A stretch of DNA of 64,000 nucleotides. Origin: Antiquaquibacter metalliresistens. Its GTDB lineage: Bacteria; Actinomycetota; Actinomycetes; Actinomycetales; Microbacteriaceae. Made by a program: the position numbers and the translations under genes. The DNA lies in assembly GCF_029211225.1 (NCBI RefSeq), contig NZ_JARGEM010000001.1, forward strand, positions 434,001 through 498,000. Reading direction: 5' to 3'. A model generated the notes under the pieces. The model had not been told where the DNA came from, did not search any database, and saw only the letters and a list, made by a program, of their open reading frames with translations. Position 1 is the first letter of the stretch. Every line of letters begins with the position of its first letter. This document shows, piece by piece, positions 1-64,000 of the stretch.

Positions 1-1
1 G

Positions 2-280
2 ACCCTTGAGGCGATGGCCTCGGGCACCCCGGTGGTTCTCGCCGATGCCGTCGCGCTCCCGCACCTGATCGCCTCCGGCGCGGAAGGGTATCTCGTCCAC
101 CCCCGCAACGCGCACGAGTTCGCCGACCGGATCGAACGCATCCTGCACCTCGACCCCGACGCCTACCGGGCGATGAGCCGTGCGGCATCCGCCACCGCCT
201 TGACCCATGACGCCGGGGTCATGACCTCCCGATACGAACAGCTCTACCAGGAGAGCTGGTCTCTCGCCGGTGCCGTGTGA
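2..280 (+). CDS. Glycosyltransferase family 4-like, C-terminal part (partial)
   Basis: Only the last ~92 codons are in the window; the reading frame enters from the left edge. The segment EAMASGTPVV, followed by a loop ending in GYLV and a helix of the D-EFADRIERIL type, is the usual nucleotide-sugar-binding C-terminal half of GT-B glycosyltransferases (GT4). The acceptor and sugar cannot be told. Its TGA stop overlaps the GTG start of the next gene, so the two are probably co-translated. A further glycosyltransferase of a different fold follows two genes later, suggesting a small glycan or glycolipid locus extending to the left. Confidence 0.8.
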   Translation, partial: TLEAMASGTPVVLADAVALPHLIASGAEGYLVHPRNAHEFADRIERILHLDPDAYRAMSRAASATALTHDAGVMTSRYEQLYQESWSLAGAV

Positions 281-1395
281 GCACCCCGCGCGGCCCCGCC
301 CTGATCCGGTTCTTGACGCCTCAGGGGCGTTACGCGCCGAGCCGTGCCGCGGCACCGTACGCGCCCCTCGTCGACGGGCTCGACACGGAGCGGCTCCTCT
401 CGTTCTACCGCGAGATGACTCTCGCCCGTCGGCTCGATGAGGCGTCCACCGCGTTGCAGCGTCAGGGTGAGCTCGCCCTCTGGATCCCCTCCTACGGGCA
501 GGAAGCCGCCCAGACAGGCTCCGCCCACGCCCTCAGCCCGCTCGACACCGTGTTCCCCTCCTATCGGGAACATGGCGTGGCTCTTGCCCGTGGTATCGAC
601 TTCGTCGACATCCTCGCTGTCCTTCGCGGCAACACGTTTCGCGGCTGGGATCCCGAGCGCACCCGGTTCCGGCTCTACACGATCGTGCTCGCCGCCCAGG
701 CGCTCCATGCGGCGGGCTATGCGATGGGGATCAGCCTCGATCAGCAGGCAGGACGAAAGCCACCCGGCGAGGAGGCCGTGATCGTCTACATCGGCGATGG
801 CGCGATGTCCGAAGGCGACGCGAGCGAAGCGCTGACCTTCGCCCGCACCTACGACGCACCCGTCCTGTTCTTCGTGCAGAACAACCAGTACGCCATCTCC
901 ACCCCGGCATCCACCCAGACCGCGGTCTCTTACGCGACGCGTGCGAAGGGATTCGGAATCCCCGGCCACCGCATCGACGGCAACGATGTCCTCGCCAGCT
1001 ACGCCGTCACCAAACACGTCATGGATGCCGTCCGCGCCGGCGGCGGACCGGCTCTCATCGAAGCCGTCACCTACCGCCTCGGCCCCCACACCTCATCCGA
1101 CGACCCCACCAAGTACCGGACCGTGCAGGAGCGCTCTTCCTGGGAGCGGCGCGACCCGATCCCGCGCCTGCGGGCCCACCTGAGCGAGCGCGGCGTCACC
1201 GATGACGTGTTCGAGAGCATCGATGCTCACAACGCCGAACACGCCGGCGACGTCCGCAGACGCCTGATCGCACTCCCCGCCCCGGACCCCGGCGGCATGT
1301 TCGACCACGTCTACAGCGACGCCCATCCCGTCGCCCATGCCCAGAAGGCGTGGTTGCGCGACTATCTGGACTCCTTCGAGGACGCCGCGGAATGA
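277..1395 (+). CDS. Thiamine-diphosphate-dependent 2-oxo acid dehydrogenase E1 component, alpha subunit (orphan)
   Basis: 372 aa, the usual length for PDH/BCKDH E1-alpha. The TPP/Mg motif is visible as IGDGAMSEGD near residue 171, followed by NNQYAIS near 201. The N-terminal part has the family's RRLDEASTALQRQGEL and SYGQEAAQ elements. Such subunits normally form alpha2-beta2 tetramers that decarboxylate pyruvate or branched-chain 2-oxo acids. No E1-beta, E2 or E3 gene is adjacent: glycosyltransferases lie on both sides, with overlapping stop/start codons (GTGA at 277, ATGA at 1392). Substrate is therefore unknown, and a dedicated role in this glycan operon is possible but inferred. The GTG start is chosen from the overlap. 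Confidence 0.85.
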   Translation: MSTPRGPALIRFLTPQGRYAPSRAAAPYAPLVDGLDTERLLSFYREMTLARRLDEASTALQRQGELALWIPSYGQEAAQTGSAHALSPLDTVFPSYREHGVALARGIDFVDILAVLRGNTFRGWDPERTRFRLYTIVLAAQALHAAGYAMGISLDQQAGRKPPGEEAVIVYIGDGAMSEGDASEALTFARTYDAPVLFFVQNNQYAISTPASTQTAVSYATRAKGFGIPGHRIDGNDVLASYAVTKHVMDAVRAGGGPALIEAVTYRLGPHTSSDDPTKYRTVQERSSWERRDPIPRLRAHLSERGVTDDVFESIDAHNAEHAGDVRRRLIALPAPDPGGMFDHVYSDAHPVAHAQKAWLRDYLDSFEDAAE

Positions 1396-2213
1396 CCATC
1401 GACGACGATGGGCGGCGCAGGGGCTCGCCACGGCCGAGGGTGTCGATCGTGATCCCCGCCTGGAACGAGCAGGACTACCTGGGCGAGTGTCTCGAGGCGA
1501 TCGCCGCTCAGACGGACCCGCCCGATGAGGTCATCGTCGTCGACAACGGCAGCACCGACGCCACCGGCCGCATCGCGGCCTCATACCCCTTCGTCACCGT
1601 CCTCGAGGAGCCCATCCCCGGGATCGTCCCCGCGCGCAATCGCGGACTGAACGCGGCCACGGGCGATGTGCTGGGCAGGATCGACGCCGACAGCATCATC
1701 GACCCGGGCTGGGTCGCCGTCGTCCGTGCACACTTCACACGGGCGGGCACCGACGAGGTGGCGGGAATCACCGGCTCAGGCGACGCGCTCATCGACGGAC
1801 ACCCCGCCCTCGGACACCTCCTCGGCAAGGCCACCCTCGAATACGGCTACTACCCGATCAGCGAGATACTGACAGGCGGCCAGGTCATGGTCGGCTGCAA
1901 CATGGCCATCACCCGCACCGCATGGGAGACCATCCGCGAGGATGCCTTCCCCGACCACACCAAGGTGCACGAGGATCTCGATCTCAGCGTGCTCATCCAC
2001 CGTGCGGGCGGGCACATCCACCACCTCCCAGAGATGCGCATCCGGACCAGGCGCGTCGAACTCGAGCCGCCGGCGAAGCTCTGGTGGCGGCTGCGCATCT
2101 GGCCGAACGCCGTCACCCGGCATCAGCACGCTGTCCGCGTCGATGCGATGTCGGAGAAACACGGGCAACCGGAGCGGACCGGAGCAGCGGGCTCGGACCA
2201 CACGATTGCGTGA
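1392..2213 (+). CDS. Glycosyltransferase family 2
   Basis: 273 aa from the ATG that overlaps the TGA of the E1-alpha gene (ATGA). GT-A fold features in order: VSIVIPAWNEQ at the N-terminus, VVDNGSTDATG near residue 48, the metal-binding DAD in GRIDADSIID near 95, and HEDLDLSV near 192, which matches the acceptor-site ED motif. No membrane segment is evident, so it is likely cytosolic or membrane-associated. The donor and acceptor are not predictable. An in-frame upstream ATG at 1350 lies inside the preceding gene and is less likely. Confidence 0.88.
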   Translation: MTIDDDGRRRGSPRPRVSIVIPAWNEQDYLGECLEAIAAQTDPPDEVIVVDNGSTDATGRIAASYPFVTVLEEPIPGIVPARNRGLNAATGDVLGRIDADSIIDPGWVAVVRAHFTRAGTDEVAGITGSGDALIDGHPALGHLLGKATLEYGYYPISEILTGGQVMVGCNMAITRTAWETIREDAFPDHTKVHEDLDLSVLIHRAGGHIHHLPEMRIRTRRVELEPPAKLWWRLRIWPNAVTRHQHAVRVDAMSEKHGQPERTGAAGSDHTIA

Positions 2214-2250
2214 GGGACGGCGACGCAGGCCGGACGAGTCGACGACTACC

Positions 2251-2454
2251 CTACATGTCCGTGCCAGCATGCGGGTCGGTGGCGCTCTGCTCGTCTGGGT
2301 GAGCGGCGCTGCTTGCCGGTCGGGATTCCGTGGCGAAGATCCGAATGGATTTGCCCAGGCTCCGCGCGATCTCCGGAAGCCGGGAGCCGCCGAACAGAAC
2401 GAGAGCGAGAACGGCGATGACCAGCAGCTCGGGCGCCTCGATCCCGCGGATCAT
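2251..2454 (-). CDS. TatA/TatE-like twin-arginine translocase subunit
   Basis: 67 aa, short for TatA (usually 60-95). One N-terminal hydrophobic helix with the preceding Glu (APELLVIAVLALVLFGG), then the hinge SRLPEIARSLGKSIRIF, which fits the TatA amphipathic helix; the polar tail is short. TatA multimerises with TatC to export folded proteins, but no tatC is nearby, so this is a stand-alone paralogue. The start ATG at 2454 overlaps the TGA of the upstream 51-codon ORF (ATGA), suggesting translational coupling. A 458-codon open frame extending upstream on this strand is only antisense to the flavoprotein gene. Confidence 0.85.
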   Translation of the reverse strand: MIRGIEAPELLVIAVLALVLFGGSRLPEIARSLGKSIRIFATESRPASSAAHPDEQSATDPHAGTDM

Positions 2455-2606
2455 GCGCCCACTCCGGTTCCTGCCGAGTACGGGGACGCGCTCGTCAGCG
2501 GCATCAGGAGACCGCCCGTGTCGCGACCCGGCAGCGGACATCCGCCGTCGGACCGGACAGGAGCGTGCGGCACCGCTACGGGCCCGGCATGCGGAACGGT
2601 CATCAT
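2451..2606 (-). CDS. Small ORF of unknown function, coupled to the TatA-like gene
   Basis: 51 codons, rich in Pro, Gly, Ser and Val, no recognised domain or membrane segment. It begins with two ATG codons, and a good Shine-Dalgarno (GAGGGAG) lies about 5 nt upstream on the minus strand. Its TGA overlaps the ATG of the TatA-like gene, which is the main argument that it is translated. No homology is recognised; it could be a leader that sets translation of the downstream gene. Confidence 0.45.
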   Translation of the reverse strand: MMTVPHAGPVAVPHAPVRSDGGCPLPGRDTGGLLMPLTSASPYSAGTGVGA

Positions 2607-2772
2607 GATGCTCCCTCGAGATAGGACGGATCGGACTCCGGGTGCTCTGCCGCGATGATAGCTCGAAATGATAGTCATCTCTTGTTTCTGATTCGCGGTC
2701 GACATCCTCGCGGACACCGCCTCTTCCCAATAATTTGCTTTTAGGTAAAATATGCATGACGGGAAGGCGGAG
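2607..2772. promoter_or_regulatory. Divergent intergenic region with AT-rich palindrome
   Basis: Separates the minus-strand small-ORF/TatA pair from the plus-strand flavoprotein operon. It is much more AT-rich than its surroundings near 2725-2755. A palindrome TTTTA-GG-TAAAA lies at 2739-2750 and overlaps a possible -10 (TAAAAT, 2746-2751) for the flavoprotein operon. ATGATA occurs twice near 2658-2676. The TetR-family gene at the end of that operon is the natural candidate to bind here; this is inference. Confidence 0.4.
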
Positions 2773-4092
2773 ATGACGACGCAGCGGCTCGAGGATCGGT
2801 GGGACGCGATCGTCCTCGGCGCAGGCGCCGGTGGCCTGTTCACCGCCGCGCGGCTCGCTGCCGTAGGCCGACGGGTGCTCGTGCTGGAGGCAGGGGAGCG
2901 GGCTGGCGGTCGCGCGGGTGTCTCGGAGCTGGACGGCTTCCTCGTCAACGACGGCGCGGTTCTGGTCGAGCTGGCCGGCATCCTCGAGCAGAGCTTCGCC
3001 GAGCTCGGGCATCCGCTGCGCCTCTACGTGCCGAAGCGCGCCCTGACGCTGCGCGCCGGGAAGCGGGACGTGTCGTTGAGCACGGGGCTCGCGGCGGTGG
3101 CCGTGCGCGGCGGCCTGTGGCTGGCGCGCACGGGCCTGCGATTGTTCCCTGGGCTCAAGCCCGCCGAGCAGTTGACGACCTCCGAGTGGCTGGCGCGGCT
3201 CACCAGGAGCGCGCGGGTGCACGGCCTGGTGCGGAACATGTGCGGGGCGCTGTTCGCCGCCGGTCCGGAACTCGTCTCGGCACGGTTCTTCCTGGACTAC
3301 TTCACCAAGCCCGGTGCGCTGAAGTCCTTCGGCTTCGCCCCCGGCGGCACCGGGGCGATCTGGGCTCCGCTCGTGGAGGTGATCGAGGAGGCCGGCGGGC
3401 GCGTCCTGCTCGGCGCGACGGCGACCTCCGTCCAGCGGGATCATGCGGGTGGCGGCTTCCGGATCACCAGCGATCACGCCGGCGGCGGCCGGGTCGATCG
3501 CGCGCCGCAGTTCGTGAACGACGCGGGCCCGGCCGCGCTGCTGTCTCTGGCCGGCTCGCTGCTGCCCCTGGAATACGTGCAGCGGCTGCGGACCGCGGAC
3601 AGCCCGAGCGCGCTCATCACGGTGCACTTCGCGTCACGGGAACCGCTCGCGCAGTTCCCGGCATTGGCCCTGTTCGCCGGCTCCCGTCGCCTGGCCTACG
3701 CCGGGAACTTCAGCGCCCCGGATCTCGCTCGCGCGCCGGAAGGCTGGCACCTCTACAGCGGCGCGTCGGTTCCACAGCCGGCCGTCGGAGACTTCGACGA
3801 GGAGGCCGAGACCGCTCTGCTCCTGGAGGACCTGCGGGAGCAGTTCCCGGGCTTCGATCGGGCCCGCATCCTCCGCATCGACGTCACCCGCGGCACCTGG
3901 CCCGGTGCCCGTTCCCTGCCCGGCCGCACGGTCGAGCCGGAGAGCCCGGTGCCGGGGCTGTGGAACGTCGGCGACGGCGCGAGCCTGTGGGCGACGGCTG
4001 GGATCTCCGCCTGCGCGCAGAACGCCCAGGTCGTCGCGGACCGCATCCTTGCCGCCCCGCACGGGGCCACCTCGAAGAAAGCGAGCGCATGA
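2773..4092 (+). CDS. FAD-dependent oxidoreductase, amine oxidase/phytoene desaturase-like (first of three)
   Basis: 439 aa from ATG 2773, preferred over ATG 2752 because a purine-rich RBS (GGAAGGCGGAG) sits just before it. The Rossmann dinucleotide motif LGAGAGGLFTAARL is at the N-terminus, and a C-terminal flavin-binding segment includes GLWNVGDGASLW. The fold is that of the phytoene desaturase/protoporphyrinogen oxidase/amine oxidase group; substrate unknown. It is clearly paralogous to the gene at 5527: both share the CG/TSALFAA...FFDYFTK block and the later GWHLYSG/C segment. Probably the first gene of a three-flavoprotein operon ending in a TetR regulator. Confidence 0.8.
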   Translation: MTTQRLEDRWDAIVLGAGAGGLFTAARLAAVGRRVLVLEAGERAGGRAGVSELDGFLVNDGAVLVELAGILEQSFAELGHPLRLYVPKRALTLRAGKRDVSLSTGLAAVAVRGGLWLARTGLRLFPGLKPAEQLTTSEWLARLTRSARVHGLVRNMCGALFAAGPELVSARFFLDYFTKPGALKSFGFAPGGTGAIWAPLVEVIEEAGGRVLLGATATSVQRDHAGGGFRITSDHAGGGRVDRAPQFVNDAGPAALLSLAGSLLPLEYVQRLRTADSPSALITVHFASREPLAQFPALALFAGSRRLAYAGNFSAPDLARAPEGWHLYSGASVPQPAVGDFDEEAETALLLEDLREQFPGFDRARILRIDVTRGTWPGARSLPGRTVEPESPVPGLWNVGDGASLWATAGISACAQNAQVVADRILAAPHGATSKKASA

Positions 4093-4093
4093 A

Positions 4094-5467
4094 ATGAACG
4101 CCCCCACCACGGGGTCCGGTCCCTCCGTCATCGTCGTCGGCGGCGGCCCGTCCGGCTTGTCCGCCGCGTTCCGGCTGCAGCAGGCCGGCTGCACCGTCAC
4201 GGTCCTCGAGGACGATGCCCAGGCCGGCGGCAAGGTCCGCACCGAGGTCCGCGACGGCTTCGTCATGGACCAGGGAGCGAGCGTCCTGCCACAGGCGTAC
4301 ACGTACGTCATGCAGCTGCTCCACGATGCGGGCGGCGACCACCTGCTGCAGCCCGGCGGGACCACGGTCGGGTTCGCCCGCGAGGACAAGATCCACTTCC
4401 TCGACTCCGCGCACCTGCTCCGGGATGCGATCGGCACGAAGCTCATCTCCTGGAAGTCGAAGGCGAAGATGGCGAACCTGGGCCTCGACCTGCTGAAGGT
4501 GCGCCCTTACATCAACGCGGAGAACCTCGCCCCGCTCGGGCAGTTCTGGGACGACGAGACCGCGAACGCCTACGCTCGGCGGCGCCTCACCCCGGAGGTG
4601 TCGGAGTTCATGATCGACTCGGTGCTGCGAGGCCTGCTCGGCACCAGCGGCGAGTTCAACTCGAAGATCGACTTCTTCTACTCGTTCACGAACATCATCG
4701 GCACGAAGCTGAACTCGCTCAAGGGCGGCATGCAGCGCTACGTCGACACCGTCGCCGCGCATCTGAACGTCGTCACGAACGCGCGAGTCCAGTCGGTCGA
4801 GGAGAGCGAGCACGAGGCCACCGTCACCTGGGTCGACGCCGCGGGCACGACGCACGTCGACACCGCCGACGCGGTCGTCCTTGCCGTCTGGGGCACCCAG
4901 GTCGCCTCGCTCTACCCGCAGCTGCACCCGAAGGCGGTCGAGTACTTCGACGACCTCGAATACACCACGAGCGTCAACCTCAACGTCGCGCTGTCGAAGC
5001 CGCCGGCGAAGAACCCCGCGTTCGTGGTGTGCATCCCGGAGTCCGTGGAGACGAACCTGTTCGCCGTCACGCTCGAGCACAACAAGGCACCCGACCGCGT
5101 CCCGGCCGGCAAGGGCCTGGTGGGGCTGTACTCGATGTCGAAGTGGGCGGAGGAGCTGATCGATCAGGATGACGAGACGGTCGTGGCGCAGTTGCTCGCC
5201 GCCGCCGACCGGGTCATCCCGCACCTCAGCGACGACGTCGAGTTCGCGCTCGTCAACCGCTGGAACCCCGTCGTGGTCTACAGTCACCCGGGCACCTACA
5301 AGGGCCTCGCGCAGCTGAACCAGTACCGGCCGCGCAAGCGTGTCCACCTCGCGGGTGACTACTTCTCCTGCTCCAACCTCAACACCGCCACCGCGGGCGG
5401 CGCCCGGGCCGCCCGCGAGCTCCTCGCCGCAGTCGCCTCACCGGCCCCGGCTCTGACCGGGCGGTGA
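4094..5467 (+). CDS. FAD-dependent oxidoreductase, protoporphyrinogen oxidase/phytoene desaturase-like (second of three)
   Basis: 457 aa; ATG starts 2 nt after the previous stop. N-terminal motif VIVVGGGPSGLSAAFRL with EDDAQAGGKVRT as the FAD ribose-binding loop; the C-terminal flavin segment is RVHLAGDYFSCSNLNTATAG. It differs in sequence and length from its two neighbours, so the operon holds two flavoprotein subfamilies. Protoporphyrinogen- or carotenoid-type oxidation is compatible with the family, but no haem or carotenoid gene is adjacent, so no specific reaction is assigned. An open frame reaching back to 3905 overlaps the preceding gene and is not used. Confidence 0.8.
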   Translation: MNAPTTGSGPSVIVVGGGPSGLSAAFRLQQAGCTVTVLEDDAQAGGKVRTEVRDGFVMDQGASVLPQAYTYVMQLLHDAGGDHLLQPGGTTVGFAREDKIHFLDSAHLLRDAIGTKLISWKSKAKMANLGLDLLKVRPYINAENLAPLGQFWDDETANAYARRRLTPEVSEFMIDSVLRGLLGTSGEFNSKIDFFYSFTNIIGTKLNSLKGGMQRYVDTVAAHLNVVTNARVQSVEESEHEATVTWVDAAGTTHVDTADAVVLAVWGTQVASLYPQLHPKAVEYFDDLEYTTSVNLNVALSKPPAKNPAFVVCIPESVETNLFAVTLEHNKAPDRVPAGKGLVGLYSMSKWAEELIDQDDETVVAQLLAAADRVIPHLSDDVEFALVNRWNPVVVYSHPGTYKGLAQLNQYRPRKRVHLAGDYFSCSNLNTATAGGARAARELLAAVASPAPALTGR

Positions 5468-5526
5468 CGGCCGGCGCGCGAACCTGATGCCCACAACCAG
5501 TGCGACCGAATGAGAGGAGACGATCA

Positions 5527-6858
5527 ATGACGATCGAACAGCATGCACACGTGCCGGAGGAGGTCGACGTCGTGGTGATCGGCGCCGGTGCCGGGGGCCT
5601 CGCCGCGGCTGCCTGGCTGGTGAAAGCCGGCTACCGCATCCTCGTCGTCGAGGCGAAGCCGCAGGTCGGCGGGCGCGCCTCGACCGAGCCGATCGACGGC
5701 TTCGGGGTGAACACCGGAGCGCAGATCTTCGAACTGGGCGGCGCGAACAAGGCCCTGTTCGACGACGTCGGCATTCCGATCCGGGCGAGGAAGCAGCCCG
5801 TCCCGCTGATCCTCCGGCTCGGCAGACGCGACGTTCAGGTGATGAGCGGCATCACGGGATTCCTCGCCAACAAGATCGGCATCCCCGTCATCGGCGGCCT
5901 CGCGCGTCGCTTCGGCTGGTTCCGGCCCAAGGAGGGCATCTTCCTGGACACCTGGCTCGACCAGCTGCACGCCCCCGTCAAGATCAAGCGGCTGTGCCGG
6001 AACCTCACCAGCGCCCTGTTCGCCGCCGAGCCGAGCGACGTCATCGCGACGCTGTTCTTCGACTACCTGACGAAGAAGGGCGGCATGAACACGTACGGCG
6101 CCCACCCCGACGGCTCCATCGGGCCGTGGCAGGACCTCGCAGCCGGCATTCAGCGCGCGGGCGGCACGATCCTGCTGGACACCAGCGTCACCGCGATCGG
6201 TGTCGGCGACGACGGACGCGCCGACACGGTCGTCATCCGGAAGACCGACGGCGCCACCGTCACCGTCCGCACCCGGGCGGTCATCAGCAACATCGGCCCC
6301 GTCGCCACGAGCCGCCTCTTCCCCGCCGAAGCCTGGCCCGCCGACGACAGAGAGAAGCTGGAAGCGGAGAGCTTCCCCGGCACTCTGATCACGATCAACT
6401 TCGCTAGCGAGCAGCCGATCCCGAACCTCACGACACTGGTGTTCTTCGGCTACACAGAACGCCTGGCCTATGCCTCCTACATGAGCGGCCCATCCCCGTC
6501 GCTCGCACCCGCCGGCTGGCACCTCTACTGCGTCACGAGCACTCCGCATCCGGCGAACACCGGCTTCGACCTCGACGAGGAGCTCGCCATCCTCCGCCGG
6601 GAAGCCGCTCGAGAGTTTCCCGAGTCCGCCCGGGCGCGTGAGGTCTCGATCGCGAACTGCACCGGCGACTGGCCCGGCCAGCGGGCCATCCCGGGCCGCG
6701 ATTGGCCGAACGCGACGCCGATCCAGAATCTGTGGAACGTCGGCGACGCCGCACGTCCCTGGATGGCAGCCGGCCAGAGCGGCTGCGTCGAGTCCGCCCG
6801 GATCGCTGTCGACGCTCTCATCGCCACCGGTCTGCCCGCCTCGCACCTGAGAGACTGA
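5527..6858 (+). CDS. FAD-dependent oxidoreductase, phytoene desaturase-like (third of three)
   Basis: 443 aa from ATG 5527, which has an RBS (GAGAGGAGACG) a few nt upstream; ATG 5500 lacks one. VVVIGAGAGGLAAAAWL is the FAD/NAD-binding motif and PQVGGRAS the following loop. The NLWNVGDAARPW segment near the C-terminus closes the flavin site. It aligns by eye along much of its length with the 2773 gene, consistent with an ancient duplication. About 60 bp separates it from the second flavoprotein gene, so transcription is probably continuous. Substrate unknown; carotenoid- or polyene-like molecules are a reasonable family-based guess only. Confidence 0.8.
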   Translation: MTIEQHAHVPEEVDVVVIGAGAGGLAAAAWLVKAGYRILVVEAKPQVGGRASTEPIDGFGVNTGAQIFELGGANKALFDDVGIPIRARKQPVPLILRLGRRDVQVMSGITGFLANKIGIPVIGGLARRFGWFRPKEGIFLDTWLDQLHAPVKIKRLCRNLTSALFAAEPSDVIATLFFDYLTKKGGMNTYGAHPDGSIGPWQDLAAGIQRAGGTILLDTSVTAIGVGDDGRADTVVIRKTDGATVTVRTRAVISNIGPVATSRLFPAEAWPADDREKLEAESFPGTLITINFASEQPIPNLTTLVFFGYTERLAYASYMSGPSPSLAPAGWHLYCVTSTPHPANTGFDLDEELAILRREAAREFPESARAREVSIANCTGDWPGQRAIPGRDWPNATPIQNLWNVGDAARPWMAAGQSGCVESARIAVDALIATGLPASHLRD

Positions 6859-6862
6859 TCGT

Positions 6863-7513
6863 GTGAGCATCAGCACGCCGGAACCCGGGCGAGGCCGGGG
6901 ACGGGGACGACCGGCACGCTCAGGAGATGACCCCGCGGTGCGCGAACTGATCCTCCGTGCCGCCCGGTCGGTGTTCGCGCGCTCCGGCTACCATGACGCG
7001 ACCCTGCAACGGATCGCCCAGGAGGCGGGCGTCACCCGACCGGCGATCAGCCACCACTTCTCCAGCAAGGCGGCACTGTTCTCAGCCGTCTTCGAGGAGG
7101 TCCGCCAGAGGGTCGTGGTCACCGGCATCCATCGAGCCCTCGACGCATCCACCCATCTTCAGGATCGCCTGGCCACGTTCCTCATGTCATCGGTGGAGGT
7201 CGACGCGGAAGACCGCAGCTACGCCGCGTTCATCACGGCCTCGCTGCTGGACACGGCCAGGTCCCCGGAGCTGCACCACCTCACCCGCCGCCATCTCGAT
7301 GACCTCCGCGCGTTCCTGAGGCGACTCTGCGAGGACGCCGTCACAGCAGAGGAACTGCCCGCCAGCACCGACATCGCCACCAGCGCAGAGGCATTGCTCG
7401 CGATCGTCTGGGGCACCGGCCTCTACGGCGCCTATCTCGGCGACCACCAGCAGCTCACCGCCGTCAGCGAGCGCGTCGTCGCGATGGTGCGCGGGCTCCT
7501 CACCATCGACTGA
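6863..7513 (+). CDS. TetR/AcrR family transcriptional regulator
   Basis: 216 aa, typical TetR length. After a basic, Gly/Arg-rich tail, the helix-turn-helix is seen at about residues 30-65 (ARSGYHDATLQRIAQEAGV, then TRPAISHHFSSK). The remaining ~150 residues are the variable ligand-binding core. The GTG start lies 4 nt after the third flavoprotein stop, so it is most likely co-transcribed with that operon and may repress it from the AT-rich palindrome at 2739-2750. The ligand is unknown. Confidence 0.88.
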   Translation: MSISTPEPGRGRGRGRPARSGDDPAVRELILRAARSVFARSGYHDATLQRIAQEAGVTRPAISHHFSSKAALFSAVFEEVRQRVVVTGIHRALDASTHLQDRLATFLMSSVEVDAEDRSYAAFITASLLDTARSPELHHLTRRHLDDLRAFLRRLCEDAVTAEELPASTDIATSAEALLAIVWGTGLYGAYLGDHQQLTAVSERVVAMVRGLLTID

Positions 7514-7630
7514 AGCCGCTTACCCATCTACCCGGGCCGACTCCAGCAAAGGCCTACGGTTCTCGCTGCACGCACGCCCTGTATCCCCGCTTCCCACGCC
7601 ACCACTCTTCCGGCTCCTTGGGCATAAGCG

Positions 7631-7780
7631 AATGTGTCATAAGCGAATGAATGAATGAATCCTCTCCCTGAACTGAATCTTCTCCCTGAGTGTGTCACCG
7701 ATGTCCTGATACAGAACTGTCACCAATGTCCTGAGACATCACATCTTCTCCCTGAGTACATCTTCTCCCTGAGTGGACGT
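7631..7780. repeat. Iteron-like repeat cluster upstream of the relaxase gene
   Basis: This gene-free stretch (7514-7827) contains nested repeats. ACATCTTCTCCCTGAGT occurs twice in perfect tandem (7741-7757, 7758-7774), with a near copy ending at 7691 and a partial copy at 7663-7671. TGTCACC-R-ATGTCCTGA-K-AC occurs twice (7693-7712 and 7718-7737, 25-bp spacing). ATAAGCGAATG occurs at about 7624 and 7639, followed by AATG triplication. Directly preceding a MobF relaxase gene, these could be oriT/regulatory iterons. The TGTCACC...CCTGA units also recall ends of actinobacterial insertion sequences; no transposase is present. Confidence 0.6.
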
Positions 7781-7827
7781 ATGCTACCGTAGGTAGTTGC
7801 AAGAACATGAGTTTGGAGGAGGCGGTG

Positions 7828-10800
7828 ATGAAGGGCGGCGTGATTCTGTTCCGGGGCTCCGGCGCGGACGCGCGCCGCTACTTGGAGTCGGATCGGTCGC
7901 GCGCCGATGACTACTACTTGGAGGGCGGGACCGCTCTGGCGGAGTTCGCCGTGGTCGATGCCAGCGGCAGGGTGATCGGTGAGGGCGCGCTGACGGCTGA
8001 CGAGTACGCGCAATGGGTGGACTGGATCAACCCGCTCACCAGTGAGTCGATGGGCAAGCCCCGGCTGCCCGGTGTGGGGCGGCAGGGGTCGCCGCGGTTC
8101 GCGGAGATGGTCGTGAACGCGCCGAAGTCCCTGTCGATCGCCGCCGTGCTGCACCCGGAGGTGTCGGAGGCGCTGGACGCCGCGCAGCGGGACGCGGCAG
8201 CGGAGATCCGGTCCTGGCTCGGCCAGCATTCGGTCACGAGGGTCGGGCCGCGCGGGAAGCAGGAGGTGGTGCCGGTCGAGCAGTTGGAGACGGTCGCCGT
8301 CTCGCACAAGACCTCCCGCGCGGGTGACCCGCACCGGCACATCCACTTCCAGATCGGCACCCGCGTATGGGCGGTCGGCGCGTGGCGCGGGCTGGACACC
8401 GGGGCGCTGTTCCGGCAGCAGGGCGCGATCCGCGCCCTCGGCACCGCCGTCATCGCCGCGCATCCGCAGCTCGCCCAAGTACTCGACGCGCACGGCCTCA
8501 CGCTGGACCCGGTGACGGGTGAGGTCGCGGAGCTGACCCCCTACAACGCGATCATGTCCAAGCGCGGCGAGCAGGTCGCCCGCAACCTCGCCAAGTTCGA
8601 GGCCGAGTGGCGGGTGGCGCATCCCGGCCAGGAGCCCGGCCCGGTCGCCATGTCTCGGCTGACCGCGATGGCGTGGGATCACGAGCGGCCGGCCAAGAAG
8701 CCGGCCATGCTCGGCCACGAGGCCGCTTGGCGTGCGGAGCTGGACGTGGCCGGCTACCGGCCGAACCCCGAGCGGGTGCCGGTGCGCGCCACGGTGTCGC
8801 TGGACGACCTGAGGGTGCAACAGGTCGCATCGCGGGCGCTGGACCGTTGCGCGGCCGGCGCATCGACGTGGACGGTGCATGACGTTCAGGAGCACGTCAC
8901 GCGCATCATCACCGAGGCGGGCGTGCGTGCAACCCCCGACGCGCTGCGCGACCTCGTTGCGATCACGACCCGCCTGGCCATCGAGGATTGCCTGTCCGTG
9001 CTGCCGCCCGACAGTGTGCAACCCGAGCACATTGCGCACCTCACGACCCTGCACGTCGTGGCGGTCGAGACGAACCTGCGCGACCGGCTGACCGCCCGCG
9101 CAACGTCCGGCACCGGCCGGGTGCCGGACGTGACGCGCCTGACGCGCGACGCCGGGCTGGACCCGGAGCAGGCGCAGGCCGCCGCCGCGGTCGCCGGGAC
9201 CGACCTCCTCGTGGTCGTGGAGGGCGCGGCCGGCGCGGGCAAGACCACCATGCTCGGCGCGGCCATCGAAGCGGCCACAGACCACGGCCGCGCAACGCGC
9301 GTGGTGACGCCGACGAAGAAGGCGGCAGACGTGGCCGCGCAGGAACTCGGCGTGAGTGCCGACAGCGTGGCGAAGCTCGTCCACGCGCACGGCTGGCGAT
9401 GGAACGCCGACGGCGTATGGACCCGCCTGGCCGTGGGCGACACCGACCCGGAGACGGGCACCACCTACACCGGCCCCACCGCTGCCGCGCAGCTCGTCCA
9501 GGGTGAGCGGATCGTGGTGGACGAGGCGGGGATGCTCGACCAGGGCACCGCCCTCGCGCTGCTGACCGTCGCGGACGAGCACGGCGCAACCCTCGCCCTC
9601 GTCGGCGACCGCGCGCAGCTCCCCGCCGTGGGTCGCGGTGGGCTGCTCGACATGGCAGCGCAGCTCTCGCCGCGCGCCCACGACATGACGACCGTGCATC
9701 GCTTCGCCGATCCCGAGTACGCGGCGCTGACGGTGCAGATGCGTCGCGGCGATCATCTGGCGCTGCTGTTCGACCGACTCCACTCCCTCGGACTCGTGGT
9801 GCTGCACGAGAGCACCGAGGCGGTGCAGGACGCGATCGCCCGCGACGCCCGCGACGGGGACGCGATCACGACCGCGACGAACGACGAGGCGCGCGAGCTG
9901 AACGAGCGCGTCCGCGACGAGCGGGTGCGGGGAGGCCTGGTCGACGACGCCCGCACGACGACCGGCAGCGACGGTCTGAGCATCGGCCGGGGCGACGTGA
10001 TCCAGACCCGGCAGAACGACTCGGACGTGCAGGTGGCGAACCGGCAGACCTGGACCGTGCAGGCGGTCGGCCAGGACGGGGCGGTGTGGGCGAAGGAGAA
10101 CGGCAACGGCCGGAGGCGGCAGCGCACGGTACGCTTGCCGGCCGAGTACGTCGCCGAGCACACCCACCTGGCCTATGCCGCCACCGCCTACGGCGTGCAG
10201 GGCGCGACCGTGCCCGGCTCGCACACGGTCCTGTCCGATGCGCTCGACGCCTCCGGCGTCTACGTCGGCATGACCCGAGGCCAGGAGACGAACCGCCTCC
10301 ACGTCGTCGCGGCCGACGTGGACGACGCACGGGAGCAGTTCGTGGCCGCGCTCGAGCGGGACCGCGCCGACCGCGGCCTGGTCGCCGCGACCCAGGCGGC
10401 GCGCGAAGCCGTAGCCGGCCTCGCGGCCGATGGGCCGGTTCGGGTGGTGAACGCGGAGCGCGCCCGCCTCGCCCAGCGGATCGAGCGCGCCGAGCGCGAG
10501 GCGGGCAAGTGGGAGCGGGTCGTGGCGGCGCTGGACCGGCAGCGCGCGGCGCACCGGGCCGAGGCCGACGACCAGCAGGAAGTTGTCGCTGCTGCGGACG
10601 CCCGCGCCGCGCGGGTGCGCGCCGAGGTCGCGTCCCCGCTGATCGAGCAGGCCGCCGCAGACGGCCTCGCCTACCTCACCGGGCGGGAGCGGTTGTGGGA
10701 GGCGCAGACCGCGCACGGCCAGGCGGGACGACTCAGGAGGCGTGCCGCCGGCCGCGCGGCGACCGAGGCCGCAGACGCGCACCGTGCGACGGAGGACGCG

Positions 10801-11277
10801 GTGCGGCGACGCTGGGGCGGGCTGCCGAGCGGGGCGGGCGGCCTGGAGCCATGGGCCGAGACGGTCGCCGGGAAGCAGGCCGACGCCGACCCGCGCGTGA
10901 CCGAGACGCGGCACGACGCGGAGCAGACTCACCGCGAGCAGAGCCGCCTGGCCGAGCGGCACCTGCGCGAGTCCGTCGCCCTGCGCCAGCGGGTGCTCGG
11001 CTCCGCGACCCCGAGCACCGCGATCACCCGCGCTGCCGGCTGGCGTGCCCGTGCGGAGCAGGCCAGGCACGACCTCGCGCAGATCGAGGCGCTGCCCGTC
11101 ACCGAAGCCGCACAGTACGTCCGCGGCCTCGCCGCCCGAGCCGAGGCCGAACGGCAAGCGGCCGAGCGCGCCCAGGCCGCACGCGAGAAGCGCGCTACCC
11201 AGCTCGGCCGCTACCGGCCGTCGAGCGACCACGGCAGGACGGGACCGCAGCGCGACGCTCCCGGCCTCAGTTTGTGA
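7828..11277 (+). CDS. MobF-family conjugative relaxase-helicase (TraA/TrwC-like)
   Basis: 1149 aa from ATG 7828, chosen over ATG 7807 because GGAGGAGG at 7815-7822 is correctly placed for it. N-terminal TrwC relaxase domain: YLES...ADDYYLEGG supplies candidate catalytic tyrosines (residues ~15-31), and DPHRHIHFQIG near 166-175 is the metal-binding three-His motif. A RecD-like helicase follows: Walker A EGAAGAGKTT (~466), Walker B IVVDEAGMLD (~560), TAYGVQGATV (~786) and YVGMTRGQETN (~811). The C-terminal ~270 residues are charged, probably coiled. It nicks oriT and unwinds DNA for conjugative transfer. No coupling protein, secretion genes or integrase are present, so the element looks mobilisable or decayed. 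It overlaps the convergent VapC-like gene by 11 bp. Confidence 0.9.
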   Translation: MKGGVILFRGSGADARRYLESDRSRADDYYLEGGTALAEFAVVDASGRVIGEGALTADEYAQWVDWINPLTSESMGKPRLPGVGRQGSPRFAEMVVNAPKSLSIAAVLHPEVSEALDAAQRDAAAEIRSWLGQHSVTRVGPRGKQEVVPVEQLETVAVSHKTSRAGDPHRHIHFQIGTRVWAVGAWRGLDTGALFRQQGAIRALGTAVIAAHPQLAQVLDAHGLTLDPVTGEVAELTPYNAIMSKRGEQVARNLAKFEAEWRVAHPGQEPGPVAMSRLTAMAWDHERPAKKPAMLGHEAAWRAELDVAGYRPNPERVPVRATVSLDDLRVQQVASRALDRCAAGASTWTVHDVQEHVTRIITEAGVRATPDALRDLVAITTRLAIEDCLSVLPPDSVQPEHIAHLTTLHVVAVETNLRDRLTARATSGTGRVPDVTRLTRDAGLDPEQAQAAAAVAGTDLLVVVEGAAGAGKTTMLGAAIEAATDHGRATRVVTPTKKAADVAAQELGVSADSVAKLVHAHGWRWNADGVWTRLAVGDTDPETGTTYTGPTAAAQLVQGERIVVDEAGMLDQGTALALLTVADEHGATLALVGDRAQLPAVGRGGLLDMAAQLSPRAHDMTTVHRFADPEYAALTVQMRRGDHLALLFDRLHSLGLVVLHESTEAVQDAIARDARDGDAITTATNDEARELNERVRDERVRGGLVDDARTTTGSDGLSIGRGDVIQTRQNDSDVQVANRQTWTVQAVGQDGAVWAKENGNGRRRQRTVRLPAEYVAEHTHLAYAATAYGVQGATVPGSHTVLSDALDASGVYVGMTRGQETNRLHVVAADVDDAREQFVAALERDRADRGLVAATQAAREAVAGLAADGPVRVVNAERARLAQRIERAEREAGKWERVVAALDRQRAAHRAEADDQQEVVAAADARAARVRAEVASPLIEQAAADGLAYLTGRERLWEAQTAHGQAGRLRRRAAGRAATEAADAHRATEDAVRRRWGGLPSGAGGLEPWAETVAGKQADADPRVTETRHDAEQTHREQSRLAERHLRESVALRQRVLGSATPSTAITRAAGWRARAEQARHDLAQIEALPVTEAAQYVRGLAARAEAERQAAERAQAAREKRATQLGRYRPSSDHGRTGPQRDAPGLSL

Positions 11278-11716
11278 CGGCTCCCGCCTCGCCGTCGCCG
11301 CGCAGGTAGATTTCCACAAGGTCGCTGGTCCAGGTCGCGACACCTGCACCGAAGAAGTCCCTGTCCTCGGTCCAGATCGGACAATCCAACGTGAGCGCAG
11401 CGGCGACCATCGGCCAGTCCATCGGGTCGCGCGCGCCGATCCGGGCCATCGCCACAGGCTCCAGCGGAGCGATCACTTCGATCGGCACAGCCTCCACGAC
11501 CACGCGGAGTCGGTCGAGCGAGTCCAGCAGGGGCGCGGGGTCAGCGCCGCGCTTGCCGGCGATGGTCGGGAGGTGCCGGGCGGCCTCGGCGAAGGCGAGG
11601 TCCGGGGAGAAGAAGGACGTGTCCTCCCCGTACTCCTCGATCAGCTCCCGGACGCGGGTTCCGAGCACCGCCCGGATGAGGATGTTCGCGTCGAGGACGA
11701 TGCGCCTCGTCGTCAC
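11267..11716 (-). CDS. PIN-domain ribonuclease toxin (VapC-like)
   Basis: 149 aa. Acidic PIN residues can be seen: IVLDANILIRAV at the N-terminus, an internal FAEAARHLP, and the late ARDPMDWPMVAAAL and WTEDRDFF motifs. PIN toxins cleave tRNA or rRNA and are neutralised by a co-expressed antitoxin. The GTG start overlaps the TGA of the antitoxin gene (GTGA), the usual toxin-after-antitoxin order. Its 3' end overlaps the relaxase gene by 11 bp in convergent orientation. In this context it probably stabilises the mobile segment. Confidence 0.85.
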   Translation of the reverse strand: MTTRRIVLDANILIRAVLGTRVRELIEEYGEDTSFFSPDLAFAEAARHLPTIAGKRGADPAPLLDSLDRLRVVVEAVPIEVIAPLEPVAMARIGARDPMDWPMVAAALTLDCPIWTEDRDFFGAGVATWTSDLVEIYLRGDGEAGAVTN

Positions 11717-11994
11717 GATGCGGAAGCGGCTTCCCGCGGTTCCTTCCGGCGCGCCTTCCGCATCGCGTCGAACTCGGCGACCACCTCGTCCTCGGTCATC
11801 CCGAGCTGCTCCAGCAGGGCGCTGGCCTTCTTCGCCGCTTCGGAGTATGCGGCGATCTCGGCCTTCCGATCCCGACGCACTGGGATGAACAGGCCGACGG
11901 TCTGCCCGTGCCGGGTCACGGTCACCGGCTCGGCCTGGTCGATGTAGTCGGCGAGGTCCTGGCGGAACTCCCGCACTCCCACGGTCACACTCAT
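11713..11994 (-). CDS. Type II antitoxin, Phd/YefM family
   Basis: 93 aa. The N-terminal MSVTVGVREFRQDLADYIDQ and EPVTVTRHGQTVGLFIPV match the Phd/YefM DNA-binding half; the C-terminal ~50 residues are charged and helical, as expected for toxin binding. ATG 11994 is preceded by AAGGAG-type RBS sequence. Pairing of a Phd-type antitoxin with a PIN toxin is common. A near-perfect 10-bp-arm palindrome lies just upstream (12015-12038) and is the likely autoregulatory operator. The longer open frame reaching 12720 is spurious. Confidence 0.87.
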   Translation of the reverse strand: MSVTVGVREFRQDLADYIDQAEPVTVTRHGQTVGLFIPVRRDRKAEIAAYSEAAKKASALLEQLGMTEDEVVAEFDAMRKARRKEPREAASAS

Positions 11995-12014
11995 CCTCGG
12001 CTCCTTCCCATTGC

Positions 12015-12038
12015 GTACCCAAGTGTAAACTTGCGTAC
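12015..12038. promoter_or_regulatory. Palindromic operator of the toxin-antitoxin pair
   Basis: GTACCCAAGT, a 4-nt GTAA spacer, then ACTTGCGTAC: 9 of 10 positions are dyad-symmetric. It lies 20 bp upstream of the antitoxin start codon, in a locally AT-richer patch. Phd/YefM antitoxins repress their own promoters through such sites, so this is the expected operator. Confidence 0.65.
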
Positions 12039-12144
12039 ACAATACCCGGATTCGGCAGCGATGTCGAGCACCCGGCGCCTCCCGGCCGCTCGGCTCATCG
12101 GTGTGTGCCGTCGCCATGTCAGACCGCGAGCGTAGCCTCGGACC

Positions 12145-12516
12145 ATGACGCTCAACGTCGATGGAACCCGACTCGGAGAGCAGAGCACGCTCAGGATCGC
12201 CGCCACCGTGCTCGCTGGGACGGTCGAACCCGGCTGGGCGCTGCTGGAGGAGACGGCCGACGAGCAGTTCTCCGGGTGGACCATCTACGGGCCGGGGGAC
12301 TTCACAGACAAGCGACTGCCTGAGCTCGGCGAGGGTGACGAGTTGGTGGAGGTCTCCTTCGCCGAGGGCGAGCGCGCGCTCCCAGAGGTGCGAGAGCTGC
12401 ACGACTGGGGCAACGGCGAGTTCCCGCTGCTCATGGAGTCGTGGGTGCATCGCGGTAGGCGCAAGTGGATGCCCTGGGAGGACTTCAGCAAGTACCGCGA
12501 ACCAGCCGACGAGTGA
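12145..12516 (+). CDS. Hypothetical protein, 123 aa
   Basis: No family recognised. The protein is acidic with several Trp residues, no signal peptide or membrane segment, and a basic WVHRGRRKWMPWEDF patch near the C-terminus. The start is supported by a TAGCCT -10 at 12133-12138 placed 6 nt before the ATG, fitting the leaderless pattern seen across the window. It lies between the toxin-antitoxin pair and tRNA-Ser, so is probably part of the same accessory segment. Confidence 0.6.
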   Translation: MTLNVDGTRLGEQSTLRIAATVLAGTVEPGWALLEETADEQFSGWTIYGPGDFTDKRLPELGEGDELVEVSFAEGERALPEVRELHDWGNGEFPLLMESWVHRGRRKWMPWEDFSKYREPADE

Positions 12517-12558
12517 CCCGGATCGAACGCCGGCCGTGGCTCTCAGGAACCCGCCCGA

Positions 12559-12585
12559 GTGTCCCAAAAGTGTCCCGAGTGTCCC
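12559..12585 (+). repeat. Three GTGTCCC direct repeats
   Basis: GTGTCCC occurs at 12559, 12570 and 12579, in an otherwise gene-free stretch just upstream of tRNA-Ser. Short spaced repeats beside a tRNA at the edge of an accessory segment resemble integrase arm-type sites, but no integrase gene is present. Confidence 0.45.
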
Positions 12586-12707
12586 GAGAATGGCGATTCG
12601 CCCCCTTCTCTGAGTGCGACGAGTGCGAGGCGTGCGGGAGGGGCAAGGCCCCGACATCCCAGTCACCACAAGGGATTCCGCGTATCCGCTACGCTGGTCG
12701 GGCACAA

Positions 12708-12798
12708 GGAGACGTCGCATAGTTCGGCCTAGTGCACCACCCTGCTAAGGTGGAGAACCCTTTATTGGGTTCCGTGGGTTCAAATCCCACCGTCTCCG
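12708..12798 (+). tRNA. tRNA-Ser (anticodon GCU)
   Basis: The acceptor stem GGAGACG pairs with CGTCTCC, followed by discriminator G at 12798. The anticodon loop CTGCTAA lies within the stem CACC...GGTG, giving anticodon GCU. A long variable arm (GAACCCTTTATTGGGTTC) confirms a class II serine tRNA, and the T-arm has GGTTCAAATCC. CCA is not encoded. A TACGCT -10 lies at 12690-12695. The relaxase-bearing segment lies on its 5' side. Confidence 0.95.
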
Positions 12799-12806
12799 CT
12801 CATGAC

Positions 12807-12839
12807 AACCTGATCGCCCGAGAATCGGGTGATCAGGTT
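12807..12839 (+). terminator. Hairpin terminator after tRNA-Ser
   Basis: Fifteen-base arms (AACCTGATCGCCCGA and TCGGGTGATCAGGTT) with a 3-nt loop and one G-T wobble, starting 9 nt after the tRNA. It has no long T-tract. The following ~210 bp up to the RidA stop contain no gene I can support. Confidence 0.7.
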
Positions 12840-13052
12840 CGCGTCTGGCAGTTCCTGCTCGAGCATCGGCACATCGGCTGCGCGGCACAACTCCGTGCCG
12901 GGCATCGATGTGGTCGCGCTGCCGACCACCCGGTGCGGGCCCGCGCTTCGCCGTCGAGGCCGCCCCGCGTTCTTCCCAACAGTCGGCTCGCGGTCACGCC
13001 CTCGAGAAAGAGGAGACCGCCCTCGAGCGATGGAGGGTCGTTGGTCCTGCGT

Positions 13053-13523
13053 TCAGGAGCGGGCCGACACGACCAGCTCGACCTCGACTGGGGCGTTGCG
13101 GGGGAGAGCGGCCACGCCGATCGCCGACCGCGTGTGGGCACCCGCGCTGCCGAGCACCTCGTTCAGCAGCGAGCTCGCGCCGTTCATCACCTCAGACTGC
13201 TCGTGGAAGCCCGGGGCGGATGCGACGAAGCCTGTGAGCTTGACGACCCGCTCGATGCGCGAGAGATCGACCACCGCGGCGATCGCGGCGAGTGCGTTCG
13301 CGGTGCACAGGCGGGCGAGATGGCCGCCGCGCTCGACGGTCACGTCCTGCCCGAGCAGTCCGGTCGCCGCGAGGCCCTCGTCGTCGATCGGGAGCTGCCC
13401 CGAGGTGTAGACGAGGTCTCCCACCCGGTGCGCCGGGGCGAACTCGGGTGGCTTGCTGGGCGGGGTCGCCGCGAGCGCGCGGAGCTCTCGTTCGGTCGCG
13501 GCGATGACGACGGTGGTGCCCAT
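13053..13523 (-). CDS. RidA/YjgF-family enamine/imine deaminase
   Basis: 156 aa. Family motifs: VGDLVYTSGQLPID, CTANALAAI and the C-terminal NAPVEVELVV. RidA proteins hydrolyse reactive enamine/imine intermediates released by PLP enzymes; here the upstream gene on this strand encodes such an enzyme, which supports the role. It is the last gene of a three-gene minus-strand operon. ATG 13523 is used; a GTG at 13553 that overlaps the aminotransferase stop (GTGA) would add ten residues and is a real alternative. Confidence 0.85.
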   Translation of the reverse strand: MGTTVVIAATERELRALAATPPSKPPEFAPAHRVGDLVYTSGQLPIDDEGLAATGLLGQDVTVERGGHLARLCTANALAAIAAVVDLSRIERVVKLTGFVASAPGFHEQSEVMNGASSLLNEVLGSAGAHTRSAIGVAALPRNAPVEVELVVSARS

Positions 13524-13549
13524 GGTCGAGGGTGCTCTCCTCTCGATGC

Positions 13550-14728
13550 TCACGCGGCTGCGGTCCGGCGGGTGGACTCGCCGAGTGCGCGCACGATGTG
13601 CTCCAGGATGGGCTGCGGCGTCGCGAAGATGAGCCGCGCGAAGCCCGTGCCGGCCACCCCGCACATCGTGCCCTCGGTGAGCGCGATCGACGCCTCGCGC
13701 GCGAAGAACTCCGCGGGGCGTTCGCCCGCACGGGTGTCGCGGAAGTCGATCCAGCCCACATAGGTGCCCTCGGGTCGCGGCATCCAGGCCCCCGGGAGCT
13801 CTTCGGCGACCAGCTCGAGCAGGCGGTCGCGGTTCGACTCGAGGTAGGCCCCCAGGTCGTCGAGCCACGGGTCGCCCCTGCGGAACGCGGCGGCGTTCGC
13901 GATGGCGCCGAGGTTGCTCGTGCCGTGACCGGCGAACATGCCGATGCGGTCCCAGGTCTCGCGGTCGCGGTCGCTCGTCAGCACGAGCTCGGCGCACTTG
14001 AGCCCCGGCAAGTTCCACGCCTTCGAGGCGCTCATCGCCGTGATCGTGTGGTCGGCCGCTGCCGGCGAGACCGTGGCGTAGGGCACGTGCACCGAGCCGC
14101 TGTAGACGAGCGGCGCCCAGATCTCGTCCGAGAAGACGCGTCCGCCGTTGCGGGCCACGACCTCCGAGATCGCCACGAGTTCCTCGCGGGCGAACACCCG
14201 ACCGACGGGGTTGTAGGGGTTGCAGAGCACGAGCAGGTTGCCGCCCTGGTCGAAGGCGCGCTGCAGTTCGTCGAGGTCGAACTCGTAGCGACCATCGCGC
14301 ACCGCGAGCGGCATCTCGATCACCTCGCGGCCCCGCATGGGTGGCACCATGAGGAACGGCATGTAGGCCGGGGTCGGCACGATGATCTTCGACCCTGGCG
14401 TCGAGCAGTGCTCCATGGCCAGTTCGAGCCCCATGATCACGTCGGGGATGGCCCGCACGTCAGATGGGGCGACCTGCCATCCGTACCGCCGCTCGAGGAA
14501 TTCGGATGTTGCATCGGAGAGGTCGGCGGCGATCCGCGCGGGCATGTAGCCGAACGCGCCATCGTCGACGGCGGTGTGGAGCGCGGCGGTGACGTGGGGG
14601 TCGATACCGAAGTCCATCTCGGCGACGAACGCGCCGATCGATCCATCGGTCGCCGACCACTTCGTGGCCCCGGTGGAGCGGAGCTCGTCGATCGTGATGG
14701 CGTTGACTCGCTGCGCGAACGCGCTCAT
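13550..14728 (-). CDS. PLP-dependent aminotransferase/C-S lyase, MalY/PatB-like
   Basis: 392 aa, fold-type I. The PLP lysine is in SASKAWNLPGLKCA, preceded by FSDEIW and NPYNPVGRVF; WSATDGSIGAFVAEMDFGID near the N-terminus is typical of MalY/PatB cystathionine beta-lyase-like enzymes rather than classical aminotransferases. It likely cleaves a cysteine S-conjugate or transaminates an amino acid. Its ATG overlaps the stop of the upstream regulator (ATGA), and RidA follows, so the three form an operon. An amino acid permease is divergent, so uptake and breakdown of one amino-acid-like substrate is a plausible joint role. Confidence 0.85.
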   Translation of the reverse strand: MSAFAQRVNAITIDELRSTGATKWSATDGSIGAFVAEMDFGIDPHVTAALHTAVDDGAFGYMPARIAADLSDATSEFLERRYGWQVAPSDVRAIPDVIMGLELAMEHCSTPGSKIIVPTPAYMPFLMVPPMRGREVIEMPLAVRDGRYEFDLDELQRAFDQGGNLLVLCNPYNPVGRVFAREELVAISEVVARNGGRVFSDEIWAPLVYSGSVHVPYATVSPAAADHTITAMSASKAWNLPGLKCAELVLTSDRDRETWDRIGMFAGHGTSNLGAIANAAAFRRGDPWLDDLGAYLESNRDRLLELVAEELPGAWMPRPEGTYVGWIDFRDTRAGERPAEFFAREASIALTEGTMCGVAGTGFARLIFATPQPILEHIVRALGESTRRTAAA

Positions 14729-15471
14729 GCGGTTTCCTCCTCTTCTCCGCCGACCTGTGAGCCTTCGGAGATCTCGTTCAGATAGTTGTAGATGGTGAAG
14801 CGACTGACGCGGAGTGCGGTCGCGGCCTTGTCGGCGGCGCCCTTCAGCATGAAGAATCCGCGCGCGTTGAGCTCGCGCACGATCTCGATCTTGTGCTTCT
14901 TGCGCATCAGCTCGACCGGGATGCCGGAGACCGCGGTCGCCTTGTTGATGAGGTGCATCGCAAGTTCGTCGACGTCGGAGGTGAAGATCTCCTCCGATTC
15001 GCTCGGGAAAGTCGGCGCCGGCTGCACCGGGGCGTCGGTCGTTGCGCCGGCGAGGCCGAGCATGAGCGCCGAGATGTGATGGATCTCCTCCCAGGCGGAG
15101 AGGTCAGTGTTGACACACATCGCGGCGATGGCCGTGCCGCTGGAATCCCGCACGATGACGGTGGAGGACTTCATGCGACGGCCGTCGCCGAGGCGGGTCT
15201 CGTAGCCGATCTTCGTCTGGAACTCGCCCTTCGCGGCCGCCCCGAGCAGCAGGTCAGTGGCCGGATCGCCGACCCTGCGGCGCGTGACCGTGCCGCTGAT
15301 CGCGACGATCGAGTTGGGAAGCTTCGAGAGGTCGTGCAGCAGCAGTTCGCTCGTCGGCGGCAACGCCTCGCCGAGTGACTCCACCAGGGCCGCAAGCATC
15401 TGGATGAGGTACTCGCCCTCGCTTCGCGTGCCCGTGCCCCCCGCGTCGTGGCGCGAGTTGCTCGATGTCAT
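14725..15471 (-). CDS. YheO/DauR-like transcriptional regulator (PAS-like plus HTH)
   Basis: 248 aa from ATG 15471, with GAGGAAGGGATTAC as RBS. The N-terminal half has the YheO-like PAS signature (LLLHDLSKLPNSIVAI and later STVIVRDSSGTAIAAMC). The C-terminal HTH is ELNARGFFMLKGAADKAA followed by LRVSRFTIYNYLN. In DauR this type represses D-amino-acid catabolism genes. It heads the operon with the PLP enzyme and RidA and is divergent from the APC permease, with repeated GTTGA/TCAAC half-sites between them. Confidence 0.85.
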   Translation of the reverse strand: MTSSNSRHDAGGTGTRSEGEYLIQMLAALVESLGEALPPTSELLLHDLSKLPNSIVAISGTVTRRRVGDPATDLLLGAAAKGEFQTKIGYETRLGDGRRMKSSTVIVRDSSGTAIAAMCVNTDLSAWEEIHHISALMLGLAGATTDAPVQPAPTFPSESEEIFTSDVDELAMHLINKATAVSGIPVELMRKKHKIEIVRELNARGFFMLKGAADKAATALRVSRFTIYNYLNEISEGSQVGGEEEETA

Positions 15472-15486
15472 GTAATCCCTTCCTCG

Positions 15487-15582
15487 CAACGATCGTTGGC
15501 ACGAGAGTGACACAAAACGTTGCGCACCTCAACTCTATGTTGATACTATCCGAAATTGTCAACAACCGTTGATGCGTTCAAC
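15487..15582. promoter_or_regulatory. Divergent operator region with GTTGA/TCAAC half-sites
   Basis: Between the YheO-like regulator and the permease there is a perfect 12-bp palindrome CAACGATCGTTG (15487-15498). Alternating half-sites follow: GTTGA (15539-15543), TCAAC (15559-15563), GTTGA (15568-15572) and TCAAC (15578-15582). These form several nested dyads and are likely binding sites for the adjacent regulator on both promoters. Confidence 0.6.
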
Positions 15583-15629
15583 CGCATGTTAGATCCAGTT
15601 GCAATGAGGCAACTGATGAGCGAGGAGAC

Positions 15630-17075
15630 ATGGCTACCACTGCACAGGCACCCGAAACCCATGTCGGGGTCAATCAGGACAACTTGAAGCGCACCATCAC
15701 CACCCCGCAGGCGACAGGGGTGGCCTTCAACCAGATCGTCGGAGGCGGCATCGTCTCGCTGACGGGTGTCGCCATCGCGATGACCGGCGGCGGGGTGCCG
15801 ATCGCGTTCATCATCGCCGCCCTGTCGATCATCATCGTGTCGCTGCCGTACGCGGCGATCGGGTCGGCGATGCCCGTCACGGGCGGCGGATACACCTACG
15901 CCAGCCGGCTGCTGCATCCGATCGTCGGCTACGCGAACATGTTCGTCATGGTGCTCGCGCAGGCGAGCCTCGGCATCTACGGCATCGCGGCGGGCCAGTA
16001 CATGAACAGTCTGAACCCGTGGTTCGACCCCACCGTCACCGCGGTGGTGCTGATCAGTTTCTTCTTCGTCGCCAACCTGCTGGGTGCGGCGATCGGCGCG
16101 CGCCTGGGCCTCGTCATGTCGGCGCTCATGCTCGCCGGGTTCGGACTCTTCATCGTCGTGGGACTCAGCCAGGTCGACTGGGTGAACTATCCGCCGGTCA
16201 TGCCGGATGGGCTGCCCGGCCTGCTGCAGGCAGCGGCGCTGCTGACCTTCGCCACGGGCGGGGCGACCGTCGTCGTCGAGCTCGGCGGCGAGATGAAGCA
16301 CCCCGGCCGCACGATCCCGGTCGCCGTCGTCGGTGGCACGATCCTCGCCGCGGTGATGTACGTGCTCGTCTCGATCGTCGCGGCGGGCATCCTCCCGATC
16401 GACCAGGTGGCGGGTCAGCCGCTCAGCCTCGTCGCGGGCGAATTCCTGCCCCCCGTCGCGCTCGAGTTCTTCATCCTCGGCGGCGCCATGATGGCCGTGA
16501 TCAGCACCATGAACGCCCAGCTGCTCACCGGCTCCAAGAGCATGCTCGCCGCGGTCGATGACGGGTGGTTCCCGAGCAAGATCGGGGCCGTCAACAAGCG
16601 ATTCGGCACCCCGCACTTCCTGCTCATGGGTCTCTTCCTCATCGGCCTGGCTCCGGTCGTCTTCAAGGTTCCGCTCGACGTGCTCGCGAGCTCCGTCGCC
16701 GGCGTCGCGCAGATCCTGTTCGTGCTGGTGCTGCTCGCCTCGCTGCGGCTGCGCTACGCGCATCCGGAGCTCATCGCGGCGGCGCCGTTCAAGCTCGACG
16801 CCCGCGTGCACTGGATTCTGGCGGTGGTCGGCATCGCGATCTGCGGGTACCAGTCCTACATGCTCATCAGCATGAGCATGACGTTCGAGCTGACGATTGT
16901 GCTGGGGGTCGCCGTGGTGATCGCGGCGGTCTGGGGCGCCATCCGCTACCCGAAGGTCAAGCGCGTGATCGCTGCCCGCCTCGCCGCCAGCGGATCCGTC
17001 GACGCCGAGCCGATCGTGCTCGACGCCGATGCCGAGCGGGATGGCGCGGCAGCGGATGCCCGGCTGGCCGAGTGA
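15630..17075 (+). CDS. APC-superfamily amino acid permease
   Basis: 481 aa with about 12 hydrophobic segments. The first carries the APC substrate-site signature (VAFNQIVGGGIVSLTGVAIA), followed by VTGGGYTYASRLLHP. The hydrophilic C-terminal tail is short. A GAGGAGAC RBS precedes the ATG. It probably imports an amino acid or related amine across the cytoplasmic membrane. It is divergent from the regulator-PLP enzyme-RidA operon and followed by an AhpD-like gene after 29 bp. Confidence 0.88.
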   Translation: MATTAQAPETHVGVNQDNLKRTITTPQATGVAFNQIVGGGIVSLTGVAIAMTGGGVPIAFIIAALSIIIVSLPYAAIGSAMPVTGGGYTYASRLLHPIVGYANMFVMVLAQASLGIYGIAAGQYMNSLNPWFDPTVTAVVLISFFFVANLLGAAIGARLGLVMSALMLAGFGLFIVVGLSQVDWVNYPPVMPDGLPGLLQAAALLTFATGGATVVVELGGEMKHPGRTIPVAVVGGTILAAVMYVLVSIVAAGILPIDQVAGQPLSLVAGEFLPPVALEFFILGGAMMAVISTMNAQLLTGSKSMLAAVDDGWFPSKIGAVNKRFGTPHFLLMGLFLIGLAPVVFKVPLDVLASSVAGVAQILFVLVLLASLRLRYAHPELIAAAPFKLDARVHWILAVVGIAICGYQSYMLISMSMTFELTIVLGVAVVIAAVWGAIRYPKVKRVIAARLAASGSVDAEPIVLDADAERDGAAADARLAE

Positions 17076-17104
17076 CAACCACCCTGAGAAAGGACGCATC
17101 CCCG

Positions 17105-17446
17105 ATGACCCCGACGAGTGAGACGCCCACGCAAGGCGAACTGGTCCGGGCGCTGCGCACCGCCGCGCCCGACACCTTCGCGAAGCTCATGGCATTCGAC
17201 GACGCTGCGCTGCGGGCCGAAGGCAACGTCCTTCCTCGCAAGTACGTGGAGTTGATGGCGATCGCGGTCGCCCTCACCACCCAGTGCGAGGGTTGCATCG
17301 ACGCTCACACGGCGAGCGCGAAGCGCGAGGGCGCGACGGAGGAGGAACTGGCCGAGACGGTCTTCGTCGCGACGGCCCTGCGCGCGGGGGCGGCGCTCAC
17401 GCACGGGCTGAAGTCGGTGCGGGCATACCACTCCGCCGCGCACTGA
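17105..17446 (+). CDS. Carboxymuconolactone decarboxylase/AhpD-like protein
   Basis: 113 aa from ATG 17105, with AGAAAGGA upstream as RBS. The AhpD-type CxxC plus His motif is CEGCIDAHTASAKREGATEE, in an all-helical fold that in AhpD gives thiol-dependent peroxidase or disulfide reductase activity. It follows the permease closely and is probably co-transcribed. The physiological partner is unknown. Confidence 0.85.
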   Translation: MTPTSETPTQGELVRALRTAAPDTFAKLMAFDDAALRAEGNVLPRKYVELMAIAVALTTQCEGCIDAHTASAKREGATEEELAETVFVATALRAGAALTHGLKSVRAYHSAAH

Positions 17447-17612
17447 ACGAGCGGATGCGGCGGGCGTGCCGAGAGGTGCGTCCGCCGCATCGCACCTGTT
17501 CAGCTCCACTGCCGGAACCGAATCCACGACGGCAGGACCTGACAGCGCCGCCGGACTCCGCTCCAAGAATCCCGGCCAGTGGCGCTGTTCGCTCCCGTTG
17601 GTCGACTCGCCA

Positions 17613-17753
17613 TCAGAAGACGCCCGACGTCACTCCGTCGAGGGTGGAGTCGAGCCCGGGCTCGAAGGAGTCAGCGAGGTCGCAGCTCGGCTGTATGGCG
17701 TGCTCCATGGTGAAGCGCACGAGCGACGGGTGCTGCTCGGGCGAGAGGGACGA
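17613..17753 (-). pseudogene. C-terminal relic of a TetR-family regulator
   Basis: About 47 codons read SSLSPEQHPSLVRFTMEHA..., later SFEPGLDSTLDGV, ending in a stop at 17613-17615. The FEPGLDSTLDGV segment matches the usual TetR C-terminal helix pattern (FEFGLDxLLDG). The frame is closed upstream by a TGA at 17754-17756, and the DNA-binding domain is missing. The rest of 17447-17997 holds no other gene I can support. Confidence 0.5.
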
Positions 17754-17774
17754 TCACGGGTTCGAGTCCGAGAC

Positions 17775-17825
17775 TTGACATCCCCGACCCTTCCTGCTTG
17801 GTTAGTTACACAACTAACTAACCAA
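17775..17825. promoter_or_regulatory. TTGACA box and TTAGTT-type palindromic operator
   Basis: A consensus -35 TTGACA lies at 17775-17780. A perfect 10-bp-arm inverted repeat TTGGTTAGTT / AACTAACCAA follows (17798-17807 and 17816-17825) and covers the -10 position. TTAGTT-N-AACTAA dyads are common TetR operators. It precedes the serine hydrolase gene, while the divergent TetR gene has decayed. Confidence 0.6.
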
Positions 17826-18001
17826 TGAACTCAACGAAGGCGGTCGGACGACCGTCGCCGCGATGCGCGAGCAGGAGTCCCTGTCTCGCACCGATCTCGC
17901 CGCGTTCATCGTCGCCGTCGTTCACATCGTCGCTCGAACGCGGCCGCCATTGCCGCTCGAGACCGTGGCGGTCTTCACGCTCCCCTCGAAGGAGAAACCG
18001 A

Positions 18002-19450
18002 ATGAACTTCCGTGCCCTGCTGTCGATCCTCGCGCTCGGCCTGAGCGTCGCCGCACCTGCTGCCCTCGGGGTCGCCTCGCCGCCGACCGCCCCGGCGGGG
18101 CCGATCGAGGAGTTGATCGACCGCGAGATGCCCTCCTCCGGTGCGCCGGGCCTGGCGTACACCGTCGTGCAGAGCGGCGAGATCGCCGCGGCGGGCGCGC
18201 GTGGCGTCCTCGAGATCGGTGGCGAGGCCACGGTCACGCCCGACACTCCCTTCGTGATCGGCTCGATCTCCAAGAGCTTCACGGCGCTCGCGGTGATGCA
18301 ACTCGTCGAGGCCGGCGAGGTCGACCTGGATGCCGAGATCTCGCGGTACCTCGACGGCTTCTCCGGTCGCACCTCCGGCACGATCACGGTGCGACAGCTA
18401 CTGAGTCACACGAGTGGCTTCTCCACCGGTCAAGGGAACGCCTCGCATCCGGACGCCCCGGCGGAGAAGGATGCGCTCGCGCGCGGGGTCGCCCAGCTCA
18501 CGGAGGTGACTCCCGCCCACGAACCCGGCTCCATGTGGGAGTACTCGAACGCGAACTACGAGATCCTGGGTCGCCTGATCGAGGTCGTGAGCGGCGAGGA
18601 CTATCAGACCTACATGACGACCCACATCCTGGAGCCGGTCGGCATGCACGACAGCTTCGTCGCGGACGGCGAGGTCCACGGCTCCGCGACGACCGGCCAC
18701 GTGCCGTGGTTCGGCACAAAGATCCCGGTGGCCGACGGCCCGACCGACCGCGCGACGGCACCCCAGGGTGGCATCTTCGCCAGTGCCAACGATGTCGCGC
18801 GCTATCTGCGGATGATGATGAACGACGAGGACGATGTGCTGAGCGCCGACGGCAAGGCGCAGATGATGCGCCCGGTGAGCGATGTCTCGCCGTTCTATGG
18901 CTTCGGCTGGTACGTGGAACCCGATGGCTCGGTCTGGCACACCGGGGTGAGCCCGGGCGTCGAGACCCTTGCGACGATGATCCCCGCCGAGAAGACCGCG
19001 GCCATCGTGCTCGTCAACGCCGGCAGCGGGATGGGCTTCGAGGAAACCGACGCCCTCCGCATCGGCATCTCCGACACGGCGCTCGGCCTTCACTACTACG
19101 ACGGCTCGTCGGCTTGGACCCGCCAGGTGCTGTTCCTCGGTGTCGTGGCGCTGCCCATCGTCTACCTGCTCAGCATGGTTTGGGCATGGCTGCGACGCAC
19201 CAAGATCCGCGCCAAGACCCGGTCGGGCCTTGCCGGCCTCTTCAGCCTGTGGTTTCCGCTGCTGACCACGATCGCCGCCGCCTGGGTGCTCCTCGGTGTG
19301 GTGCCGAGCCTGAACGGCACTCCGATCACGTATTGGGCGCTCTTCCAGCCCGATGTCGTCCTGGCGTTCGTCGCCTCGGCGGTGACCGGCGTGGTGTGGG
19401 CCGGGTTCCGACTCGTGGTGGCCTACACCGGGAGGGCAAGACCCGCCTGA
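18002..19450 (+). CDS. Membrane-anchored serine hydrolase, class C beta-lactamase/DD-peptidase fold
   Basis: 482 aa from ATG 18002 (RBS AAGGAGAAACCGA). A signal peptide (residues 1-~25) leads into the catalytic domain: SISK near residue 96 is the SxxK motif, YSN in MWEYSNANYE the YxN motif, and HTGVSPG the KTG equivalent. Three hydrophobic segments after residue ~375 anchor the C-terminus, so the enzyme acts outside the membrane. The family includes esterases, peptidases and penicillin-recognising enzymes; substrate unknown. It probably lost its own divergent TetR repressor. Confidence 0.88.
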   Translation: MNFRALLSILALGLSVAAPAALGVASPPTAPAGPIEELIDREMPSSGAPGLAYTVVQSGEIAAAGARGVLEIGGEATVTPDTPFVIGSISKSFTALAVMQLVEAGEVDLDAEISRYLDGFSGRTSGTITVRQLLSHTSGFSTGQGNASHPDAPAEKDALARGVAQLTEVTPAHEPGSMWEYSNANYEILGRLIEVVSGEDYQTYMTTHILEPVGMHDSFVADGEVHGSATTGHVPWFGTKIPVADGPTDRATAPQGGIFASANDVARYLRMMMNDEDDVLSADGKAQMMRPVSDVSPFYGFGWYVEPDGSVWHTGVSPGVETLATMIPAEKTAAIVLVNAGSGMGFEETDALRIGISDTALGLHYYDGSSAWTRQVLFLGVVALPIVYLLSMVWAWLRRTKIRAKTRSGLAGLFSLWFPLLTTIAAAWVLLGVVPSLNGTPITYWALFQPDVVLAFVASAVTGVVWAGFRLVVAYTGRARPA

Positions 19451-19486
19451 GACGTCTGCCGGCCGCGCGCGACCTCAGCCGGGCTG

Positions 19487-21121
19487 TCAGGTCTCTGTGC
19501 CCGGGATGCCGTCGTTGTGGTGCCAACGGACCAACCCCTGCTGGTTGGCGAGGGCCGCTGCTTCCAAGCGGTTGCTCACACCGAGCTTCTTGTAGATGCG
19601 CTTGACGTGGGTCTTCACGGTGTTCACGGAGGTGAAGTCCGTCGTGGCGATCTCGGCAATGGTGCGGCGGTCGACGAGGTGCTGCAAGATGACCTTCTCG
19701 CGCTCCGTGAGTTCGATGAGCTCGATGCCCGCCGGAGAGGTGTGGTCGAACTGCGAATCGAACTCGAGCCCGGCCAACGCGAAGAGGTCGCGAACGTCTT
19801 GCGGGCGCTGCCGCGCAAGAATCGAAGGCAGCGCTGCAGGCTCTCCGGCGGTGACGATCGTGAACGAGCGCAGAGCTGCGTCGGTCTCGCCCAGTCTCAT
19901 ACGCGCAATGGCATGGACGATTGTCGCCTCCCACATGTCCTTCAAGGGAGCGAGGACGCGGCGCATCGCGCGAGCGGACACGCGCGCCGCGGCGATGTCG
20001 TTGCCCGCCAGCAGATGAGTGCGCGCCACGGGCACGAGGGAGCGGATGGGGCTGCCGAGGTCCTTGGTCAGCCTGATCACGAGCCCTCCTTCGCCGCCGG
20101 CGACGAGGGTGTCGAGGTAGGCCCGGAACACGATGTGGTCGGCAATGGGCTCCACCGCGATGTTGATCCCGCGCTCGAATCCGATGCGCTTGAAGCGCTG
20201 GTAGGCGCTGACCGGTTCGTTGCGAGCGAGGTCGTACTGGGTGAGCGCATACAACTGGTACGGCCACAGTTCGAATCTGTCGCCCGCCCCCGCCAGGTGC
20301 TGCGCGTGCTTGTCGGCGGCTTCCAGATCCAGCGCATCGGTCGCGAGAACGGTCGAGGCGATCGTCGACCCGATGGTGATGAGGTCGCGGCACCACCCGG
20401 GAAGCGCGTTCGGGTCGCCCGCGCGGTCGATCCAGGCGCATGCGGCGTCCGGGTACCCCTCGATCGCGGCGAGCATCGCGGCGTTCGCTGCGGCGTTCAC
20501 CTTCGCAAAGTGTCGGAACGGCGGGTCGCCTCCATCGCGGTATGACTCGGTGAACAGTTGCATTGCGGCATCGGGGGAGCCGGCCAGCAGCGCGGTGATT
20601 CCTCGCTGGAGCGCGACGTGTCCAGGGCGGTCGAGATCGTCTCGGATGTGTCGTGTCACGGTAGCTCGAAGACCCGCGTCGCGGGTGAGATTGCCGAGCT
20701 TCTCGGAGATCAGCACAGCGTTGTCGAAACGACCTTCCCATCGGGCGCCGATCATGAGTGTCACGAACCAGCGAGCTGCCAGCGTCGAGTTCTGCCGTGC
20801 GGTGAGGATCTCCTGCCGCGCGCGAACGTACCGATAGCGCTCGAGCAGGGCGGCTTGGTCGCCGCCTTCGGCATGACTCCCGCTCAGCATGCTCGCGGCG
20901 ATCGCGGCACCGGTGAGAACGTGGGGACGCTCGAGGAGCTCTTCATCGCTCAGACGCTCGAACAACTCGAGGATCTCGCGAGCATGAGGCTGGTCGAGGT
21001 CGTACCACCGCTCGAGCAGCATCGCTTCTGCGGGAAACATCGGCGGCGGTAGCGGACCTGCAGGTGCTGCGGGTGCACTGTCAGCCGCGGCGGCGTGATC
21101 GATCCGTTCATGGACATCCAT
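19487..21121 (-). CDS. LuxR-family transcriptional regulator with long helical N-terminal region
   Basis: 544 aa from ATG 21121 (RBS GGGGAG). The C-terminal LuxR HTH is clear: ELTEREKVILQHLVDRRTIA, then NTVKTHVKRIYKKLGVSN. The preceding ~470 residues are helical and TPR-like, similar to MalT/LAL-type regulators, but no N-terminal Walker A is visible. Divergent from the large surface protein, with 425 bp between them, so it is the obvious candidate to control it. A longer frame from 21256 would run through the promoter. Confidence 0.85.
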   Translation of the reverse strand: MDVHERIDHAAAADSAPAAPAGPLPPPMFPAEAMLLERWYDLDQPHAREILELFERLSDEELLERPHVLTGAAIAASMLSGSHAEGGDQAALLERYRYVRARQEILTARQNSTLAARWFVTLMIGARWEGRFDNAVLISEKLGNLTRDAGLRATVTRHIRDDLDRPGHVALQRGITALLAGSPDAAMQLFTESYRDGGDPPFRHFAKVNAAANAAMLAAIEGYPDAACAWIDRAGDPNALPGWCRDLITIGSTIASTVLATDALDLEAADKHAQHLAGAGDRFELWPYQLYALTQYDLARNEPVSAYQRFKRIGFERGINIAVEPIADHIVFRAYLDTLVAGGEGGLVIRLTKDLGSPIRSLVPVARTHLLAGNDIAAARVSARAMRRVLAPLKDMWEATIVHAIARMRLGETDAALRSFTIVTAGEPAALPSILARQRPQDVRDLFALAGLEFDSQFDHTSPAGIELIELTEREKVILQHLVDRRTIAEIATTDFTSVNTVKTHVKRIYKKLGVSNRLEAAALANQQGLVRWHHNDGIPGTET

Positions 21122-21546
21122 CGATACGACTCCCCAAGTTGTCTCGACGCGGTTGTGACGCTGCCGTATACCGTCGAGCGTATACACAACATCGGTGTCG
21201 AGCTTGCCCCATCCAGCCCCCCTCTCCGCCACGGTCTTGCCGCAGGCACGTCCCACCGCGGAACGCCCCGACCAGGTCCGACCAGGCGCCTCGGATCAGG
21301 GGGTATTTCGGGGGTGACATTGCTGGACTCGCTATTGGAAGCGCCGCTCGGCCCGCTTACATGAAGGTGCGGTTGGGGCCGTAGCTGATCGACCAGCACG
21401 GGGCCCGCTCCCGAATCCGCGCTGCTTCCGTCTTGCAGGGTCCACGCATGCCCGCGCGACGTTGCGGTGCGTTCAGGAACTGACCACTGACCGCCGACCC
21501 CGTCACACGGACGGAGGCTTCGACGGAGTGGAAGCAGAGACAACAC
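21122..21546. promoter_or_regulatory. Long divergent intergenic region with GTATAC dyad
   Basis: This 425-bp gap between the LuxR regulator and the LAFTG surface protein holds no gene. A dyad GTATAC-N8-GTATAC lies at 21169-21188, centred on TCGA, about 50 bp upstream of the regulator start. The rest has no clear promoter or hairpin by eye; the length suggests a controlled promoter or a long 5' UTR for the surface protein. Confidence 0.45.
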
Positions 21547-24500
21547 GTGCGACGCACAGCACCGAGAGACCTATCGCCGGGAGGGCTCCGCGCCCTGGCG
21601 ATGACCGCATCCGGAGCGCTCGTGGCGGGCATGGCTGTCGCGGTGACGCTGGTCGGCACAACCGCAGCGGTGGCGGTTCCGGGTTCTCCCGGCGTTCCGG
21701 ATGACCCGACGGTGCTGTACACGGAGGACTTCGAGAACGCGCCCGGCCAGAACCTGAGTATCACCGACTACGTCTCGGCGGGCGGTGTCGAATACTCAGC
21801 CTCAGCGTTCTGGTCTAACAGAGCCGAGTGCAACGGCTTTGTGACCAGCGTGTCGACGCCCACGAACACCACCGATTGCACCGTTGCAGACTTCGGCAGC
21901 GCATCGCGTCGGCTCAGCTTCCAGAACACGGTCCGACAGATGGTCAGTGCGATCGCCGCTCTCAACGGCGGAAGCCCGCAGACGAACTCCGGACTTGCGG
22001 AGCTCGCGAACTCGCGGGCACCAAGCGGAGAGGTCGTGTTTCAGACCGACGACCTCATCCCGTTCTCGTCGCCCAACCGCTTCGTGACGTTCTCTGTCAA
22101 CGCTGCCGCGACCACATGCGGTCGTGCCCAGGCGAATCTCGAGTTCTTCGCGGTGAACGAAGTCGGGCTCGAGACGCCGTTGAACGACACGCCGCTGAAT
22201 CCCTGTACGCAGGGCGGGGTCATCGGCGCGACGACATCGATCAACACCGGACCGATCTACGGCGCCACGTTGTACTCGCAACGATCGGTGCTGCTCGACG
22301 GCTCCGCGCTGGGTGTGATCCTTCGCAACATGACGAGTTCGACCGACGGCAATGGCAATGATTACGCGATCGACGACATCCGAGTGCTGGATGTGACGCC
22401 GCAGCTGGACAAGTCGTTCTCGCCGTCGCGGGTCCCATCAGGTGGCACCTCGACGCTGACCTTGACGGTCACCAACACGTCCGAGCTTGCCGAGAAGGAC
22501 GGCTGGGGGTTCACCGACACGCTCGCTGGGGGCCTCGTGATCGCCGATCCGGCGAACGTCGGGGGCACGTGTCAGGCCACGGTCGACGCGACGGCGGGCG
22601 GAGACACTGTGAGCGTCACCGACGGTGTGCTGTCGTCGGGCGAAGAGTCATGCACGATCACCGTCGACGTCACGAGCACCATCGATCCGGCTTTGGGGTC
22701 GACGACCGTCACCTACGAGAACGGCGCCGACAACATCTCCGACCAGATCGGGATCGACAACCCGGGGACGACGACAGTCGAGTTCTTCATCGAGCCGACG
22801 CTGGAACTGACGAAGCTGAGCGACGCCACCGTGGAGACCCGCGTGGGCGACACAGTCACCTACACCGTGACGGCGACCAACACCGGAACCGCCGACTACA
22901 CGGCGTCCGATCCGGCGGTGGTCTTCGACGACCTAGCAGGTGTGCTCGACGACGCTGACTACAACACGGATGCCACGGCCGACCAGCCCGGAACGATCTC
23001 ATACGCCGAGCCGCTGCTGTCGTGGGTGGGCGCGCTGCCCGTGGGGGCGAGCGTCGAGCTCAGCTACACGGTCACCGTGAAAGCCGGCGGCGACGGCGCG
23101 GTCAAGAATGTCGCCTGGCAGCCGACCGACCCCCAGAACCCGGTGACCCCCGTCTGCGACGACAGTCCCGATGCGACCACGGGCGAGGCCTGCGCCGTCG
23201 AGGAATGGGAGCTTCCCAAGCTCACGATCGAGAAGCGCGCCGACCGCACGGAGCTTCCCGCCGTCGGCGAGAGCGTCGCGTACGAGGTCGTTGTCACCAA
23301 CGTCGGCCCGGGCGACTACACGGCATCGAACCCGGCAACCTTCGTGGATGATCTGAGCGAGGTTCTGGACGACGCGACGTTCGACAACAGCAGCGTCTCG
23401 GCATCCACTGGCACCGTGTCGTACAGCGCGCCCGAGCTGTCGTGGTCCGGTGTGCTCGCCTCCGGTGAGTCGGCGACCGTCAGGTACACGGTGACCTACG
23501 CCGGTGCGGGAGATGCTGTGCTCAAGAACACCGCCTGTGTGACGGCGGCGGAGACCCTGGCTGGTGCCGACTCGTGCGACTACGTGACCGTGCCCGGCGC
23601 GCTGCTGTCACAGTGGAAGAGTGTGGAGTCCTCCGACTCTCCTGCCGTCTCCGGCAGCGTTCTCACGTACACGCTTCACTTCGGCAACGACGGGTCTGTG
23701 GCAGGGACTGTCGACTCGATCGACTCCCTGGCACGCGTGCTCGATGACGCGGACGTGACCACGGAACCGGTGGCCTCTGCGGGGCTGACAGCGGCGCGCA
23801 CTGGCGACACGATCCTGATCACCGGCACCGTTCAGCCGGGGGAGACGGGCACGGTCACGTACGCGGTGACGGTCAAGCCCTACGGTCAGCGCGGCGATGA
23901 CCGCCTCGCGAACTTCCTGCTCGATTCCGGGCAAGAAGTCCCCGAGTCGTGCGTGACCACCCACCCGGAACGGCCGGATTGCACGGTCGACCACGTCGCC
24001 GACGTCGTCGTGACCAAGAGCAGCGACCCCGAGTCGGGCACCGCCGTCACCGCCGGCGACGAGGTGACGTACACGCTGACCTTCACCAACGTATCCACGA
24101 ATCCCGAGTCGGCTCCCGTGGCCGTCGACTACACCGACGACATGTCGGGCGTGCTCGATGACGCGACGATCACCAAGGAAGCCGCTGCCGCCGGAACGCT
24201 GGAGGTGCGGCGGGACGGGTCCACGCTCCGGATCACCGGCACGGTCCCCTCGGGCGAGGCGTTGACCGTCATCTACACCGTGACGGTCAGCGCCGATGCG
24301 AAACAGGGCGACAGTGTGCTCGGCAATGTCGTGGCCGTCACCGGAGAAGACCCGGTCTGCATCGAAGGCTCTGCGCTGTGCACCGAGCATCCGATCACGC
24401 CGACCCCGGCTTCTGCCGCGGCTTCGGGATGGCTGGCGTTCACCGGCGGGACGTTCAGCCCGTGGCCGCTGCTGATGGTGATCCTGGTGCCGCTGGGCGC

Positions 24501-24564
24501 CGGACTCGTCGCACTCGCGGCGGTCCGTCGCAAACGGGCTGGCAGGGCAGATGCAGACAGCTGA
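21547..24564 (+). CDS. Cell-wall-anchored surface protein with DUF11-like repeats and LAFTG sorting signal
   Basis: 1005 aa. A signal peptide (residues 1-~45) is followed by an unrecognised Cys-containing domain (~55-285), a first DUF11-like module (~287-415), then four related modules starting near 419, 558, 686 and 820. Each has the ...GDTVTYTVTATN... strand and a VLDDA motif. The C-terminus has LAFTG near 963, a hydrophobic segment and RRKR: a complete sortase signal of the LAxTG class recognised by class E sortases. No sortase is in the window. The modules suggest an elongated Ig-like stalk that presents the N-terminal domain. GTG start; the RBS is weak. Confidence 0.9.
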   Translation: MRRTAPRDLSPGGLRALAMTASGALVAGMAVAVTLVGTTAAVAVPGSPGVPDDPTVLYTEDFENAPGQNLSITDYVSAGGVEYSASAFWSNRAECNGFVTSVSTPTNTTDCTVADFGSASRRLSFQNTVRQMVSAIAALNGGSPQTNSGLAELANSRAPSGEVVFQTDDLIPFSSPNRFVTFSVNAAATTCGRAQANLEFFAVNEVGLETPLNDTPLNPCTQGGVIGATTSINTGPIYGATLYSQRSVLLDGSALGVILRNMTSSTDGNGNDYAIDDIRVLDVTPQLDKSFSPSRVPSGGTSTLTLTVTNTSELAEKDGWGFTDTLAGGLVIADPANVGGTCQATVDATAGGDTVSVTDGVLSSGEESCTITVDVTSTIDPALGSTTVTYENGADNISDQIGIDNPGTTTVEFFIEPTLELTKLSDATVETRVGDTVTYTVTATNTGTADYTASDPAVVFDDLAGVLDDADYNTDATADQPGTISYAEPLLSWVGALPVGASVELSYTVTVKAGGDGAVKNVAWQPTDPQNPVTPVCDDSPDATTGEACAVEEWELPKLTIEKRADRTELPAVGESVAYEVVVTNVGPGDYTASNPATFVDDLSEVLDDATFDNSSVSASTGTVSYSAPELSWSGVLASGESATVRYTVTYAGAGDAVLKNTACVTAAETLAGADSCDYVTVPGALLSQWKSVESSDSPAVSGSVLTYTLHFGNDGSVAGTVDSIDSLARVLDDADVTTEPVASAGLTAARTGDTILITGTVQPGETGTVTYAVTVKPYGQRGDDRLANFLLDSGQEVPESCVTTHPERPDCTVDHVADVVVTKSSDPESGTAVTAGDEVTYTLTFTNVSTNPESAPVAVDYTDDMSGVLDDATITKEAAAAGTLEVRRDGSTLRITGTVPSGEALTVIYTVTVSADAKQGDSVLGNVVAVTGEDPVCIEGSALCTEHPITPTPASAAASGWLAFTGGTFSPWPLLMVILVPLGAGLVALAAVRRKRAGRADADS

Positions 24565-24610
24565 GTGAGTGACCGTTCACGCCAACCAGCCGATCTCGCA
24601 GTAGGCGCCG

Positions 24611-25387
24611 TCAGCGCTGTGCCGTGCCGAACCGCGGCGCGCGGCGCTCGCGGAACGCGGCGACTCCCTCGGCGAAGTCCGACGAGCCGAGCAGGTGCAG
24701 CTGTCCGGTCCGCTCCGCCGCGAGGGCGCCATCCAGGTCCCCGAGCGACAGCGCGTTGATCGCCTGCTTCGTGTGTGCGAGCGCCTGCGGGGCGCCGCCA
24801 GCGAGGATGCCGACGATCCGCTGAACCTCGTCCTCGAGCTGTTCGGGAGCCACCGCCGCCGCGACGAGGCCGAGCTCCAGCGCGCGGTCGGCGGGCACCC
24901 GCTCGGCGAGCAGCGCCATCCGCATCGCCGCAGCACGCCCGATTCCAGCGGCGGCGAGCGCCGATGCTCCGCCGTCTGGCATGAGACCGATCTTGGTGAA
25001 GCCGAGCAGCAGATAGGCCGAGGTCGACATGATCGGCAGATCCGCGGCGAGCGCGAGCGAGAGACCCATCCCGACAGCAGGCCCGTGGATCACCGAGACG
25101 ACCGGGATTGCCGCAGATGCGACGGCCTTCACGAACCCGTTCGCGACGTCGATGACGCGCGCCTGCACCTCGGGCTTCCCGAGTTCGTCGTCGGCGAGGT
25201 CGGCCCCGGAGCAGAACGCCGCCCCGGTCGCGCGCAGCACCACCACGCGGGTGCCATCGGCGGTCGCGGCCTCGAACGCTGCGGCCACGGCCTCGAGCAC
25301 GGGCACGGTGAGCGCGTTCATCACCTCGGGTCGATTGAGCGTGATCTCGGTGACCGCGCCGGTGCGTGAGACGAGAACGTGTTCCAT
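24611..25387 (-). CDS. Enoyl-CoA hydratase/isomerase family protein
   Basis: 258 aa. The crotonase fold is seen in VTEITLNRPEVMNAL, the oxyanion-hole FCSGADLAD and GPAVGMGLSLALAADLPI. The start ATG 25387 is supported by a TAGCAT -10 on the minus strand 7 nt upstream; an upstream extension to 25489 is not needed. It probably hydrates or isomerises an acyl-CoA; no beta-oxidation partners are adjacent, so its pathway is unknown. Confidence 0.87.
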   Translation of the reverse strand: MEHVLVSRTGAVTEITLNRPEVMNALTVPVLEAVAAAFEAATADGTRVVVLRATGAAFCSGADLADDELGKPEVQARVIDVANGFVKAVASAAIPVVSVIHGPAVGMGLSLALAADLPIMSTSAYLLLGFTKIGLMPDGGASALAAAGIGRAAAMRMALLAERVPADRALELGLVAAAVAPEQLEDEVQRIVGILAGGAPQALAHTKQAINALSLGDLDGALAAERTGQLHLLGSSDFAEGVAAFRERRAPRFGTAQR

Positions 25388-25481
25388 CGATGGGATGCTA
25401 CGGCACCGATCCACCTCCCAGGGGATTCGGATGTACGCCCGATACAGTCTCGACCGGCGTTTGTCTCGCGCCGTCCGCACT

Positions 25482-26156
25482 ATGAACACTCATTCACTGC
25501 ACCACGCCGCCCCCACGCGCCGCGCGCGGCGTCCGCGTCGAACCGATTTCGTCGTCGCCGCCACTGTGGCCCTCGTGCTCGGTCTGATCGGCGTTCCCGC
25601 CGTGCTGGCGCCCCCGCGACCGACGCAGGCCGACATCCTCGCGGCGTACGTCACGTCCCACGCGCAGACCCTGCGCGTGGCGCCCCACGCGGCGGTGCAG
25701 CCGGTGACGCGCGACACCTACTCGGCGACGCCGGGCATCCAGACCCTGGCGGCGGGCGGCACCAACTACGACTGGGCCAAGCTCGTGCTCGTGCTCGGCG
25801 GCTGGCCGATGACGGAGCAGAACGTCACCGTGATCACCCGCTGGATGCGCCAGGAGAACTACGTCGACACCTGGTGGAACCGCAACAACCCGTTGAACAA
25901 CGGCTGGGGTTCCGGCGGCGGTGGCGGCACCGGCAGCTACGACAGCCTGGTGATCGCCGCCGAGAACGCGGCCGAGGCGCTGCACACGCTGGGCGGATAC
26001 GCCGGCATTCGGGAGTCGCTGGCGGCATCCGCGCCGACCGCGGTCACCGAGGCGGCGATCTGGGCCTCCTCCTGGGCCACCGGACACTACAACAACGGCG
26101 CGCACTGGTCGTATGCACCGGTGCCGGTCGTGAAGGCGCCAGCAGACGCCTGGTGA
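25482..26156 (+). CDS. Exported or membrane-anchored protein, possibly lysozyme-like
   Basis: 224 aa from ATG 25482. Arg-rich N-terminus and one hydrophobic segment (FVVAATVALVLGLIGVPAVL) indicate secretion or N-terminal anchoring. The C-terminal ~120 residues contain WMRQENYVDTWWNRNNPLNN, a Gly-rich loop, and a HTLGGYAGIRESL helix, resembling lysozyme-like domains with a catalytic Glu and an NNPLN motif; this is a weak assignment. ATG 25431 would add 17 residues and cannot be excluded. It is followed closely by the alditol oxidase gene. Confidence 0.65.
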   Translation: MNTHSLHHAAPTRRARRPRRTDFVVAATVALVLGLIGVPAVLAPPRPTQADILAAYVTSHAQTLRVAPHAAVQPVTRDTYSATPGIQTLAAGGTNYDWAKLVLVLGGWPMTEQNVTVITRWMRQENYVDTWWNRNNPLNNGWGSGGGGGTGSYDSLVIAAENAAEALHTLGGYAGIRESLAASAPTAVTEAAIWASSWATGHYNNGAHWSYAPVPVVKAPADAW

Positions 26157-26182
26157 CGCGCTCGCGTGAGAGGATCGCTCGC

Positions 26183-27439
26183 GTGACTTTGAACTGGTCG
26201 GGAACCTACCGATTCACCGCCCCGCGCTTGGTCGAGGCGACGACCATCGATGAGGTGCGAGCCGCGATCGCGGCGGGCGGGCCGGTGCGTGCGCTCGGCA
26301 CGCGGCACTCGTTCAACGACCTCGCCGACAGCGCGGGCACGCTCGTCACGGTCACCGACATCCCCGCCGACCCGGTGCTCGACGAGGCGAACGCGAGTGT
26401 GACGGTGAGCGCCGGCACCCGATACGGCGTGCTGGCCGCCTGGCTCGAGCAGCGTGGTTGGGCCCTGCACAACATGGGGTCGTTGCCCCACATCTCGATC
26501 GCGGGTGCCGTCGCGACGGGCACGCACGGTTCGGGCAATCGCAATGGCGCGCTGTCCACGGCAGTGCGCGCGATCGAGTTCGTCGATGCGCGGGGCGAGC
26601 TCACGGTGGTCCGGCGTGGCGATCCGGATTTCGCGGGGCTGGCGGTCGGACTCGGTGCCTATGGCGTCGTCGTGCGCGTGACGCTGGACATCGAGCCGTC
26701 GTTCCGGGTGCGGCAGGACATCTATCGGGGCATGCCGTGGGAGGCGTACCTGCAGCAGGTCGACGAGGTGATGGGCGCGGCCTACTCGGTGAGCGTCTTC
26801 ACGGACTGGCTGGGCCCGACGATCGGCCAGGTGTGGCGCAAGACCCGCCTCGGCGCGGGACACGACGAGGTGCCCGATCTCTGGCTGGGTGCCGTGCGCG
26901 ATCGGCACGCCGCCCAATCCCTGTTCGCCGAGGTGGATGACAACCTCACGCGGCAGGGCGGCGAACCGGGCCCATGGTCGGAGCGGCTGCCACACTTCCG
27001 GCTGGACTCCACGCCGAGCAATGGCGACGAGATCCAGACCGAGTACTTCGTCGACCGCGCGGTCGGCGCGCAGGCCCTGGGCGCGGTTCGGGCGCTCGGC
27101 GAACGGATCGCCCCCTATCTGCTCATCACCGAGCTGCGCACGGTCGCCGCCGACGACCTCTGGCTCAGCGGCGCCTACGGTCGCGACACGCTCGCCATCC
27201 ACTTCACCTGGCGCAACGAACCGGATGCCGTGCGGGCCCTGCTCCCCGACCTCGAGTCCGCGCTCGCCGACTTCGATGCCCGCCCGCACTGGGGCAAGCT
27301 CAACGGCATCCCTCCGCAGACGATCGCGCACGTCACACCGCGCCTGGCCGATGCGCGCGACCTGTTCGAACGGCTCGACCCGGTCGGCACCTTCTCCAAC
27401 GCTCACCTGGAGCGGTTGGGCGTGCGTGCGCCGCGATAG
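26183..27439 (+). CDS. FAD-linked alditol/xylitol oxidase-like (AldO family)
   Basis: 418 aa, the same length as Streptomyces AldO. GTG 26183 is preceded by GAGAGGATC. The PCMH flavin domain has LGTRHSFNDLA, with His42 in the place of the AldO His that binds FAD covalently, and SLPHISIAGAVATGTHGSG. The C-terminal D-arabinono-lactone oxidase domain is present (AIHFTWRNEPD, RPHWGK). The enzyme should oxidise the C1 hydroxyl of a polyol with O2, giving aldose and H2O2, in the cytosol. No polyol transporter is adjacent. Confidence 0.87.
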   Translation: MTLNWSGTYRFTAPRLVEATTIDEVRAAIAAGGPVRALGTRHSFNDLADSAGTLVTVTDIPADPVLDEANASVTVSAGTRYGVLAAWLEQRGWALHNMGSLPHISIAGAVATGTHGSGNRNGALSTAVRAIEFVDARGELTVVRRGDPDFAGLAVGLGAYGVVVRVTLDIEPSFRVRQDIYRGMPWEAYLQQVDEVMGAAYSVSVFTDWLGPTIGQVWRKTRLGAGHDEVPDLWLGAVRDRHAAQSLFAEVDDNLTRQGGEPGPWSERLPHFRLDSTPSNGDEIQTEYFVDRAVGAQALGAVRALGERIAPYLLITELRTVAADDLWLSGAYGRDTLAIHFTWRNEPDAVRALLPDLESALADFDARPHWGKLNGIPPQTIAHVTPRLADARDLFERLDPVGTFSNAHLERLGVRAPR

Positions 27440-27443
27440 CGAC

Positions 27444-27480
27444 GAGGCCGCCGCCGGAGCGATCCTCCGACGACGGCCTC
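27444..27480. terminator. Hairpin between convergent genes
   Basis: GAGGCCG...GCCGGAG pairs with CTCCG...CGGCCTC around a short GCGAT loop, with a few mismatches. It lies between the convergent alditol oxidase and small membrane protein genes and can serve both. Confidence 0.65.
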
Positions 27481-27500
27481 GGGCCGGGCATCCATTCGAC

Positions 27501-27758
27501 TCACCGCAGCGGCAGCGACAGGCGCAGGCTGCGCTCGGCGACGCGTTCGCGCTCGAGCCGAGCGAGCTCGAGCTCGACCCGGTTCGCGCGCCGTTCGTGC
27601 GTCTCGAGCGTGCGCGACCGCCGGCCCCACATCACGAGGGCGAGGCCGACGTGCAGCGCCAGCCGGTCGAGCAGGTTCACCCGGTGCGGCTGGTAGACCG
27701 CGACGGGTTGGGGCGGGTGGTCGTGGCGACCGGGAGCGGTCGACAACGTGGCGTTCAT
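27501..27758 (-). CDS. Small hypothetical membrane-associated protein, 85 aa
   Basis: One hydrophobic segment (LLDRLALHVGLALVMWG) is flanked by basic residues, then a charged, Arg/Glu-rich helix (about residues 50-80) that could be coiled coil. GAAGGAACACC precedes the ATG as RBS. The protein may sit at the membrane with its tail in the cytosol. No family is assigned. About 210 bp upstream on the same strand is a 23-codon ORF with its own promoter, so the two may form one transcript. Confidence 0.6.
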   Translation of the reverse strand: MNATLSTAPGRHDHPPQPVAVYQPHRVNLLDRLALHVGLALVMWGRRSRTLETHERRANRVELELARLERERVAERSLRLSLPLR

Positions 27759-27971
27759 GATGGTGTTCCTTCGATGCTGACGGGCGCGATCCGCGGTCGG
27801 CGGTCGGCCCTGCTGTGACGCCGCTCGTGGCGGCGGAGGGTGCGGCGAGCGTCGTCAGAACGGTCGCCGTGCGGGGGCGATGACCCTCGGGATGCACGAG
27901 GACACCCGTGCACTGGGTCTGAGCTTCCTCAGCGTCGCCTCCGTCTGGACCGGCGACGCGAGGTCAGCCGA

Positions 27972-28043
27972 TCAGCAGCCGGAGAGGACGCCGAGGAGCC
28001 CGGCGGTACGGGGCATTCCCGTCGGAATCTTGAAATTCAACAC
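27972..28043 (-). CDS. Very small ORF (23 aa) with strong RBS and promoter
   Basis: GTG start with AAAGGAG (28050-28056) 6 nt upstream. The peptide starts VLNFKIPTGMPRTAG and ends in LLGVLSGC before a TGA. A promoter with TTGCAC (28101-28106) and TACGGT (28077-28082), 18 bp apart, is correctly placed. Function unknown: a leader peptide, a small membrane-active peptide or a precursor peptide are all possible; the C-terminal Cys is notable. The remaining sequence between 27759 and 27971 shows no other gene. Confidence 0.45.
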   Translation of the reverse strand: MLNFKIPTGMPRTAGLLGVLSGC

Positions 28044-28076
28044 GCTCGGCTCCTTTCTTGTCATTGGCGCTCGAAC

Positions 28077-28106
28077 ACCGTATCGGGCCGAGCACGCCCG
28101 GTGCAA
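28077..28106 (-). promoter_or_regulatory. Promoter of the 23-aa ORF
   Basis: On the minus strand TTGCAC, 18 bp, TACGGT. The predicted transcript would start about 25 nt before the GTG, leaving room for the RBS. It is back to back with the tRNA-Arg promoter (TATAGT at 28161-28166 on the plus strand). Confidence 0.5.
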
Positions 28107-28193
28107 GCACCAACGCCGGCCAATTCGCGGTCGGCGGATCGGCCCGCCCGCAGACGCTGGTATAGTTGCACGGTCCGCTTTCGTGCGGACTCT

Positions 28194-28269
28194 GCGCCCG
28201 TAGCTCAGCGGATAGAGCAATTGACTACGGATCAATAGGCCGGGGGTTCAAATCCCTCCGGGCGCACCA
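28194..28269 (+). tRNA. tRNA-Arg (anticodon ACG)
   Basis: 76 nt including encoded CCA. The acceptor stem GCGCCCG pairs with CGGGCGC, discriminator A. Anticodon stem ATTGA/TCAAT encloses CTACGGA, giving ACG (Arg, CGN codons via inosine; the tadA gene at 38790 supplies the deaminase). The T-arm is GGGGGTTCAAATCCC. A TATAGT -10 lies at 28161-28166. Its last 22 nt plus one base are duplicated 158 bp downstream. Confidence 0.95.
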
Positions 28270-28311
28270 AACGAAGAAGACCCCGCCACTTGTGGTGGGG
28301 TCTTCTTCGTT
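28270..28311 (+). terminator. Strong hairpin terminator after tRNA-Arg
   Basis: Twenty-base arms (28270-28289 and 28292-28311; AACGAAGAAGACCCC... against ...GGGGTCTTCTTCGTT) with one G-T wobble, immediately after the tRNA CCA end. Confidence 0.85.
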
Positions 28312-28405
28312 GTGTTCGTCTGGGAGGACGCGGACCCTCTCGTGGGCCCCGACCCGTGCAGTCCGGCGCGTTGCGCAGCAACGTGGCGGCGGCTCGGGTT
28401 GGGAG

Positions 28406-28428
28406 TCAAATCCCTCCGGGCGCACCAA
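28406..28428 (+). repeat. att-like duplication of the tRNA-Arg 3' end
   Basis: Twenty-three bases identical to 28248-28270, i.e. the T-arm 3' strand, acceptor, CCA and one following base of tRNA-Arg. The flanks differ on both sides. Only 158 bp separates the two copies. This is the structure left by an integrative element that used the tRNA 3' end as attB and was then lost or reduced; no integrase remains nearby. The sequence up to 28535 contains no other gene. Confidence 0.7.
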
Positions 28429-28535
28429 CGCTCGGCACCGCCCCCTGCACGAACCCCCACCCGACCGAATCGAACCGCGATAGTTGGGTGAGACGGTCGG
28501 CCCTCCCAGCAGCCTGGATGTCGAAAGGGGACACC

Positions 28536-29402
28536 ATGATCGCCATCCTCAACCGGCTGATCGATGCCATCGAGGGCCACCTCACCGATGAGATCGACAT
28601 CGCCGAGGTGGCTCGCGAACTCGGCACCACGGAGTACCACCTGCGACGCATGTTCTCGTCGCTGGCGGGGATGCCCGTCTCCGAGTACATCCGCCGACGC
28701 CGCATGACGGCGGCCGCCGCGGACGTGCTCGCCGGCGGTGAGCTGCTGGGCATCGCGGTGCGTCACGGCTACGGCTCGACCGAGGCATTCACTCGGGCGT
28801 TCCGAGCGGTGCATGGCGCGGGTCCGGGCGACGTGCGCCGAGACGGTGGTCCCCTTCGCTCACAATCACGCCTCAGGTTCCGCCTGACCGTCGAAGGGAA
28901 CACTCCAATGGACACTCGGATCACCGAACGATCGGCCTTCCGGCTCGTCGGCCACGCGGCGCGCGTGCCGCTCATCCACCACGGCGCCAACCCGCACATC
29001 CAGGCGCACATCGCCTCGCTGCCGGACACCGAGCATGCTCGCCTCAAGGCGCTCGGCAATACGCAGCCGCACGGTCTGCTGCAGGTCAGCGCGGAGGTCG
29101 ACCCCGACTACACCGAGGGCAGCGAACTGACCTACCTGCACGGTGTCGCCGTGAGCGAGGGGACCTCGGTGCCCGAGGACCTCGACACGATCGAGGTTCC
29201 GGCGGGCTCCTGGGCGGTGTTCCGAACCACCGGCCCGTACCCGTCGGCGCTGCAGAGCACGTGGGCGGCCACCGCCACCGAGTGGTTCCCGTCCAATCCG
29301 TGGCGTCTGAGGGAGGGGCCCTCGATCGTCGCGATCGTCGACCGGCCCGACGACTTCAGCGCCGCGACCACCGAGCTGTGGTTGCCGGTCGAGGGGGTCT
29401 AG
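28536..29402 (+). CDS. AraC-family regulator with GyrI-like effector domain
   Basis: 288 aa from ATG 28536 (RBS AAAGGGGACACC). Two AraC HTH motifs occupy about residues 1-110 (IDIAEVARELGTTEYHLRRM, then GIAVRHGYGSTEAFTRAFRA). A GyrI-like small-molecule-binding domain follows from about residue 130 (RSAFRLVGHAARVPL...VPAGSWAVF). This is the Rob/BmrR-like architecture, typical of regulators that sense hydrophobic or cationic compounds. No efflux pump is adjacent, so the target is unknown. Confidence 0.9.
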   Translation: MIAILNRLIDAIEGHLTDEIDIAEVARELGTTEYHLRRMFSSLAGMPVSEYIRRRRMTAAAADVLAGGELLGIAVRHGYGSTEAFTRAFRAVHGAGPGDVRRDGGPLRSQSRLRFRLTVEGNTPMDTRITERSAFRLVGHAARVPLIHHGANPHIQAHIASLPDTEHARLKALGNTQPHGLLQVSAEVDPDYTEGSELTYLHGVAVSEGTSVPEDLDTIEVPAGSWAVFRTTGPYPSALQSTWAATATEWFPSNPWRLREGPSIVAIVDRPDDFSAATTELWLPVEGV

Positions 29403-29442
29403 CGTCCCCCGGGAGCAGTTTCCGGGGGCGGATGTCCTTCCC

Positions 29443-29456
29443 GGGGGGGGGGGGGG
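29443..29456 (+). repeat. Homopolymeric G14 tract
   Basis: Fourteen consecutive G just upstream (12 nt) of the next gene's start codon, between the AraC gene and the small 102-aa ORF. Such tracts are prone to slippage and lie here where a promoter/leader would be. A sequencing length error is also possible. Confidence 0.85.
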
Positions 29457-29468
29457 CAGAATCGGCGC

Positions 29469-29777
29469 ATGGATGAGATTCTCGAGATCACGTCGCTGCG
29501 CCCCGCGCCCGGCTTGACGACCGCCGACTTCGTTGCGGCCAACGCCGACATCGATCGATACCTTCGGCGTCAGCCCGGGTTTCTCTGGCGGCGCATCGTC
29601 GAGCGTGGCGACGGCACGATCGTCGACATCGTCGCGTACGACTCCCAGGAGCACGCCGAGCGCGGCGCGGATGGCATCACCGGCGAGATGGGGAACTCGC
29701 CCGTGCACGCCGCGATCGACCAATCCAGTGTCGACTGGCAGTTCACGCGGGTGGTGCACGCCGTCGATGGCCCTTGA
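29469..29777 (+). CDS. Small dimeric alpha/beta-barrel-like protein, 102 aa
   Basis: No specific family named with certainty. Length and the pattern of an N-terminal strand (EILEITSLRPAPG), a helix with NADIDRYLRRQPGF, strands RRIVERGDGTIVDIVAY and a final IDQSSVDWQFTRVVHAV resemble ABM/stress-responsive A/B barrel proteins. It would be cytosolic. A G14 tract lies directly upstream and may influence its expression. It is convergent with ktrB, 2 bp away. Confidence 0.65.
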   Translation: MDEILEITSLRPAPGLTTADFVAANADIDRYLRRQPGFLWRRIVERGDGTIVDIVAYDSQEHAERGADGITGEMGNSPVHAAIDQSSVDWQFTRVVHAVDGP

Positions 29778-29779
29778 CC

Positions 29780-31144
29780 TCACCCGATGATCGGTCGTTC
29801 CTCCGGCAGGTCGTAGAGCAGCTTGCGCTGCTTCAACGCGAGCGCCGCGGCGAGACCGATCGGTCCGATGCGGCCGGCGACCATGAGCACGGCGAGCACC
29901 GCCTTGCTGAAGGTGTCGAGCTCGGCGGAGAGTCCCACCGAGAGTCCGCACGTGGCGAACGCCGAGATCACCTCGAACAGGATGCGGTCCAGCCCCACCG
30001 AGGGATTCGCGGCAAGGATGAGTCCGGTCGCGCCCAGCACGAGGGTCGCGCCGAGGAAGGTGACGCTGATGGCGACGCGCAGCGTCTCGCTCGGGATCGA
30101 GCGGAACGCCACGCGCAGATCTTTGTCACCGCGCGCCTCGGCGATGATCGCGAGGAACAGCACGGCGAGGGTGGTGACCTTGATGCCGCCGGCGGTGGAC
30201 GCCGAGCCGCCGCCCACGAACATGAGGGCGTCGCTCAGCAGCAGCGTGACCGGCTCCGACGCGGCGGTGTCGGTGATCGCGAACCCGCCCGAGCGCATCA
30301 TCGTCGAGGCGAAGAGCGCGTTGAGCACCTTGTCGAGCGGGGATGCATCGCCGATCGTCGCCGCATTGTTCCACTCGAGCGCACCCCAGCCGATCGCCCC
30401 CACGATCAGCAGGATCGTGGTGGTGGCAAGGGTGAGCTTGGTGTGCAGGGTCCAGCGCTTCCAGTGCCATTTCGACATGATGAGCGTGAGGAACACCGGG
30501 AAGCCGAAGCTCCCGACGAACACGCCTATGGCGAGGGGCGTCAGGATCCACGGATTGCCGCTCAGCGACATGAGGCCGCCGGGGTGCACGGAGAAGCCGG
30601 CGTTGTTGAACGACGAGACCGCGTAGAACAGCGCGTTCCAGATGGCGTCCCACCAGTGCTCCTCGGTGGTGAGGAACGGCGGCACGAGCAGCGCGAACAG
30701 CACGCCCTCGATGGTCAAGGTCGTGACGACGACGATGCGCAGCAGCGTCTTCACCTCGCCGAGTTTGGAGGTGCCGATGCTCTGCTGCGCGAAGACCTTG
30801 GTGTGCAGGCCGAGGTGCCGGGTGACCGCCCGGGCGAGCAGCAGCGCGATGGTGACGATGCCGAGACCACCGGTCTGGATGGCGAGCAGGATCACGACCT
30901 GACCGAACGGGGTCCAGTGGCTGGCGGTCTCGACCGTGGTCAGGCCGGTGACGGTGAACGCCGAGACGCCCGTGAAGATCGCATCGATCAGGGGAGTGCC
31001 CTGCGGGTCCCGCGTCGAGATCGGCAGGGCCAGCAGCGCGCTGAACACCACCGCGGCGAGCACGAAGACCGCGGCGGCCGCGCGGGCCGGCGACGTGCGG
31101 GCGAAATCGCGCAGGGGATGCACGGCCTTGGCTCGTGTCTTCAT
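29780..31144 (-). CDS. ktrB: TrkH/KtrB-type potassium uptake channel subunit
   Basis: 454 aa, many membrane segments, with four P-loop repeats of the Ktr/Trk family visible: SAFTVTGLTT, SFNNAGFS, MMRSGGFAI and FATCGLSVGL. It forms the K+-conducting dimer in the cytoplasmic membrane and needs the RCK protein KtrA for gating. A KtrA homologue lies in this window at 41775, over 10 kb away on the same strand, rather than next to it. Probably Na+-coupled or gradient-driven K+ uptake, as in the family. Confidence 0.9.
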   Translation of the reverse strand: MKTRAKAVHPLRDFARTSPARAAAAVFVLAAVVFSALLALPISTRDPQGTPLIDAIFTGVSAFTVTGLTTVETASHWTPFGQVVILLAIQTGGLGIVTIALLLARAVTRHLGLHTKVFAQQSIGTSKLGEVKTLLRIVVVTTLTIEGVLFALLVPPFLTTEEHWWDAIWNALFYAVSSFNNAGFSVHPGGLMSLSGNPWILTPLAIGVFVGSFGFPVFLTLIMSKWHWKRWTLHTKLTLATTTILLIVGAIGWGALEWNNAATIGDASPLDKVLNALFASTMMRSGGFAITDTAASEPVTLLLSDALMFVGGGSASTAGGIKVTTLAVLFLAIIAEARGDKDLRVAFRSIPSETLRVAISVTFLGATLVLGATGLILAANPSVGLDRILFEVISAFATCGLSVGLSAELDTFSKAVLAVLMVAGRIGPIGLAAALALKQRKLLYDLPEERPIIG

Positions 31145-31215
31145 GCGGATCTCACCCGGCTTCCCTCGTTCAGCGCTATGACTCTAGCCCGGCGGCTGCG
31201 CCTAGGCTTGAGGCG

Positions 31216-32124
31216 ATGTCTGCCTTCACCGTCTCCGACGAGGTCGCCGCCGCGCTTGCCGAGCGCCGCCCGGTCGTCGCCCTCGAGTCAACGATCATCT
31301 CGCACGGCCTGCCGCGCCCCCGCAACCACGAGGCGGCCCTCGAGTTCGAGGCGATCCTGCGGGATGCCGGCGTCACCCCCGCGACGATCGCCGTGCTCGA
31401 CGGGGTCCCCCGCATCGGTCTGGACGCCGAGGGCGTGCGCCGCATCTCCGAGGAGGAGCTCGCCAAGGCGAGCGTGCGCGATCTGCCCATCATCGCGGCG
31501 GCCGGGTCGAGCGCGGCGACGACGGTGGCCGCGACATCCCACCTCGCCGCGCTCGCCGGCATCCGTGTGTTCGCGACCGGGGGGCTCGGGGGCGTGCACC
31601 GCGGTGCGAACGAGACCTTCGACGAGTCCGCGGACCTCTCGACCCTCGCGGTGACCCCGATCACGGTCGTGAGCGCCGGCGTGAAGAGCGTGCTCGACAT
31701 CGCGGCCACGCTCGAGCGGCTCGAGACCCTGAGCATCCCGGTGATCGGCTTCGGCACGACCGTGTTCCCGAGCTTCTGGTTGCGGGAGAGCGCCTTCACG
31801 CTCGATTGGTCGGTGGATGACGCGGCCCAGGTCGCCGCGGTCATGCACGCCCAAGACGCCCTCGGCCACGGTCAGGGCATCGTCGTGGCCAACCCCATCC
31901 CCCTGGCGCAGCAGTGGGACCCGGCCGAGCACGATCGCGTGCTCGATGAGGCGCTCGCGCTCGCCGCCGCCGAGGGCGTGACCGGCAAGGCCGTCACCCC
32001 GTTCCTGCTGCTGAAGATCGTGGAGCTCTCCGCCGGCCGCAGCCTCGAGGTCAACCTCGACCTCGCGCGCAACAACGTGCGGGTCGCGGGCGAGATCGCG
32101 ACCGCGTGGGCGGCGCTGGCGTGA
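31216..32124 (+). CDS. psuG: Pseudouridine-5'-phosphate glycosidase
   Basis: 302 aa. N-terminal ALESTIISHGLPRP, internal FATGGLGGVHRG and the SAGVKSVLDI and IPVIGFGT segments are typical of PsuG/IndA. The enzyme reversibly splits pseudouridine 5'-phosphate into uracil and ribose 5-phosphate. Leaderless-type start: TAGGCT at 31203-31208, ATG 7 nt later. Its stop overlaps the GTG of the kinase gene (GTGA). The uracil can be reused by Upp, encoded at 38143. Confidence 0.9.
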   Translation: MSAFTVSDEVAAALAERRPVVALESTIISHGLPRPRNHEAALEFEAILRDAGVTPATIAVLDGVPRIGLDAEGVRRISEEELAKASVRDLPIIAAAGSSAATTVAATSHLAALAGIRVFATGGLGGVHRGANETFDESADLSTLAVTPITVVSAGVKSVLDIAATLERLETLSIPVIGFGTTVFPSFWLRESAFTLDWSVDDAAQVAAVMHAQDALGHGQGIVVANPIPLAQQWDPAEHDRVLDEALALAAAEGVTGKAVTPFLLLKIVELSAGRSLEVNLDLARNNVRVAGEIATAWAALA

Positions 32125-32966
32125 CCCCGCGCATCCTCGTGATCGGGGATGTCATCGACGACGTCGTCGTGGTGCCCTCGGGCCCCATCCGCGTGGACAC
32201 CGACACCCCGAGCACGATCCGCCGCGTGGCCGGCGGGTCGGCCGCCAACACCGCCGCGTGGCTGGCTTCGCTCGGTGACGAGGTCTCGTTCGTCGGCTGC
32301 GTGAACGCGGCCGACGTCGCCCGGCACACCGCCCTGCTCCCCGGGGTGAACGTGCACCTGACGGCGTCCGGCGCTCCGACCGGCACGATCGTGATCCTGG
32401 TCGACGGCGAACACCGCTCGATGCTCACCGAGCGCGGGGCGAACGCCGAGTTGGACCTCGGCGCGATCGACGACGCCCTCATCGGCGACCACGTGCACCT
32501 GACCGGTCACACGATGGCCGCCTCCGACGGCACCGCCTTCGCGCGGTTCATCGCGCGGGCGAAGTCGCTCGGCGCGACGGTCTCGGTGAGCCCGGGTTCG
32601 GCCGCCTACATCGCCGACCTGGGCGCCGAACGGTTCACCGAGGTGATCGCGGGCGCCGACGTGCTGTTCGCCTCGCTCGCCGAGGGCGCGGCGTTGACCG
32701 CCGCGGATCGTCCCGCGGAGGTCGCCGAGGCGCTGGGGTTCGGCACGGTGGTGCTGACCCTGGGGCGCGACGGGGTGCTCGTGGACGGGCATCCCGTGTC
32801 GGCCGTGCCCGCCGAGGTCGTCGACCCGACGGGAGCCGGAGACGCGCTGTGCGCCGGGTTCCTCGCCTCGTGGGTGCGTGACGGTGACGTGCTCGCGGCC
32901 GGGCGGCGTGGCGTGGAGGTCGCGGCCCGCGCCGTCGGCGTCATCGGCGGTCGACCGCAGCCTTGA
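32121..32966 (+). CDS. psuK: PfkB-family kinase, probable pseudouridine kinase
   Basis: 281 aa from GTG 32121, overlapping the psuG stop. PfkB signatures: RRVAGGSAANTAAWLASLG at the N-terminus and the C-terminal VVDPTGAGDALCAGFL with the catalytic Asp. Coupling to psuG makes pseudouridine the likely substrate: PsuK phosphorylates it and PsuG cleaves the product. The 3' end overlaps the convergent photolyase gene by 26 bp. Confidence 0.87.
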   Translation: MTPRILVIGDVIDDVVVVPSGPIRVDTDTPSTIRRVAGGSAANTAAWLASLGDEVSFVGCVNAADVARHTALLPGVNVHLTASGAPTGTIVILVDGEHRSMLTERGANAELDLGAIDDALIGDHVHLTGHTMAASDGTAFARFIARAKSLGATVSVSPGSAAYIADLGAERFTEVIAGADVLFASLAEGAALTAADRPAEVAEALGFGTVVLTLGRDGVLVDGHPVSAVPAEVVDPTGAGDALCAGFLASWVRDGDVLAAGRRGVEVAARAVGVIGGRPQP

Positions 32967-34275
32967 CGCGCTCGTAGGCCGCGAGTGCCGCCGTGCGCGA
33001 CGCCCCGAGGTCGACGATCGGCTCCGGGTAGTCGGGCGTGCCGAACTCCGGCACCCAACGGCGCACGTACTCGCCGTCGGGGTCGAATCTGGCCGCCTGC
33101 AGCACCGGGTTGAACACACGGAAGTAGGGTGCGGCATCCAGCCCGCAGCCCGCGACCCACTGCCAGTTGCCCGGATTGGAGGCCTCGTCGGCGTCGACGA
33201 GGGTGTCCCAGAACCACTGCTCGCCGACGCGCCAGTGCACGAGCAGGTTCTTCACGAGCAGGCTCGCCGCGACCATGCGCACCCGGTTGTGCATGGTGCC
33301 GGTGTGCCACAGCTCGCGCATGCCGGCGTCGACGAGCGGGATGCCCGTGCGCCCGCGTCGCCAGGCATCCAGCACGGCGGGGTCGGGCTCCGCCCACGGG
33401 AACGCGTCGTACTGTGCCTTGACGTTGGTGGTGGCCAGTTCCGGCAGTCGGAACAGCAGCCCGGCGTTGAACTCGCGCCACCCCAGTTCACTGAGGAACT
33501 TCTCCGCGTTCGCGTGTCGGCCCTCGACCGCGTGCCAGACCTGGAACGGGCTCAGCTCGCCGAACCGCAGGTGTGCGCTCAGGCGGCTGGTCGCCTCGGC
33601 CCCCGGCTCGTCCCGGCGGTGGTAGTCGGCCAGGCCGCGCTCGGCGAAGGCTTCCAGGCGTTCGCGGGCCCCGCGCTCGCCGGGCGTCCAGGTGTCGCGC
33701 AGCCCGGCCGCCCAGTCCGGTCGGGTGGGCAGCAGCGCCCAGTCATCGAGGCGCTCGGATGCCGCGTGCCCCCATTCCACGGTCGGCACCGGGAGCGGCG
33801 CCCGCACCGGGTGCTCGAGCGCAGCCCGCCAGAACGGCGTGAACACCCGGTACGGCTCGCCCTGGGCCGTGGTGACCGTCCACGGCTCGAACAGCAGGTT
33901 GGCGTGGAAGCTGGCGACGTCGATGCCGTCGTCGCGCAGGCGCTGCTTCAGGCGGGCATCGATCGCGCGGGAGGCTCCGTAGCGGCGGTTCCAGAACACG
34001 GCCCCGGCATCCGTCTCGGCGACGAGCGCCGGGATCACCTCCTCCGCCGGACCGCGCCGCAGCACGAGCGGCGCCGTCGCCGCCAGAGCGGCGAGCGAGT
34101 GGTGCAGCCACCACCGGCTCGCGCTCCCGAGCGGTCGGATGCCGTGGCTGACCTCGTCGAGCAGATAGACGAGCACCACGGGCCCACCCCGCTCGGCCGC
34201 CGCCGCGAGCGCCGGGTTGTCGGCCAGGCGCAGGTCGTCCCGCAACCACACGAGGGTCGGGGATGCCGCGGTCAT
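32941..34275 (-). CDS. phr: Deoxyribodipyrimidine photolyase/cryptochrome family
   Basis: 444 aa. N-terminal photolyase domain (LVWLRDDLRLADNPAL) and C-terminal FAD-binding region with GWREFNAGLL, WHTGTMHNRVRMVAASLLVK and FRVFNP. This is class I CPD photolyase-like: it uses blue light to split cyclobutane pyrimidine dimers. Its ATG overlaps the stop of the upstream MarR gene (ATGA), so expression is probably set by the MarR promoter. The extension to 34425 in the ORF frame is out of frame with MarR and rejected. Confidence 0.9.
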   Translation of the reverse strand: MTAASPTLVWLRDDLRLADNPALAAAAERGGPVVLVYLLDEVSHGIRPLGSASRWWLHHSLAALAATAPLVLRRGPAEEVIPALVAETDAGAVFWNRRYGASRAIDARLKQRLRDDGIDVASFHANLLFEPWTVTTAQGEPYRVFTPFWRAALEHPVRAPLPVPTVEWGHAASERLDDWALLPTRPDWAAGLRDTWTPGERGARERLEAFAERGLADYHRRDEPGAEATSRLSAHLRFGELSPFQVWHAVEGRHANAEKFLSELGWREFNAGLLFRLPELATTNVKAQYDAFPWAEPDPAVLDAWRRGRTGIPLVDAGMRELWHTGTMHNRVRMVAASLLVKNLLVHWRVGEQWFWDTLVDADEASNPGNWQWVAGCGLDAAPYFRVFNPVLQAARFDPDGEYVRRWVPEFGTPDYPEPIVDLGASRTAALAAYERVKAAVDRR

Positions 34276-34712
34276 CCCTTCGCGCCGAGCCGCAGCTTGT
34301 CGCTGAGCCGGGTCAGCGTCTCGAGCTCCTCGCGGGTCAGGGCGGAGCCGACGACCTGGTGGATCGACGCCGCGTGCACCGCAGCAGCCCGCCGGAACAG
34401 CTCCATGCCCTTGTCGGTCAGGCACACGATCGTGCCTCGCCCGTCGCCCGGGTCGGCCTCCTTGGCGACCAGCCCGCGCGTCGCGAGCCGATCCACCATG
34501 CGACTCACGCTCGGCTGCGAGAGCAGCAGGTGCCGGTTGAGGTCTCGGATGCGCAGCCGCTGCTCCGGCTGGCGCGAGAGATTGAACAGCACGTCGTACT
34601 CCTTGAGCGAGAGCCCGTGCACCGGGAACTCGCTGCCGAGCTGCCGCACCACCGCAACCTGGGCCCGAAACAGCGCCTCCCAGGCGGTCACGGCGCTCCT
34701 CTTGTCGCTCAC
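34272..34712 (-). CDS. MarR-family transcriptional regulator
   Basis: 146 aa. The winged helix is visible as RIRDLNRHLLLSQPSVSRMV followed by the wing DPGDGRGTIVCLTDKG. GTG start with a minus-strand TAGAGT -10 exactly 6 nt upstream (34719-34724), suggesting a leaderless transcript. It is translationally coupled to the photolyase gene, an unusual arrangement that suggests inducible repair. Confidence 0.88.
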   Translation of the reverse strand: MSDKRSAVTAWEALFRAQVAVVRQLGSEFPVHGLSLKEYDVLFNLSRQPEQRLRIRDLNRHLLLSQPSVSRMVDRLATRGLVAKEADPGDGRGTIVCLTDKGMELFRRAAAVHAASIHQVVGSALTREELETLTRLSDKLRLGAKG

Positions 34713-34769
34713 GACACCACTCTAGGCATCGGGGGTGTCAGGAGCGGAATCGTGCTCGTTAACTGGCTG

Positions 34770-34803
34770 TGGGCCGGTTCCAGAGGCTAGGAACCGGCCC
34801 ACT
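34770..34803. terminator. Perfect 13-bp hairpin
   Basis: GTGGGCCGGTTCC and GGAACCGGCCCAC with an 8-nt loop. It lies between the lipoprotein gene (minus, ending at 34945) and the MarR start, where it would end the lipoprotein transcript. No T-tract follows. Confidence 0.65.
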
Positions 34804-34877
34804 CCCTTGCACCAAGAGTGTCCTGCAATCACATTCCGCGGAAGCTGCCACAGCAAACAACTTCTGCTCTATGAATG

Positions 34878-34919
34878 TATAACGGAAAGGTAACGGTGTC
34901 TAGTTATCCAACCGTTATA
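34878..34919. other. AT-rich island with TATAACGG/CCGTTATA inverted repeat
   Basis: TATAACGG (34878-34885) and CCGTTATA (34912-34919) face each other across 26 bp; GTAACGG occurs again between them. The surrounding ~90 bp are unusually AT-rich for this genome. It lies just downstream of the lipoprotein stop. Could be a protein-binding site or part of a 3' structure. Confidence 0.35.
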
Positions 34920-34944
34920 TTTCTGCGAGTTCGCCGCGAGCCAT

Positions 34945-35781
34945 TCACAGCCCGCAGTACGCCTTCCAGAACGCGTACATCTGCTCCTTCAGCGCGTCGC
35001 TCGCCGACAGGATGAGCCGCCCCTGCGCCCCCGACGAGGTCGTGACCTCGAGCGGCAGCCGCGTGCCGATCTTGTCCTCCGCGAGCGCATGCGCGTCGCA
35101 CCGGTTGGGAACGATCGGCACCCGGAACTCCGTCGGCCCAGCCGCGCTCAGCTCGATGCCGAGCGGTAGCTCGCTCGTGCCGACGCCGTCGAGCGCGGGT
35201 GCGAGCAGGGTGGTGCTGTACGCGGCATCCACCGTCACGGTGCCCGTCGCACCGGTCGGCGCCACGGCGACGACGATCTCACCGGGGGTGCCGAAGGTGT
35301 TCGCGGATGCCACCGAGGTCGCGGTGAGCTGCACGATCTCGCCGACGCGCACACCGAGGCACGCGGCATCCCGAAGGCGAGGCAGCAGGTCGAACGGGTC
35401 GTCGGGCGTCAACTCGAGCGTGCCGGATCGGTCGCCCAGCCGGTAGTCGAGCACGACCGTGTGCACCGCGTCGGCGTCGGCGGTGCAGTCGTTGTCGACG
35501 AGCGGCACGCGAAGGTCGAGCCGCAGCCCCGCGCCGACCACCGGCTCGCGGTCGCCGGTCCACACGATGTCGTCGACGAAGTAGGTGGACTCCAGCCGTG
35601 CCCCGGTGACGGTCAGCGGCTCGGTGCCGTCGTTGTGCACCTGGATCGCGATGCGGCCGGCAGCGACATCCGGTCGCGGTTGATAGACCGAGACCGAGAT
35701 GCCCTCGAGCGGCGCGGGAGGCTGGGCGCACCCGGCGAGCGCCAGCAGGGCCACCAGGGCGAGGAAGGCTGCGCGAACCAT
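34945..35781 (-). CDS. Lipoprotein of unknown function
   Basis: 278 aa from ATG 35781. The signal peptide with lipobox LLALAGC places it on the outer face of the membrane. The mature part is rich in beta strands (ISVSVYQPRPD, RIAIQVHNDGTEPLTVTGARL), with scattered Cys, suggesting one or two Ig-like domains. No enzyme motif is seen. It is transcribed toward the MarR-photolyase pair and preceded by the winged-helix gene on the same strand, 67 bp away. Confidence 0.75.
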   Translation of the reverse strand: MVRAAFLALVALLALAGCAQPPAPLEGISVSVYQPRPDVAAGRIAIQVHNDGTEPLTVTGARLESTYFVDDIVWTGDREPVVGAGLRLDLRVPLVDNDCTADADAVHTVVLDYRLGDRSGTLELTPDDPFDLLPRLRDAACLGVRVGEIVQLTATSVASANTFGTPGEIVVAVAPTGATGTVTVDAAYSTTLLAPALDGVGTSELPLGIELSAAGPTEFRVPIVPNRCDAHALAEDKIGTRLPLEVTTSSGAQGRLILSASDALKEQMYAFWKAYCGL

Positions 35782-35848
35782 GCCATGGATACAACCACAC
35801 CGGCCGAGCGGACCGCCAACCGTCGAGAGGCGGCCCGCCAGCGACCGC

Positions 35849-36541
35849 TTAGAAGAAGTCGGGCGAGGGCGTCGAGGCCTGGCGGATCGAGACATCCGCG
35901 TGACGGTCGAAGCGGTAGCCGACCCCGCGCACGGTGCGCACGATGTCCTCGAAGTCGCCGAGCTTGGATCGCAGGCGGCGCACGTGCACGTCGATCGTGC
36001 GCTCGTTCGGCACTTCGTCATCGCCGACCGACCACAGTGCTGCGATGATCTCCGACCGATCGACAGTGCGGCCCTCGCGCAGCACGAGGTACTGCAGCAA
36101 CTCGAACTCCTTGTAGGTCAGGGATGCCGTCTCCCCGTCGAGCAGCACACGCTTGCGCGAGATGTCGATCACGACCCCACCGCGAGGCTTGGGCTCGGCC
36201 GGCGCTTCCTCTTGGCGGTGCTTGGCGAGGGCGGCGGGATCCTGCAGGGCGAGGCGCACGACATCGACGTCCCGACCGCCGGCGCCGACCGGCGCCAGAG
36301 CGACGGCGGCGTAGGTCTCGGCGCTGGGGACGAGCTCGGCCACGAGCTTCTTGATCTCGGCGACGACATGCGCGAGGTCGGTGCCCGCTTCGACGGCCTT
36401 GAACTCGTCGAGACCGACGTAGAGGGCGAAGCCTCGGGCCTCGGTGCCCTGCGGCACGGCCTGCAGGCGGCGGCTCGGGGCGGCGGTGGGAACGGGCGCG
36501 GCGGGGGCGATGGGTGCGCGCTCAACGGTGGCAATGGACAT
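35849..36541 (-). CDS. Winged-helix (OmpR/PhoB-type) DNA-binding protein
   Basis: 230 aa from ATG 36541. Ala/Pro-rich N-terminus, then an unrecognised ~90-residue domain (LYVGLDEFKAVEAGTDLAH...), then a C-terminal OmpR-type wHTH: YKEFELLQYLVLREGRTVDR, TIDVHVRRLRSKLGD and VRTVRGVGYRF. No phospho-acceptor receiver domain is evident, so it is not a normal response regulator. A 26-codon Cys-rich leader ORF lies 156 bp upstream on the same strand, suggesting regulation by attenuation. An earlier ATG at 36628 exists. Confidence 0.85.
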   Translation of the reverse strand: MSIATVERAPIAPAAPVPTAAPSRRLQAVPQGTEARGFALYVGLDEFKAVEAGTDLAHVVAEIKKLVAELVPSAETYAAVALAPVGAGGRDVDVVRLALQDPAALAKHRQEEAPAEPKPRGGVVIDISRKRVLLDGETASLTYKEFELLQYLVLREGRTVDRSEIIAALWSVGDDEVPNERTIDVHVRRLRSKLGDFEDIVRTVRGVGYRFDRHADVSIRQASTPSPDFF

Positions 36542-36697
36542 GGTTGTTGAATCCTCGGTGGGGGTGAAGGGCCCCTGATGATGGGGTTGTGATCCTTCGG
36601 GGTACTGCGGTCGTGCAAGCGGAGTCACGCCGTGATGAGGACGATATCCGCGGAGTTCGTATTCAGGGTCGAACGGAACTCGGCGAGGAGGGGCCGA

Positions 36698-36778
36698 TTA
36701 GGCACACATTCGACAACACATGACCGCGCGAGAACCCATCACCTCAAGGGTGGTCAGGGGGCGCACGGAAACGGTCAT
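36698..36778 (-). CDS. Cys-rich leader peptide uORF (26 aa) upstream of the winged-helix gene
   Basis: Starts MTVSVRPLTTLEV and ends VMCCRMCA before TAA, giving three Cys codons in the last six. A minus-strand promoter is well placed: TCGACA, 16 bp, TACACT (36790-36785), then 6 nt to the ATG, so the peptide would be the first thing translated on a leaderless transcript. Short C-terminally Cys-rich uORFs act as cysteine-sensing attenuators in mycobacteria; by analogy this may couple winged-helix expression to cysteine supply. The rest of 36542-36871 holds only leader sequence and the start of the MFS gene. Confidence 0.65.
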   Translation of the reverse strand: MTVSVRPLTTLEVMGSRAVMCCRMCA

Positions 36779-36871
36779 GCCGCGAGTGTACACACCGGGG
36801 CGCGAGCTTGTCGAGATCGACGGGGCTTGCACCAGTCAGGAGTCGGATTTCCGGGCTGGCAGAATCGTGAG

Positions 36872-38197
36872 GTGGGGGGAACACGTCTGGCCTTGCTGGG
36901 TCGTCTTGTCGTCGTGAATGTCGCGCTGTTCGCGGCCTATGCCGGGGTGCTCTCGGTGCTGCTGCCTCAGCAGATCGCGCGAATCGATCCCGAGGGCAAG
37001 GTCGGTGCGCTCGCGCTCGTGACCTCGGTATCGTTCGGCGTCACCGCTCTCGCGCAGCCCCTCGTCGGAGCCCTGAGCGACCGCACGCGGAGCCGGTGGG
37101 GGCGCCGCGTGCCGTGGATGCTCGGGGGTGCCGTGGTCGGCGGCGTTGCACTCGGTGCGATGGGTGGCGCGTCGTCGGTCGCCATGCTCGTGGTGCTGTG
37201 GGCGATCGCGCAGTTCTGCCTCAACGGCACCGACATCGCTTCGAGCGTCTATCTCGTCGACGGCTTTCCGGTGCAGCAGCGCGGGCTGGCCGCTGGAGTG
37301 CTCGGGGCGGCGGCGGTCGCTGGTGGTGTCGTGGGCACGATGCTCGCGGGCTCCGGCGCGCTCACGTCGAGTGTCGGATACTGGGTGCTCGCAGCGGTGG
37401 TGCTGGTCGCCGTGCTCGTCTTCGCTCTCACCTCGCGGGATCGCGTCGTACCGCAGGCGCAGGCGCAGCCGTTCCGGGTGGGGGTCTTCCTGCGCGGGTT
37501 CGTCGTGAACCCGCGGCGGCATCCCGACTTCGTCATCGTGCTCTTCTGGCGCATCTGCTTCACCGTCGCCTACGGCAGTGTCCACGGGTATCTGCTCTAC
37601 ATCCTCAGCGACTTCGTCGGCGTCGGTGAGGAGGAGGCGGCGGTGCTCGTCGGGGTCGCGGCCGTGATCGGTGGGGCCGGACTGCTCGTCGCCGTGCTCC
37701 TCGGCGGATGGCTCAGCGATCGCCTGGGACGCCGCCGCCCGTTCCTCGTCGCCGCGGGGTTGGCGGTCGTGGCGGCGCTCGCGGTTCCCCTGCTCTCTCC
37801 GACGGTACCGGGCATTCTGGCGCTGGCCGGAGTGCTCGGTGCGAGCCTCGGACTGTCGATCGCGTGCGGGACCGCGCTCGCCAGTCAAGTGATGCCCGAC
37901 CCAGACCGCGAGGCGGCGCGTGGCCTCGGGGTCTTCAACGTCGCCACGAACCTCGGCCAGGCTGCCGCACCTCTCGTCGCGGCGGTCGTGATCGCGTCGA
38001 CCGGCGGATACGCGGCGCTCTTCGTCGTCAGCGCGGTGATCATGCTCATCGGCACGGGACTCATCGCGTTCGTGCGCGAAGGCGGTGCGAGCGCGCCCAT
38101 CGCTCGCGATTCGGCGCATTCGCGCCCGCGGGTGACGCGCGGCTACACCAGCCCGTACAGGCGGTCCCCGGCATCCCCGAGGCCCGGGACGATGTAG
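36872..38197 (+). CDS. MFS transporter
   Basis: 441 aa, about 12 membrane segments. The loop 2-3 motif is present as [18 protein letters not shown], and again as [14 protein letters not shown] in the second half. GTG 36872 is supported by CAGAAT 6 nt upstream; a frame open back to 36632 carries no membrane or RBS evidence. Substrate unknown. The last ~18 codons overlap the convergent upp gene by 55 bp and are probably a read-through tail after a lost stop. Confidence 0.85.
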
Positions 38198-38775
38198 CCG
38201 ACCTCGTTGAGTTTCTCATCGATCGCGCCGAGCACCACGGTGACCTCGCGGCCGGCGGTCGCCTTCTCGACGGCGGCGACACCCTCGGGCGATCCGATGA
38301 GGCAGACGGCCGTGACATCCACGGCCCCGCGTTCGAAGAGGAAGTCGATCGCGGCGATGAGCGAACCGCCGGTGGCGAGCATCGGATCGAGGATGAAGCA
38401 CTGACGGTTGGAGAGATCGTCGGGCAAGCGGTTCGCGTACGTGGTCGGCTGCAGGGTCTCCTCGTCGCGCATCATGCCGAGAAAGCCGACCTCCGCGGTC
38501 GGCACGAGCTTGACCATGCCCTCGAGCATCCCGAGCCCGGCGCGCAGGATGGGCACGACGAGCGGCTTCGGGTCGCTGATCGCGAGGCCCTTCGTCGGCG
38601 CGACCGGAGTCTGGATGTCCACCTCGTGCACCCGCACCTGTCGGGTCGCCTCGTAGGCGAGCAGCGTGACGAGCTCCTCGGTGAGGGCCCGGAACGTCGG
38701 CGACGGCGTGTTCACGTCGCGCAGCACGGTGAGCTTGTGGGTGATCAGCGGGTGGTCGGCAACGTGGACTCGCAT
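38143..38775 (-). CDS. upp: Uracil phosphoribosyltransferase
   Basis: 210 aa, normal Upp length. Motifs: [14 protein letters not shown], the PRPP loop DPMLATGGS, and the C-terminal [13 protein letters not shown] uracil-binding segment. It makes UMP from uracil and PRPP in pyrimidine salvage. It shares a divergent promoter region with tadA. It complements the PsuG product uracil. Confidence 0.95.
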
Positions 38776-38789
38776 AGGCTCAATCTACT

Positions 38790-39257
38790 GTGGAGAGCTT
38801 TTCGGCGAGCGCCGCCGAGGAATGGATGTCGGAGGCGATCTCCGAAGCCCGCCTCGCGCTCGCGAGCGGTGACGTTCCGGTCGCGGCGCTGCTGTTGGAT
38901 GCCGCGGGCAACCGCCTCGCCGTCGGCCGCAACGAGCGCGAGCTCACCGCCGACCCCACCGCCCACGCGGAGATCGTCGCGATCCGCGCCGCCGCCCGGC
39001 AACTCGGCACTTGGCACCTGGAGAACACCACCCTCGTGGTCACCCTCGAGCCGTGCACGATGTGCGCCGGCGCGATTCTGCAGGCGCGCATCCCTCGCGT
39101 CGTGTTCGGCGCGTGGGACGAGAAGGCCGGCGCCGCGGGCAGCATCTACGACGTGTTGCGCGACCGCAGGCTGCCGCACCGCGTCGAGGTGGTCGCCGGC
39201 GTGCTGGAGCGGCAGTGCGCCGAACTGCTCGTCGGCTTCTTCGACGAACGTCGCTGA
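38790..39257 (+). CDS. tadA: tRNA-specific adenosine deaminase
   Basis: 155 aa. Zinc and proton-shuttle motifs HAEIVAI and PCTMC are intact. TadA converts A34 to inosine in tRNA-Arg(ACG), which is present in this window at 28194. GTG start with TAGGCT at 38775-38780; ATG 38826 is a shorter alternative. Confidence 0.93.
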   Translation: MESFSASAAEEWMSEAISEARLALASGDVPVAALLLDAAGNRLAVGRNERELTADPTAHAEIVAIRAAARQLGTWHLENTTLVVTLEPCTMCAGAILQARIPRVVFGAWDEKAGAAGSIYDVLRDRRLPHRVEVVAGVLERQCAELLVGFFDERR

Positions 39258-39403
39258 CGAGTGCTGCCGATGAGCTGCTGCTCATGAGCGCTGCTGACGC
39301 GCGACGCCGGCGCGCGACGCTGACCCAGCGCCCGCGTTCGTGATCAACTCCACGCCGCCTCCACGAGGCTCGGGAGTGGCCGTCTCTCTTCCTCTCCGCA
39401 GAC

Positions 39404-39438
39404 TCGGCAATTCAAGGACAATGTCCTTGAATTGCCGA
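39404..39438 (-). repeat. Long palindromic element, copy 1
   Basis: Two perfect 17-bp arms around a single A; the inner 10 bp of each arm are TTCAAGGACA and TGTCCTTGAA. Read on the minus strand it is flanked by AACGTTCGG before and CCGAGTCTGC after, exactly as in copy 2 at 59224-59258. It lies 138 bp after the stop of the minus-strand gene at 39575, in its presumed 3' UTR. Two base pairs of the stem differ from copy 2, both compensated. Confidence 0.85.
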
Positions 39439-39497
39439 ACGTTCCGAGGGCCCGGATCTTGGGGCGGGGATATGGCGCGACGGGCCGGCGCTCGCAC

Positions 39498-39567
39498 GCC
39501 GGGTCTGCGACGCCGGGTCTGCGATGCCGGGTCTGCAACGCCGGGTCTGCAACGCCGGGTCTGCGAC
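39498..39567 (+). repeat. Five 14-bp tandem repeats
   Basis: GCCGGGTCTGCRAY repeated at 39498, 39512, 39526, 39540 and 39554 with 14-bp period. It ends 7 bp before the stop of the minus-strand membrane protein gene. The CCGGGTCTGC core resembles the CCGAGTCTGC flank of the palindrome copies. The remaining part of 39258-39574 has no gene. Confidence 0.85.
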
Positions 39568-39574
39568 GACCGGC

Positions 39575-39928
39575 TTAGCGCCAGAACACCGCGACGAGCA
39601 CGTTGATCACGGCGAGGCCACCCGCGGCGTGGAACCACGGCTGCACCTTGCCGCCCCTGCGCTGCACGACGACCGCGACGATCGCGGCGACGAGCACGAT
39701 GGCGGCGATGCCGAGCTTGACGGCGATCTTCACCATGTTGACGTCGTGGTCGCCGGCCTCGGCGAGTCCGACCAGGCCGACGCCGGTGAGCAGCTGCACG
39801 ATGGCGCCGTAGAGGGTCGGGCCGAGGATGAAGTCGGACTTGCGCCTCATCTGCACGAAGAAGGAGCCGATGATCGCGGCGAGGCCGAGCATGTGCCCGG
39901 CGAAGAGGATCGAGTGCAGGATGTCCAT
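39575..39928 (-). CDS. Small integral membrane protein, 117 aa
   Basis: Four predicted membrane segments: LHSILFAGHMLGLAAIIGSF, LYGAIVQLLTGVGLVGLA, VKIAVKLGIAAIVLVAAIVA and AAGGLAVINVLVAVFW. The two His residues (LHS, GHM) near the start are membrane-proximal. Family unknown; no enzyme motif. It starts 4 nt after the CDF transporter stop, so the two are co-transcribed. Its 3' UTR holds tandem repeats and palindrome copy 1. Confidence 0.75.
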   Translation of the reverse strand: MDILHSILFAGHMLGLAAIIGSFFVQMRRKSDFILGPTLYGAIVQLLTGVGLVGLAEAGDHDVNMVKIAVKLGIAAIVLVAAIVAVVVQRRGGKVQPWFHAAGGLAVINVLVAVFWR

Positions 39929-39932
39929 GGTG

Positions 39933-40895
39933 CTAGTCCGTTCCCTTGATGACGATCGCGTCGGTGGCCGGCGCGACGGCGTTCGCCGCGACGTACACGT
40001 CCGGCTCGATGTAGATCACGCGCGCGACCGGCACGGCGGCCCGAATCGCGGACTCGAGTGAGTTGATGCTCGCGGAGATGTCGGTCAGACGCGCCTTGCT
40101 CGCGAATCCGACCTTGGCGCCGACGAGCAGCTCGTCCGGCCCGAGATAGAGGGTCTTCATGTGGATGAGGGTCTCCACGTCGGGGTGCTGTTCGATGACG
40201 GCGCGGATCTTCGCGTCATCCTCGAGGTTCGCGCCCTCGCCCACGAGCAGGCTCTTGGTCTCGATGCCGAGCACGACGGCCACGAGCACGAGCAACGCAC
40301 CGATCGCGAGGGTGCCGATGGCATCCCACATCGGGTTGCCGGTGAGGATCGTGAGCCCGACGCCGACGAACGCGAAGACCAGACCCAGCAGGGCCGCGAC
40401 GTCCTCAAGCAGCACCACCGGCAGCTCCGGCGCCTTAGCGTGCCGGATGAACTGCACCCAGCTCTGCTTGCCGCGCGTGTGATTGGACTCCTTCACCGCA
40501 GTGCGCAGCGAGAACGACTCGAGCACGATCGCGATGGACAGCACGAGGATGGGCAGCCACGGCACCTCGAGCGCGTGCGGGTGCTGCAGCTTGTCGATGC
40601 CCTCGTAGATCGAGAACACGCCACCGATGGAGAACAGGATGATCGCCACGACGAAGGCGTACACATAGCGCTCGCGGCCGTAGCCGAAGGGGTGCTCCCG
40701 GTCCGCCACCTTCTTGGACCGGCGGCCGCCGATGAGCAGCAACAGCTGGTTGCCGGAGTCCGCCACCGAGTGCACGCTCTCGGCGAGCATCGACGATGAG
40801 CCGGAGAAGACGAAGGCCACGAACTTCGTGATCGCGATGCCGAGGTTCGCGAGGAGGGCGGCGATGATGGCCTTGTTGCCGCCGGATGCGCTCAT
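39933..40895 (-). CDS. Cation diffusion facilitator (CDF) metal exporter
   Basis: 320 aa, six membrane segments plus cytosolic C-terminal domain. Metal-site motif HSVADSGNQ in TM2 (HxxxD) and LLEDVAALLG in TM5; FGYGRERYVYAFVVAIILF follows TM2. CDF proteins export Zn2+, Mn2+, Fe2+ or Co2+ by H+ antiport; HxxxD is compatible with Zn but metal choice is uncertain. First gene of a two-gene operon. Confidence 0.88.
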   Translation of the reverse strand: MSASGGNKAIIAALLANLGIAITKFVAFVFSGSSSMLAESVHSVADSGNQLLLLIGGRRSKKVADREHPFGYGRERYVYAFVVAIILFSIGGVFSIYEGIDKLQHPHALEVPWLPILVLSIAIVLESFSLRTAVKESNHTRGKQSWVQFIRHAKAPELPVVLLEDVAALLGLVFAFVGVGLTILTGNPMWDAIGTLAIGALLVLVAVVLGIETKSLLVGEGANLEDDAKIRAVIEQHPDVETLIHMKTLYLGPDELLVGAKVGFASKARLTDISASINSLESAIRAAVPVARVIYIEPDVYVAANAVAPATDAIVIKGTD

Positions 40896-40917
40896 GGCCC
40901 AATCCTAGGATGATCAC

Positions 40918-41748
40918 GTGACCATGACGCTTCCTTCCATCGCCATCATCGGCACCGGCGCCATGGGCGGCGCGATCCTCTCCGGATTGCTCGCGCCATC
41001 GGTGACGGTGGCCGGTGGCATCCGCGTCACGAACCGCACCGAGGCCAAGGCCCGGGCGCTCGACGGCCCGGGTGTCGTCTCGTACGCGCTCGAGTCCGTG
41101 CCGCGGGGCAACCTCGAGGCGGTGGATGGCGCGGCCATCGTGCTGCTCGGCGTCAAGCCGGCCCTGCTGCCCGACACGCTCGCCGAACTCGCCCCCGCGC
41201 TGGACCCGAACGCCCTCGTCATCAGCGTCGCCGCCGGAGTCACGACCGCCACCATGGAGGCGCTCGTGCCGAACCCCGTGCTGCGGGCGATGCCGAACAC
41301 CCCGGCGATCGTCGGCAAGGCGGTCACCGGTCTGGCGGCCGGCTCGCGCGCGACGCCAGAGCAGGTCGCGCTCGGCCGGGCGCTGTTCGAGACCGTGGGG
41401 AGCGTCGTGGAGGTTCCGGAGTCGCAGATCGATGCGCTCTCGACGATCTCCGGGTCCGGCCCCGCGTACGTGTTCTACCTCATCGAGGAGTTGACCCGCA
41501 CCGCCGTCGGCCTCGGGTTCGCCCCTGACGTCGCGGCCCAGCTGGTGTCGGGCACCTTCGAGGGCGCGGTCGCCTTGCTCGCGGCATCCGGTCGCTCGCC
41601 CGAGGAACTGCGCGCCCAGGTGACGAGTCCGAAGGGCACGACGGAACGGGCCATCGCCGTCATGCAGGAAGCCGACCTCGCCGGGATGTTCGACCGGGCG
41701 ACCGCTGCGGCGCTCGCCCGAGCGCGGGAGCTGGCAGCGGGGGCGTGA
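40918..41748 (+). CDS. proC: Pyrroline-5-carboxylate reductase
   Basis: 276 aa. N-terminal Rossmann motif IAIIGTGAMGGAILSG and the C-terminal ISGSGPAYVFYLIEELTR with SPKGTTERAI are diagnostic. It reduces P5C to proline with NAD(P)H. GTG 40918 follows TAGGAT (40906-40911) by 6 nt; ATG 40924 is also possible. It is divergent from the CDF gene. Confidence 0.93.
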   Translation: MTMTLPSIAIIGTGAMGGAILSGLLAPSVTVAGGIRVTNRTEAKARALDGPGVVSYALESVPRGNLEAVDGAAIVLLGVKPALLPDTLAELAPALDPNALVISVAAGVTTATMEALVPNPVLRAMPNTPAIVGKAVTGLAAGSRATPEQVALGRALFETVGSVVEVPESQIDALSTISGSGPAYVFYLIEELTRTAVGLGFAPDVAAQLVSGTFEGAVALLAASGRSPEELRAQVTSPKGTTERAIAVMQEADLAGMFDRATAAALARARELAAGA

Positions 41749-41774
41749 CGCCGAACGGTCGCTGACGCGCGGCC

Positions 41775-42446
41775 CTAGCTTTCGAGCGTCGCGAACCGTT
41801 CGATGTCCGCGGAGTTGCCGCTGACGATGACGAGATCCCGGTTGGAGACCACGGTCTCCGGCGTCGCGTAGGTGAACTCCTTGCCCGGCGACTTCACGCC
41901 GACCACAGTGATGCCGTACTTGGACCGCACGCCCGACTCGGCGAGGGTCATCCCCCGGATCGGCTTCGGGGGATACATCTTCACGATGGCGAAGTCGTCG
42001 TCGAACTCGATGAAGTCGATCATGCGACCGGAGACGAGGTGGGCGACACGTTCGCCCGCCTCGGCCTCGGGGTAGATCACGTGGTTCGCCCCGATGCGCG
42101 ACAGGATCTTGCCGTGCGACTGGCTGATCGCCTTCGCCCAGATCTGCGGGATCTTGAGGTCGACGAGGTTGGCCGTGATCAGCACGCTCGCCTCGAGATA
42201 GGAGCCGACCGCCACGACCGCGATGGCGAAGTCCTGCGCTCCGATCTGGCGCAGCGCGTCGATGTTGCGCGCATCCGCCTGCACCGCGTGGGTCACGCGC
42301 TCCGACCACTTCTGCACGAGGCCCGCATCCTCATCGATGGCGAGCACCTCTCGGTCGAGGCGCTGCAGCTGGCCCGCGGTAGCCGCGCCGAAACGACCGA
42401 GCCCGATCACGAGCACAGGTGCATCATGTGGGATCTTGTCAACCAA
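41775..42446 (-). CDS. ktrA: KtrA/TrkA-type RCK regulator of potassium uptake
   Basis: 223 aa. RCK_N Rossmann motif VLVIGLGRFGAATAGQL with an acidic VLAIDED ribose site, then RCK_C (~140-220). It forms the octameric ring that gates KtrB in response to ATP/ADP or c-di-AMP. TTG start at 42446, well supported by GAGGAGG 7 nt upstream. Its channel partner ktrB is at 29780, not adjacent. Confidence 0.88.
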   Translation of the reverse strand: MVDKIPHDAPVLVIGLGRFGAATAGQLQRLDREVLAIDEDAGLVQKWSERVTHAVQADARNIDALRQIGAQDFAIAVVAVGSYLEASVLITANLVDLKIPQIWAKAISQSHGKILSRIGANHVIYPEAEAGERVAHLVSGRMIDFIEFDDDFAIVKMYPPKPIRGMTLAESGVRSKYGITVVGVKSPGKEFTYATPETVVSNRDLVIVSGNSADIERFATLES

Positions 42447-42501
42447 TGGAGGGCCTCCTCGAGCCTGACTGGACGAAGCATAGCCACGCTACTCTGATGT
42501 G

Positions 42502-42987
42502 ATGGCCGACATCTTCGACGTCATCGCGGACCCGACCCGGCGCGATCTGCTGCAGGTTCTGCTCGAGCAGCGCGCCTCGCAGGCGTCGGCCACGAGCGAG
42601 ATCAGCGTCGGCGATCTCGTGGAGCGTCTCGGGCTGAGTCAGCCGACCGTCTCCAAGCACCTCAAGGTGCTGCGCGATCACGGCCTGGTGAGCGTGCGCG
42701 AGGACGGTCAGCACCGCTACTACCGGCTCGACGCGTCGCCGCTCGAGGCGCTCGAGGACTGGCTGGTGCCCTTCGTCACCGCGGAGTTCGAGGACGACGA
42801 CCTGCGCATCGACGACGGCGGCTCGGCCGTCTTCGCGGCCTGGTCGGGTGCGGATGTCGGGGAGAACCTCGGCCGCAAACTCGCCGAAGGTCAGCATCAG
42901 GCGCTCACCGTGATCCACGACGCCTCGGAGGCCGTGCAGAAGCGCCTCCCGGTGATCATGCGCAGGCGTCCGTTCCGCAAGGGCTGA
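42502..42987 (+). CDS. ArsR-family transcriptional regulator
   Basis: 161 aa from ATG 42502; TACTCT at 42490-42495 lies 6 nt before. ADPTRRDLLQVLLEQ, GLSQPTVSKHLKVLRDHGLV and the wing EDGQHRYYRLD are typical ArsR/SmtB. No Cys metal site is evident, so the signal is unknown. A ~70-residue C-terminal extension is atypical. Divergent from ktrA. Confidence 0.87.
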   Translation: MADIFDVIADPTRRDLLQVLLEQRASQASATSEISVGDLVERLGLSQPTVSKHLKVLRDHGLVSVREDGQHRYYRLDASPLEALEDWLVPFVTAEFEDDDLRIDDGGSAVFAAWSGADVGENLGRKLAEGQHQALTVIHDASEAVQKRLPVIMRRRPFRKG

Positions 42988-43082
42988 GCGCCTTCGAGGG
43001 GTGGACACCGGCTCACTCCTGCCCCTAAGGTGATCGTTTGACACTCCAGTCACAGGGGTTTCTCATCCGAAGGGGCACAGGC

Positions 43083-43277
43083 ATGGCCGCGGATCTGTCC
43101 GATGTGCGCTTCCTCACGGTCGCCGAGGTGGCCGAGATGATGCGCGTGTCGAACATGACCGTGTACCGCATGGTGCATTCGGGGGAGCTGCCGGCCGTTC
43201 GGTTCGGGCGTTCGTTTCGCATCCCGGAGTCTGCCGTGGTCGCCGCGATTCAGACGCCGATCTCCGACGTCGGCTGA
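43083..43277 (+). CDS. BldC-like helix-turn-helix (MerR/excisionase-type) protein
   Basis: 64 aa from ATG 43083 (RBS AGGGG). FLTVAEVAEMMRVSNMTVYR, then MVHSGELPAVRFGRSFRIPE are typical of BldC/excisionase-type DNA-binding domains. BldC controls development in Streptomyces; here it is a general actinobacterial homologue. It lies next to ArsR and bS22. Confidence 0.87.
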   Translation: MAADLSDVRFLTVAEVAEMMRVSNMTVYRMVHSGELPAVRFGRSFRIPESAVVAAIQTPISDVG

Positions 43278-43355
43278 TTTCAGGTAAACTCGGCGAGTCT
43301 TCCCACGGTTCTGACGGACCGAGTGGTCCAGATCAGCAACCAGTGAGGTAAATCA

Positions 43356-43454
43356 ATGGGTTCAGTCATCAAGAAGCGCCGCAAGCGGATGGCCAAGAAG
43401 AAGCACCGCAAGCTGCTGCGCAAGACGCGTCACCAGCGTCGCAACAAGAAGTAG
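43356..43454 (+). CDS. Small ribosomal subunit protein bS22 (AURKAIP1/COX24 domain)
   Basis: 32 aa, below usual ORF cut-offs. MGSVIKKRRKRMAKKKHRK followed by LLRKTRHQRRNKK is the highly basic sequence of actinobacterial bS22. RBS TGAGGT lies upstream of ATG 43356. TAAACT at 43285-43290 is a possible -10. Confidence 0.93.
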   Translation: MGSVIKKRRKRMAKKKHRKLLRKTRHQRRNKK

Positions 43455-43526
43455 CGCGCTGGAGCCTGGAGAAACGTGCCAGCGTTTCCGCGACGCCAGC
43501 GCCGCGGGAGCCTGCGACTGAGGTTT

Positions 43527-44288
43527 CTACCTCGTCTTCTTCACGGCTCGCGCCTCGCGTCGAACGCGCTTGCGGGCATCCCGGATGCTCGACCGCTTCA
43601 GCGGCAGCACGCTCCAGCCCTGGTCGATCGCGTGCGCGTGCAGCTTCGCATCGGGGTTCACCACCACGCGATTGCCGACGAGGCTGAGCAGCGGGATGTC
43701 GTTGCTCGAGTCCGAATAGGCCCAGCAGTCCCCGAGCGCCGCCTTGCGCTCGCGGGCGTGGTCGCGCGCGACCGCGGCCTTCTCGTCCCCGTGCAGCACA
43801 TGGCCGTCGAGCGCGCCGGTGAAGATGCCGTCGAGCGCCTGCACTCGCGTGCCGAGGGCGCCGGTGAGTCCGAGTCGGTCGGCGATCACCTGGGCGACGA
43901 GCTGCGGGGTGGCCGTGATCAGCCACACCTCGTGGCCCTTGGCGAGGTGCTCCCGGGTGAGGTCGACGGTCTCCGGCCAGAGGCGAGGTGCGAAACGGCG
44001 CTCGTAGATGTCCTCGGCGAGATCGATGAGTGCGGCTTCGCTGTGCCCGCCGACGAGTCCCAGCGCACGCTCCTTCGCACTGGCCAGGTGCGCCCGGTTC
44101 TCGCCCACGGCGAGAAACCTGAACTGGTGCCAGGCGAAGACGGCGATGTCGCGCCAGGAGATCAGGCCGCGCTTGAAGGCCTCCCGGCCGACGTAATAGA
44201 CGCTCGCGCCGCGGATGAGCGTGTTGTCGACGTCGAAGAAGGCCACGATCGGGCGTTCGCTCGGTGCCGGCGGCGCTGCAGAAGACAT
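43527..44288 (-). CDS. HAD-superfamily IB hydrolase (SerB-like phosphatase)
   Basis: 253 aa. HAD motif I FFDVDNTLIRG, motif II VWLITATPQ, motif III/IV GDCWAYSDSSNDIPLL. The insertion between motifs I and II (IB cap) is like those of phosphoserine phosphatase and PlsC-associated HADs. Likely dephosphorylates a small molecule or lysophosphatidic acid; specificity unknown. Divergent from the glutaredoxin gene. Confidence 0.85.
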   Translation of the reverse strand: MSSAAPPAPSERPIVAFFDVDNTLIRGASVYYVGREAFKRGLISWRDIAVFAWHQFRFLAVGENRAHLASAKERALGLVGGHSEAALIDLAEDIYERRFAPRLWPETVDLTREHLAKGHEVWLITATPQLVAQVIADRLGLTGALGTRVQALDGIFTGALDGHVLHGDEKAAVARDHARERKAALGDCWAYSDSSNDIPLLSLVGNRVVVNPDAKLHAHAIDQGWSVLPLKRSSIRDARKRVRREARAVKKTR

Positions 44289-44306
44289 CGCGATTAGTCT
44301 ATGGGC

Positions 44307-44570
44307 GTGTCATCCACGCGCCTCACCCTGTTGTCCAAGCCGGGGTGTCACCTCTGCGACGCGGCCCGAGAGGTCGTGACGGAGGTGGTCGCGCAGCTGG
44401 GCGATGAGGCATCCGTGACGGTGGAGGAGCTCTCGATCCTCGACGACCCGGAGCTCAACGCGCGGTACTGGGACGAGATCCCGGTCGTGCTGATCGACGG
44501 CGTGGTGCACAACATCTGGCGCATCGACGCCGAGCGGCTGCGTGCCGCGCTGGTCGCGAACGGCCAGTGA
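44307..44570 (+). CDS. Glutaredoxin-like (DUF836) protein
   Basis: 87 aa from GTG 44307, which sits 6 nt after a TAGTCT -10 (44295-44300); ATG 44301 would overlap the expected transcription start. The redox site CHLC is in LTLLSKPGCHLCDAA, and DEIPVVLIDG carries the cis-Pro. Acts as a thiol-disulfide oxidoreductase in the cytosol; partner unknown. Confidence 0.83.
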   Translation: MSSTRLTLLSKPGCHLCDAAREVVTEVVAQLGDEASVTVEELSILDDPELNARYWDEIPVVLIDGVVHNIWRIDAERLRAALVANGQ

Positions 44571-44595
44571 GCGGCGTCGCTCGATCGTCGCGGGG

Positions 44596-44901
44596 CTAGA
44601 GCGCCTTGGCCTGGTCTTGCACCGGGATCGGGCCCGTGAGCCGCTCGGCGAGCTTGTCGCGCTCCGCGGCCAACGACGCGAGCGTCGAGGTCTCGAGCCC
44701 GGGCTGCAGCATGTCGTCGAACGGGTTCGGCATGCCGCTCTTGGCGTGCACCGCCTCGGCGTAGGCGCTCGCGGCCGCAGCGACCTTGGCGCCCGCGCGC
44801 TGGGCCTTCTTGAGAGACACCGCACCTCCGCCGACAACATCGGCGTGCTTGTTCAGCGCCTTCTTCAGTTCCTTGAGCGCCGCATCGATCTTCTTGGACA
44901 T
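44596..44901 (-). CDS. Hypothetical helical protein, ~101 aa
   Basis: No family recognised. Mostly helical and Ala/Lys-rich (SKKIDAALKELKKALNKHAD, KVAAAASAYAEAVH) with a conserved-looking MPNPFDDML segment. No signal or membrane segment. ATG 44901 is preferred over 44919 by the nearby AGGA. Convergent with the glutaredoxin gene. Confidence 0.65.
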   Translation of the reverse strand: MSKKIDAALKELKKALNKHADVVGGGAVSLKKAQRAGAKVAAAASAYAEAVHAKSGMPNPFDDMLQPGLETSTLASLAAERDKLAERLTGPIPVQDQAKAL

Positions 44902-44938
44902 GGGGTCATCCTGCCCCATGAACCTGAACTCGACTAGA

Positions 44939-45124
44939 TCAGGCGCCGGTCTCGTCGACGACGGTCGCGTCCGCGGCGTTCTTGCGCACCGACTCGATGC
45001 CGTTCAGCGCGCTCGCCTTGGCGGCGTAGCCCTCCGACATCGCGATGATCTCGCCATTGCCGGCCTTGAGGACGAAGCGGAACTCGCCCTTCTTGTCCTT
45101 GCTGACGACGAACTTGCCGGCCAT
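44939..45124 (-). CDS. DUF1508 (YegP-like) protein
   Basis: 61 aa. One DUF1508 repeat: KFVVSKDKKGEFRFVLKAGN, then GEIIAMSEGYAAKASALNGI and ESVRKNAAD. Function unknown in the family. Strong RBS (AAAGGAG) before ATG. Confidence 0.87.
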   Translation of the reverse strand: MAGKFVVSKDKKGEFRFVLKAGNGEIIAMSEGYAAKASALNGIESVRKNAADATVVDETGA

Positions 45125-45193
45125 GGTGGCTCCTTTGCTGACGGTTGATGCCAGCCTAGAGCCCCGGGGTGCCCTGCGCCTATGACGGAAGTG

Positions 45194-46522
45194 CTAGGGC
45201 AGCAGGCGCGTCGGCCCGCGGAACAGGTAGGTGGTCTCGCGGATGTTCGTCAGGTGCAGCATGAGCATCAGCACGCGCGACAGTCCCATGCCGAACCCGC
45301 CGTGCGGCGGCACGCCGTAGCGGAAGAAGTCGAGGTAGAACCCGAGCTCCTCGGGGTCGAGACCCTTCTCGCGCGCCTGCACTTCGAGCACCTCGACGCG
45401 GTGCTCGCGCTGGGCGCCGGTGGAGATCTCGACGCCGTTGAAGATCAGGTCGTAGCTGTTGGTCAGGCCCGGGTCATCCGCGTGACGCATGTGGTAAAAC
45501 GGCCGGATGCTGGAGGCGTAGTCGGTGAGGAACACGAACTCGTGTCCGAACTTCTCCTTCACGTAGGCGGCGATCTGGCGCTCGCCCTCCGGGTCCATGT
45601 CGTCGTCGGCGCGCGGCACCTCGTAGCCGCGCTCGGCCACGATGCGCTTCGCCTCCGCGAGCGGGATGCGCGGGAACGGCAGCGTCGGCACGGTCACCTC
45701 GACCCCGAACGCGGCCTCGATCTCAGCCCCGTGCTTGTCCTTGACCGCCTGGAAGCCCGCCACGAGCAGTTCCTCGTGCATGCGCATGACGTCTTCGTGG
45801 GAGTCGATCCAGCTCATCTCGGCGTCGACGCTCGTGAACTCGGTGGCGTGCCGGCTGGTGAAGCTGGGGTCGGCGCGGAACGCGGGCCCGACCTCGAAGA
45901 TCTTGCCGAAGCCGGCCGGCTGGGCCATCTGCTTGAAGAACTGCGGACTCTGCGAGAGGTAGGCCTTCGTCTCGAAGTACTCGACCTCGAACAGCTCGGC
46001 CTTCGATTCGCTCGCGCTCGCCATGAGCTTCGGCGTGTGCAGCTCGATGAACTCGTGCTCGACCCAGTAGGTACGCCACGCGTGCTCGAGGGTGGTCTGC
46101 ACCCGGAAGATGAGGTTGTTCTTGGGCTGGCGCAGGTCGAGGAAGCGCCAGTCCATGCGCTTGTCGACGCCCGAGTCGTCGGCGATCGGCGTCTCGGGGA
46201 TGGCCGCGGCCGCGATCTCGATGCCGTCGAGCTTGATCTCGACTCCGCCGAGCTTCACGCGCTCGTCGTGCTTGAGCTCGCCCGTGGCGGTCAGGAACGT
46301 GCCCTGCGCGAGGCCGGAGATCGTCTCGGCGAGCTCATCGGGCTCGGGCGTGCCATCCTCCGCGAAGGCCCGAGGATGCACGAGCTGCACGGCACCGGAC
46401 TCGTCGCGCAGCACGACGAACTGCACCTTCTTCTGGTCCCGCACGGTATCCACCCAGCCGGAGACGGAGATCGGACCGTCGGTCGCGGCCAGCAGATGCT
46501 TGATCAGGGTGCGTTGCGTCAC
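45194..46522 (-). CDS. aspS: Aspartyl-tRNA synthetase, archaeal/short type, possibly non-discriminating
   Basis: 442 aa, without the ~120-residue GAD insertion of standard bacterial AspRS (~590 aa). Anticodon-binding OB fold (ISVSGWVDTVRDQKKVQFVV), then class II motifs 2 (GKIFEVGPAFRAD) and 3 (GGFGMGLSRVLML). Archaeal-type AspRS often charges both tRNA-Asp and tRNA-Asn, the latter then amidated by GatCAB, which is not in this window. GTG start with TAAACT exactly 6 nt upstream on the minus strand (46529-46534). Confidence 0.9.
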   Translation of the reverse strand: MTQRTLIKHLLAATDGPISVSGWVDTVRDQKKVQFVVLRDESGAVQLVHPRAFAEDGTPEPDELAETISGLAQGTFLTATGELKHDERVKLGGVEIKLDGIEIAAAAIPETPIADDSGVDKRMDWRFLDLRQPKNNLIFRVQTTLEHAWRTYWVEHEFIELHTPKLMASASESKAELFEVEYFETKAYLSQSPQFFKQMAQPAGFGKIFEVGPAFRADPSFTSRHATEFTSVDAEMSWIDSHEDVMRMHEELLVAGFQAVKDKHGAEIEAAFGVEVTVPTLPFPRIPLAEAKRIVAERGYEVPRADDDMDPEGERQIAAYVKEKFGHEFVFLTDYASSIRPFYHMRHADDPGLTNSYDLIFNGVEISTGAQREHRVEVLEVQAREKGLDPEELGFYLDFFRYGVPPHGGFGMGLSRVLMLMLHLTNIRETTYLFRGPTRLLP

Positions 46523-46531
46523 CCCGGAAGT

Positions 46532-46903
46532 TTAGTCGTGCGGGGCCGAGCGCCAGCGCTGCTCCCATTCATGAACGGGTTGCAGGGCCACCAGCAGGTC
46601 CTCTCCGCGCTCGGTGAGCCGGTATCGGATCTGCACCGGGGTGGTGGGGATCACCTCTCTGGCGAGCAGCCCGGCGGCCTCGAGCTCCCTGGCGCGCTGG
46701 GCGAGCATCCGATCGCTCAACCCCTCGACCCGGGCCACGATCTCGCTGAAGCGGGAGGCGCCCTGCCAGACGGCGAGCAGGATGCCCGAACTCCATCGTT
46801 TGCCGATCAGCTCCACCGCCCACTGAAAGGGCCGGCACTCTTCGTCCTTGATGCGCCGGAGTGGCGGCGCGGTCTGAGCATGCACTTGTATATCGTAAGT
46901 CAC
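46532..46903 (-). CDS. HxlR-family transcriptional regulator
   Basis: 123 aa. Family hallmarks: RPFQWAVELIGKRWSSGILL, ARVEGLSDRMLAQRARELEA and the wing VIPTTPVQIRYRLTERG. Divergent from the large flavin fusion gene with only 46 bp between, and a dyad at 46894-46908 covers its start region, so it probably represses both. GTG 46903 is used; because the operator overlaps it, a start at a later GTG (46885) is possible. Confidence 0.85.
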   Translation of the reverse strand: MTYDIQVHAQTAPPLRRIKDEECRPFQWAVELIGKRWSSGILLAVWQGASRFSEIVARVEGLSDRMLAQRARELEAAGLLAREVIPTTPVQIRYRLTERGEDLLVALQPVHEWEQRWRSAPHD

Positions 46904-46908
46904 TTACG
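46894..46908. promoter_or_regulatory. Palindromic operator CGTAAGTCACTTACG
   Basis: Perfect 7-bp arms (CGTAAGT / ACTTACG) around one base, in an AT-rich patch between HxlR and the flavin fusion gene. Size and position fit an HxlR operator. Confidence 0.6.
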
Positions 46909-46949
46909 AGGGGTTTGCACCGCCCTGGTGGCGGGAGGATGCTGGTGGA

Positions 46950-49181
46950 ATGCCTGACTACGGACATCCCCTGCAGTTCGGAACCTTCGTCACTCCGGTC
47001 AACAATCCGCCGCAGCAGGCGGTGCAGCTGGCCCGGCTGAGCGAGGAGCTCGGCTTCGACCTGGTGACCTTTCAGGACCACCCCTATCAGGCGGCATTCC
47101 ATGACACCTGGACGCTGATGAGCTGGGTGGCGGCGGTCACCGAGCGCATCCACATCTCCGGCAACGTGCTCAACCTCCCGTTGCGCCAGCCTGCTGTGCT
47201 GGCCCGCTCGGTGGCGAGCCTCGACCTGCTCTCCGGAGGCCGGATCGAACTCGGGCTCGGCGCCGGCGGGTTCTGGGACGCGATCGAGGCGATGGGCGGG
47301 GACCGGCTCACCGGCGGCCAGGCCGTCGACGCACTCGGCGAGGCGATCGACATCATCCGCGGCATCTGGGATGCGGGTGATCGCTCGCCGCTTCGCGTGG
47401 GCGGCGAGTTCCACTCCGTGTCCGGCGCCAAACGTGGGCCCGCGCCGGCTCACGACGTGCCGATCTGGATCGGCGCGAGGATGCCGAGGATGCAACGCCT
47501 CATCGGCACCAAGGGCGACGGCTGGCTGCCCTCTCTGCCATGGCTGAAACCTGGCGACCTCGCGGCGGGAAACGCGATCATCGATCAGGCGGCGCTGGAC
47601 GCGGGTCGCGATCCGCGCGAGATCCGGCGACTGCTGAACATCGGCGGTGCCCTCGACCCCGACGAACTGGTCAGGCTCGCCGTCGAGGACGGCGTGAGCG
47701 TGTTCATCATGATGGGTGACGATCCGTCCGCGATGCGCGGTTTCGCCGAGACCCTCCCGGATGTTCGGGAGGCCGTCGCCGCCGAACGAGCCTCCCGTGG
47801 CACCGAGCAGGGTCGGGCGCGCGGCGAGGCGATGCTCGCCAAGCGCCGCGCCGGGATCGCCTACGACGCGGTGCCGCCTTCCCTGGCCGCGGACGTCATC
47901 GAGCCCGGCGACCCGGCGTACCCGCGCAAGCGCAACAACTACCTGCGCGGAGGTGCGCCGGGCATCATCCTGCGTCCCGCGAACACCGAGCAGGTAGTCG
48001 ACGCCGTCGCGTTCGCGAGGTCGCATCGGGAGCTTCCACTCGGTGTGCGCAGCGGAGGGCACGGCATCAGCGGGCGTTCCACCAACGACGGCGGGATCGT
48101 GATCGATCTCGGTCGCATGGATGCCATCGAGATCCTCGATGAGGCGTCCCGTCGGGTGCGCATCGGCCCCGGCGCACGCTGGGGGGATGTGGCGGCGGCG
48201 CTCGCCACGCGCGGCTGGGCCCTGTCATCCGGCGACTACGGAGGCGTCGGCGTGGGTGGACTCGCGACCGCCGGCGGCATCGGATGGCTCGCGCGCGAGC
48301 ACGGTCTCACGATCGATCACCTGCGCGCTGCCGACGTGGTGCTCGCCGACGGCTCGGTGGTTCGCGTCAGTCAGACCGAGAACCCCGACCTGTTCTGGGC
48401 CGTGCGGGGTGCCGGCGCGAATGTCGGCATCGTGAGCTCGTTCGAGTTCGAAGTCGATGAGGTGGGCGAGGTCGGCTGGGCGCAACTCGCCTTCGACGCG
48501 ACCGATACTGCGGGGTTCCTCGAGGGCTGGGGAGCGCTGATGGAGGCCGCGCCGCGCGACCTCACGAGCTTTCTGATCGTCGGGCGGTCGAGTCCGGGGC
48601 AGCCCACGATCGCCCAGATGATGGCGATGGTCGACTCGGCCGATCCGGACACCATCCTCGAGCGACTGCAGCCGTTCGCCGCTATCGCTCCACTCGTGCA
48701 GCAGTCGGTCGAGCTCACGACGTATGCGCAGGTGATGGCGAACGCCCAGGGCACGGACCACCACGGTCAGGGTGAGCCGGTCGGCCGGTCCGGTCTGCTG
48801 CATCGCTTCACAGCGGAGGTCGCGCGCGCGACGGCACGGATGCTCGACAGCGGCGAGGTCTTCTTCTTCTCGGTGCGATCGGTGGGTGGTGCCGTCGCGG
48901 ATGTGCCACCGGATGCGACGGCCTACGCCCACCGCACCGCGAACTTCGCCGTCGCTGCACTCGGCGGCAACCGCAGCCGGCTCGACGCGCAGTGGGACAC
49001 GCTCGTGCAGCGGTACATGGACGGCCTCTACCTGAGCTTCGAGACCGATCCGCGGCCCGAGCGCCTCGCGGACGCGTTCCCGCCCGACACGCTCGCCAGG
49101 CTTCGCGAGATCAAGCGCCGCGTCGACCCGGAGAACCTGTTCCGCGACAACTTCCCGGTCGGTGCCGCGATCGCGGCCTGA
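46950..49181 (+). CDS. Two-domain flavoprotein: luciferase-like monooxygenase fused to BBE-type FAD oxidase
   Basis: 743 aa. Residues 1-~290 are an LLM-class F420/FMN oxidoreductase (LARLSEELGFDLVTFQDHPY, GRIELGLGAGGFWDA). After a linker, ~330-500 is a PCMH FAD domain (LPLGVRSGGHGISGRSTNDG, with a His that could bind FAD covalently, and GGVGVGGLATAGGIGWLARE). The C-terminal BBE motif (RRVDPENLFRDNF) is intact. The frame is uninterrupted, so the fusion appears real. It may pass a product between two flavin sites; substrate unknown. Divergent HxlR suggests induction by a toxic or redox-active compound. Confidence 0.88.
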   Translation: MPDYGHPLQFGTFVTPVNNPPQQAVQLARLSEELGFDLVTFQDHPYQAAFHDTWTLMSWVAAVTERIHISGNVLNLPLRQPAVLARSVASLDLLSGGRIELGLGAGGFWDAIEAMGGDRLTGGQAVDALGEAIDIIRGIWDAGDRSPLRVGGEFHSVSGAKRGPAPAHDVPIWIGARMPRMQRLIGTKGDGWLPSLPWLKPGDLAAGNAIIDQAALDAGRDPREIRRLLNIGGALDPDELVRLAVEDGVSVFIMMGDDPSAMRGFAETLPDVREAVAAERASRGTEQGRARGEAMLAKRRAGIAYDAVPPSLAADVIEPGDPAYPRKRNNYLRGGAPGIILRPANTEQVVDAVAFARSHRELPLGVRSGGHGISGRSTNDGGIVIDLGRMDAIEILDEASRRVRIGPGARWGDVAAALATRGWALSSGDYGGVGVGGLATAGGIGWLAREHGLTIDHLRAADVVLADGSVVRVSQTENPDLFWAVRGAGANVGIVSSFEFEVDEVGEVGWAQLAFDATDTAGFLEGWGALMEAAPRDLTSFLIVGRSSPGQPTIAQMMAMVDSADPDTILERLQPFAAIAPLVQQSVELTTYAQVMANAQGTDHHGQGEPVGRSGLLHRFTAEVARATARMLDSGEVFFFSVRSVGGAVADVPPDATAYAHRTANFAVAALGGNRSRLDAQWDTLVQRYMDGLYLSFETDPRPERLADAFPPDTLARLREIKRRVDPENLFRDNFPVGAAIAA

Positions 49182-49214
49182 GGAGCGGTGCGAGCGCCGC
49201 GTAGAATCGAGATC

Positions 49215-49844
49215 GTGCCCGCCGACCTCATCCGCCTCGTGCGTCATGGCGAGGTGCACAATCCCGAGGGCATCCTCTACGGGCGCATCCCGGGCTACCA
49301 CCTGAGCGAACTGGGGCACCGCATGGCGGATGTCGCGGCCGAGAGCCTGACCGGGCATCCGGTCACCGCGCTCTGGGCCAGCCCGCTGCAGCGCGCCCAG
49401 GAGTCGGCGCAGCCCTGGTCGCAGCGCTTCGGCCTGCCGATCATCACCGACGAGCGGCTCATCGAGCCGACGAACTGGTTCGAGGGCACCACCGTCAAGC
49501 GCAAGGTGCGCGACCCGCGGTCGTGGCCCAAGCTCGCCGACCCCTTCACCCCCGGCTGGGGCGAGGCGTTCACGCTCGTGCGTGCCCGCATGCTCTCGGT
49601 GATCGAGGAGGCCTGGGCTGCGGTGGACGGCGGCGAGGTCGTGATGGTCAGCCACCAGATGCCGATCGTCACCGTGCAGCGCTCGGTCGCGGGCAAGCGA
49701 CTGTTCCACAACCCGGCCAAGCGCCGCTGCAGCCTGTCCAGCATCACGACGCTCGCGCGCGAGGGCGACCGCTTCGTCGAGGTGGACTATCAGGAACCTG
49801 CGAAAGCATTGCTGGCATCCGCCATCGACACCGGAGCAGTGTGA
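49215..49844 (+). CDS. Histidine phosphatase family protein
   Basis: 209 aa from GTG 49215, exactly 7 nt after TAGAAT (49202-49207). The catalytic RHG is in LIRLVRHGEVHNPEG; a second His occurs in VMVSHQMPI, and LWASPLQRAQES is typical. Phosphoglycerate mutase-like fold; phosphatase substrate unknown. Its stop overlaps the ResA-like GTG (GTGA); it heads the cytochrome maturation operon. Confidence 0.88.
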   Translation: MPADLIRLVRHGEVHNPEGILYGRIPGYHLSELGHRMADVAAESLTGHPVTALWASPLQRAQESAQPWSQRFGLPIITDERLIEPTNWFEGTTVKRKVRDPRSWPKLADPFTPGWGEAFTLVRARMLSVIEEAWAAVDGGEVVMVSHQMPIVTVQRSVAGKRLFHNPAKRRCSLSSITTLAREGDRFVEVDYQEPAKALLASAIDTGAV

Positions 49845-50425
49845 AGACCCGATCCCTCATCGCCGCGGCAGGCCTCGTGCTGCTGCTGGCCGGCTGCACC
49901 GCAACCGACCCGCTCGCCGAGCAGTACCAGAACGGCTCGGGCCAGGGGTACATCTCCGGCGACGGCACCCTCGAGGTCGCACCCGACCAACGCGGCGAGG
50001 CGATCGCATTCGAGGGCGAGAGCATCGACGGCGACGCCATCACCAACGAGGACTTCGCCGGTGAAGTCACGGTGCTGAACTTCTGGTACGCCAACTGCCC
50101 GCCCTGCCGCATCGAGGCCCCGTACCTGGCCGAGCTGAGCGCCGAATACGACGGGGTGGCCTTCCTCGGGGTGAACACCTCGGACGAGGCGGCCGTCGCG
50201 CGCCTCTTTGAGGACGAGAACGGCATCGAATACCCCTCGATCCTCGACGCGCGCACGGCATCCGTGCAGCTCGCCTTCGCCGGGGCTGGGGCGGTCGCGC
50301 CGAACGCGGTGCCGACGACGCTCGTGCTCGACCGCGAAGGTCGGGTCGCCGCGCGCATCAGCGGCGTGATCAAGGACCCGTCGATTCTCGCCAGCATGCT
50401 CGACACCGTGCTGGCCGAGCAGTAG
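49841..50425 (+). CDS. TlpA/ResA-like thiol-disulfide lipoprotein
   Basis: 194 aa. Signal peptide with lipobox LLLAGC, then a thioredoxin fold with redox motif NCPPCR and a cis-Pro in AVPTTLVLD. Anchored outside the membrane, it should reduce apocytochrome c Cys residues, receiving electrons from the downstream CcdA. GTG overlaps the preceding stop. Confidence 0.9.
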   Translation: MKTRSLIAAAGLVLLLAGCTATDPLAEQYQNGSGQGYISGDGTLEVAPDQRGEAIAFEGESIDGDAITNEDFAGEVTVLNFWYANCPPCRIEAPYLAELSAEYDGVAFLGVNTSDEAAVARLFEDENGIEYPSILDARTASVQLAFAGAGAVAPNAVPTTLVLDREGRVAARISGVIKDPSILASMLDTVLAEQ

Positions 50426-51159
50426 TGGGCATCGAGCAGATCCTCGGGCAGGGCAACCTCCTGCTCGCCCTGCCGATCGCGCTCGCCGCGGGCCTGCTGT
50501 CGTTCCTCGCCCCGTGCGTGCTACCGCTCGTGCCCGGCTACCTCGGCTATGTCACCGGGACCACGGATGCCGCGAGCCAGACCCGCGGCCGCACCGTGCT
50601 CGGCGCCGCCCTGTTCGTGCTCGGGTTCAGCGTCGTCTTCCTGACCATCTTCGTGCTCTCCGGCACCGTAGGACTCTTCGTGCTGCAGTACCGCGACATC
50701 ATCACCCGCATCGCCGGCGTGATCGTCATCGTGCTCGGCCTCGTCTTCATCGGGCAGGTCACCTTCCTGCAGCGCGACATCAAGCCGCGGTGGCGCCCCG
50801 CGCCGGGTCTCGCGGGTGCGCCGCTGCTCGGCGCGGTCTTCGCGATCGGCTGGGTGCCGTGCATCGGCCCGACCGTCGGTGCCGTCATCGCGCTCGCCAG
50901 CTACGAGGCGAACCCGGGGCGGGCCGCGATCATCGGGGCGTTCTATTGCATCGGCCTCGGCATCCCGTTCATCCTGGTCGCCCTCGGTTTCGGCTGGGTC
51001 GGCTCGTCGATCGGGTGGGTCAAGCGGCACATCCGGGTGATCAACATCATCGGCGGCGCGCTGCTCATCGCGACCGGCATCGCGATGGTCAGCGGACTGT
51101 GGGGCATGCTGTTGTCGTGGTTGGGGGTGGTGATCGGTGGCTTCGACGTCGTCCTCTGA
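50425..51159 (+). CDS. ccdA: CcdA-type thiol-disulfide transmembrane electron carrier
   Basis: 244 aa, six membrane segments. The conserved Cys are in FLAPCVLPLVPGYLGYV (TM1) and GWVPCIGPTVG (TM4). It moves electrons from cytosolic thioredoxin to the extracytoplasmic ResA-like protein. Starts on the last base of the previous stop codon. Confidence 0.92.
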   Translation: MGIEQILGQGNLLLALPIALAAGLLSFLAPCVLPLVPGYLGYVTGTTDAASQTRGRTVLGAALFVLGFSVVFLTIFVLSGTVGLFVLQYRDIITRIAGVIVIVLGLVFIGQVTFLQRDIKPRWRPAPGLAGAPLLGAVFAIGWVPCIGPTVGAVIALASYEANPGRAAIIGAFYCIGLGIPFILVALGFGWVGSSIGWVKRHIRVINIIGGALLIATGIAMVSGLWGMLLSWLGVVIGGFDVVL

Positions 51160-52741
51160 TTCCGTGAACAGCGATCCGATGCGCCCGGGAGATCACTTCG
51201 ACTCCGACGCGCCGATCAACCAGCCGAAGCTCGGCGCGGTCGGCTACCTGCGGTTCTTCTGGCGGCAACTGACGAGCATGCGCACGGCGCTGTTCCTGCT
51301 GCTGCTGCTCGCCATCGCGGCGATCCCCGGTTCCCTCGTGCCGCAGGTCAGCTCCGACCCGAACGGCGTCGTGCAGTACAAGGCCGCCAACCCCGAGCTG
51401 TCGGCGGTGCTCGACACCCTCGGCGTGTTCTCCACCTACACCTCGGTGTGGTTCTCGGCGATCTACCTGCTGCTGTTTATCTCGCTGATCGGATGCGTCA
51501 TCCCGCGCACCAAGCACCACGCGCAGGCGCTGCGTGCCCGGCCGCCCAAGACCCCGGCTCGGCTGTCGCGTCTCGAGGGGTTCACGACGCGCCCGTGGGC
51601 GGGGGATGCCGCCACCGCCGTCACGACCGCGACCGCCCTGTTGCGCCGCCAGGGCTACCGGGTGGAGCAGTACGGCGACTCCGTGAGCGCGGAGCGCGGC
51701 TACCTGCGCGAGACCGGCAACCTGGTCTTCCACACCGCGCTCATCGGCGTGCTCATCGCCGTCGGCATCGGCGGTGGCTTCGGGTACACCGGTCAGCGCG
51801 TGGTCGTCGAGGGCTACGCCTTCGCGAACACGCTCGCGAGCTACGACTCGTTCAATCCGGGCCGGTTCTTCCAGGAATCCGACCTCGAGCCCTACTCGAT
51901 CGCCCTCGAGCGCTTCGACGCCGTCTACGAGCAGGAGAACATCAACGCGCTCGGCCAGCCGGTGGACTTCACGGCCACCGTCACGACGACGCTGCGCGGC
52001 CAGGAGCCGCGCGAGCAGCAGATCAAGGTCAACGAGCCGCTGTCCATCGGCGGCACCCAGGTCTACCTGCTCGGCAACGGGTACGCCCCCGAGCTCATCG
52101 TGCGCGACGGTGACGGCGAGGTCGTGTTCTCGGGGCCGACGCCGTTCCTGCCGCAGGACGCCAACCTGTTCAGCCTCGGCGTGATCAAGATCCCGGACGG
52201 GCTCGACGAGCAGCTCGGCATCCGCGCCCTGTTCTACCCCAGCGCGGTGCCGACGGCGACGGGCGCCTACGCCTCGAACTTCCCCGACCTCATCAACCCG
52301 CTGCTGACCCTCGAGGTCTACACCGGCGACCTCGGCCTCGACGACGGGGTGGCGAGGAACGCGTACTCGCTCAACACCGACGAGCTCACCCAGATCGCCG
52401 GCCGGGATGCCGCGGCCCCGACGATCGAGCTGCGCCTCGGCGATCGCGTGGACCTGCCCGACGGCCTCGGCAGCATCGAACTGGCCGGACTGCCGCGTTT
52501 CGTCTCCCTCGACGTGCACCACGACGCGGCCCAGGGCTGGGTGCTGCTGTTCGCCGCGCTCTCCCTCGCCGGACTCATCGTGAGCCTGTTCATCCCCCGT
52601 CGGCGCATGTGGGTGAAGGCGGTCACCGCCGACGACGGCACGGTCACCCTCGAGTACGCGGGCCTCGCCCGCGGCGACGACCCCGGCCTCGAGGCGGCGG
52701 TCGCCGAACTCGCCGACCGGCACGCCGCGGCCAAGGCTTAG
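51137..52741 (+). CDS. resB: ResB-like cytochrome c biogenesis protein
   Basis: 534 aa, with several membrane segments (TSMRTALFLLLLLAIAAIPG, FSAIYLLLFISLIGCV, VLLFAALSLAGLIVSLF) and a large external domain. ResB forms the system II haem lyase with CcsA. GTG 51137 overlaps ccdA by 23 bp; later starts at GTG 51164 and ATG 51179 would avoid the overlap. Its TAG stop forms the first three bases of the TAGGCT -10 of ccsB. Confidence 0.9.
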   Translation: MASTSSSDSVNSDPMRPGDHFDSDAPINQPKLGAVGYLRFFWRQLTSMRTALFLLLLLAIAAIPGSLVPQVSSDPNGVVQYKAANPELSAVLDTLGVFSTYTSVWFSAIYLLLFISLIGCVIPRTKHHAQALRARPPKTPARLSRLEGFTTRPWAGDAATAVTTATALLRRQGYRVEQYGDSVSAERGYLRETGNLVFHTALIGVLIAVGIGGGFGYTGQRVVVEGYAFANTLASYDSFNPGRFFQESDLEPYSIALERFDAVYEQENINALGQPVDFTATVTTTLRGQEPREQQIKVNEPLSIGGTQVYLLGNGYAPELIVRDGDGEVVFSGPTPFLPQDANLFSLGVIKIPDGLDEQLGIRALFYPSAVPTATGAYASNFPDLINPLLTLEVYTGDLGLDDGVARNAYSLNTDELTQIAGRDAAAPTIELRLGDRVDLPDGLGSIELAGLPRFVSLDVHHDAAQGWVLLFAALSLAGLIVSLFIPRRRMWVKAVTADDGTVTLEYAGLARGDDPGLEAAVAELADRHAAAKA

Positions 52742-52751
52742 GCTGGAAGCC

Positions 52752-53684
52752 GTGACCGACACCCTCGCCTCCCTCTCCCTCGTCGGCGTCTACTCGGCGA
52801 TGGGCATCTACGTCATCGCGTTCGTGCTCTTCACCCTCGACCTCTCGCGTCGCACCGTGGCGGTGCCCGCCGCCGAGGTGCGCGGGGTCGTGACATCCGC
52901 GGGGTCGACCGCCGTGCTGGAGAAGACCGAGGCGCCGGCTCCCGCGAAGAGCCCCCGTTACCTCCGCGCGGCGTTCGCGCTGACGATCCTCGCCTGGGCG
53001 CTGCACGTCGCGGCCGCCGTGCTGCGAGGGGTCGCCGGTGGTCGGGTGCCGTGGGCGAACATGTTCGAGTTCTCGCTCACCGCCACGGCGATCATCGTCG
53101 GCGTCTTCCTCGCGGTGCAGTTGTGGCAAGACCTGCGCTTCCTCGGCGCCTTCGTGATCGGCTTCACGATCGTCGCGCTCGGGGTCGCCACCGTGAACTT
53201 CTACGTCGACGTCGTGCCGTTGCCGCCGGCCCTGCAGTCGGCGTGGTTGGTCATCCACGTGTTCGTCGCGAGCCTCGCCACCGGGTTCCTCGCACTCGGG
53301 GCGGCGCTGTCGATCGTGCAGCTCGTCAAGTCGCGCAGAGCGGGCAGCCCGCGCGCGCTGAAGGCGCTGCCGGATGCCGACAAGCTCGAGCAGACCGCCT
53401 ACCGCCTCATCGTGGTCGGCTTCGTGTTCTGGACCTTCACCCTCATCGCCGGCTCCATCTGGGCCGAGCGGGCCTGGGGCCGCTACTGGGGCTGGGACAC
53501 CAAAGAGGTCTGGACCTTCATCGTCTGGGTCATCTACGCCGGCTACATCCACGCCCGGGCGACGCGCGGTTGGCGCGGCGCCCGCTCGGCGTGGCTGGCG
53601 ATCATCGGCTTCGCCGCCCTCGTGTTCAACTTCACGATCGTCAACCTGTTCTTCAAGGGCCTGCACGCCTACAGCGGCCTATGA
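52752..53684 (+). CDS. ccsB: Cytochrome c assembly protein, CcsA/CcsB (ResC) type
   Basis: 310 aa, eight membrane segments. The haem-handling WWD-type motif is WGRYWGWDTKEVWTFIVW. With ResB it delivers and ligates haem to apocytochrome c outside the membrane. GTG 52752 lies 7 nt after TAGGCT (52739-52744), whose TAG is the resB stop codon. Confidence 0.92.
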   Translation: MTDTLASLSLVGVYSAMGIYVIAFVLFTLDLSRRTVAVPAAEVRGVVTSAGSTAVLEKTEAPAPAKSPRYLRAAFALTILAWALHVAAAVLRGVAGGRVPWANMFEFSLTATAIIVGVFLAVQLWQDLRFLGAFVIGFTIVALGVATVNFYVDVVPLPPALQSAWLVIHVFVASLATGFLALGAALSIVQLVKSRRAGSPRALKALPDADKLEQTAYRLIVVGFVFWTFTLIAGSIWAERAWGRYWGWDTKEVWTFIVWVIYAGYIHARATRGWRGARSAWLAIIGFAALVFNFTIVNLFFKGLHAYSGL

Positions 53685-54034
53685 GCACTGCCGGTATCGA
53701 TCCCACCGTGCCGCCGAGCGGCACCGGTTGCGTGGAGTGCGACGAGATCGCCAGCTGGTGGGTGCACCTGCGTCGCTGTGCCGAGTGCGGCCACATCGGC
53801 TGCTGCGACGACTCGCTGAACAAGCACGCCACCGCGCACTGGCATGCGACGGGGCATCCCATCATCCGCACGTTCGAGCCGAACGAGGACTGGTTCTGGG
53901 ATTACGCGACCAACCAGTACTACGACGGCCCGGCGCTCGCGCCGCCGGAGCACCACCCGCTCGACCAGTCCGTGCCCGGTCCCGCCGAGCGGTTGCCCGC
54001 GGACTGGCAGGAGCTGCTCGAGGCCCAGCGCTAG
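53681..54034 (+). CDS. UBP-type zinc-finger protein
   Basis: 117 aa. Zinc ligands in CVECDEIASWWVHLRRCAEC, then GHIGCCDDSLNKHATAHWH and TGHPIIRTFEP, with Cys/His spacing of the UBP zinc finger. Bacterial members are short and of unknown function. Start overlaps the ccsB stop (ATGA), so it is co-transcribed. Confidence 0.88.
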   Translation: MSTAGIDPTVPPSGTGCVECDEIASWWVHLRRCAECGHIGCCDDSLNKHATAHWHATGHPIIRTFEPNEDWFWDYATNQYYDGPALAPPEHHPLDQSVPGPAERLPADWQELLEAQR

Positions 54035-54038
54035 TCGC

Positions 54039-54626
54039 TCAGCGCGTGAGCTGGATCGGCACCCGGCCGTAGCCGGTGTCGAACTGGATGAGCGGGCCGT
54101 CGGCGGTGCACTCGTAGGGTGCCGAGTTGATCGGCGCGCTCGAGAGGATCTCGCCGAAGAGCTCGCTGCCGTCGGTGACGACTCCACCCACATCCACGGT
54201 CAGGGCGACATCGCTCGCCTCGTGGGAGGTGACGATCGTGCCGTCGTCTGCGGTGTAGTCGCCGGCGATCGAACCGGTGATCACGCCGCGGCCCGAGACG
54301 CCGGCGAAGTCGAGCACGAGCTCGAAGTCGGGGGTGTACCGGTAGGCGGACCCGTCGAAACCGAGGCCAGTGCCGCCCTCGATGGTGAACGCGGCCCCGC
54401 CGCTGCCGACGGAGACGGCGTCGTAGAAGGCCTGCATCTGGTCCTGCTCGATGCGCCAGTCCCCGACGAGGCATTCCGGCCCGGTCGCGGGGGTCTCGAC
54501 CTCCGCCTCGGCCGTCGGGCCCGTCGAGGCCGATCCGTCCGGCGTCGGCTCGGTCGCGCATCCCGCAAGGGCGAGCGCTGCGCCTGCCGCGGCGAGCAAG
54601 GTGATGGTGCGTGATGGGATGCGCAA
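54039..54626 (-). CDS. Lipoprotein of unknown function
   Basis: 195 aa. Signal peptide with lipobox ALALAGC, then a Pro/Thr/Glu-rich spacer and a beta-rich domain beginning CLVGDWRIEQDQMQAFYDAV, which resembles lipocalin/META-like scaffolds but is not assigned. Ends 5 bp from the convergent UBP gene. Confidence 0.8.
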   Translation of the reverse strand: MRIPSRTITLLAAAGAALALAGCATEPTPDGSASTGPTAEAEVETPATGPECLVGDWRIEQDQMQAFYDAVSVGSGGAAFTIEGGTGLGFDGSAYRYTPDFELVLDFAGVSGRGVITGSIAGDYTADDGTIVTSHEASDVALTVDVGGVVTDGSELFGEILSSAPINSAPYECTADGPLIQFDTGYGRVPIQLTR

Positions 54627-54698
54627 CGGAACTCCTCAAGGTCGCGAACGTGTGCCGCCAGGGTAGCGTCCGGGGTGCGCGACGGGCGTGAGTGGGAT

Positions 54699-55682
54699 CT
54701 ACTCAGCCTCGAGCACCGCGAAGCAGCGCTCGAGCCGCGCGAGCCACCACCGGGTGCGATCCGCGGTGGCCGCGTGTGCCTCGAGCAGGTGCTCGGTGGG
54801 GGTCACTCGGCGCACCTCGATGGCGCCGTCGAAGGGGATGAGCGGCTCGTCGGTCACGTCCACCGCGAGCAGGGACGCCGTCGCCAGTCCGCAGTCGTAG
54901 TCGAGCTGCGGGATCGCGGCGGCCAGGTGCAGGCCCATCGAGATGCCGACGGAGGTGTCGAGGGCGCTCGAGACGACGACGGGGAGACCTGCATCCCCGA
55001 CGATGCGCAGCGCCGCCGTGATGCCGCCGAGCGGCTGCGCCTTGATCACGAGGATGTCGGCGGCGCCCGCCCGCGCGACCGCCAGGGGATCCTCGGCCTT
55101 GCGCACGCTCTCGTCGGCGGCGATCGGCACGCCCATGTAGTGCACGCGCTCGCGCAGCTCGGCGAGCTCGGGCACGCTCGCGCACGGCTGCTCGACGTAC
55201 TCGAGGTCGTACTCGGCGAGGGCGTGGATGGCGCGCTCGGCCTCGTCCACGGTCCACGCGCCGTTGGCGTCGATGCGGATGCGGCCCTCCGGCCCCAGGA
55301 TCGCGCGCACCGCCGCGATGCGCTCGACATCGTCGCCGAGGCGCTGACCGGGATCGGCGACCTTGACCTTGACGGTGCGGCATCCCGGGAATCGGGCGAG
55401 CACCCCGGGTACGTCACCGAGCTCGACCGCCGGCAGGGTGGCGTTCACTCGCACGCTCTCGCGCAGCAGCGGGTGCTCGGGGCCCCAGCCGAAGTCGATC
55501 GCCGCCGCGAGCCAGTGCGCCGCCTCCTCGTCGAGGTATTCGGTGAACGGGGAGAACTCGGTCCAGCCGTTCGGCCCCTCGATGAGCACGGCCTCGCGCA
55601 GGTCCACCCCGCGAAAGCGCGAGGTCAGCGGCAGCGACACCACGCGGGCGGTCGCGAGCAGGTCATCGACGGTGGGGAGCAT
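54699..55682 (-). CDS. menC: o-Succinylbenzoate synthase
   Basis: 327 aa, enolase superfamily. Catalytic Lys in TVKVKVAD, metal ligands in RIRIDANGAW, EQPC and ADESV, second Lys in IKAQPLGGI. Dehydrates SHCHC to o-succinylbenzoate in menaquinone synthesis. CAGACT 6 nt before ATG on the minus strand is a possible -10. Opposite in direction to menB-menE-menA. Confidence 0.93.
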   Translation of the reverse strand: MLPTVDDLLATARVVSLPLTSRFRGVDLREAVLIEGPNGWTEFSPFTEYLDEEAAHWLAAAIDFGWGPEHPLLRESVRVNATLPAVELGDVPGVLARFPGCRTVKVKVADPGQRLGDDVERIAAVRAILGPEGRIRIDANGAWTVDEAERAIHALAEYDLEYVEQPCASVPELAELRERVHYMGVPIAADESVRKAEDPLAVARAGAADILVIKAQPLGGITAALRIVGDAGLPVVVSSALDTSVGISMGLHLAAAIPQLDYDCGLATASLLAVDVTDEPLIPFDGAIEVRRVTPTEHLLEAHAATADRTRWWLARLERCFAVLEAE

Positions 55683-55723
55683 CTGCCCAGTCTGACAACA
55701 TCCCGTCGATTAGGGTGAGGGTC

Positions 55724-56137
55724 GTGGAGAGTCCGGGCCAGATCGAGCACGTGCCGCTCAAGGTCGTGCCGATGTACGTCGAGGGCGAGAACCCCGATCT
55801 CGAGGATGCCGACGAGACCGAGCCCCCAGAACTTCCGGGCGTCGTCGCGCGGGTCCGCACCCCGTGGGTGGGGCGCGGCGCGCTCGCGCTCGCCGTCGCC
55901 ACCGCGGTCGTGCACGGCATCGCGGTGTCCGTCGCCGGCGACGGCGACCCGGTCACCGGCACGGTGCTCGCCTACGTCGCGATCGGCCTGAGCATCGCCG
56001 CCGTCCTCGGCGGGCTCGTCGCGGTGATCGCGGGCTTCGGTCGCCGCACGGGTGCCGCCGCCATCGTGCTCGGGGTGTTCGCGAACCCGGTCGTGCTGCT
56101 GACCGTGCTGAGCTGGGTGCAGGCGGTCGCCTCGTAG
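55724..56137 (+). CDS. Small hypothetical membrane protein
   Basis: 137 aa from GTG 55724, which follows TAGGGT (55711-55716) by 7 nt; an earlier in-frame GTG (55715) overlaps the -10. Acidic N-terminal ~45 residues, then three membrane segments (ALALAVATAVVHGIAVSVAG, VLAYVAIGLSIAAVLGGLVA, AAIVLGVFANPVVLLTVLSW). No family assigned. Precedes menB, which has its own -10. Confidence 0.7.
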   Translation: MESPGQIEHVPLKVVPMYVEGENPDLEDADETEPPELPGVVARVRTPWVGRGALALAVATAVVHGIAVSVAGDGDPVTGTVLAYVAIGLSIAAVLGGLVAVIAGFGRRTGAAAIVLGVFANPVVLLTVLSWVQAVAS

Positions 56138-56146
56138 GCTGGGGCC

Positions 56147-57034
56147 ATGGCATCCCCCTCACCGCTGTTCGACGCCGACCTGTGGCGCGCGGTCGACGGC
56201 TTCGGCGAACTGACCGACATCACCTACCACCACGACGTCGCCGGCCGCGTCGCCCGCGTGGCCTTCGATCGCCCCGAGGTGCGCAACGCCTTCCGGCCGC
56301 ACACCGTCGACGAGCTCTACCGGGCCCTGGATGATGCGCGCCAGAACCCGCGCATCGGCGTGGTGCTGCTCACCGGCAACGGGCCCAGCCCCAAGGACGG
56401 CGGCTGGGCGTTCTGTTCCGGGGGCGACCAACGCATCCGCGGTCGGGACGGGTACCAGTACGAGGACGGTTCTGTCGCCAGCGGCAGGCTGCACATCCTG
56501 GAGGTGCAGCGGCTCATCCGCTTCATGCCGAAGGTCGTCATCGCGGTCGTGCCCGGGTGGGCGGCCGGCGGCGGTCACTCGCTGCACGTGGTGTGCGACC
56601 TGACGATCGCAAGCCGTGAGCACGCCCGGTTCAAGCAGACGGATGCCGACGTCGGCTCCTTCGACGGCGGCTACGGCAGCGCCTACCTCGCCCGGCAGGT
56701 GGGGCAGAAGGTCGCTCGCGAGATCTTCTTCCTCGCCCAGGAGTACGACGCCGCGCGCGCGTACGAGATGGGGGCGATCAACGCCGCCGTGCCGCACGCC
56801 GAGCTCGAGACCACGGCCTACGCGTGGGCGACCACGATCATGGGCAAGTCGCCGACCGCGATCCGCATGCTGAAGTTCGCGTTCAATGCGCTCGACGACG
56901 GCCTGGTCGGCCAGCAGGTGTTCGCGGGGGAGGCCACCCGGCTCGCCTACGGCACCGACGAGGCCGTCGAGGGTCGGGATTCGTTCCTCCAGAAGCGCGA
57001 ACCGGACTGGTCGCCCTTCCCCTGGCAGTACTGA
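56147..57034 (+). CDS. menB: 1,4-Dihydroxy-2-naphthoyl-CoA synthase
   Basis: 295 aa, crotonase fold. FCSGGDQRIRGRDGY and VVPGWAAGGGHSLHVVCDL, with QTDADVGSFDGGYGSAYLAR, are specific to MenB. Cyclises OSB-CoA to DHNA-CoA. ATG is 6 nt after TAGGCT (56135-56140). Stop overlaps menE by one base. Confidence 0.95.
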   Translation: MASPSPLFDADLWRAVDGFGELTDITYHHDVAGRVARVAFDRPEVRNAFRPHTVDELYRALDDARQNPRIGVVLLTGNGPSPKDGGWAFCSGGDQRIRGRDGYQYEDGSVASGRLHILEVQRLIRFMPKVVIAVVPGWAAGGGHSLHVVCDLTIASREHARFKQTDADVGSFDGGYGSAYLARQVGQKVAREIFFLAQEYDAARAYEMGAINAAVPHAELETTAYAWATTIMGKSPTAIRMLKFAFNALDDGLVGQQVFAGEATRLAYGTDEAVEGRDSFLQKREPDWSPFPWQY

Positions 57035-58143
57035 TGACCCGCCCGCTCGCCGTCGTCGACTCGCGGGACGTGCCCGCGGTGCTCGAGGGACTGCGGGCGG
57101 CGCTCTCCGGCGACGGTCCGGCGATCATGCCGCACCCGGGCACACCGCACGGGCTGCCGCCGGTGGTCGAACGGCGGGTCGCCGTCGTGGTCGAGACGAG
57201 CGGGTCCACCGGGCGGCCGAAGCGGGTGGCGCTGTCCGGTGACGCGCTGTTGGCGAGTGCCGCGGCATCCGATTCGCAACTCGGCGGACCGGGGCAGTGG
57301 CTGCTGGCCTTGCCCGCGCACTACATCGCGGGCATCAACGTGCTCGTGCGCTCGCTCGCGGCGCAGACCGAGCCCGCGATCATGGACCCCGAGGGGTTCA
57401 CGCCCGAGCGGTTCGCGCTCGCCGCCGCCGATCTCGGTGCCGAGCGCTGGTTCACCTCCCTCGTGCCCGTGCAGCTCGCGCGGCTGATCGAGGACGACAC
57501 CGTGCTGGAGCTGCTGCGGCGCTTCGACCGCATCCTGGTGGGCGGGCAGGCGGTGCCCGTGCCGTTGGCCGCGCGCGCCCTGGAACTCGGCCTCTCGGTC
57601 ACCCGCACCTACGGCTCGAGCGAGACCTCCGGCGGCTGTGTGTGGGACGGCGCGCCGATCGGCGACACCGAGGTACGCATCGTCGACGGTCGCGTCGAAC
57701 TCGCCGGCAGCGTGCTCGCCGAGGGCTACCTCGACGACCCGGGGCGCACCGCGCTCGCCTTCCCGCAGCGCGACGGCCGCCGCTGGTACCGCACGGATGA
57801 CACGGGCGAGCTGGTCGACGGCGCGCTGCGGGTCACCGGCCGCGCCGACGACGTGATCGTCTCGGGTGGGGTGAAGGTGTCGCTGGCCGAGGTGGAACTC
57901 GCGGTGCGCGGCATCCCGGGCCTCGCCGAGGCGGTCGTCGTCGCGGTGCCGCACCCGCAGTGGGGCGAGGTGCCCGTCGTCGTCGCCACGAACTCGCCGC
58001 CGCTCGAGACGGTTCGGGATGCCGTCGCCGCCGCCCTCGGCCCGGCCGCCGCCCCGAACCGGGTGCTGCTGCTCGACACGATCCCGACGCTCGCCTCCGG
58101 CAAACCAGACCGCCTCACGATCGCGGCCCTCGCGCTCGGCTAG
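57034..58143 (+). CDS. menE: o-Succinylbenzoate-CoA ligase
   Basis: 369 aa, short ANL enzyme as in actinobacterial MenE. The P-loop is VETSGSTGRPKRVAL; also YGSSETSGGC and TDDTGELVDG, and the C-terminal GGVKVSLAEVE with catalytic Lys in PTLASGKPDRL. Activates OSB with ATP and CoA. Its TAG stop is also the start of menA's TAGGCT -10. Confidence 0.93.
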   Translation: MTRPLAVVDSRDVPAVLEGLRAALSGDGPAIMPHPGTPHGLPPVVERRVAVVVETSGSTGRPKRVALSGDALLASAAASDSQLGGPGQWLLALPAHYIAGINVLVRSLAAQTEPAIMDPEGFTPERFALAAADLGAERWFTSLVPVQLARLIEDDTVLELLRRFDRILVGGQAVPVPLAARALELGLSVTRTYGSSETSGGCVWDGAPIGDTEVRIVDGRVELAGSVLAEGYLDDPGRTALAFPQRDGRRWYRTDDTGELVDGALRVTGRADDVIVSGGVKVSLAEVELAVRGIPGLAEAVVVAVPHPQWGEVPVVVATNSPPLETVRDAVAAALGPAAAPNRVLLLDTIPTLASGKPDRLTIAALALG

Positions 58144-58152
58144 GCTCTCCGC

Positions 58153-59160
58153 GTGGCACGGCAACAGCGCATCGACCCAGCATCAGTCCCCGCGCCCCGC
58201 AAGGCGCCCGCCAAGAAGAGCAAGAAGCGCAGCGGCCGCCCGGGTGGCAGACCCGGCGCGGTGCAGGTGAGGAAGGCGACCCTCGGCGACTGGATCGGCG
58301 GAGCGCGCCTGCTCACCCTGCCGTTGTCGATCGCGCCGGTCGCGATCGGTGCCGCATCCGCCTACATCCTTCGGCCGGATGACGCGGGCCCGCTGTGGGG
58401 CCTCTGGCGCACCCTCCTCGCCCTCGCCGTCGCCGTCGGGCTGCAGATCGGCGTCAACTACGCCAACGACTATTCGGACGGCGTGCGCGGCACCGACGCC
58501 TATCGCGTCGGACCGAGTCGACTGACCGGGTCCGGTGCGGCGAAGCCGCGCGCCGTGCTCGCGGTCGCCCTGGTGTTCTTCGCGCTCGCGGCCGCCGCAG
58601 GGGTCGTGCTCGTCATCGTCACGCAGCACTGGTGGCTGCTCGCCGTCGGTGCCGTGGCGATCCTCGCCGGCTGGTTCTACACCGGTGGCAAGCGGCCGTA
58701 CGGCTACTACGGCCTGGGCGAGCTGTTCGTCTTCGTGTTCTTCGGCATCGTCGCCACCGCCGGCACCACGTTCGTGCTCGTCGGCACGGTCAACATCGAG
58801 AGCTGGCTCGGCGGGGTCGCCACCGGCCTGCTGGCCTGCGCCGCGCTCATGATCAACAATGTGCGCGACCGTGAGCAGGACGCGCTCGCCGGCAAGCGCA
58901 CCCTCGCCGTGCTCATGGGCGACCGCGCCTCGCGCATCGCCTACGTCGTGCTGCTGCTGGTGCCGTTCGGCGTGCTCGCGTTCTATGTGCTGTTCTACGC
59001 CAACGCCTATCTCGTGTACTTCGCCCTGCTCGCGGCGCTGCCCGCCGCGCTCATCGCGATCACCGCGAAGAGCGGCCGCGAGTTCGTCGTCGCGCTGCGA
59101 CTGACCGGGCTCACCGCGCTGGCCTACGGCCTCGGGCTGGGCTGGGCGATCGCGTTCTGA
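58153..59160 (+). CDS. menA: 1,4-Dihydroxy-2-naphthoate polyprenyltransferase
   Basis: 335 aa, UbiA family with about eight membrane segments after a basic N-terminus (~residues 1-45). Mg/prenyl-diphosphate motifs are NYANDYSDGVRGTD and NNVRDREQDALAGKRTL. Makes demethylmenaquinone in the membrane. GTG 58153 comes 6 nt after TAGGCT (58141-58146). Its 3' UTR holds palindrome copy 2. Confidence 0.93.
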   Translation: MARQQRIDPASVPAPRKAPAKKSKKRSGRPGGRPGAVQVRKATLGDWIGGARLLTLPLSIAPVAIGAASAYILRPDDAGPLWGLWRTLLALAVAVGLQIGVNYANDYSDGVRGTDAYRVGPSRLTGSGAAKPRAVLAVALVFFALAAAAGVVLVIVTQHWWLLAVGAVAILAGWFYTGGKRPYGYYGLGELFVFVFFGIVATAGTTFVLVGTVNIESWLGGVATGLLACAALMINNVRDREQDALAGKRTLAVLMGDRASRIAYVVLLLVPFGVLAFYVLFYANAYLVYFALLAALPAALIAITAKSGREFVVALRLTGLTALAYGLGLGWAIAF

Positions 59161-59223
59161 GGGGACTGATCTCGACGTCCGCCACCCGACCGAGCCGAAC
59201 GCGCCGTGGGCTGGTGGAAACGT

Positions 59224-59258
59224 TCGGGAGTTCAAGGACAATGTCCTTGAACTCCCGA
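59224..59258 (+). repeat. Long palindromic element, copy 2
   Basis: Perfect 17-bp arms around a single A with the same core as copy 1 (39404-39438), flanked by AACGTTCGG before and CCGAGTCTGC after in the plus orientation. It lies 63 bp after the menA stop, in the same position relative to its upstream gene as copy 1. Two stem positions differ from copy 1, each with its partner changed too. Confidence 0.85.
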
Positions 59259-59273
59259 GTCTGCCGGGAGGTG

Positions 59274-59301
59274 GGCTTGAGCCCAGCGGCTTGAGCCCAG
59301 G
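59274..59301 (+). repeat. Two 14-bp tandem repeats
   Basis: GGCTTGAGCCCAGS twice (59274, 59288), 15 bp after palindrome copy 2; GGCT-TGA-AGCC type symmetry within each unit. Confidence 0.75.
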
Positions 59302-59347
59302 GATCGGGGGCCCGGCGACCTGAGGCGTACGGAGAACGGGCGGCGCG

Positions 59348-59593
59348 TCAGCGCTCCTCGACGCGGTCCTCCACGGCGGCGTCGGAGTCGGTGGGCGGCG
59401 CGGCCCGGCGCTCGGCGATGTCGCGGGCGACGGCATCCCGAAGCCTGCCGAAGAAGATGTAGGCCACGCACAGGCCGATCACCGCGGCGACGATCGCAGA
59501 GAGCCACCACGGCATCGGCGTGAGCAGCAGCAGGGCGAAGACCACGGCGAAGAGTCCGACGCGCACGAGACTGTAGAGCACCCAGGCTTTCAC
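59348..59593 (-). CDS. DUF4229 membrane protein
   Basis: 81 aa. Two membrane segments (LVRVGLFAVVFALLLLTPM and WLSAIVAAVIGLCVAYIFFG) followed by RLRDAVARDIAERR, the usual DUF4229 pattern. Function unknown; common beside menaquinone genes in actinobacteria. Convergent with menA. Confidence 0.87.
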   Translation of the reverse strand: MKAWVLYSLVRVGLFAVVFALLLLTPMPWWLSAIVAAVIGLCVAYIFFGRLRDAVARDIAERRAAPPTDSDAAVEDRVEER

Positions 59594-59634
59594 CTGCCCA
59601 GTGTAGGCACGGGTTGGCGACCTAGAATCGACAC

Positions 59635-59970
59635 ATGGCCCGTCTGTTCGTGATCGTCCCCTTCCTGGTGGTCGCGCTCGACGTGTTCGCGATCGTCGAT
59701 CTGGCGCTCATCGACCCGCGTCGGGTGCGCACGCTCAACAAGTTCGTCTGGGTGCTCATCATCCTGCTGCTGCCCGTCGTGGGCGCTCTGCTGTGGTTCC
59801 TCGTCGGCCGTGAGCGGCGCGACGCCGGAGGCTCCCGCCGCACGGTCGCCCCCGACGACGACCCCGCGTTCCTGCGCAACCTGAGCACGCAGGGTGACCA
59901 GGAGGAGCGCATCCGCCGCCTCGAGCAGGAGCTTGCCGAGCTCGACGATGACCCGCCGACCAGCAACTGA
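59635..59970 (+). CDS. PLDc_N-domain membrane protein
   Basis: 111 aa. Two membrane segments; [20 protein letters not shown], then [20 protein letters not shown] match the phospholipase D N-terminal (PLDc_N) domain, without a catalytic HKD. C-terminal coiled coil ([14 protein letters not shown]). ATG is 6 nt after TAGAAT (59623-59628). Overlaps menD by 23 bp. Confidence 0.87.
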
Positions 59971-61597
59971 GTCGCCGGCGACCGACTTCGCCGTCGCTCT
60001 GCTCGACGAGTTCGTGCGCCTCGGAGTGCGCGACATCGTGCTCGGCCCCGGGTCGCGTTCGCAGGCCCTCGCCCTCGCCGCCGCCGAGTTCGAACGACTC
60101 GGTCTGGTGCGGTTGCGCGTGCGCGTCGATGAGCGCGTCGGCGGGTTCCTCGCGCTCGGACTGGCGGTCGAGACCGGTCGCCCCGTGATCGTCATCACGA
60201 CCTCGGGCACCGCGGTCGCCAACCTGCACCCGGCCGTGCTCGAGGCGTATCACTCCGGTGTGCCCCTCATCGTCGTCACCGCCGACCGGCCGGAGTCGCT
60301 GCGCGGGGTCGGTTCCAACCAGACCACCAACCAGCCGGGCATCTTCGGCTCCGCCGTGCGGCACAGCTGGGATGTCGGTGCCCCCACCGGCGCGCCCGGC
60401 GAGACGGATGCCGCGACCGCCCTGGCCCGGGATGCTCTGGCCGCGGCATCCGGCCCCGTGCACCTCAACCTCGCCTTTGCGGAGCCCCTCTCCGCGCCGC
60501 TGAGCCTGGATGCGCCCACGTCGGCCCCCGGTGAGGCACCGATCCCGGCGACGACGGACGCGCGCTCGCTGACCATCGCGCCCGCACCAGGCACGATCGT
60601 GGTCGCGGGCACGGGGGCGGGTGAGCGCGCCGAATCCCTCGCCCGCGAGCTCGGCGCACCGCTGATCGCCGAGGTCGCCAGCGGCGCCCACTTCGGCCCC
60701 AACCTGGTCGTCGCCTACCGTGCGCTGCTCGCCATCCCCGAGTTCTCGGATGCGGTCGACCGCGTCATCGTGCTCGGTCACCCGACCCTGTCCCGCGAGG
60801 TTCCCGCGCTCATCCAGCGCGACGGCGTCGAGACCATCGTGGTGCGCGGACGCGACGCCGAGGACTACAACCCGGGGCACGCCGTCGCCGAGTTCGTGGA
60901 TGCCCTGGTGGTCGAGGGCGACCCCGCGCCGCGTTCCTGGGCGGGACCGTGGATCGCGGCATCCCGCGAGCTCATCGCCTCGCCCGAGCACGGCCCGGAT
61001 GTGGCCGCGGAGCTCGGCGCCCACGTGCGCTCCGAGCTCGCCGCGGTGCGCCAGCCCGTCACGCGGCGCTCCCTCGTCGAGGCGGTGTGGCGGGCGACCT
61101 GGCCGCACGATCGGCTCGTGGTCGGGGCATCCCGACTGATCCGGGAGATGGACAAGGTCGTCACCGGCAAGAAGATCCCGGTGCACGCCAACCGGGGGCT
61201 CGCCGGCATCGACGGCACCATCTCCACCGCGCTCGGCATCGCCCTCGCGAGCCAGGACGGCGAAGCGAAGGGCACCACGCGCGTGCTGCTCGGGGATCTC
61301 GCGCTGTTGCACGACGCCGGCGCGCTGCTGTTCGGGGCGGGAGAGGTCAGGCCGCGCATCCAGGTGATCGTCGGTAACGACGGGGGAGGCACGATCTTCG
61401 ACGGGCTCGAGGTCGCGCGCTCGGCGGGTCCCGCGTTCGACCGGGTGCTGCTGACGCGGCAGGAGTTCGACCTTCAGGCGCTCGCCGCGGCCTACGGGTG
61501 GCAGTACGTGCGGGTCGAGAACCGGGGGGCGCTCGACCAGGCGCTCACGGCATCCCTCGTCCCCACGATCGTGGAAGTGCCGCTGCCCCGCGAGTAG
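59948..61597 (+). CDS. menD: SEPHCHC synthase
   Basis: 549 aa from ATG 59948. TPP enzyme: [16 protein letters not shown] and [13 protein letters not shown] at the N-terminus, [17 protein letters not shown], and the C-terminal TPP motif around [15 protein letters not shown]. Adds succinyl-semialdehyde (from 2-oxoglutarate) to isochorismate. Its TAG stop forms the TAGCGT -10 of the next gene. Confidence 0.94.
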
Positions 61598-61606
61598 CGT
61601 GAACGC

Positions 61607-62431
61607 ATGAGCGAACTCGCGCCGGTCGGCGAAGGCTTCGTGCTCGCCGACGTCGACCCGTCATCCACGCCCGGGTTCACCGGTGACAAGGACGCCGCGG
61701 GGGCCGAACTGCAGGCCACGGCGCTGACCCTCGGTGCACTGCAGGAGCGCCTCTACGCGGAGAGCAAGTTCGGCGGGCAGCGCCGCGTGCTGCTCGTGCT
61801 GCAGGCGATGGATACCGCGGGCAAGGGCGGCATCATCCGGCACGTGGTCGGCGGCGTCGACCCGCAGGGCGTGCACATCCACGCCTTCAAGGCGCCGACC
61901 GACGAGGAGAAGGCGCACGACTTCCTCTGGCGGGTGCGCCGCGAGCTGCCCGAACCGGGCATCATCGGCGTCTTCGACCGCTCCCACTACGAGGACGTGC
62001 TCATCCACCGCGTGCGCGGCTTCTCGGCGCCCGAGGTGATCGAGCAGCGCTACGGCCTGATCCGCGAGTTCGAGCGGGAGATCGTGGATGACGCCACCAC
62101 CCTCATCAAGGTGATGCTGCACATCTCGCCCGAGGAGCAGAAGGCGCGTCTCGCCGAGCGCCTCGAGCGCGCCGACAAGCACTGGAAGTTCAACCCCGGC
62201 GACATCGACGAGCGCGAGCGGTGGCACGACTACATGGCGGCGTACCAGATCGCCCTCGAGCGCACGTCGACCCCGGATGCCCCGTGGTACGTCATTCCCG
62301 CCGACAGCAAGTGGTACGCCCGTTGGGCCGTGCAGAGGCTGCTGCTCGACGCCCTGCGGCGTCTCGACCCGCAGTGGCCGGAGGCGGACTACGACGTCGC
62401 GGAGCAGCAGCGGCGGCTCGCCGCGAGTTGA
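61607..62431 (+). CDS. PPK2-family polyphosphate kinase
   Basis: 274 aa, single PPK2 domain. Walker A-like QAMDTAGKGGIIRHV, Walker B GVFDRSHYEDVL and the lid segment RADKHWKFNPGDIDERE. Phosphorylates nucleoside mono- or diphosphates from polyphosphate; class unclear. ATG is 6 nt after TAGCGT (61595-61600). Confidence 0.92.
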   Translation: MSELAPVGEGFVLADVDPSSTPGFTGDKDAAGAELQATALTLGALQERLYAESKFGGQRRVLLVLQAMDTAGKGGIIRHVVGGVDPQGVHIHAFKAPTDEEKAHDFLWRVRRELPEPGIIGVFDRSHYEDVLIHRVRGFSAPEVIEQRYGLIREFEREIVDDATTLIKVMLHISPEEQKARLAERLERADKHWKFNPGDIDERERWHDYMAAYQIALERTSTPDAPWYVIPADSKWYARWAVQRLLLDALRRLDPQWPEADYDVAEQQRRLAAS

Positions 62432-62479
62432 GGGTCGAGCATCCACTGATCGAGCGGAGCCGGGATCGTGGGGCCGCGC

Positions 62480-62542
62480 GGATGTCGATCCGGCTTCCCG
62501 CCCATGGATGCCCGCCGAACCCCGGAAGCCGGATCGACATCC
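62480..62542. repeat. Perfect 19-bp inverted repeat
   Basis: GGATGTCGATCCGGCTTCC at 62480-62498 and its exact complement at 62524-62542, 25 bp apart, 48 bp after the PPK2 stop. A terminator is possible, though the loop is long and no T-tract follows. Confidence 0.75.
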
Positions 62543-62568
62543 CCGCTCCCGTTGCCTAGGCTCGAGAC

Positions 62569-62955
62569 ATGAGGGGTGCTCTCGTTGTCGCCGTTGGGCT
62601 CATCGTGGCGGGGCTCGCGGGGTGCGGTGCGCAGCCCGATCCCGCGCCGACACAGCCGACGGAACCGACGCCGACCGCCTCGGCGACCGCCCGGCCCGAG
62701 CCGAGTCTCGGGGTGACCGACTCCGGGCCACGCAAGGGCGCGATGGGCGAAGTCACGACCGACGCCGACGGCGTGCCGCTGACCTACACGGTGGTCGAGG
62801 GAGACACGCCGGACGAGATCCGGATGCGGTTTGACATCTGGTGGGACCAGCTCGTCGGCCCGGACGGCGAGCGCCTGAACAGCCCGCTCATCTATCCCGG
62901 CGACGTGCTCACGTTCACCGGCTCGCGCGAGGCTCGGGAGACCGAACACCCCTGA
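62569..62955 (+). CDS. LysM-domain lipoprotein
   Basis: 128 aa. Signal peptide with lipobox GLAGC, Pro/Thr-rich linker, then a LysM-like domain (TYTVVEGDTPDEIRMRFDIW, ending YPGDVLTF), which would bind peptidoglycan outside the membrane. ATG 6 nt after TAGGCT (62557-62562). Confidence 0.85.
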   Translation: MRGALVVAVGLIVAGLAGCGAQPDPAPTQPTEPTPTASATARPEPSLGVTDSGPRKGAMGEVTTDADGVPLTYTVVEGDTPDEIRMRFDIWWDQLVGPDGERLNSPLIYPGDVLTFTGSREARETEHP

Positions 62956-62980
62956 ACGGTCCTCGGCGCCCGCCGGGCTC

Positions 62981-63041
62981 GTCGAGTGTGCAGTTTCTGC
63001 GGGTGCCAGCTCGCGCGACCCGCAGAAACTACACACTCGAC
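62981..63041. repeat. 24-bp inverted repeat between convergent genes
   Basis: Arms 62981-63004 and 63018-63041, 23 of 24 paired (one G-T type), 13-nt loop; core GTCGAGTGTG and CAGTTTCTGCGGG. It lies between the convergent LysM and menF genes, probably a bidirectional terminator or a dispersed repeat. Confidence 0.8.
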
Positions 63042-63085
63042 GGCGCGGGAGCGGCAGGGAGACGGGTGATCGAACCGGGTCGAGG

Positions 63086-64000
63086 TCAGCCGAACGCGTC
63101 GACGATCGGGCGGAACTTCAGCGCCGTCTCCTCGAGCTCGGTGTCGGGGTCGGAGCCCGCGACGATGCCCGCGCCCGCGTAGGCGTGCACGGTGCCGTCC
63201 TCGGTGACCTGGGCGCAGCGCAGCGCGATCGCCCACTCCCCGTCTCCGGCGGCGTCCACCCAGCCCACGGGGCCGGCGTAGCGGCCTCGGTCGAAGGGCT
63301 CGAGCTCGCGGATGAGGGCGGTCGCCGCATCCGTCGGCGCACCGGCGACCGCGGCGGTGGGGTGCAGGGCCGCGACGAGGTCGAGCGCGCTGGAGCCGTC
63401 GGCGAGCGCGCCGGTCACGTCGCTGGCCAGGTGCCAGAGGTTGGGCAGCTTCAGCGCGAACGCGGCGGCGCTCGCCGAGAGCGCCGAGGTGTGCGGGCGC
63501 AGCGCGTCGAGCACGCTCTGCAGCGCGAAGTCGTGCTCGCCGAGGTCTTTGGCGGAGTGCACGAGGGCCTCGGCCGCAGCGGCGTCGGCATCGGCGTCCT
63601 CGCCGCGGGCGGAGCTGCCGGCGAGCACCCGCGCGTCGACGATGCCGCCCTCGGAGCGCACGAGCGTCTCCGGGCTTGAGCCGATGAGCCCCTCGACCGC
63701 GTAGGTGAAGGTCTGGCGGTAGCTTCGCGAGAGGTGGGTGATCGCGCGACGCAGGTCGGCATCCGGCGCGATGTGGCCGATGAGGTCGCGAGCGAGCACG
63801 ACCTTGCTCACGGTGCCGTCGGCAATGCGCTCGAGGGCGGTGCGCACCGCCGCGGTGAACACGCTGCGGGTCATCTGCCCGTGCAGCATGCGGGCACGGT
63901 ACTCGGGTCCGGATGCCGCGACCCTGAGCTCGTCGTCGGCGCCGTCCACCCGCGTGACGAAGCACGTGCCATCGCGCCGGCCGACGATCACGCGGGGCAC
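63086..64000 (-). CDS. menF: Isochorismate synthase, C-terminal part (partial)
   Basis: 305 codons to the window edge; the N-terminal part lies outside. Chorismate-utilising fold: VSKVVLARDLIG, FTYAVEGLIGSSPETLV, LAGSSARGED, LHPTAAVAGAPTDAA and GRYAGPVGWVDAAGDGEWAI are all isochorismate synthase signatures. First step of menaquinone synthesis. The GTG at the window edge is not taken as the true start. Confidence 0.92.
   Translation of the reverse strand: MPRVIVGRRDGTCFVTRVDGADDELRVAASGPEYRARMLHGQMTRSVFTAAVRTALERIADGTVSKVVLARDLIGHIAPDADLRRAITHLSRSYRQTFTYAVEGLIGSSPETLVRSEGGIVDARVLAGSSARGEDADADAAAAEALVHSAKDLGEHDFALQSVLDALRPHTSALSASAAAFALKLPNLWHLASDVTGALADGSSALDLVAALHPTAAVAGAPTDAATALIRELEPFDRGRYAGPVGWVDAAGDGEWAIALRCAQVTEDGTVHAYAGAGIVAGSDPDTELEETALKFRPIVDAFG

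Follow-up and report, generated by a model that had tools for sequence, protein, structure and literature searches.

A conserved cysteine-codon uORF in front of an orphan winged-helix regulator gene in three actinobacterial families

On the minus strand of the 64,000-nt stretch of Antiquaquibacter metalliresistens DNA analysed here (the window; all coordinates refer to it), a very short open reading frame with cysteine codons at its end lies in front of a gene for a winged-helix (wHTH) regulator. Is this upstream open reading frame (uORF) a leader peptide gene that sets the level of the regulator, and is cysteine its signal? The preliminary description had claimed an ORF of 26 codons with the end MCCRMCA, a −10 element TACACT exactly 6 nt upstream of its ATG, a −35 element TCGACA at a spacing of 16 bp and a downstream winged-helix gene devoid of a receiver domain. 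The ORF is indeed found on the minus strand at 36698-36778, 156 nt (uORF stop to regulator ATG) before the winged-helix gene, and inspection of the sequence confirmed the distance of TACACT to the ATG. The −35 hexamer is present as well, but its spacing had to be corrected to 18 nt.

The uORF, its promoter and the downstream regulator

From promoter to regulator, the locus has the following elements:

36809-36814 (−): −35-like TCGACA, 18 nt from the −10; from sequence and recurrence in relatives
36785-36790 (−): −10-like TACACT, 6 nt before the uORF ATG; from sequence and recurrence in relatives
36776-36778 (−): start ATG of the uORF
36698-36778 (−): predicted-leaderless uORF, 26 codons plus stop, MTVSVRPLTTLEVMGSRAVMCCRMCA and stop; from sequence and tail conservation
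36698-36721 (−): uORF tail ATG TGT TGT CGA ATG TGT GCC TAA (M C C R M C A stop), proposed sensor codons; CGA fixed, TGT preferred, low pN at M C C
36698-36700 (−): stop TAA of the uORF
36653-36681 (−): hairpin P2, GAGUUC...GAACUC, 16 nt after the uORF stop; covarying stem in relatives
36566-36599 (−): leader block CGAAGGATCACAACCCCATCATCAGGGGCCCTTC, possible hairpin; by eye, conserved in part of the family
36552-36556 (−): Shine-Dalgarno-like GAGGA of the wHTH gene; AAGGA-like in relatives by eye
35849-36541 (−): orphan winged-helix regulator, 230 aa, Trans_reg_C at residues 136-211 (Pfam)

Between 36500 and 36900, TCGACA/TACACT is the sole promoter-like site (shuffles: mean 0.0), and its arrangement recurs in relatives. 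A total of 116 uORFs was collected with the pattern CGA-ATG-YGY imposed, as it is in all sets derived from them; three were dropped (L124, on a contig without the wHTH gene; L128, start not found; L129, wrong start picked), and the other 113 were dereplicated by shared 8-mers to 93 leaders. Of the 93, 62 carry a −35/−10 pair whose −10 ends 5-9 nt ahead of the uORF ATG, compared to 33 of 2790 shuffles; such a promoter would place the transcription start at the ATG. These 62 pairs all have a spacer of 17 or 18 nt and a −10 at 6 or 7 nt from the ATG. Taken singly, a −35 with five of six matches to TTGACA was found in 75/93 relatives (89/2790 shuffles) and a −10 with four of six matches at 6-8 nt in 71/93 (137/2790 shuffles). 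Where several in-frame ATGs were available the start with the best −10 score was taken, which favours the promoter count somewhat. A stricter test for the −10 (TAnnnT, 4-9 nt before the ATG) was passed by just 13 of the 116 uORFs, because many relatives carry GATAGT or TTTACT.

Several repeats were seen by eye around this promoter. An inverted repeat, TGCAAGATAGTTGCA, covers the −10 of the uORF in part of the family (L003, L011, L013 and others) and is a possible operator. In L119-L127 (f1, g80), GTCA-type repeats with a spacing of about 10-11 bp occupy a region some 30-70 nt ahead of the uORF ATG, and loci of family f6 (L171 and L176, for example) have GTTAC repeats at intervals of about 20-22 bp just upstream of the uORF promoter. 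OmpR-type regulators often bind such spaced repeats. The repeats upstream of the promoter suggest autoregulation. On the plus strand of the window, an ORF for an MFS transporter (36632-38197) lies between the uORF promoter and upp, unlike in many relatives, in which by eye the uORF comes straight after the end of upp. The C-terminal end of a uracil phosphoribosyltransferase was inside the fetched locus in 74/80 of the best relatives, 6/23 loci of f6 and 21/21 of f7.

The downstream gene encodes a protein of 230 residues, of which Pfam assigns 136-211 to Trans_reg_C (PF00486, E 3e-22). A receiver domain was not found by Pfam, in agreement with the preliminary description, and this places the protein outside the definition of OmpR/PhoB two-component response regulators. 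Its start at 36539-36541 is supported as the true one by the start MS[IL]A in most relatives. For the N-terminal domain there was no sequence match in the PDB up to E 1, and its fold was not predicted confidently from 57 sequences (pTM 0.46). A conserved operon partner was not found: within 2.2 kb downstream of the regulator, no ORF family is common to more than 28 of 88 loci.

Conservation of the tail and choice of codons

Is the uORF conserved? The best 80 loci encoding the regulator, mostly from genera of the Microbacteriaceae, were inspected within 700 nt upstream for an in-frame tail in which Cys precedes Arg-Met and a stop follows after two more codons, with Arg free among CGN. A tail of the form (C)CRM[CH]x-stop was found upstream of the orthologous regulator in 78 of these 80 loci, which are related to one another, so that the counts are not independent events. 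The commonest tail is MCCRMCA-stop (45 of the 78), adjacent Cys residues are present in 68 of the 78, and the frame and the stop of the uORF are kept in 78 loci. One of the two misses (L111) is on a contig with only 144 nt upstream; in the other (L099), the uORF is kept (MTVHALPPTSFEAPGNAGMM...) and every Cys codon is replaced. Cys is retained in 78 of the 79 loci that have enough upstream sequence; loss of the C-terminal Cys in relatives, named beforehand as the finding that would refute the proposal, was looked for in the 80 loci and did not refute it. The uORF of L160 ends MRRMCA-stop. Within the genus of the window, CCRMCA-stop is the ending in 27 of 27 genomes.

In the family, a degenerate tail pattern with the third base of Arg left free matched 213 of 398 genomes, mostly at one site each, whereas the reversed pattern matched a single genome; among the matches listed for the tail pattern, all but two have CGA. 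A class-wide search with the tail pattern matched 31 of 394 genomes. What it matched beyond families f1 and f6 resembles noise and was discarded; several of these matches end in TGG, because TRR in the pattern admits TGG. Additional matches elsewhere in the genome (G023; G616 C1:1238-1258; G657 C3:2107823-2107843) may be due to chance or mark a second target.

Among 297 genomes sampled from the order, 72 have a match to the regulator's N-terminal domain, and a Cys-containing uORF upstream of the regulator orthologue was found in three actinobacterial families. In f6, a Cys-containing ...RMxx-stop tail is present in 15 of 23 loci, mostly as CCRM[HQ]A-stop and often preceded by a leaderless-looking GTG start; in f7, of which 21 loci were fetched from 23 genomes matched by the N-terminal domain, 19 have an MxCVR..-stop tail, and the uORFs inspected have a leaderless-looking ATG start. 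In both families promoters were assigned from scores and by eye, with no control set. Such a tail is absent in 8/23 loci of f6 and 2/21 of f7. One locus (L172) has the tail and no in-frame start codon besides an internal ATG, another (L173) has the nucleotide motif without a near stop and was scored as a miss, and the uORF of L198 ends CGCRMQA. Three weak matches to the N-terminal domain were fetched from f9, and no domain could be located in them. The final Cys of the window peptide is replaced in f6, mostly by His or Gln, and is therefore not universal. What is common across the families is a Cys followed by an Arg within a few residues (CCR, CVR, CRR).

Selection acts on the end of the frame. 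Among 49 dereplicated uORFs of 33 aa, pN/pS (raw proportions, saturation uncorrected) is 1.22 for codons 2-9, 0.75 for codons 10-16, 0.42 for codons 17-22 and 0.84 for codons 23-26. The value of 0.33 for codons 26-32 is partly built in, because CGA-ATG-YGY was imposed in the search; codons 27-29 (M C C), which lie outside the imposed pattern, still have a pN of 0.106 versus a pS of 0.543. Early codons that are free and a tail that is held fit a leader peptide and not a working small protein. A functional metal- or redox-active small protein, for which the conserved CCxxC tail speaks, is very unlikely in view of the relaxed codons 2-9, of a length that ranges from 22 to 53 codons across relatives, and of the position of the uORF, which precedes the same regulator gene wherever that gene was readable. 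The longest uORF (L074, 53 codons) has an in-frame expansion of an MMPVL repeat beside the hairpin loop. That the uORF is a fortuitous ORF in a plain 5′ UTR, for which its small size alone speaks, is hardly credible: as judged from the sequence comparisons, such an origin is refuted by the conservation of the tail, of the M C C codons with their low pN, and of the promoter pair.

Not only the residues but also the codons are conserved. The Arg of the tail is as fixed as the Cys, and its codon is CGA in 78 of 78 tails, although it was free among CGN in this search. The share of UGU among Cys codons at the three tail positions is 102/106, 98/116 and 89/116. In contrast, eight ORFs of the window (69% G+C) use UGC for all of their ten Cys and CGA for only 14 of 164 Arg. 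In the leu leader, the sensor codons are rare and slow. Slow codons at the sensor could account for the fixed CGA and the preference for UGU, as one explanation.

Since Arg is as fixed as Cys, the main alternative to a cysteine sensor is an arrest peptide, in which the nascent tail (C-x-R, CCRM) would itself halt translation on some other cue, for example a drug that targets the ribosome or a general shortage of amino acids, as in whiB7/wblC leaders; Cys would then be structural and not sensed. The element shared across families, Cys and then Arg, would also agree with this. However, a pure peptide effect leaves the invariant CGA and the preference for UGU unexplained, and Cys, a rare residue, is kept in all of the best 80 loci that have enough upstream sequence, with the single exception of L099, and recurs in the tails of f6 and f7. 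An arrest peptide is rather doubtful.

The leader RNA and a possible switch

What does the leader between uORF and regulator contribute? In many leaders the hairpin P2 (GRG...CYC) starts some 16 nt downstream of the uORF stop. A stem of at least 6 bp whose 5′ arm lies between +12 and +20 was found in 45 of 93 leaders versus 174 of 1860 controls made by shuffling everything except the 5′ arm; with a looser definition the numbers are 70/93 and 312/930. The inner pairs of P2 vary among UA, CG, UG and GC, with compensatory changes. Leaders as a whole fold better than their shuffles (mean z −2.0, 74% below −1, n=93). Other stems did not stand out. A stem P1 directly after the stop (mean 7.96, control 8.07) is within chance, and the best unconstrained stem of the leader (9.02 versus 9.01 in shuffles) is as well, which leaves P2 as the only one beyond chance. 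Most uORFs of 33 aa contain a further hairpin, P0, around CATGATG, which is present in 62 of the 63 uORFs that have this loop; the loop is missing in 30 uORFs, including that of the window. The leader block at 36566-36599, CGAAGGATCACA-CCTCATCATTAGAGG-CCCTTCAC, is strongly conserved in leaders such as L003, L047 and L072 and presumably resembles in part the 3′ end of 16S rRNA. An Rfam scan of 36400-37000 gave no match in the leader; its one match, far below the gathering score, is on the opposite strand and outside the leader. A terminator-like site was not found in 36500-36900.

The region of the ribosome-binding site (RBS) of the regulator is not structured beyond shuffles (mean z −0.27, 93 leaders), and pairing of the uORF with this RBS was discarded as a general rule (mean z −0.01, n=93). 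The usual route of sequestration of the Shine-Dalgarno sequence is therefore unsupported. Pairs of a uORF with its own RBS are on average 0.7 kcal/mol better than pairs with a foreign one, but they are better in just 46% of the loci. Complementarity to the start region of the wHTH gene exists in a subset, with 14 nt in L064, L065 and L077 and 8 nt in several others. This subset, together with a nucleotide sequence, TGTTGTCGAATG or a near copy, that is conserved in f1 and a large part of f6, would fit a tail that is mainly an RNA or DNA element, a binding site or pairing partner, with an incidental peptide. Complementarity to the RBS is not general, however, the frame and stop of the uORF are preserved in 78 loci, and the tail of f7 has another nucleotide sequence yet retains Cys codons near the stop. 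We regard such an element as unlikely.

Altogether, we consider it rather probable that a cis-acting attenuator, with the cysteine codons of a leader peptide as sensor, sets the level of the orphan OmpR-type regulator. The conserved tail, the recurring promoter arrangement, the conservation of codons, P2 and the same orthologous target are the demonstrated anatomy on which the following model is built. Transcription would begin at or next to the uORF ATG, and the ribosome would initiate without a leader. With plenty of charged Cys-tRNA, the ribosome would pass UGU UGU CGA AUG UGU and terminate, and the downstream leader (P2 and beyond) would adopt a form that keeps the output of the regulator low. 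When Cys-tRNA is short, the ribosome would come to a halt on the UGU/CGA block, which lies some 25-37 nt ahead of P2; the leader would be folded or read otherwise, and more wHTH regulator would be made. The preliminary description had proposed the architecture of a leaderless Cys uORF, a leader and a wHTH gene, with cysteine as the signal; conservation supports the architecture, whereas we infer the signal, the direction of the switch and the step that is controlled (translation or premature termination) from the analogy to M. smegmatis uORFs, as far as the available parts of PMC9031893 and PMC13236596 describe them. Some observations argue against the sensing of cysteine alone: the uORF of L099 has no Cys, that of L160 has the end MRRMCA-stop, the last Cys is replaced in f6, and the synonymous codon CGA is invariant, which a sensor of Cys only would not need.

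What would the attenuator be good for? PF01507 (PAPS/APS reductase) has no match in the genome of the window and none in 26 of the 27 genomes of the genus; the same search was positive in 14 of 14 control genomes. Since sulfate reduction seems to be absent from these genomes although they keep the uORF, it is unlikely that the uORF serves there to control this pathway. Sulfur in the genus probably comes from other sources. A wider proposal, which we put forward only tentatively, is that the uORF is a family-spanning cysteine gauge over a master regulator of cysteine or sulfur supply, in which UGU UGU CGA AUG would be a codon-specific stall site rather than the count of Cys alone being read, and which would be kept in lineages that have apparently lost sulfate reduction and have to scavenge sulfur. 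If true, a local amino-acid signal would be turned into a genome-wide response by a conserved uORF that controls how much of a transcription factor is made. Such a uORF would also open a way to study an orphan regulator with an N-terminal domain that recurs in 72 of the 297 genomes sampled from the order, and the fixed rare codon would allow a direct test of the tuning of leader peptides by slow decoding.

Relation to known leader peptides

Attenuators of the trp/leu/ilvB1 type share with the uORF the sensor codons and a hairpin after the stop, and the leu leader shares the rare sensor codons. They differ in their targets, which are biosynthetic enzymes and not a regulator. Of the mutually exclusive hairpins and the terminator of the trp type, P2 is supported, P1 is at the level of chance, and the leader of the window (36500-36900) has no terminator-like site. 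The window uORF peptide had no match in Pfam up to E 1, and six uORF peptides had none in NCBIfam up to E 10, a search in which the filters of HMMER drop most weak matches. A published description of this uORF was not found in the literature searched, which covers few subscription papers.

A precedent for the control of a regulator by a uORF in actinobacteria is WblC, according to the available parts of PMC12421871. The whiB7/wblC attenuator (PMC12421871 and PMC13236596, in the parts available) is also a leader ORF that governs a DNA-binding regulator; the regulator is another one, and the leaders were set side by side by description, not by sequence.

Closest are the mycobacterial leaderless short ORFs that encode polycysteine (Canestrari et al. 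2020, as cited in the accessible parts of PMC9031893, PMC9094748 and PMC13236596), of which the leaderless Cys-codon uORFs of M. smegmatis attenuate downstream translation (PMC9031893, same limitation). In both, a short ORF with Cys codons lies in the leader of the regulated gene, leaderless in mycobacteria and predicted to be so here, and attenuation by the speed of the ribosome over these codons is what we propose here. Their target, however, is a cysteine biosynthetic gene and here it is an orphan wHTH regulator; moreover, the tail here is a fixed CCRM with CGA and occurs in other families, the peptides being compared by description only. Cysteine-responsive attenuators have clustered Cys codons near the end of the uORF, and so does the uORF described here (78/80 loci, 68 with CC, CCRMCA in 27/27 genomes of the genus). 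They also have a gene of cysteine or sulfur metabolism downstream, in place of which a gene for a Trans_reg_C regulator is found here. Since the downstream gene is a regulator, the uORF is not classed as a member of the cysteine-responsive attenuators; since its target differs from those of the known Cys-codon uORFs, as far as these are described in the sources available, it is counted as a variant that works like them. The Cys-codon uORFs found in print, in the same sources, concern mycobacteria, and the version described here, which targets a regulator, appears to be new.
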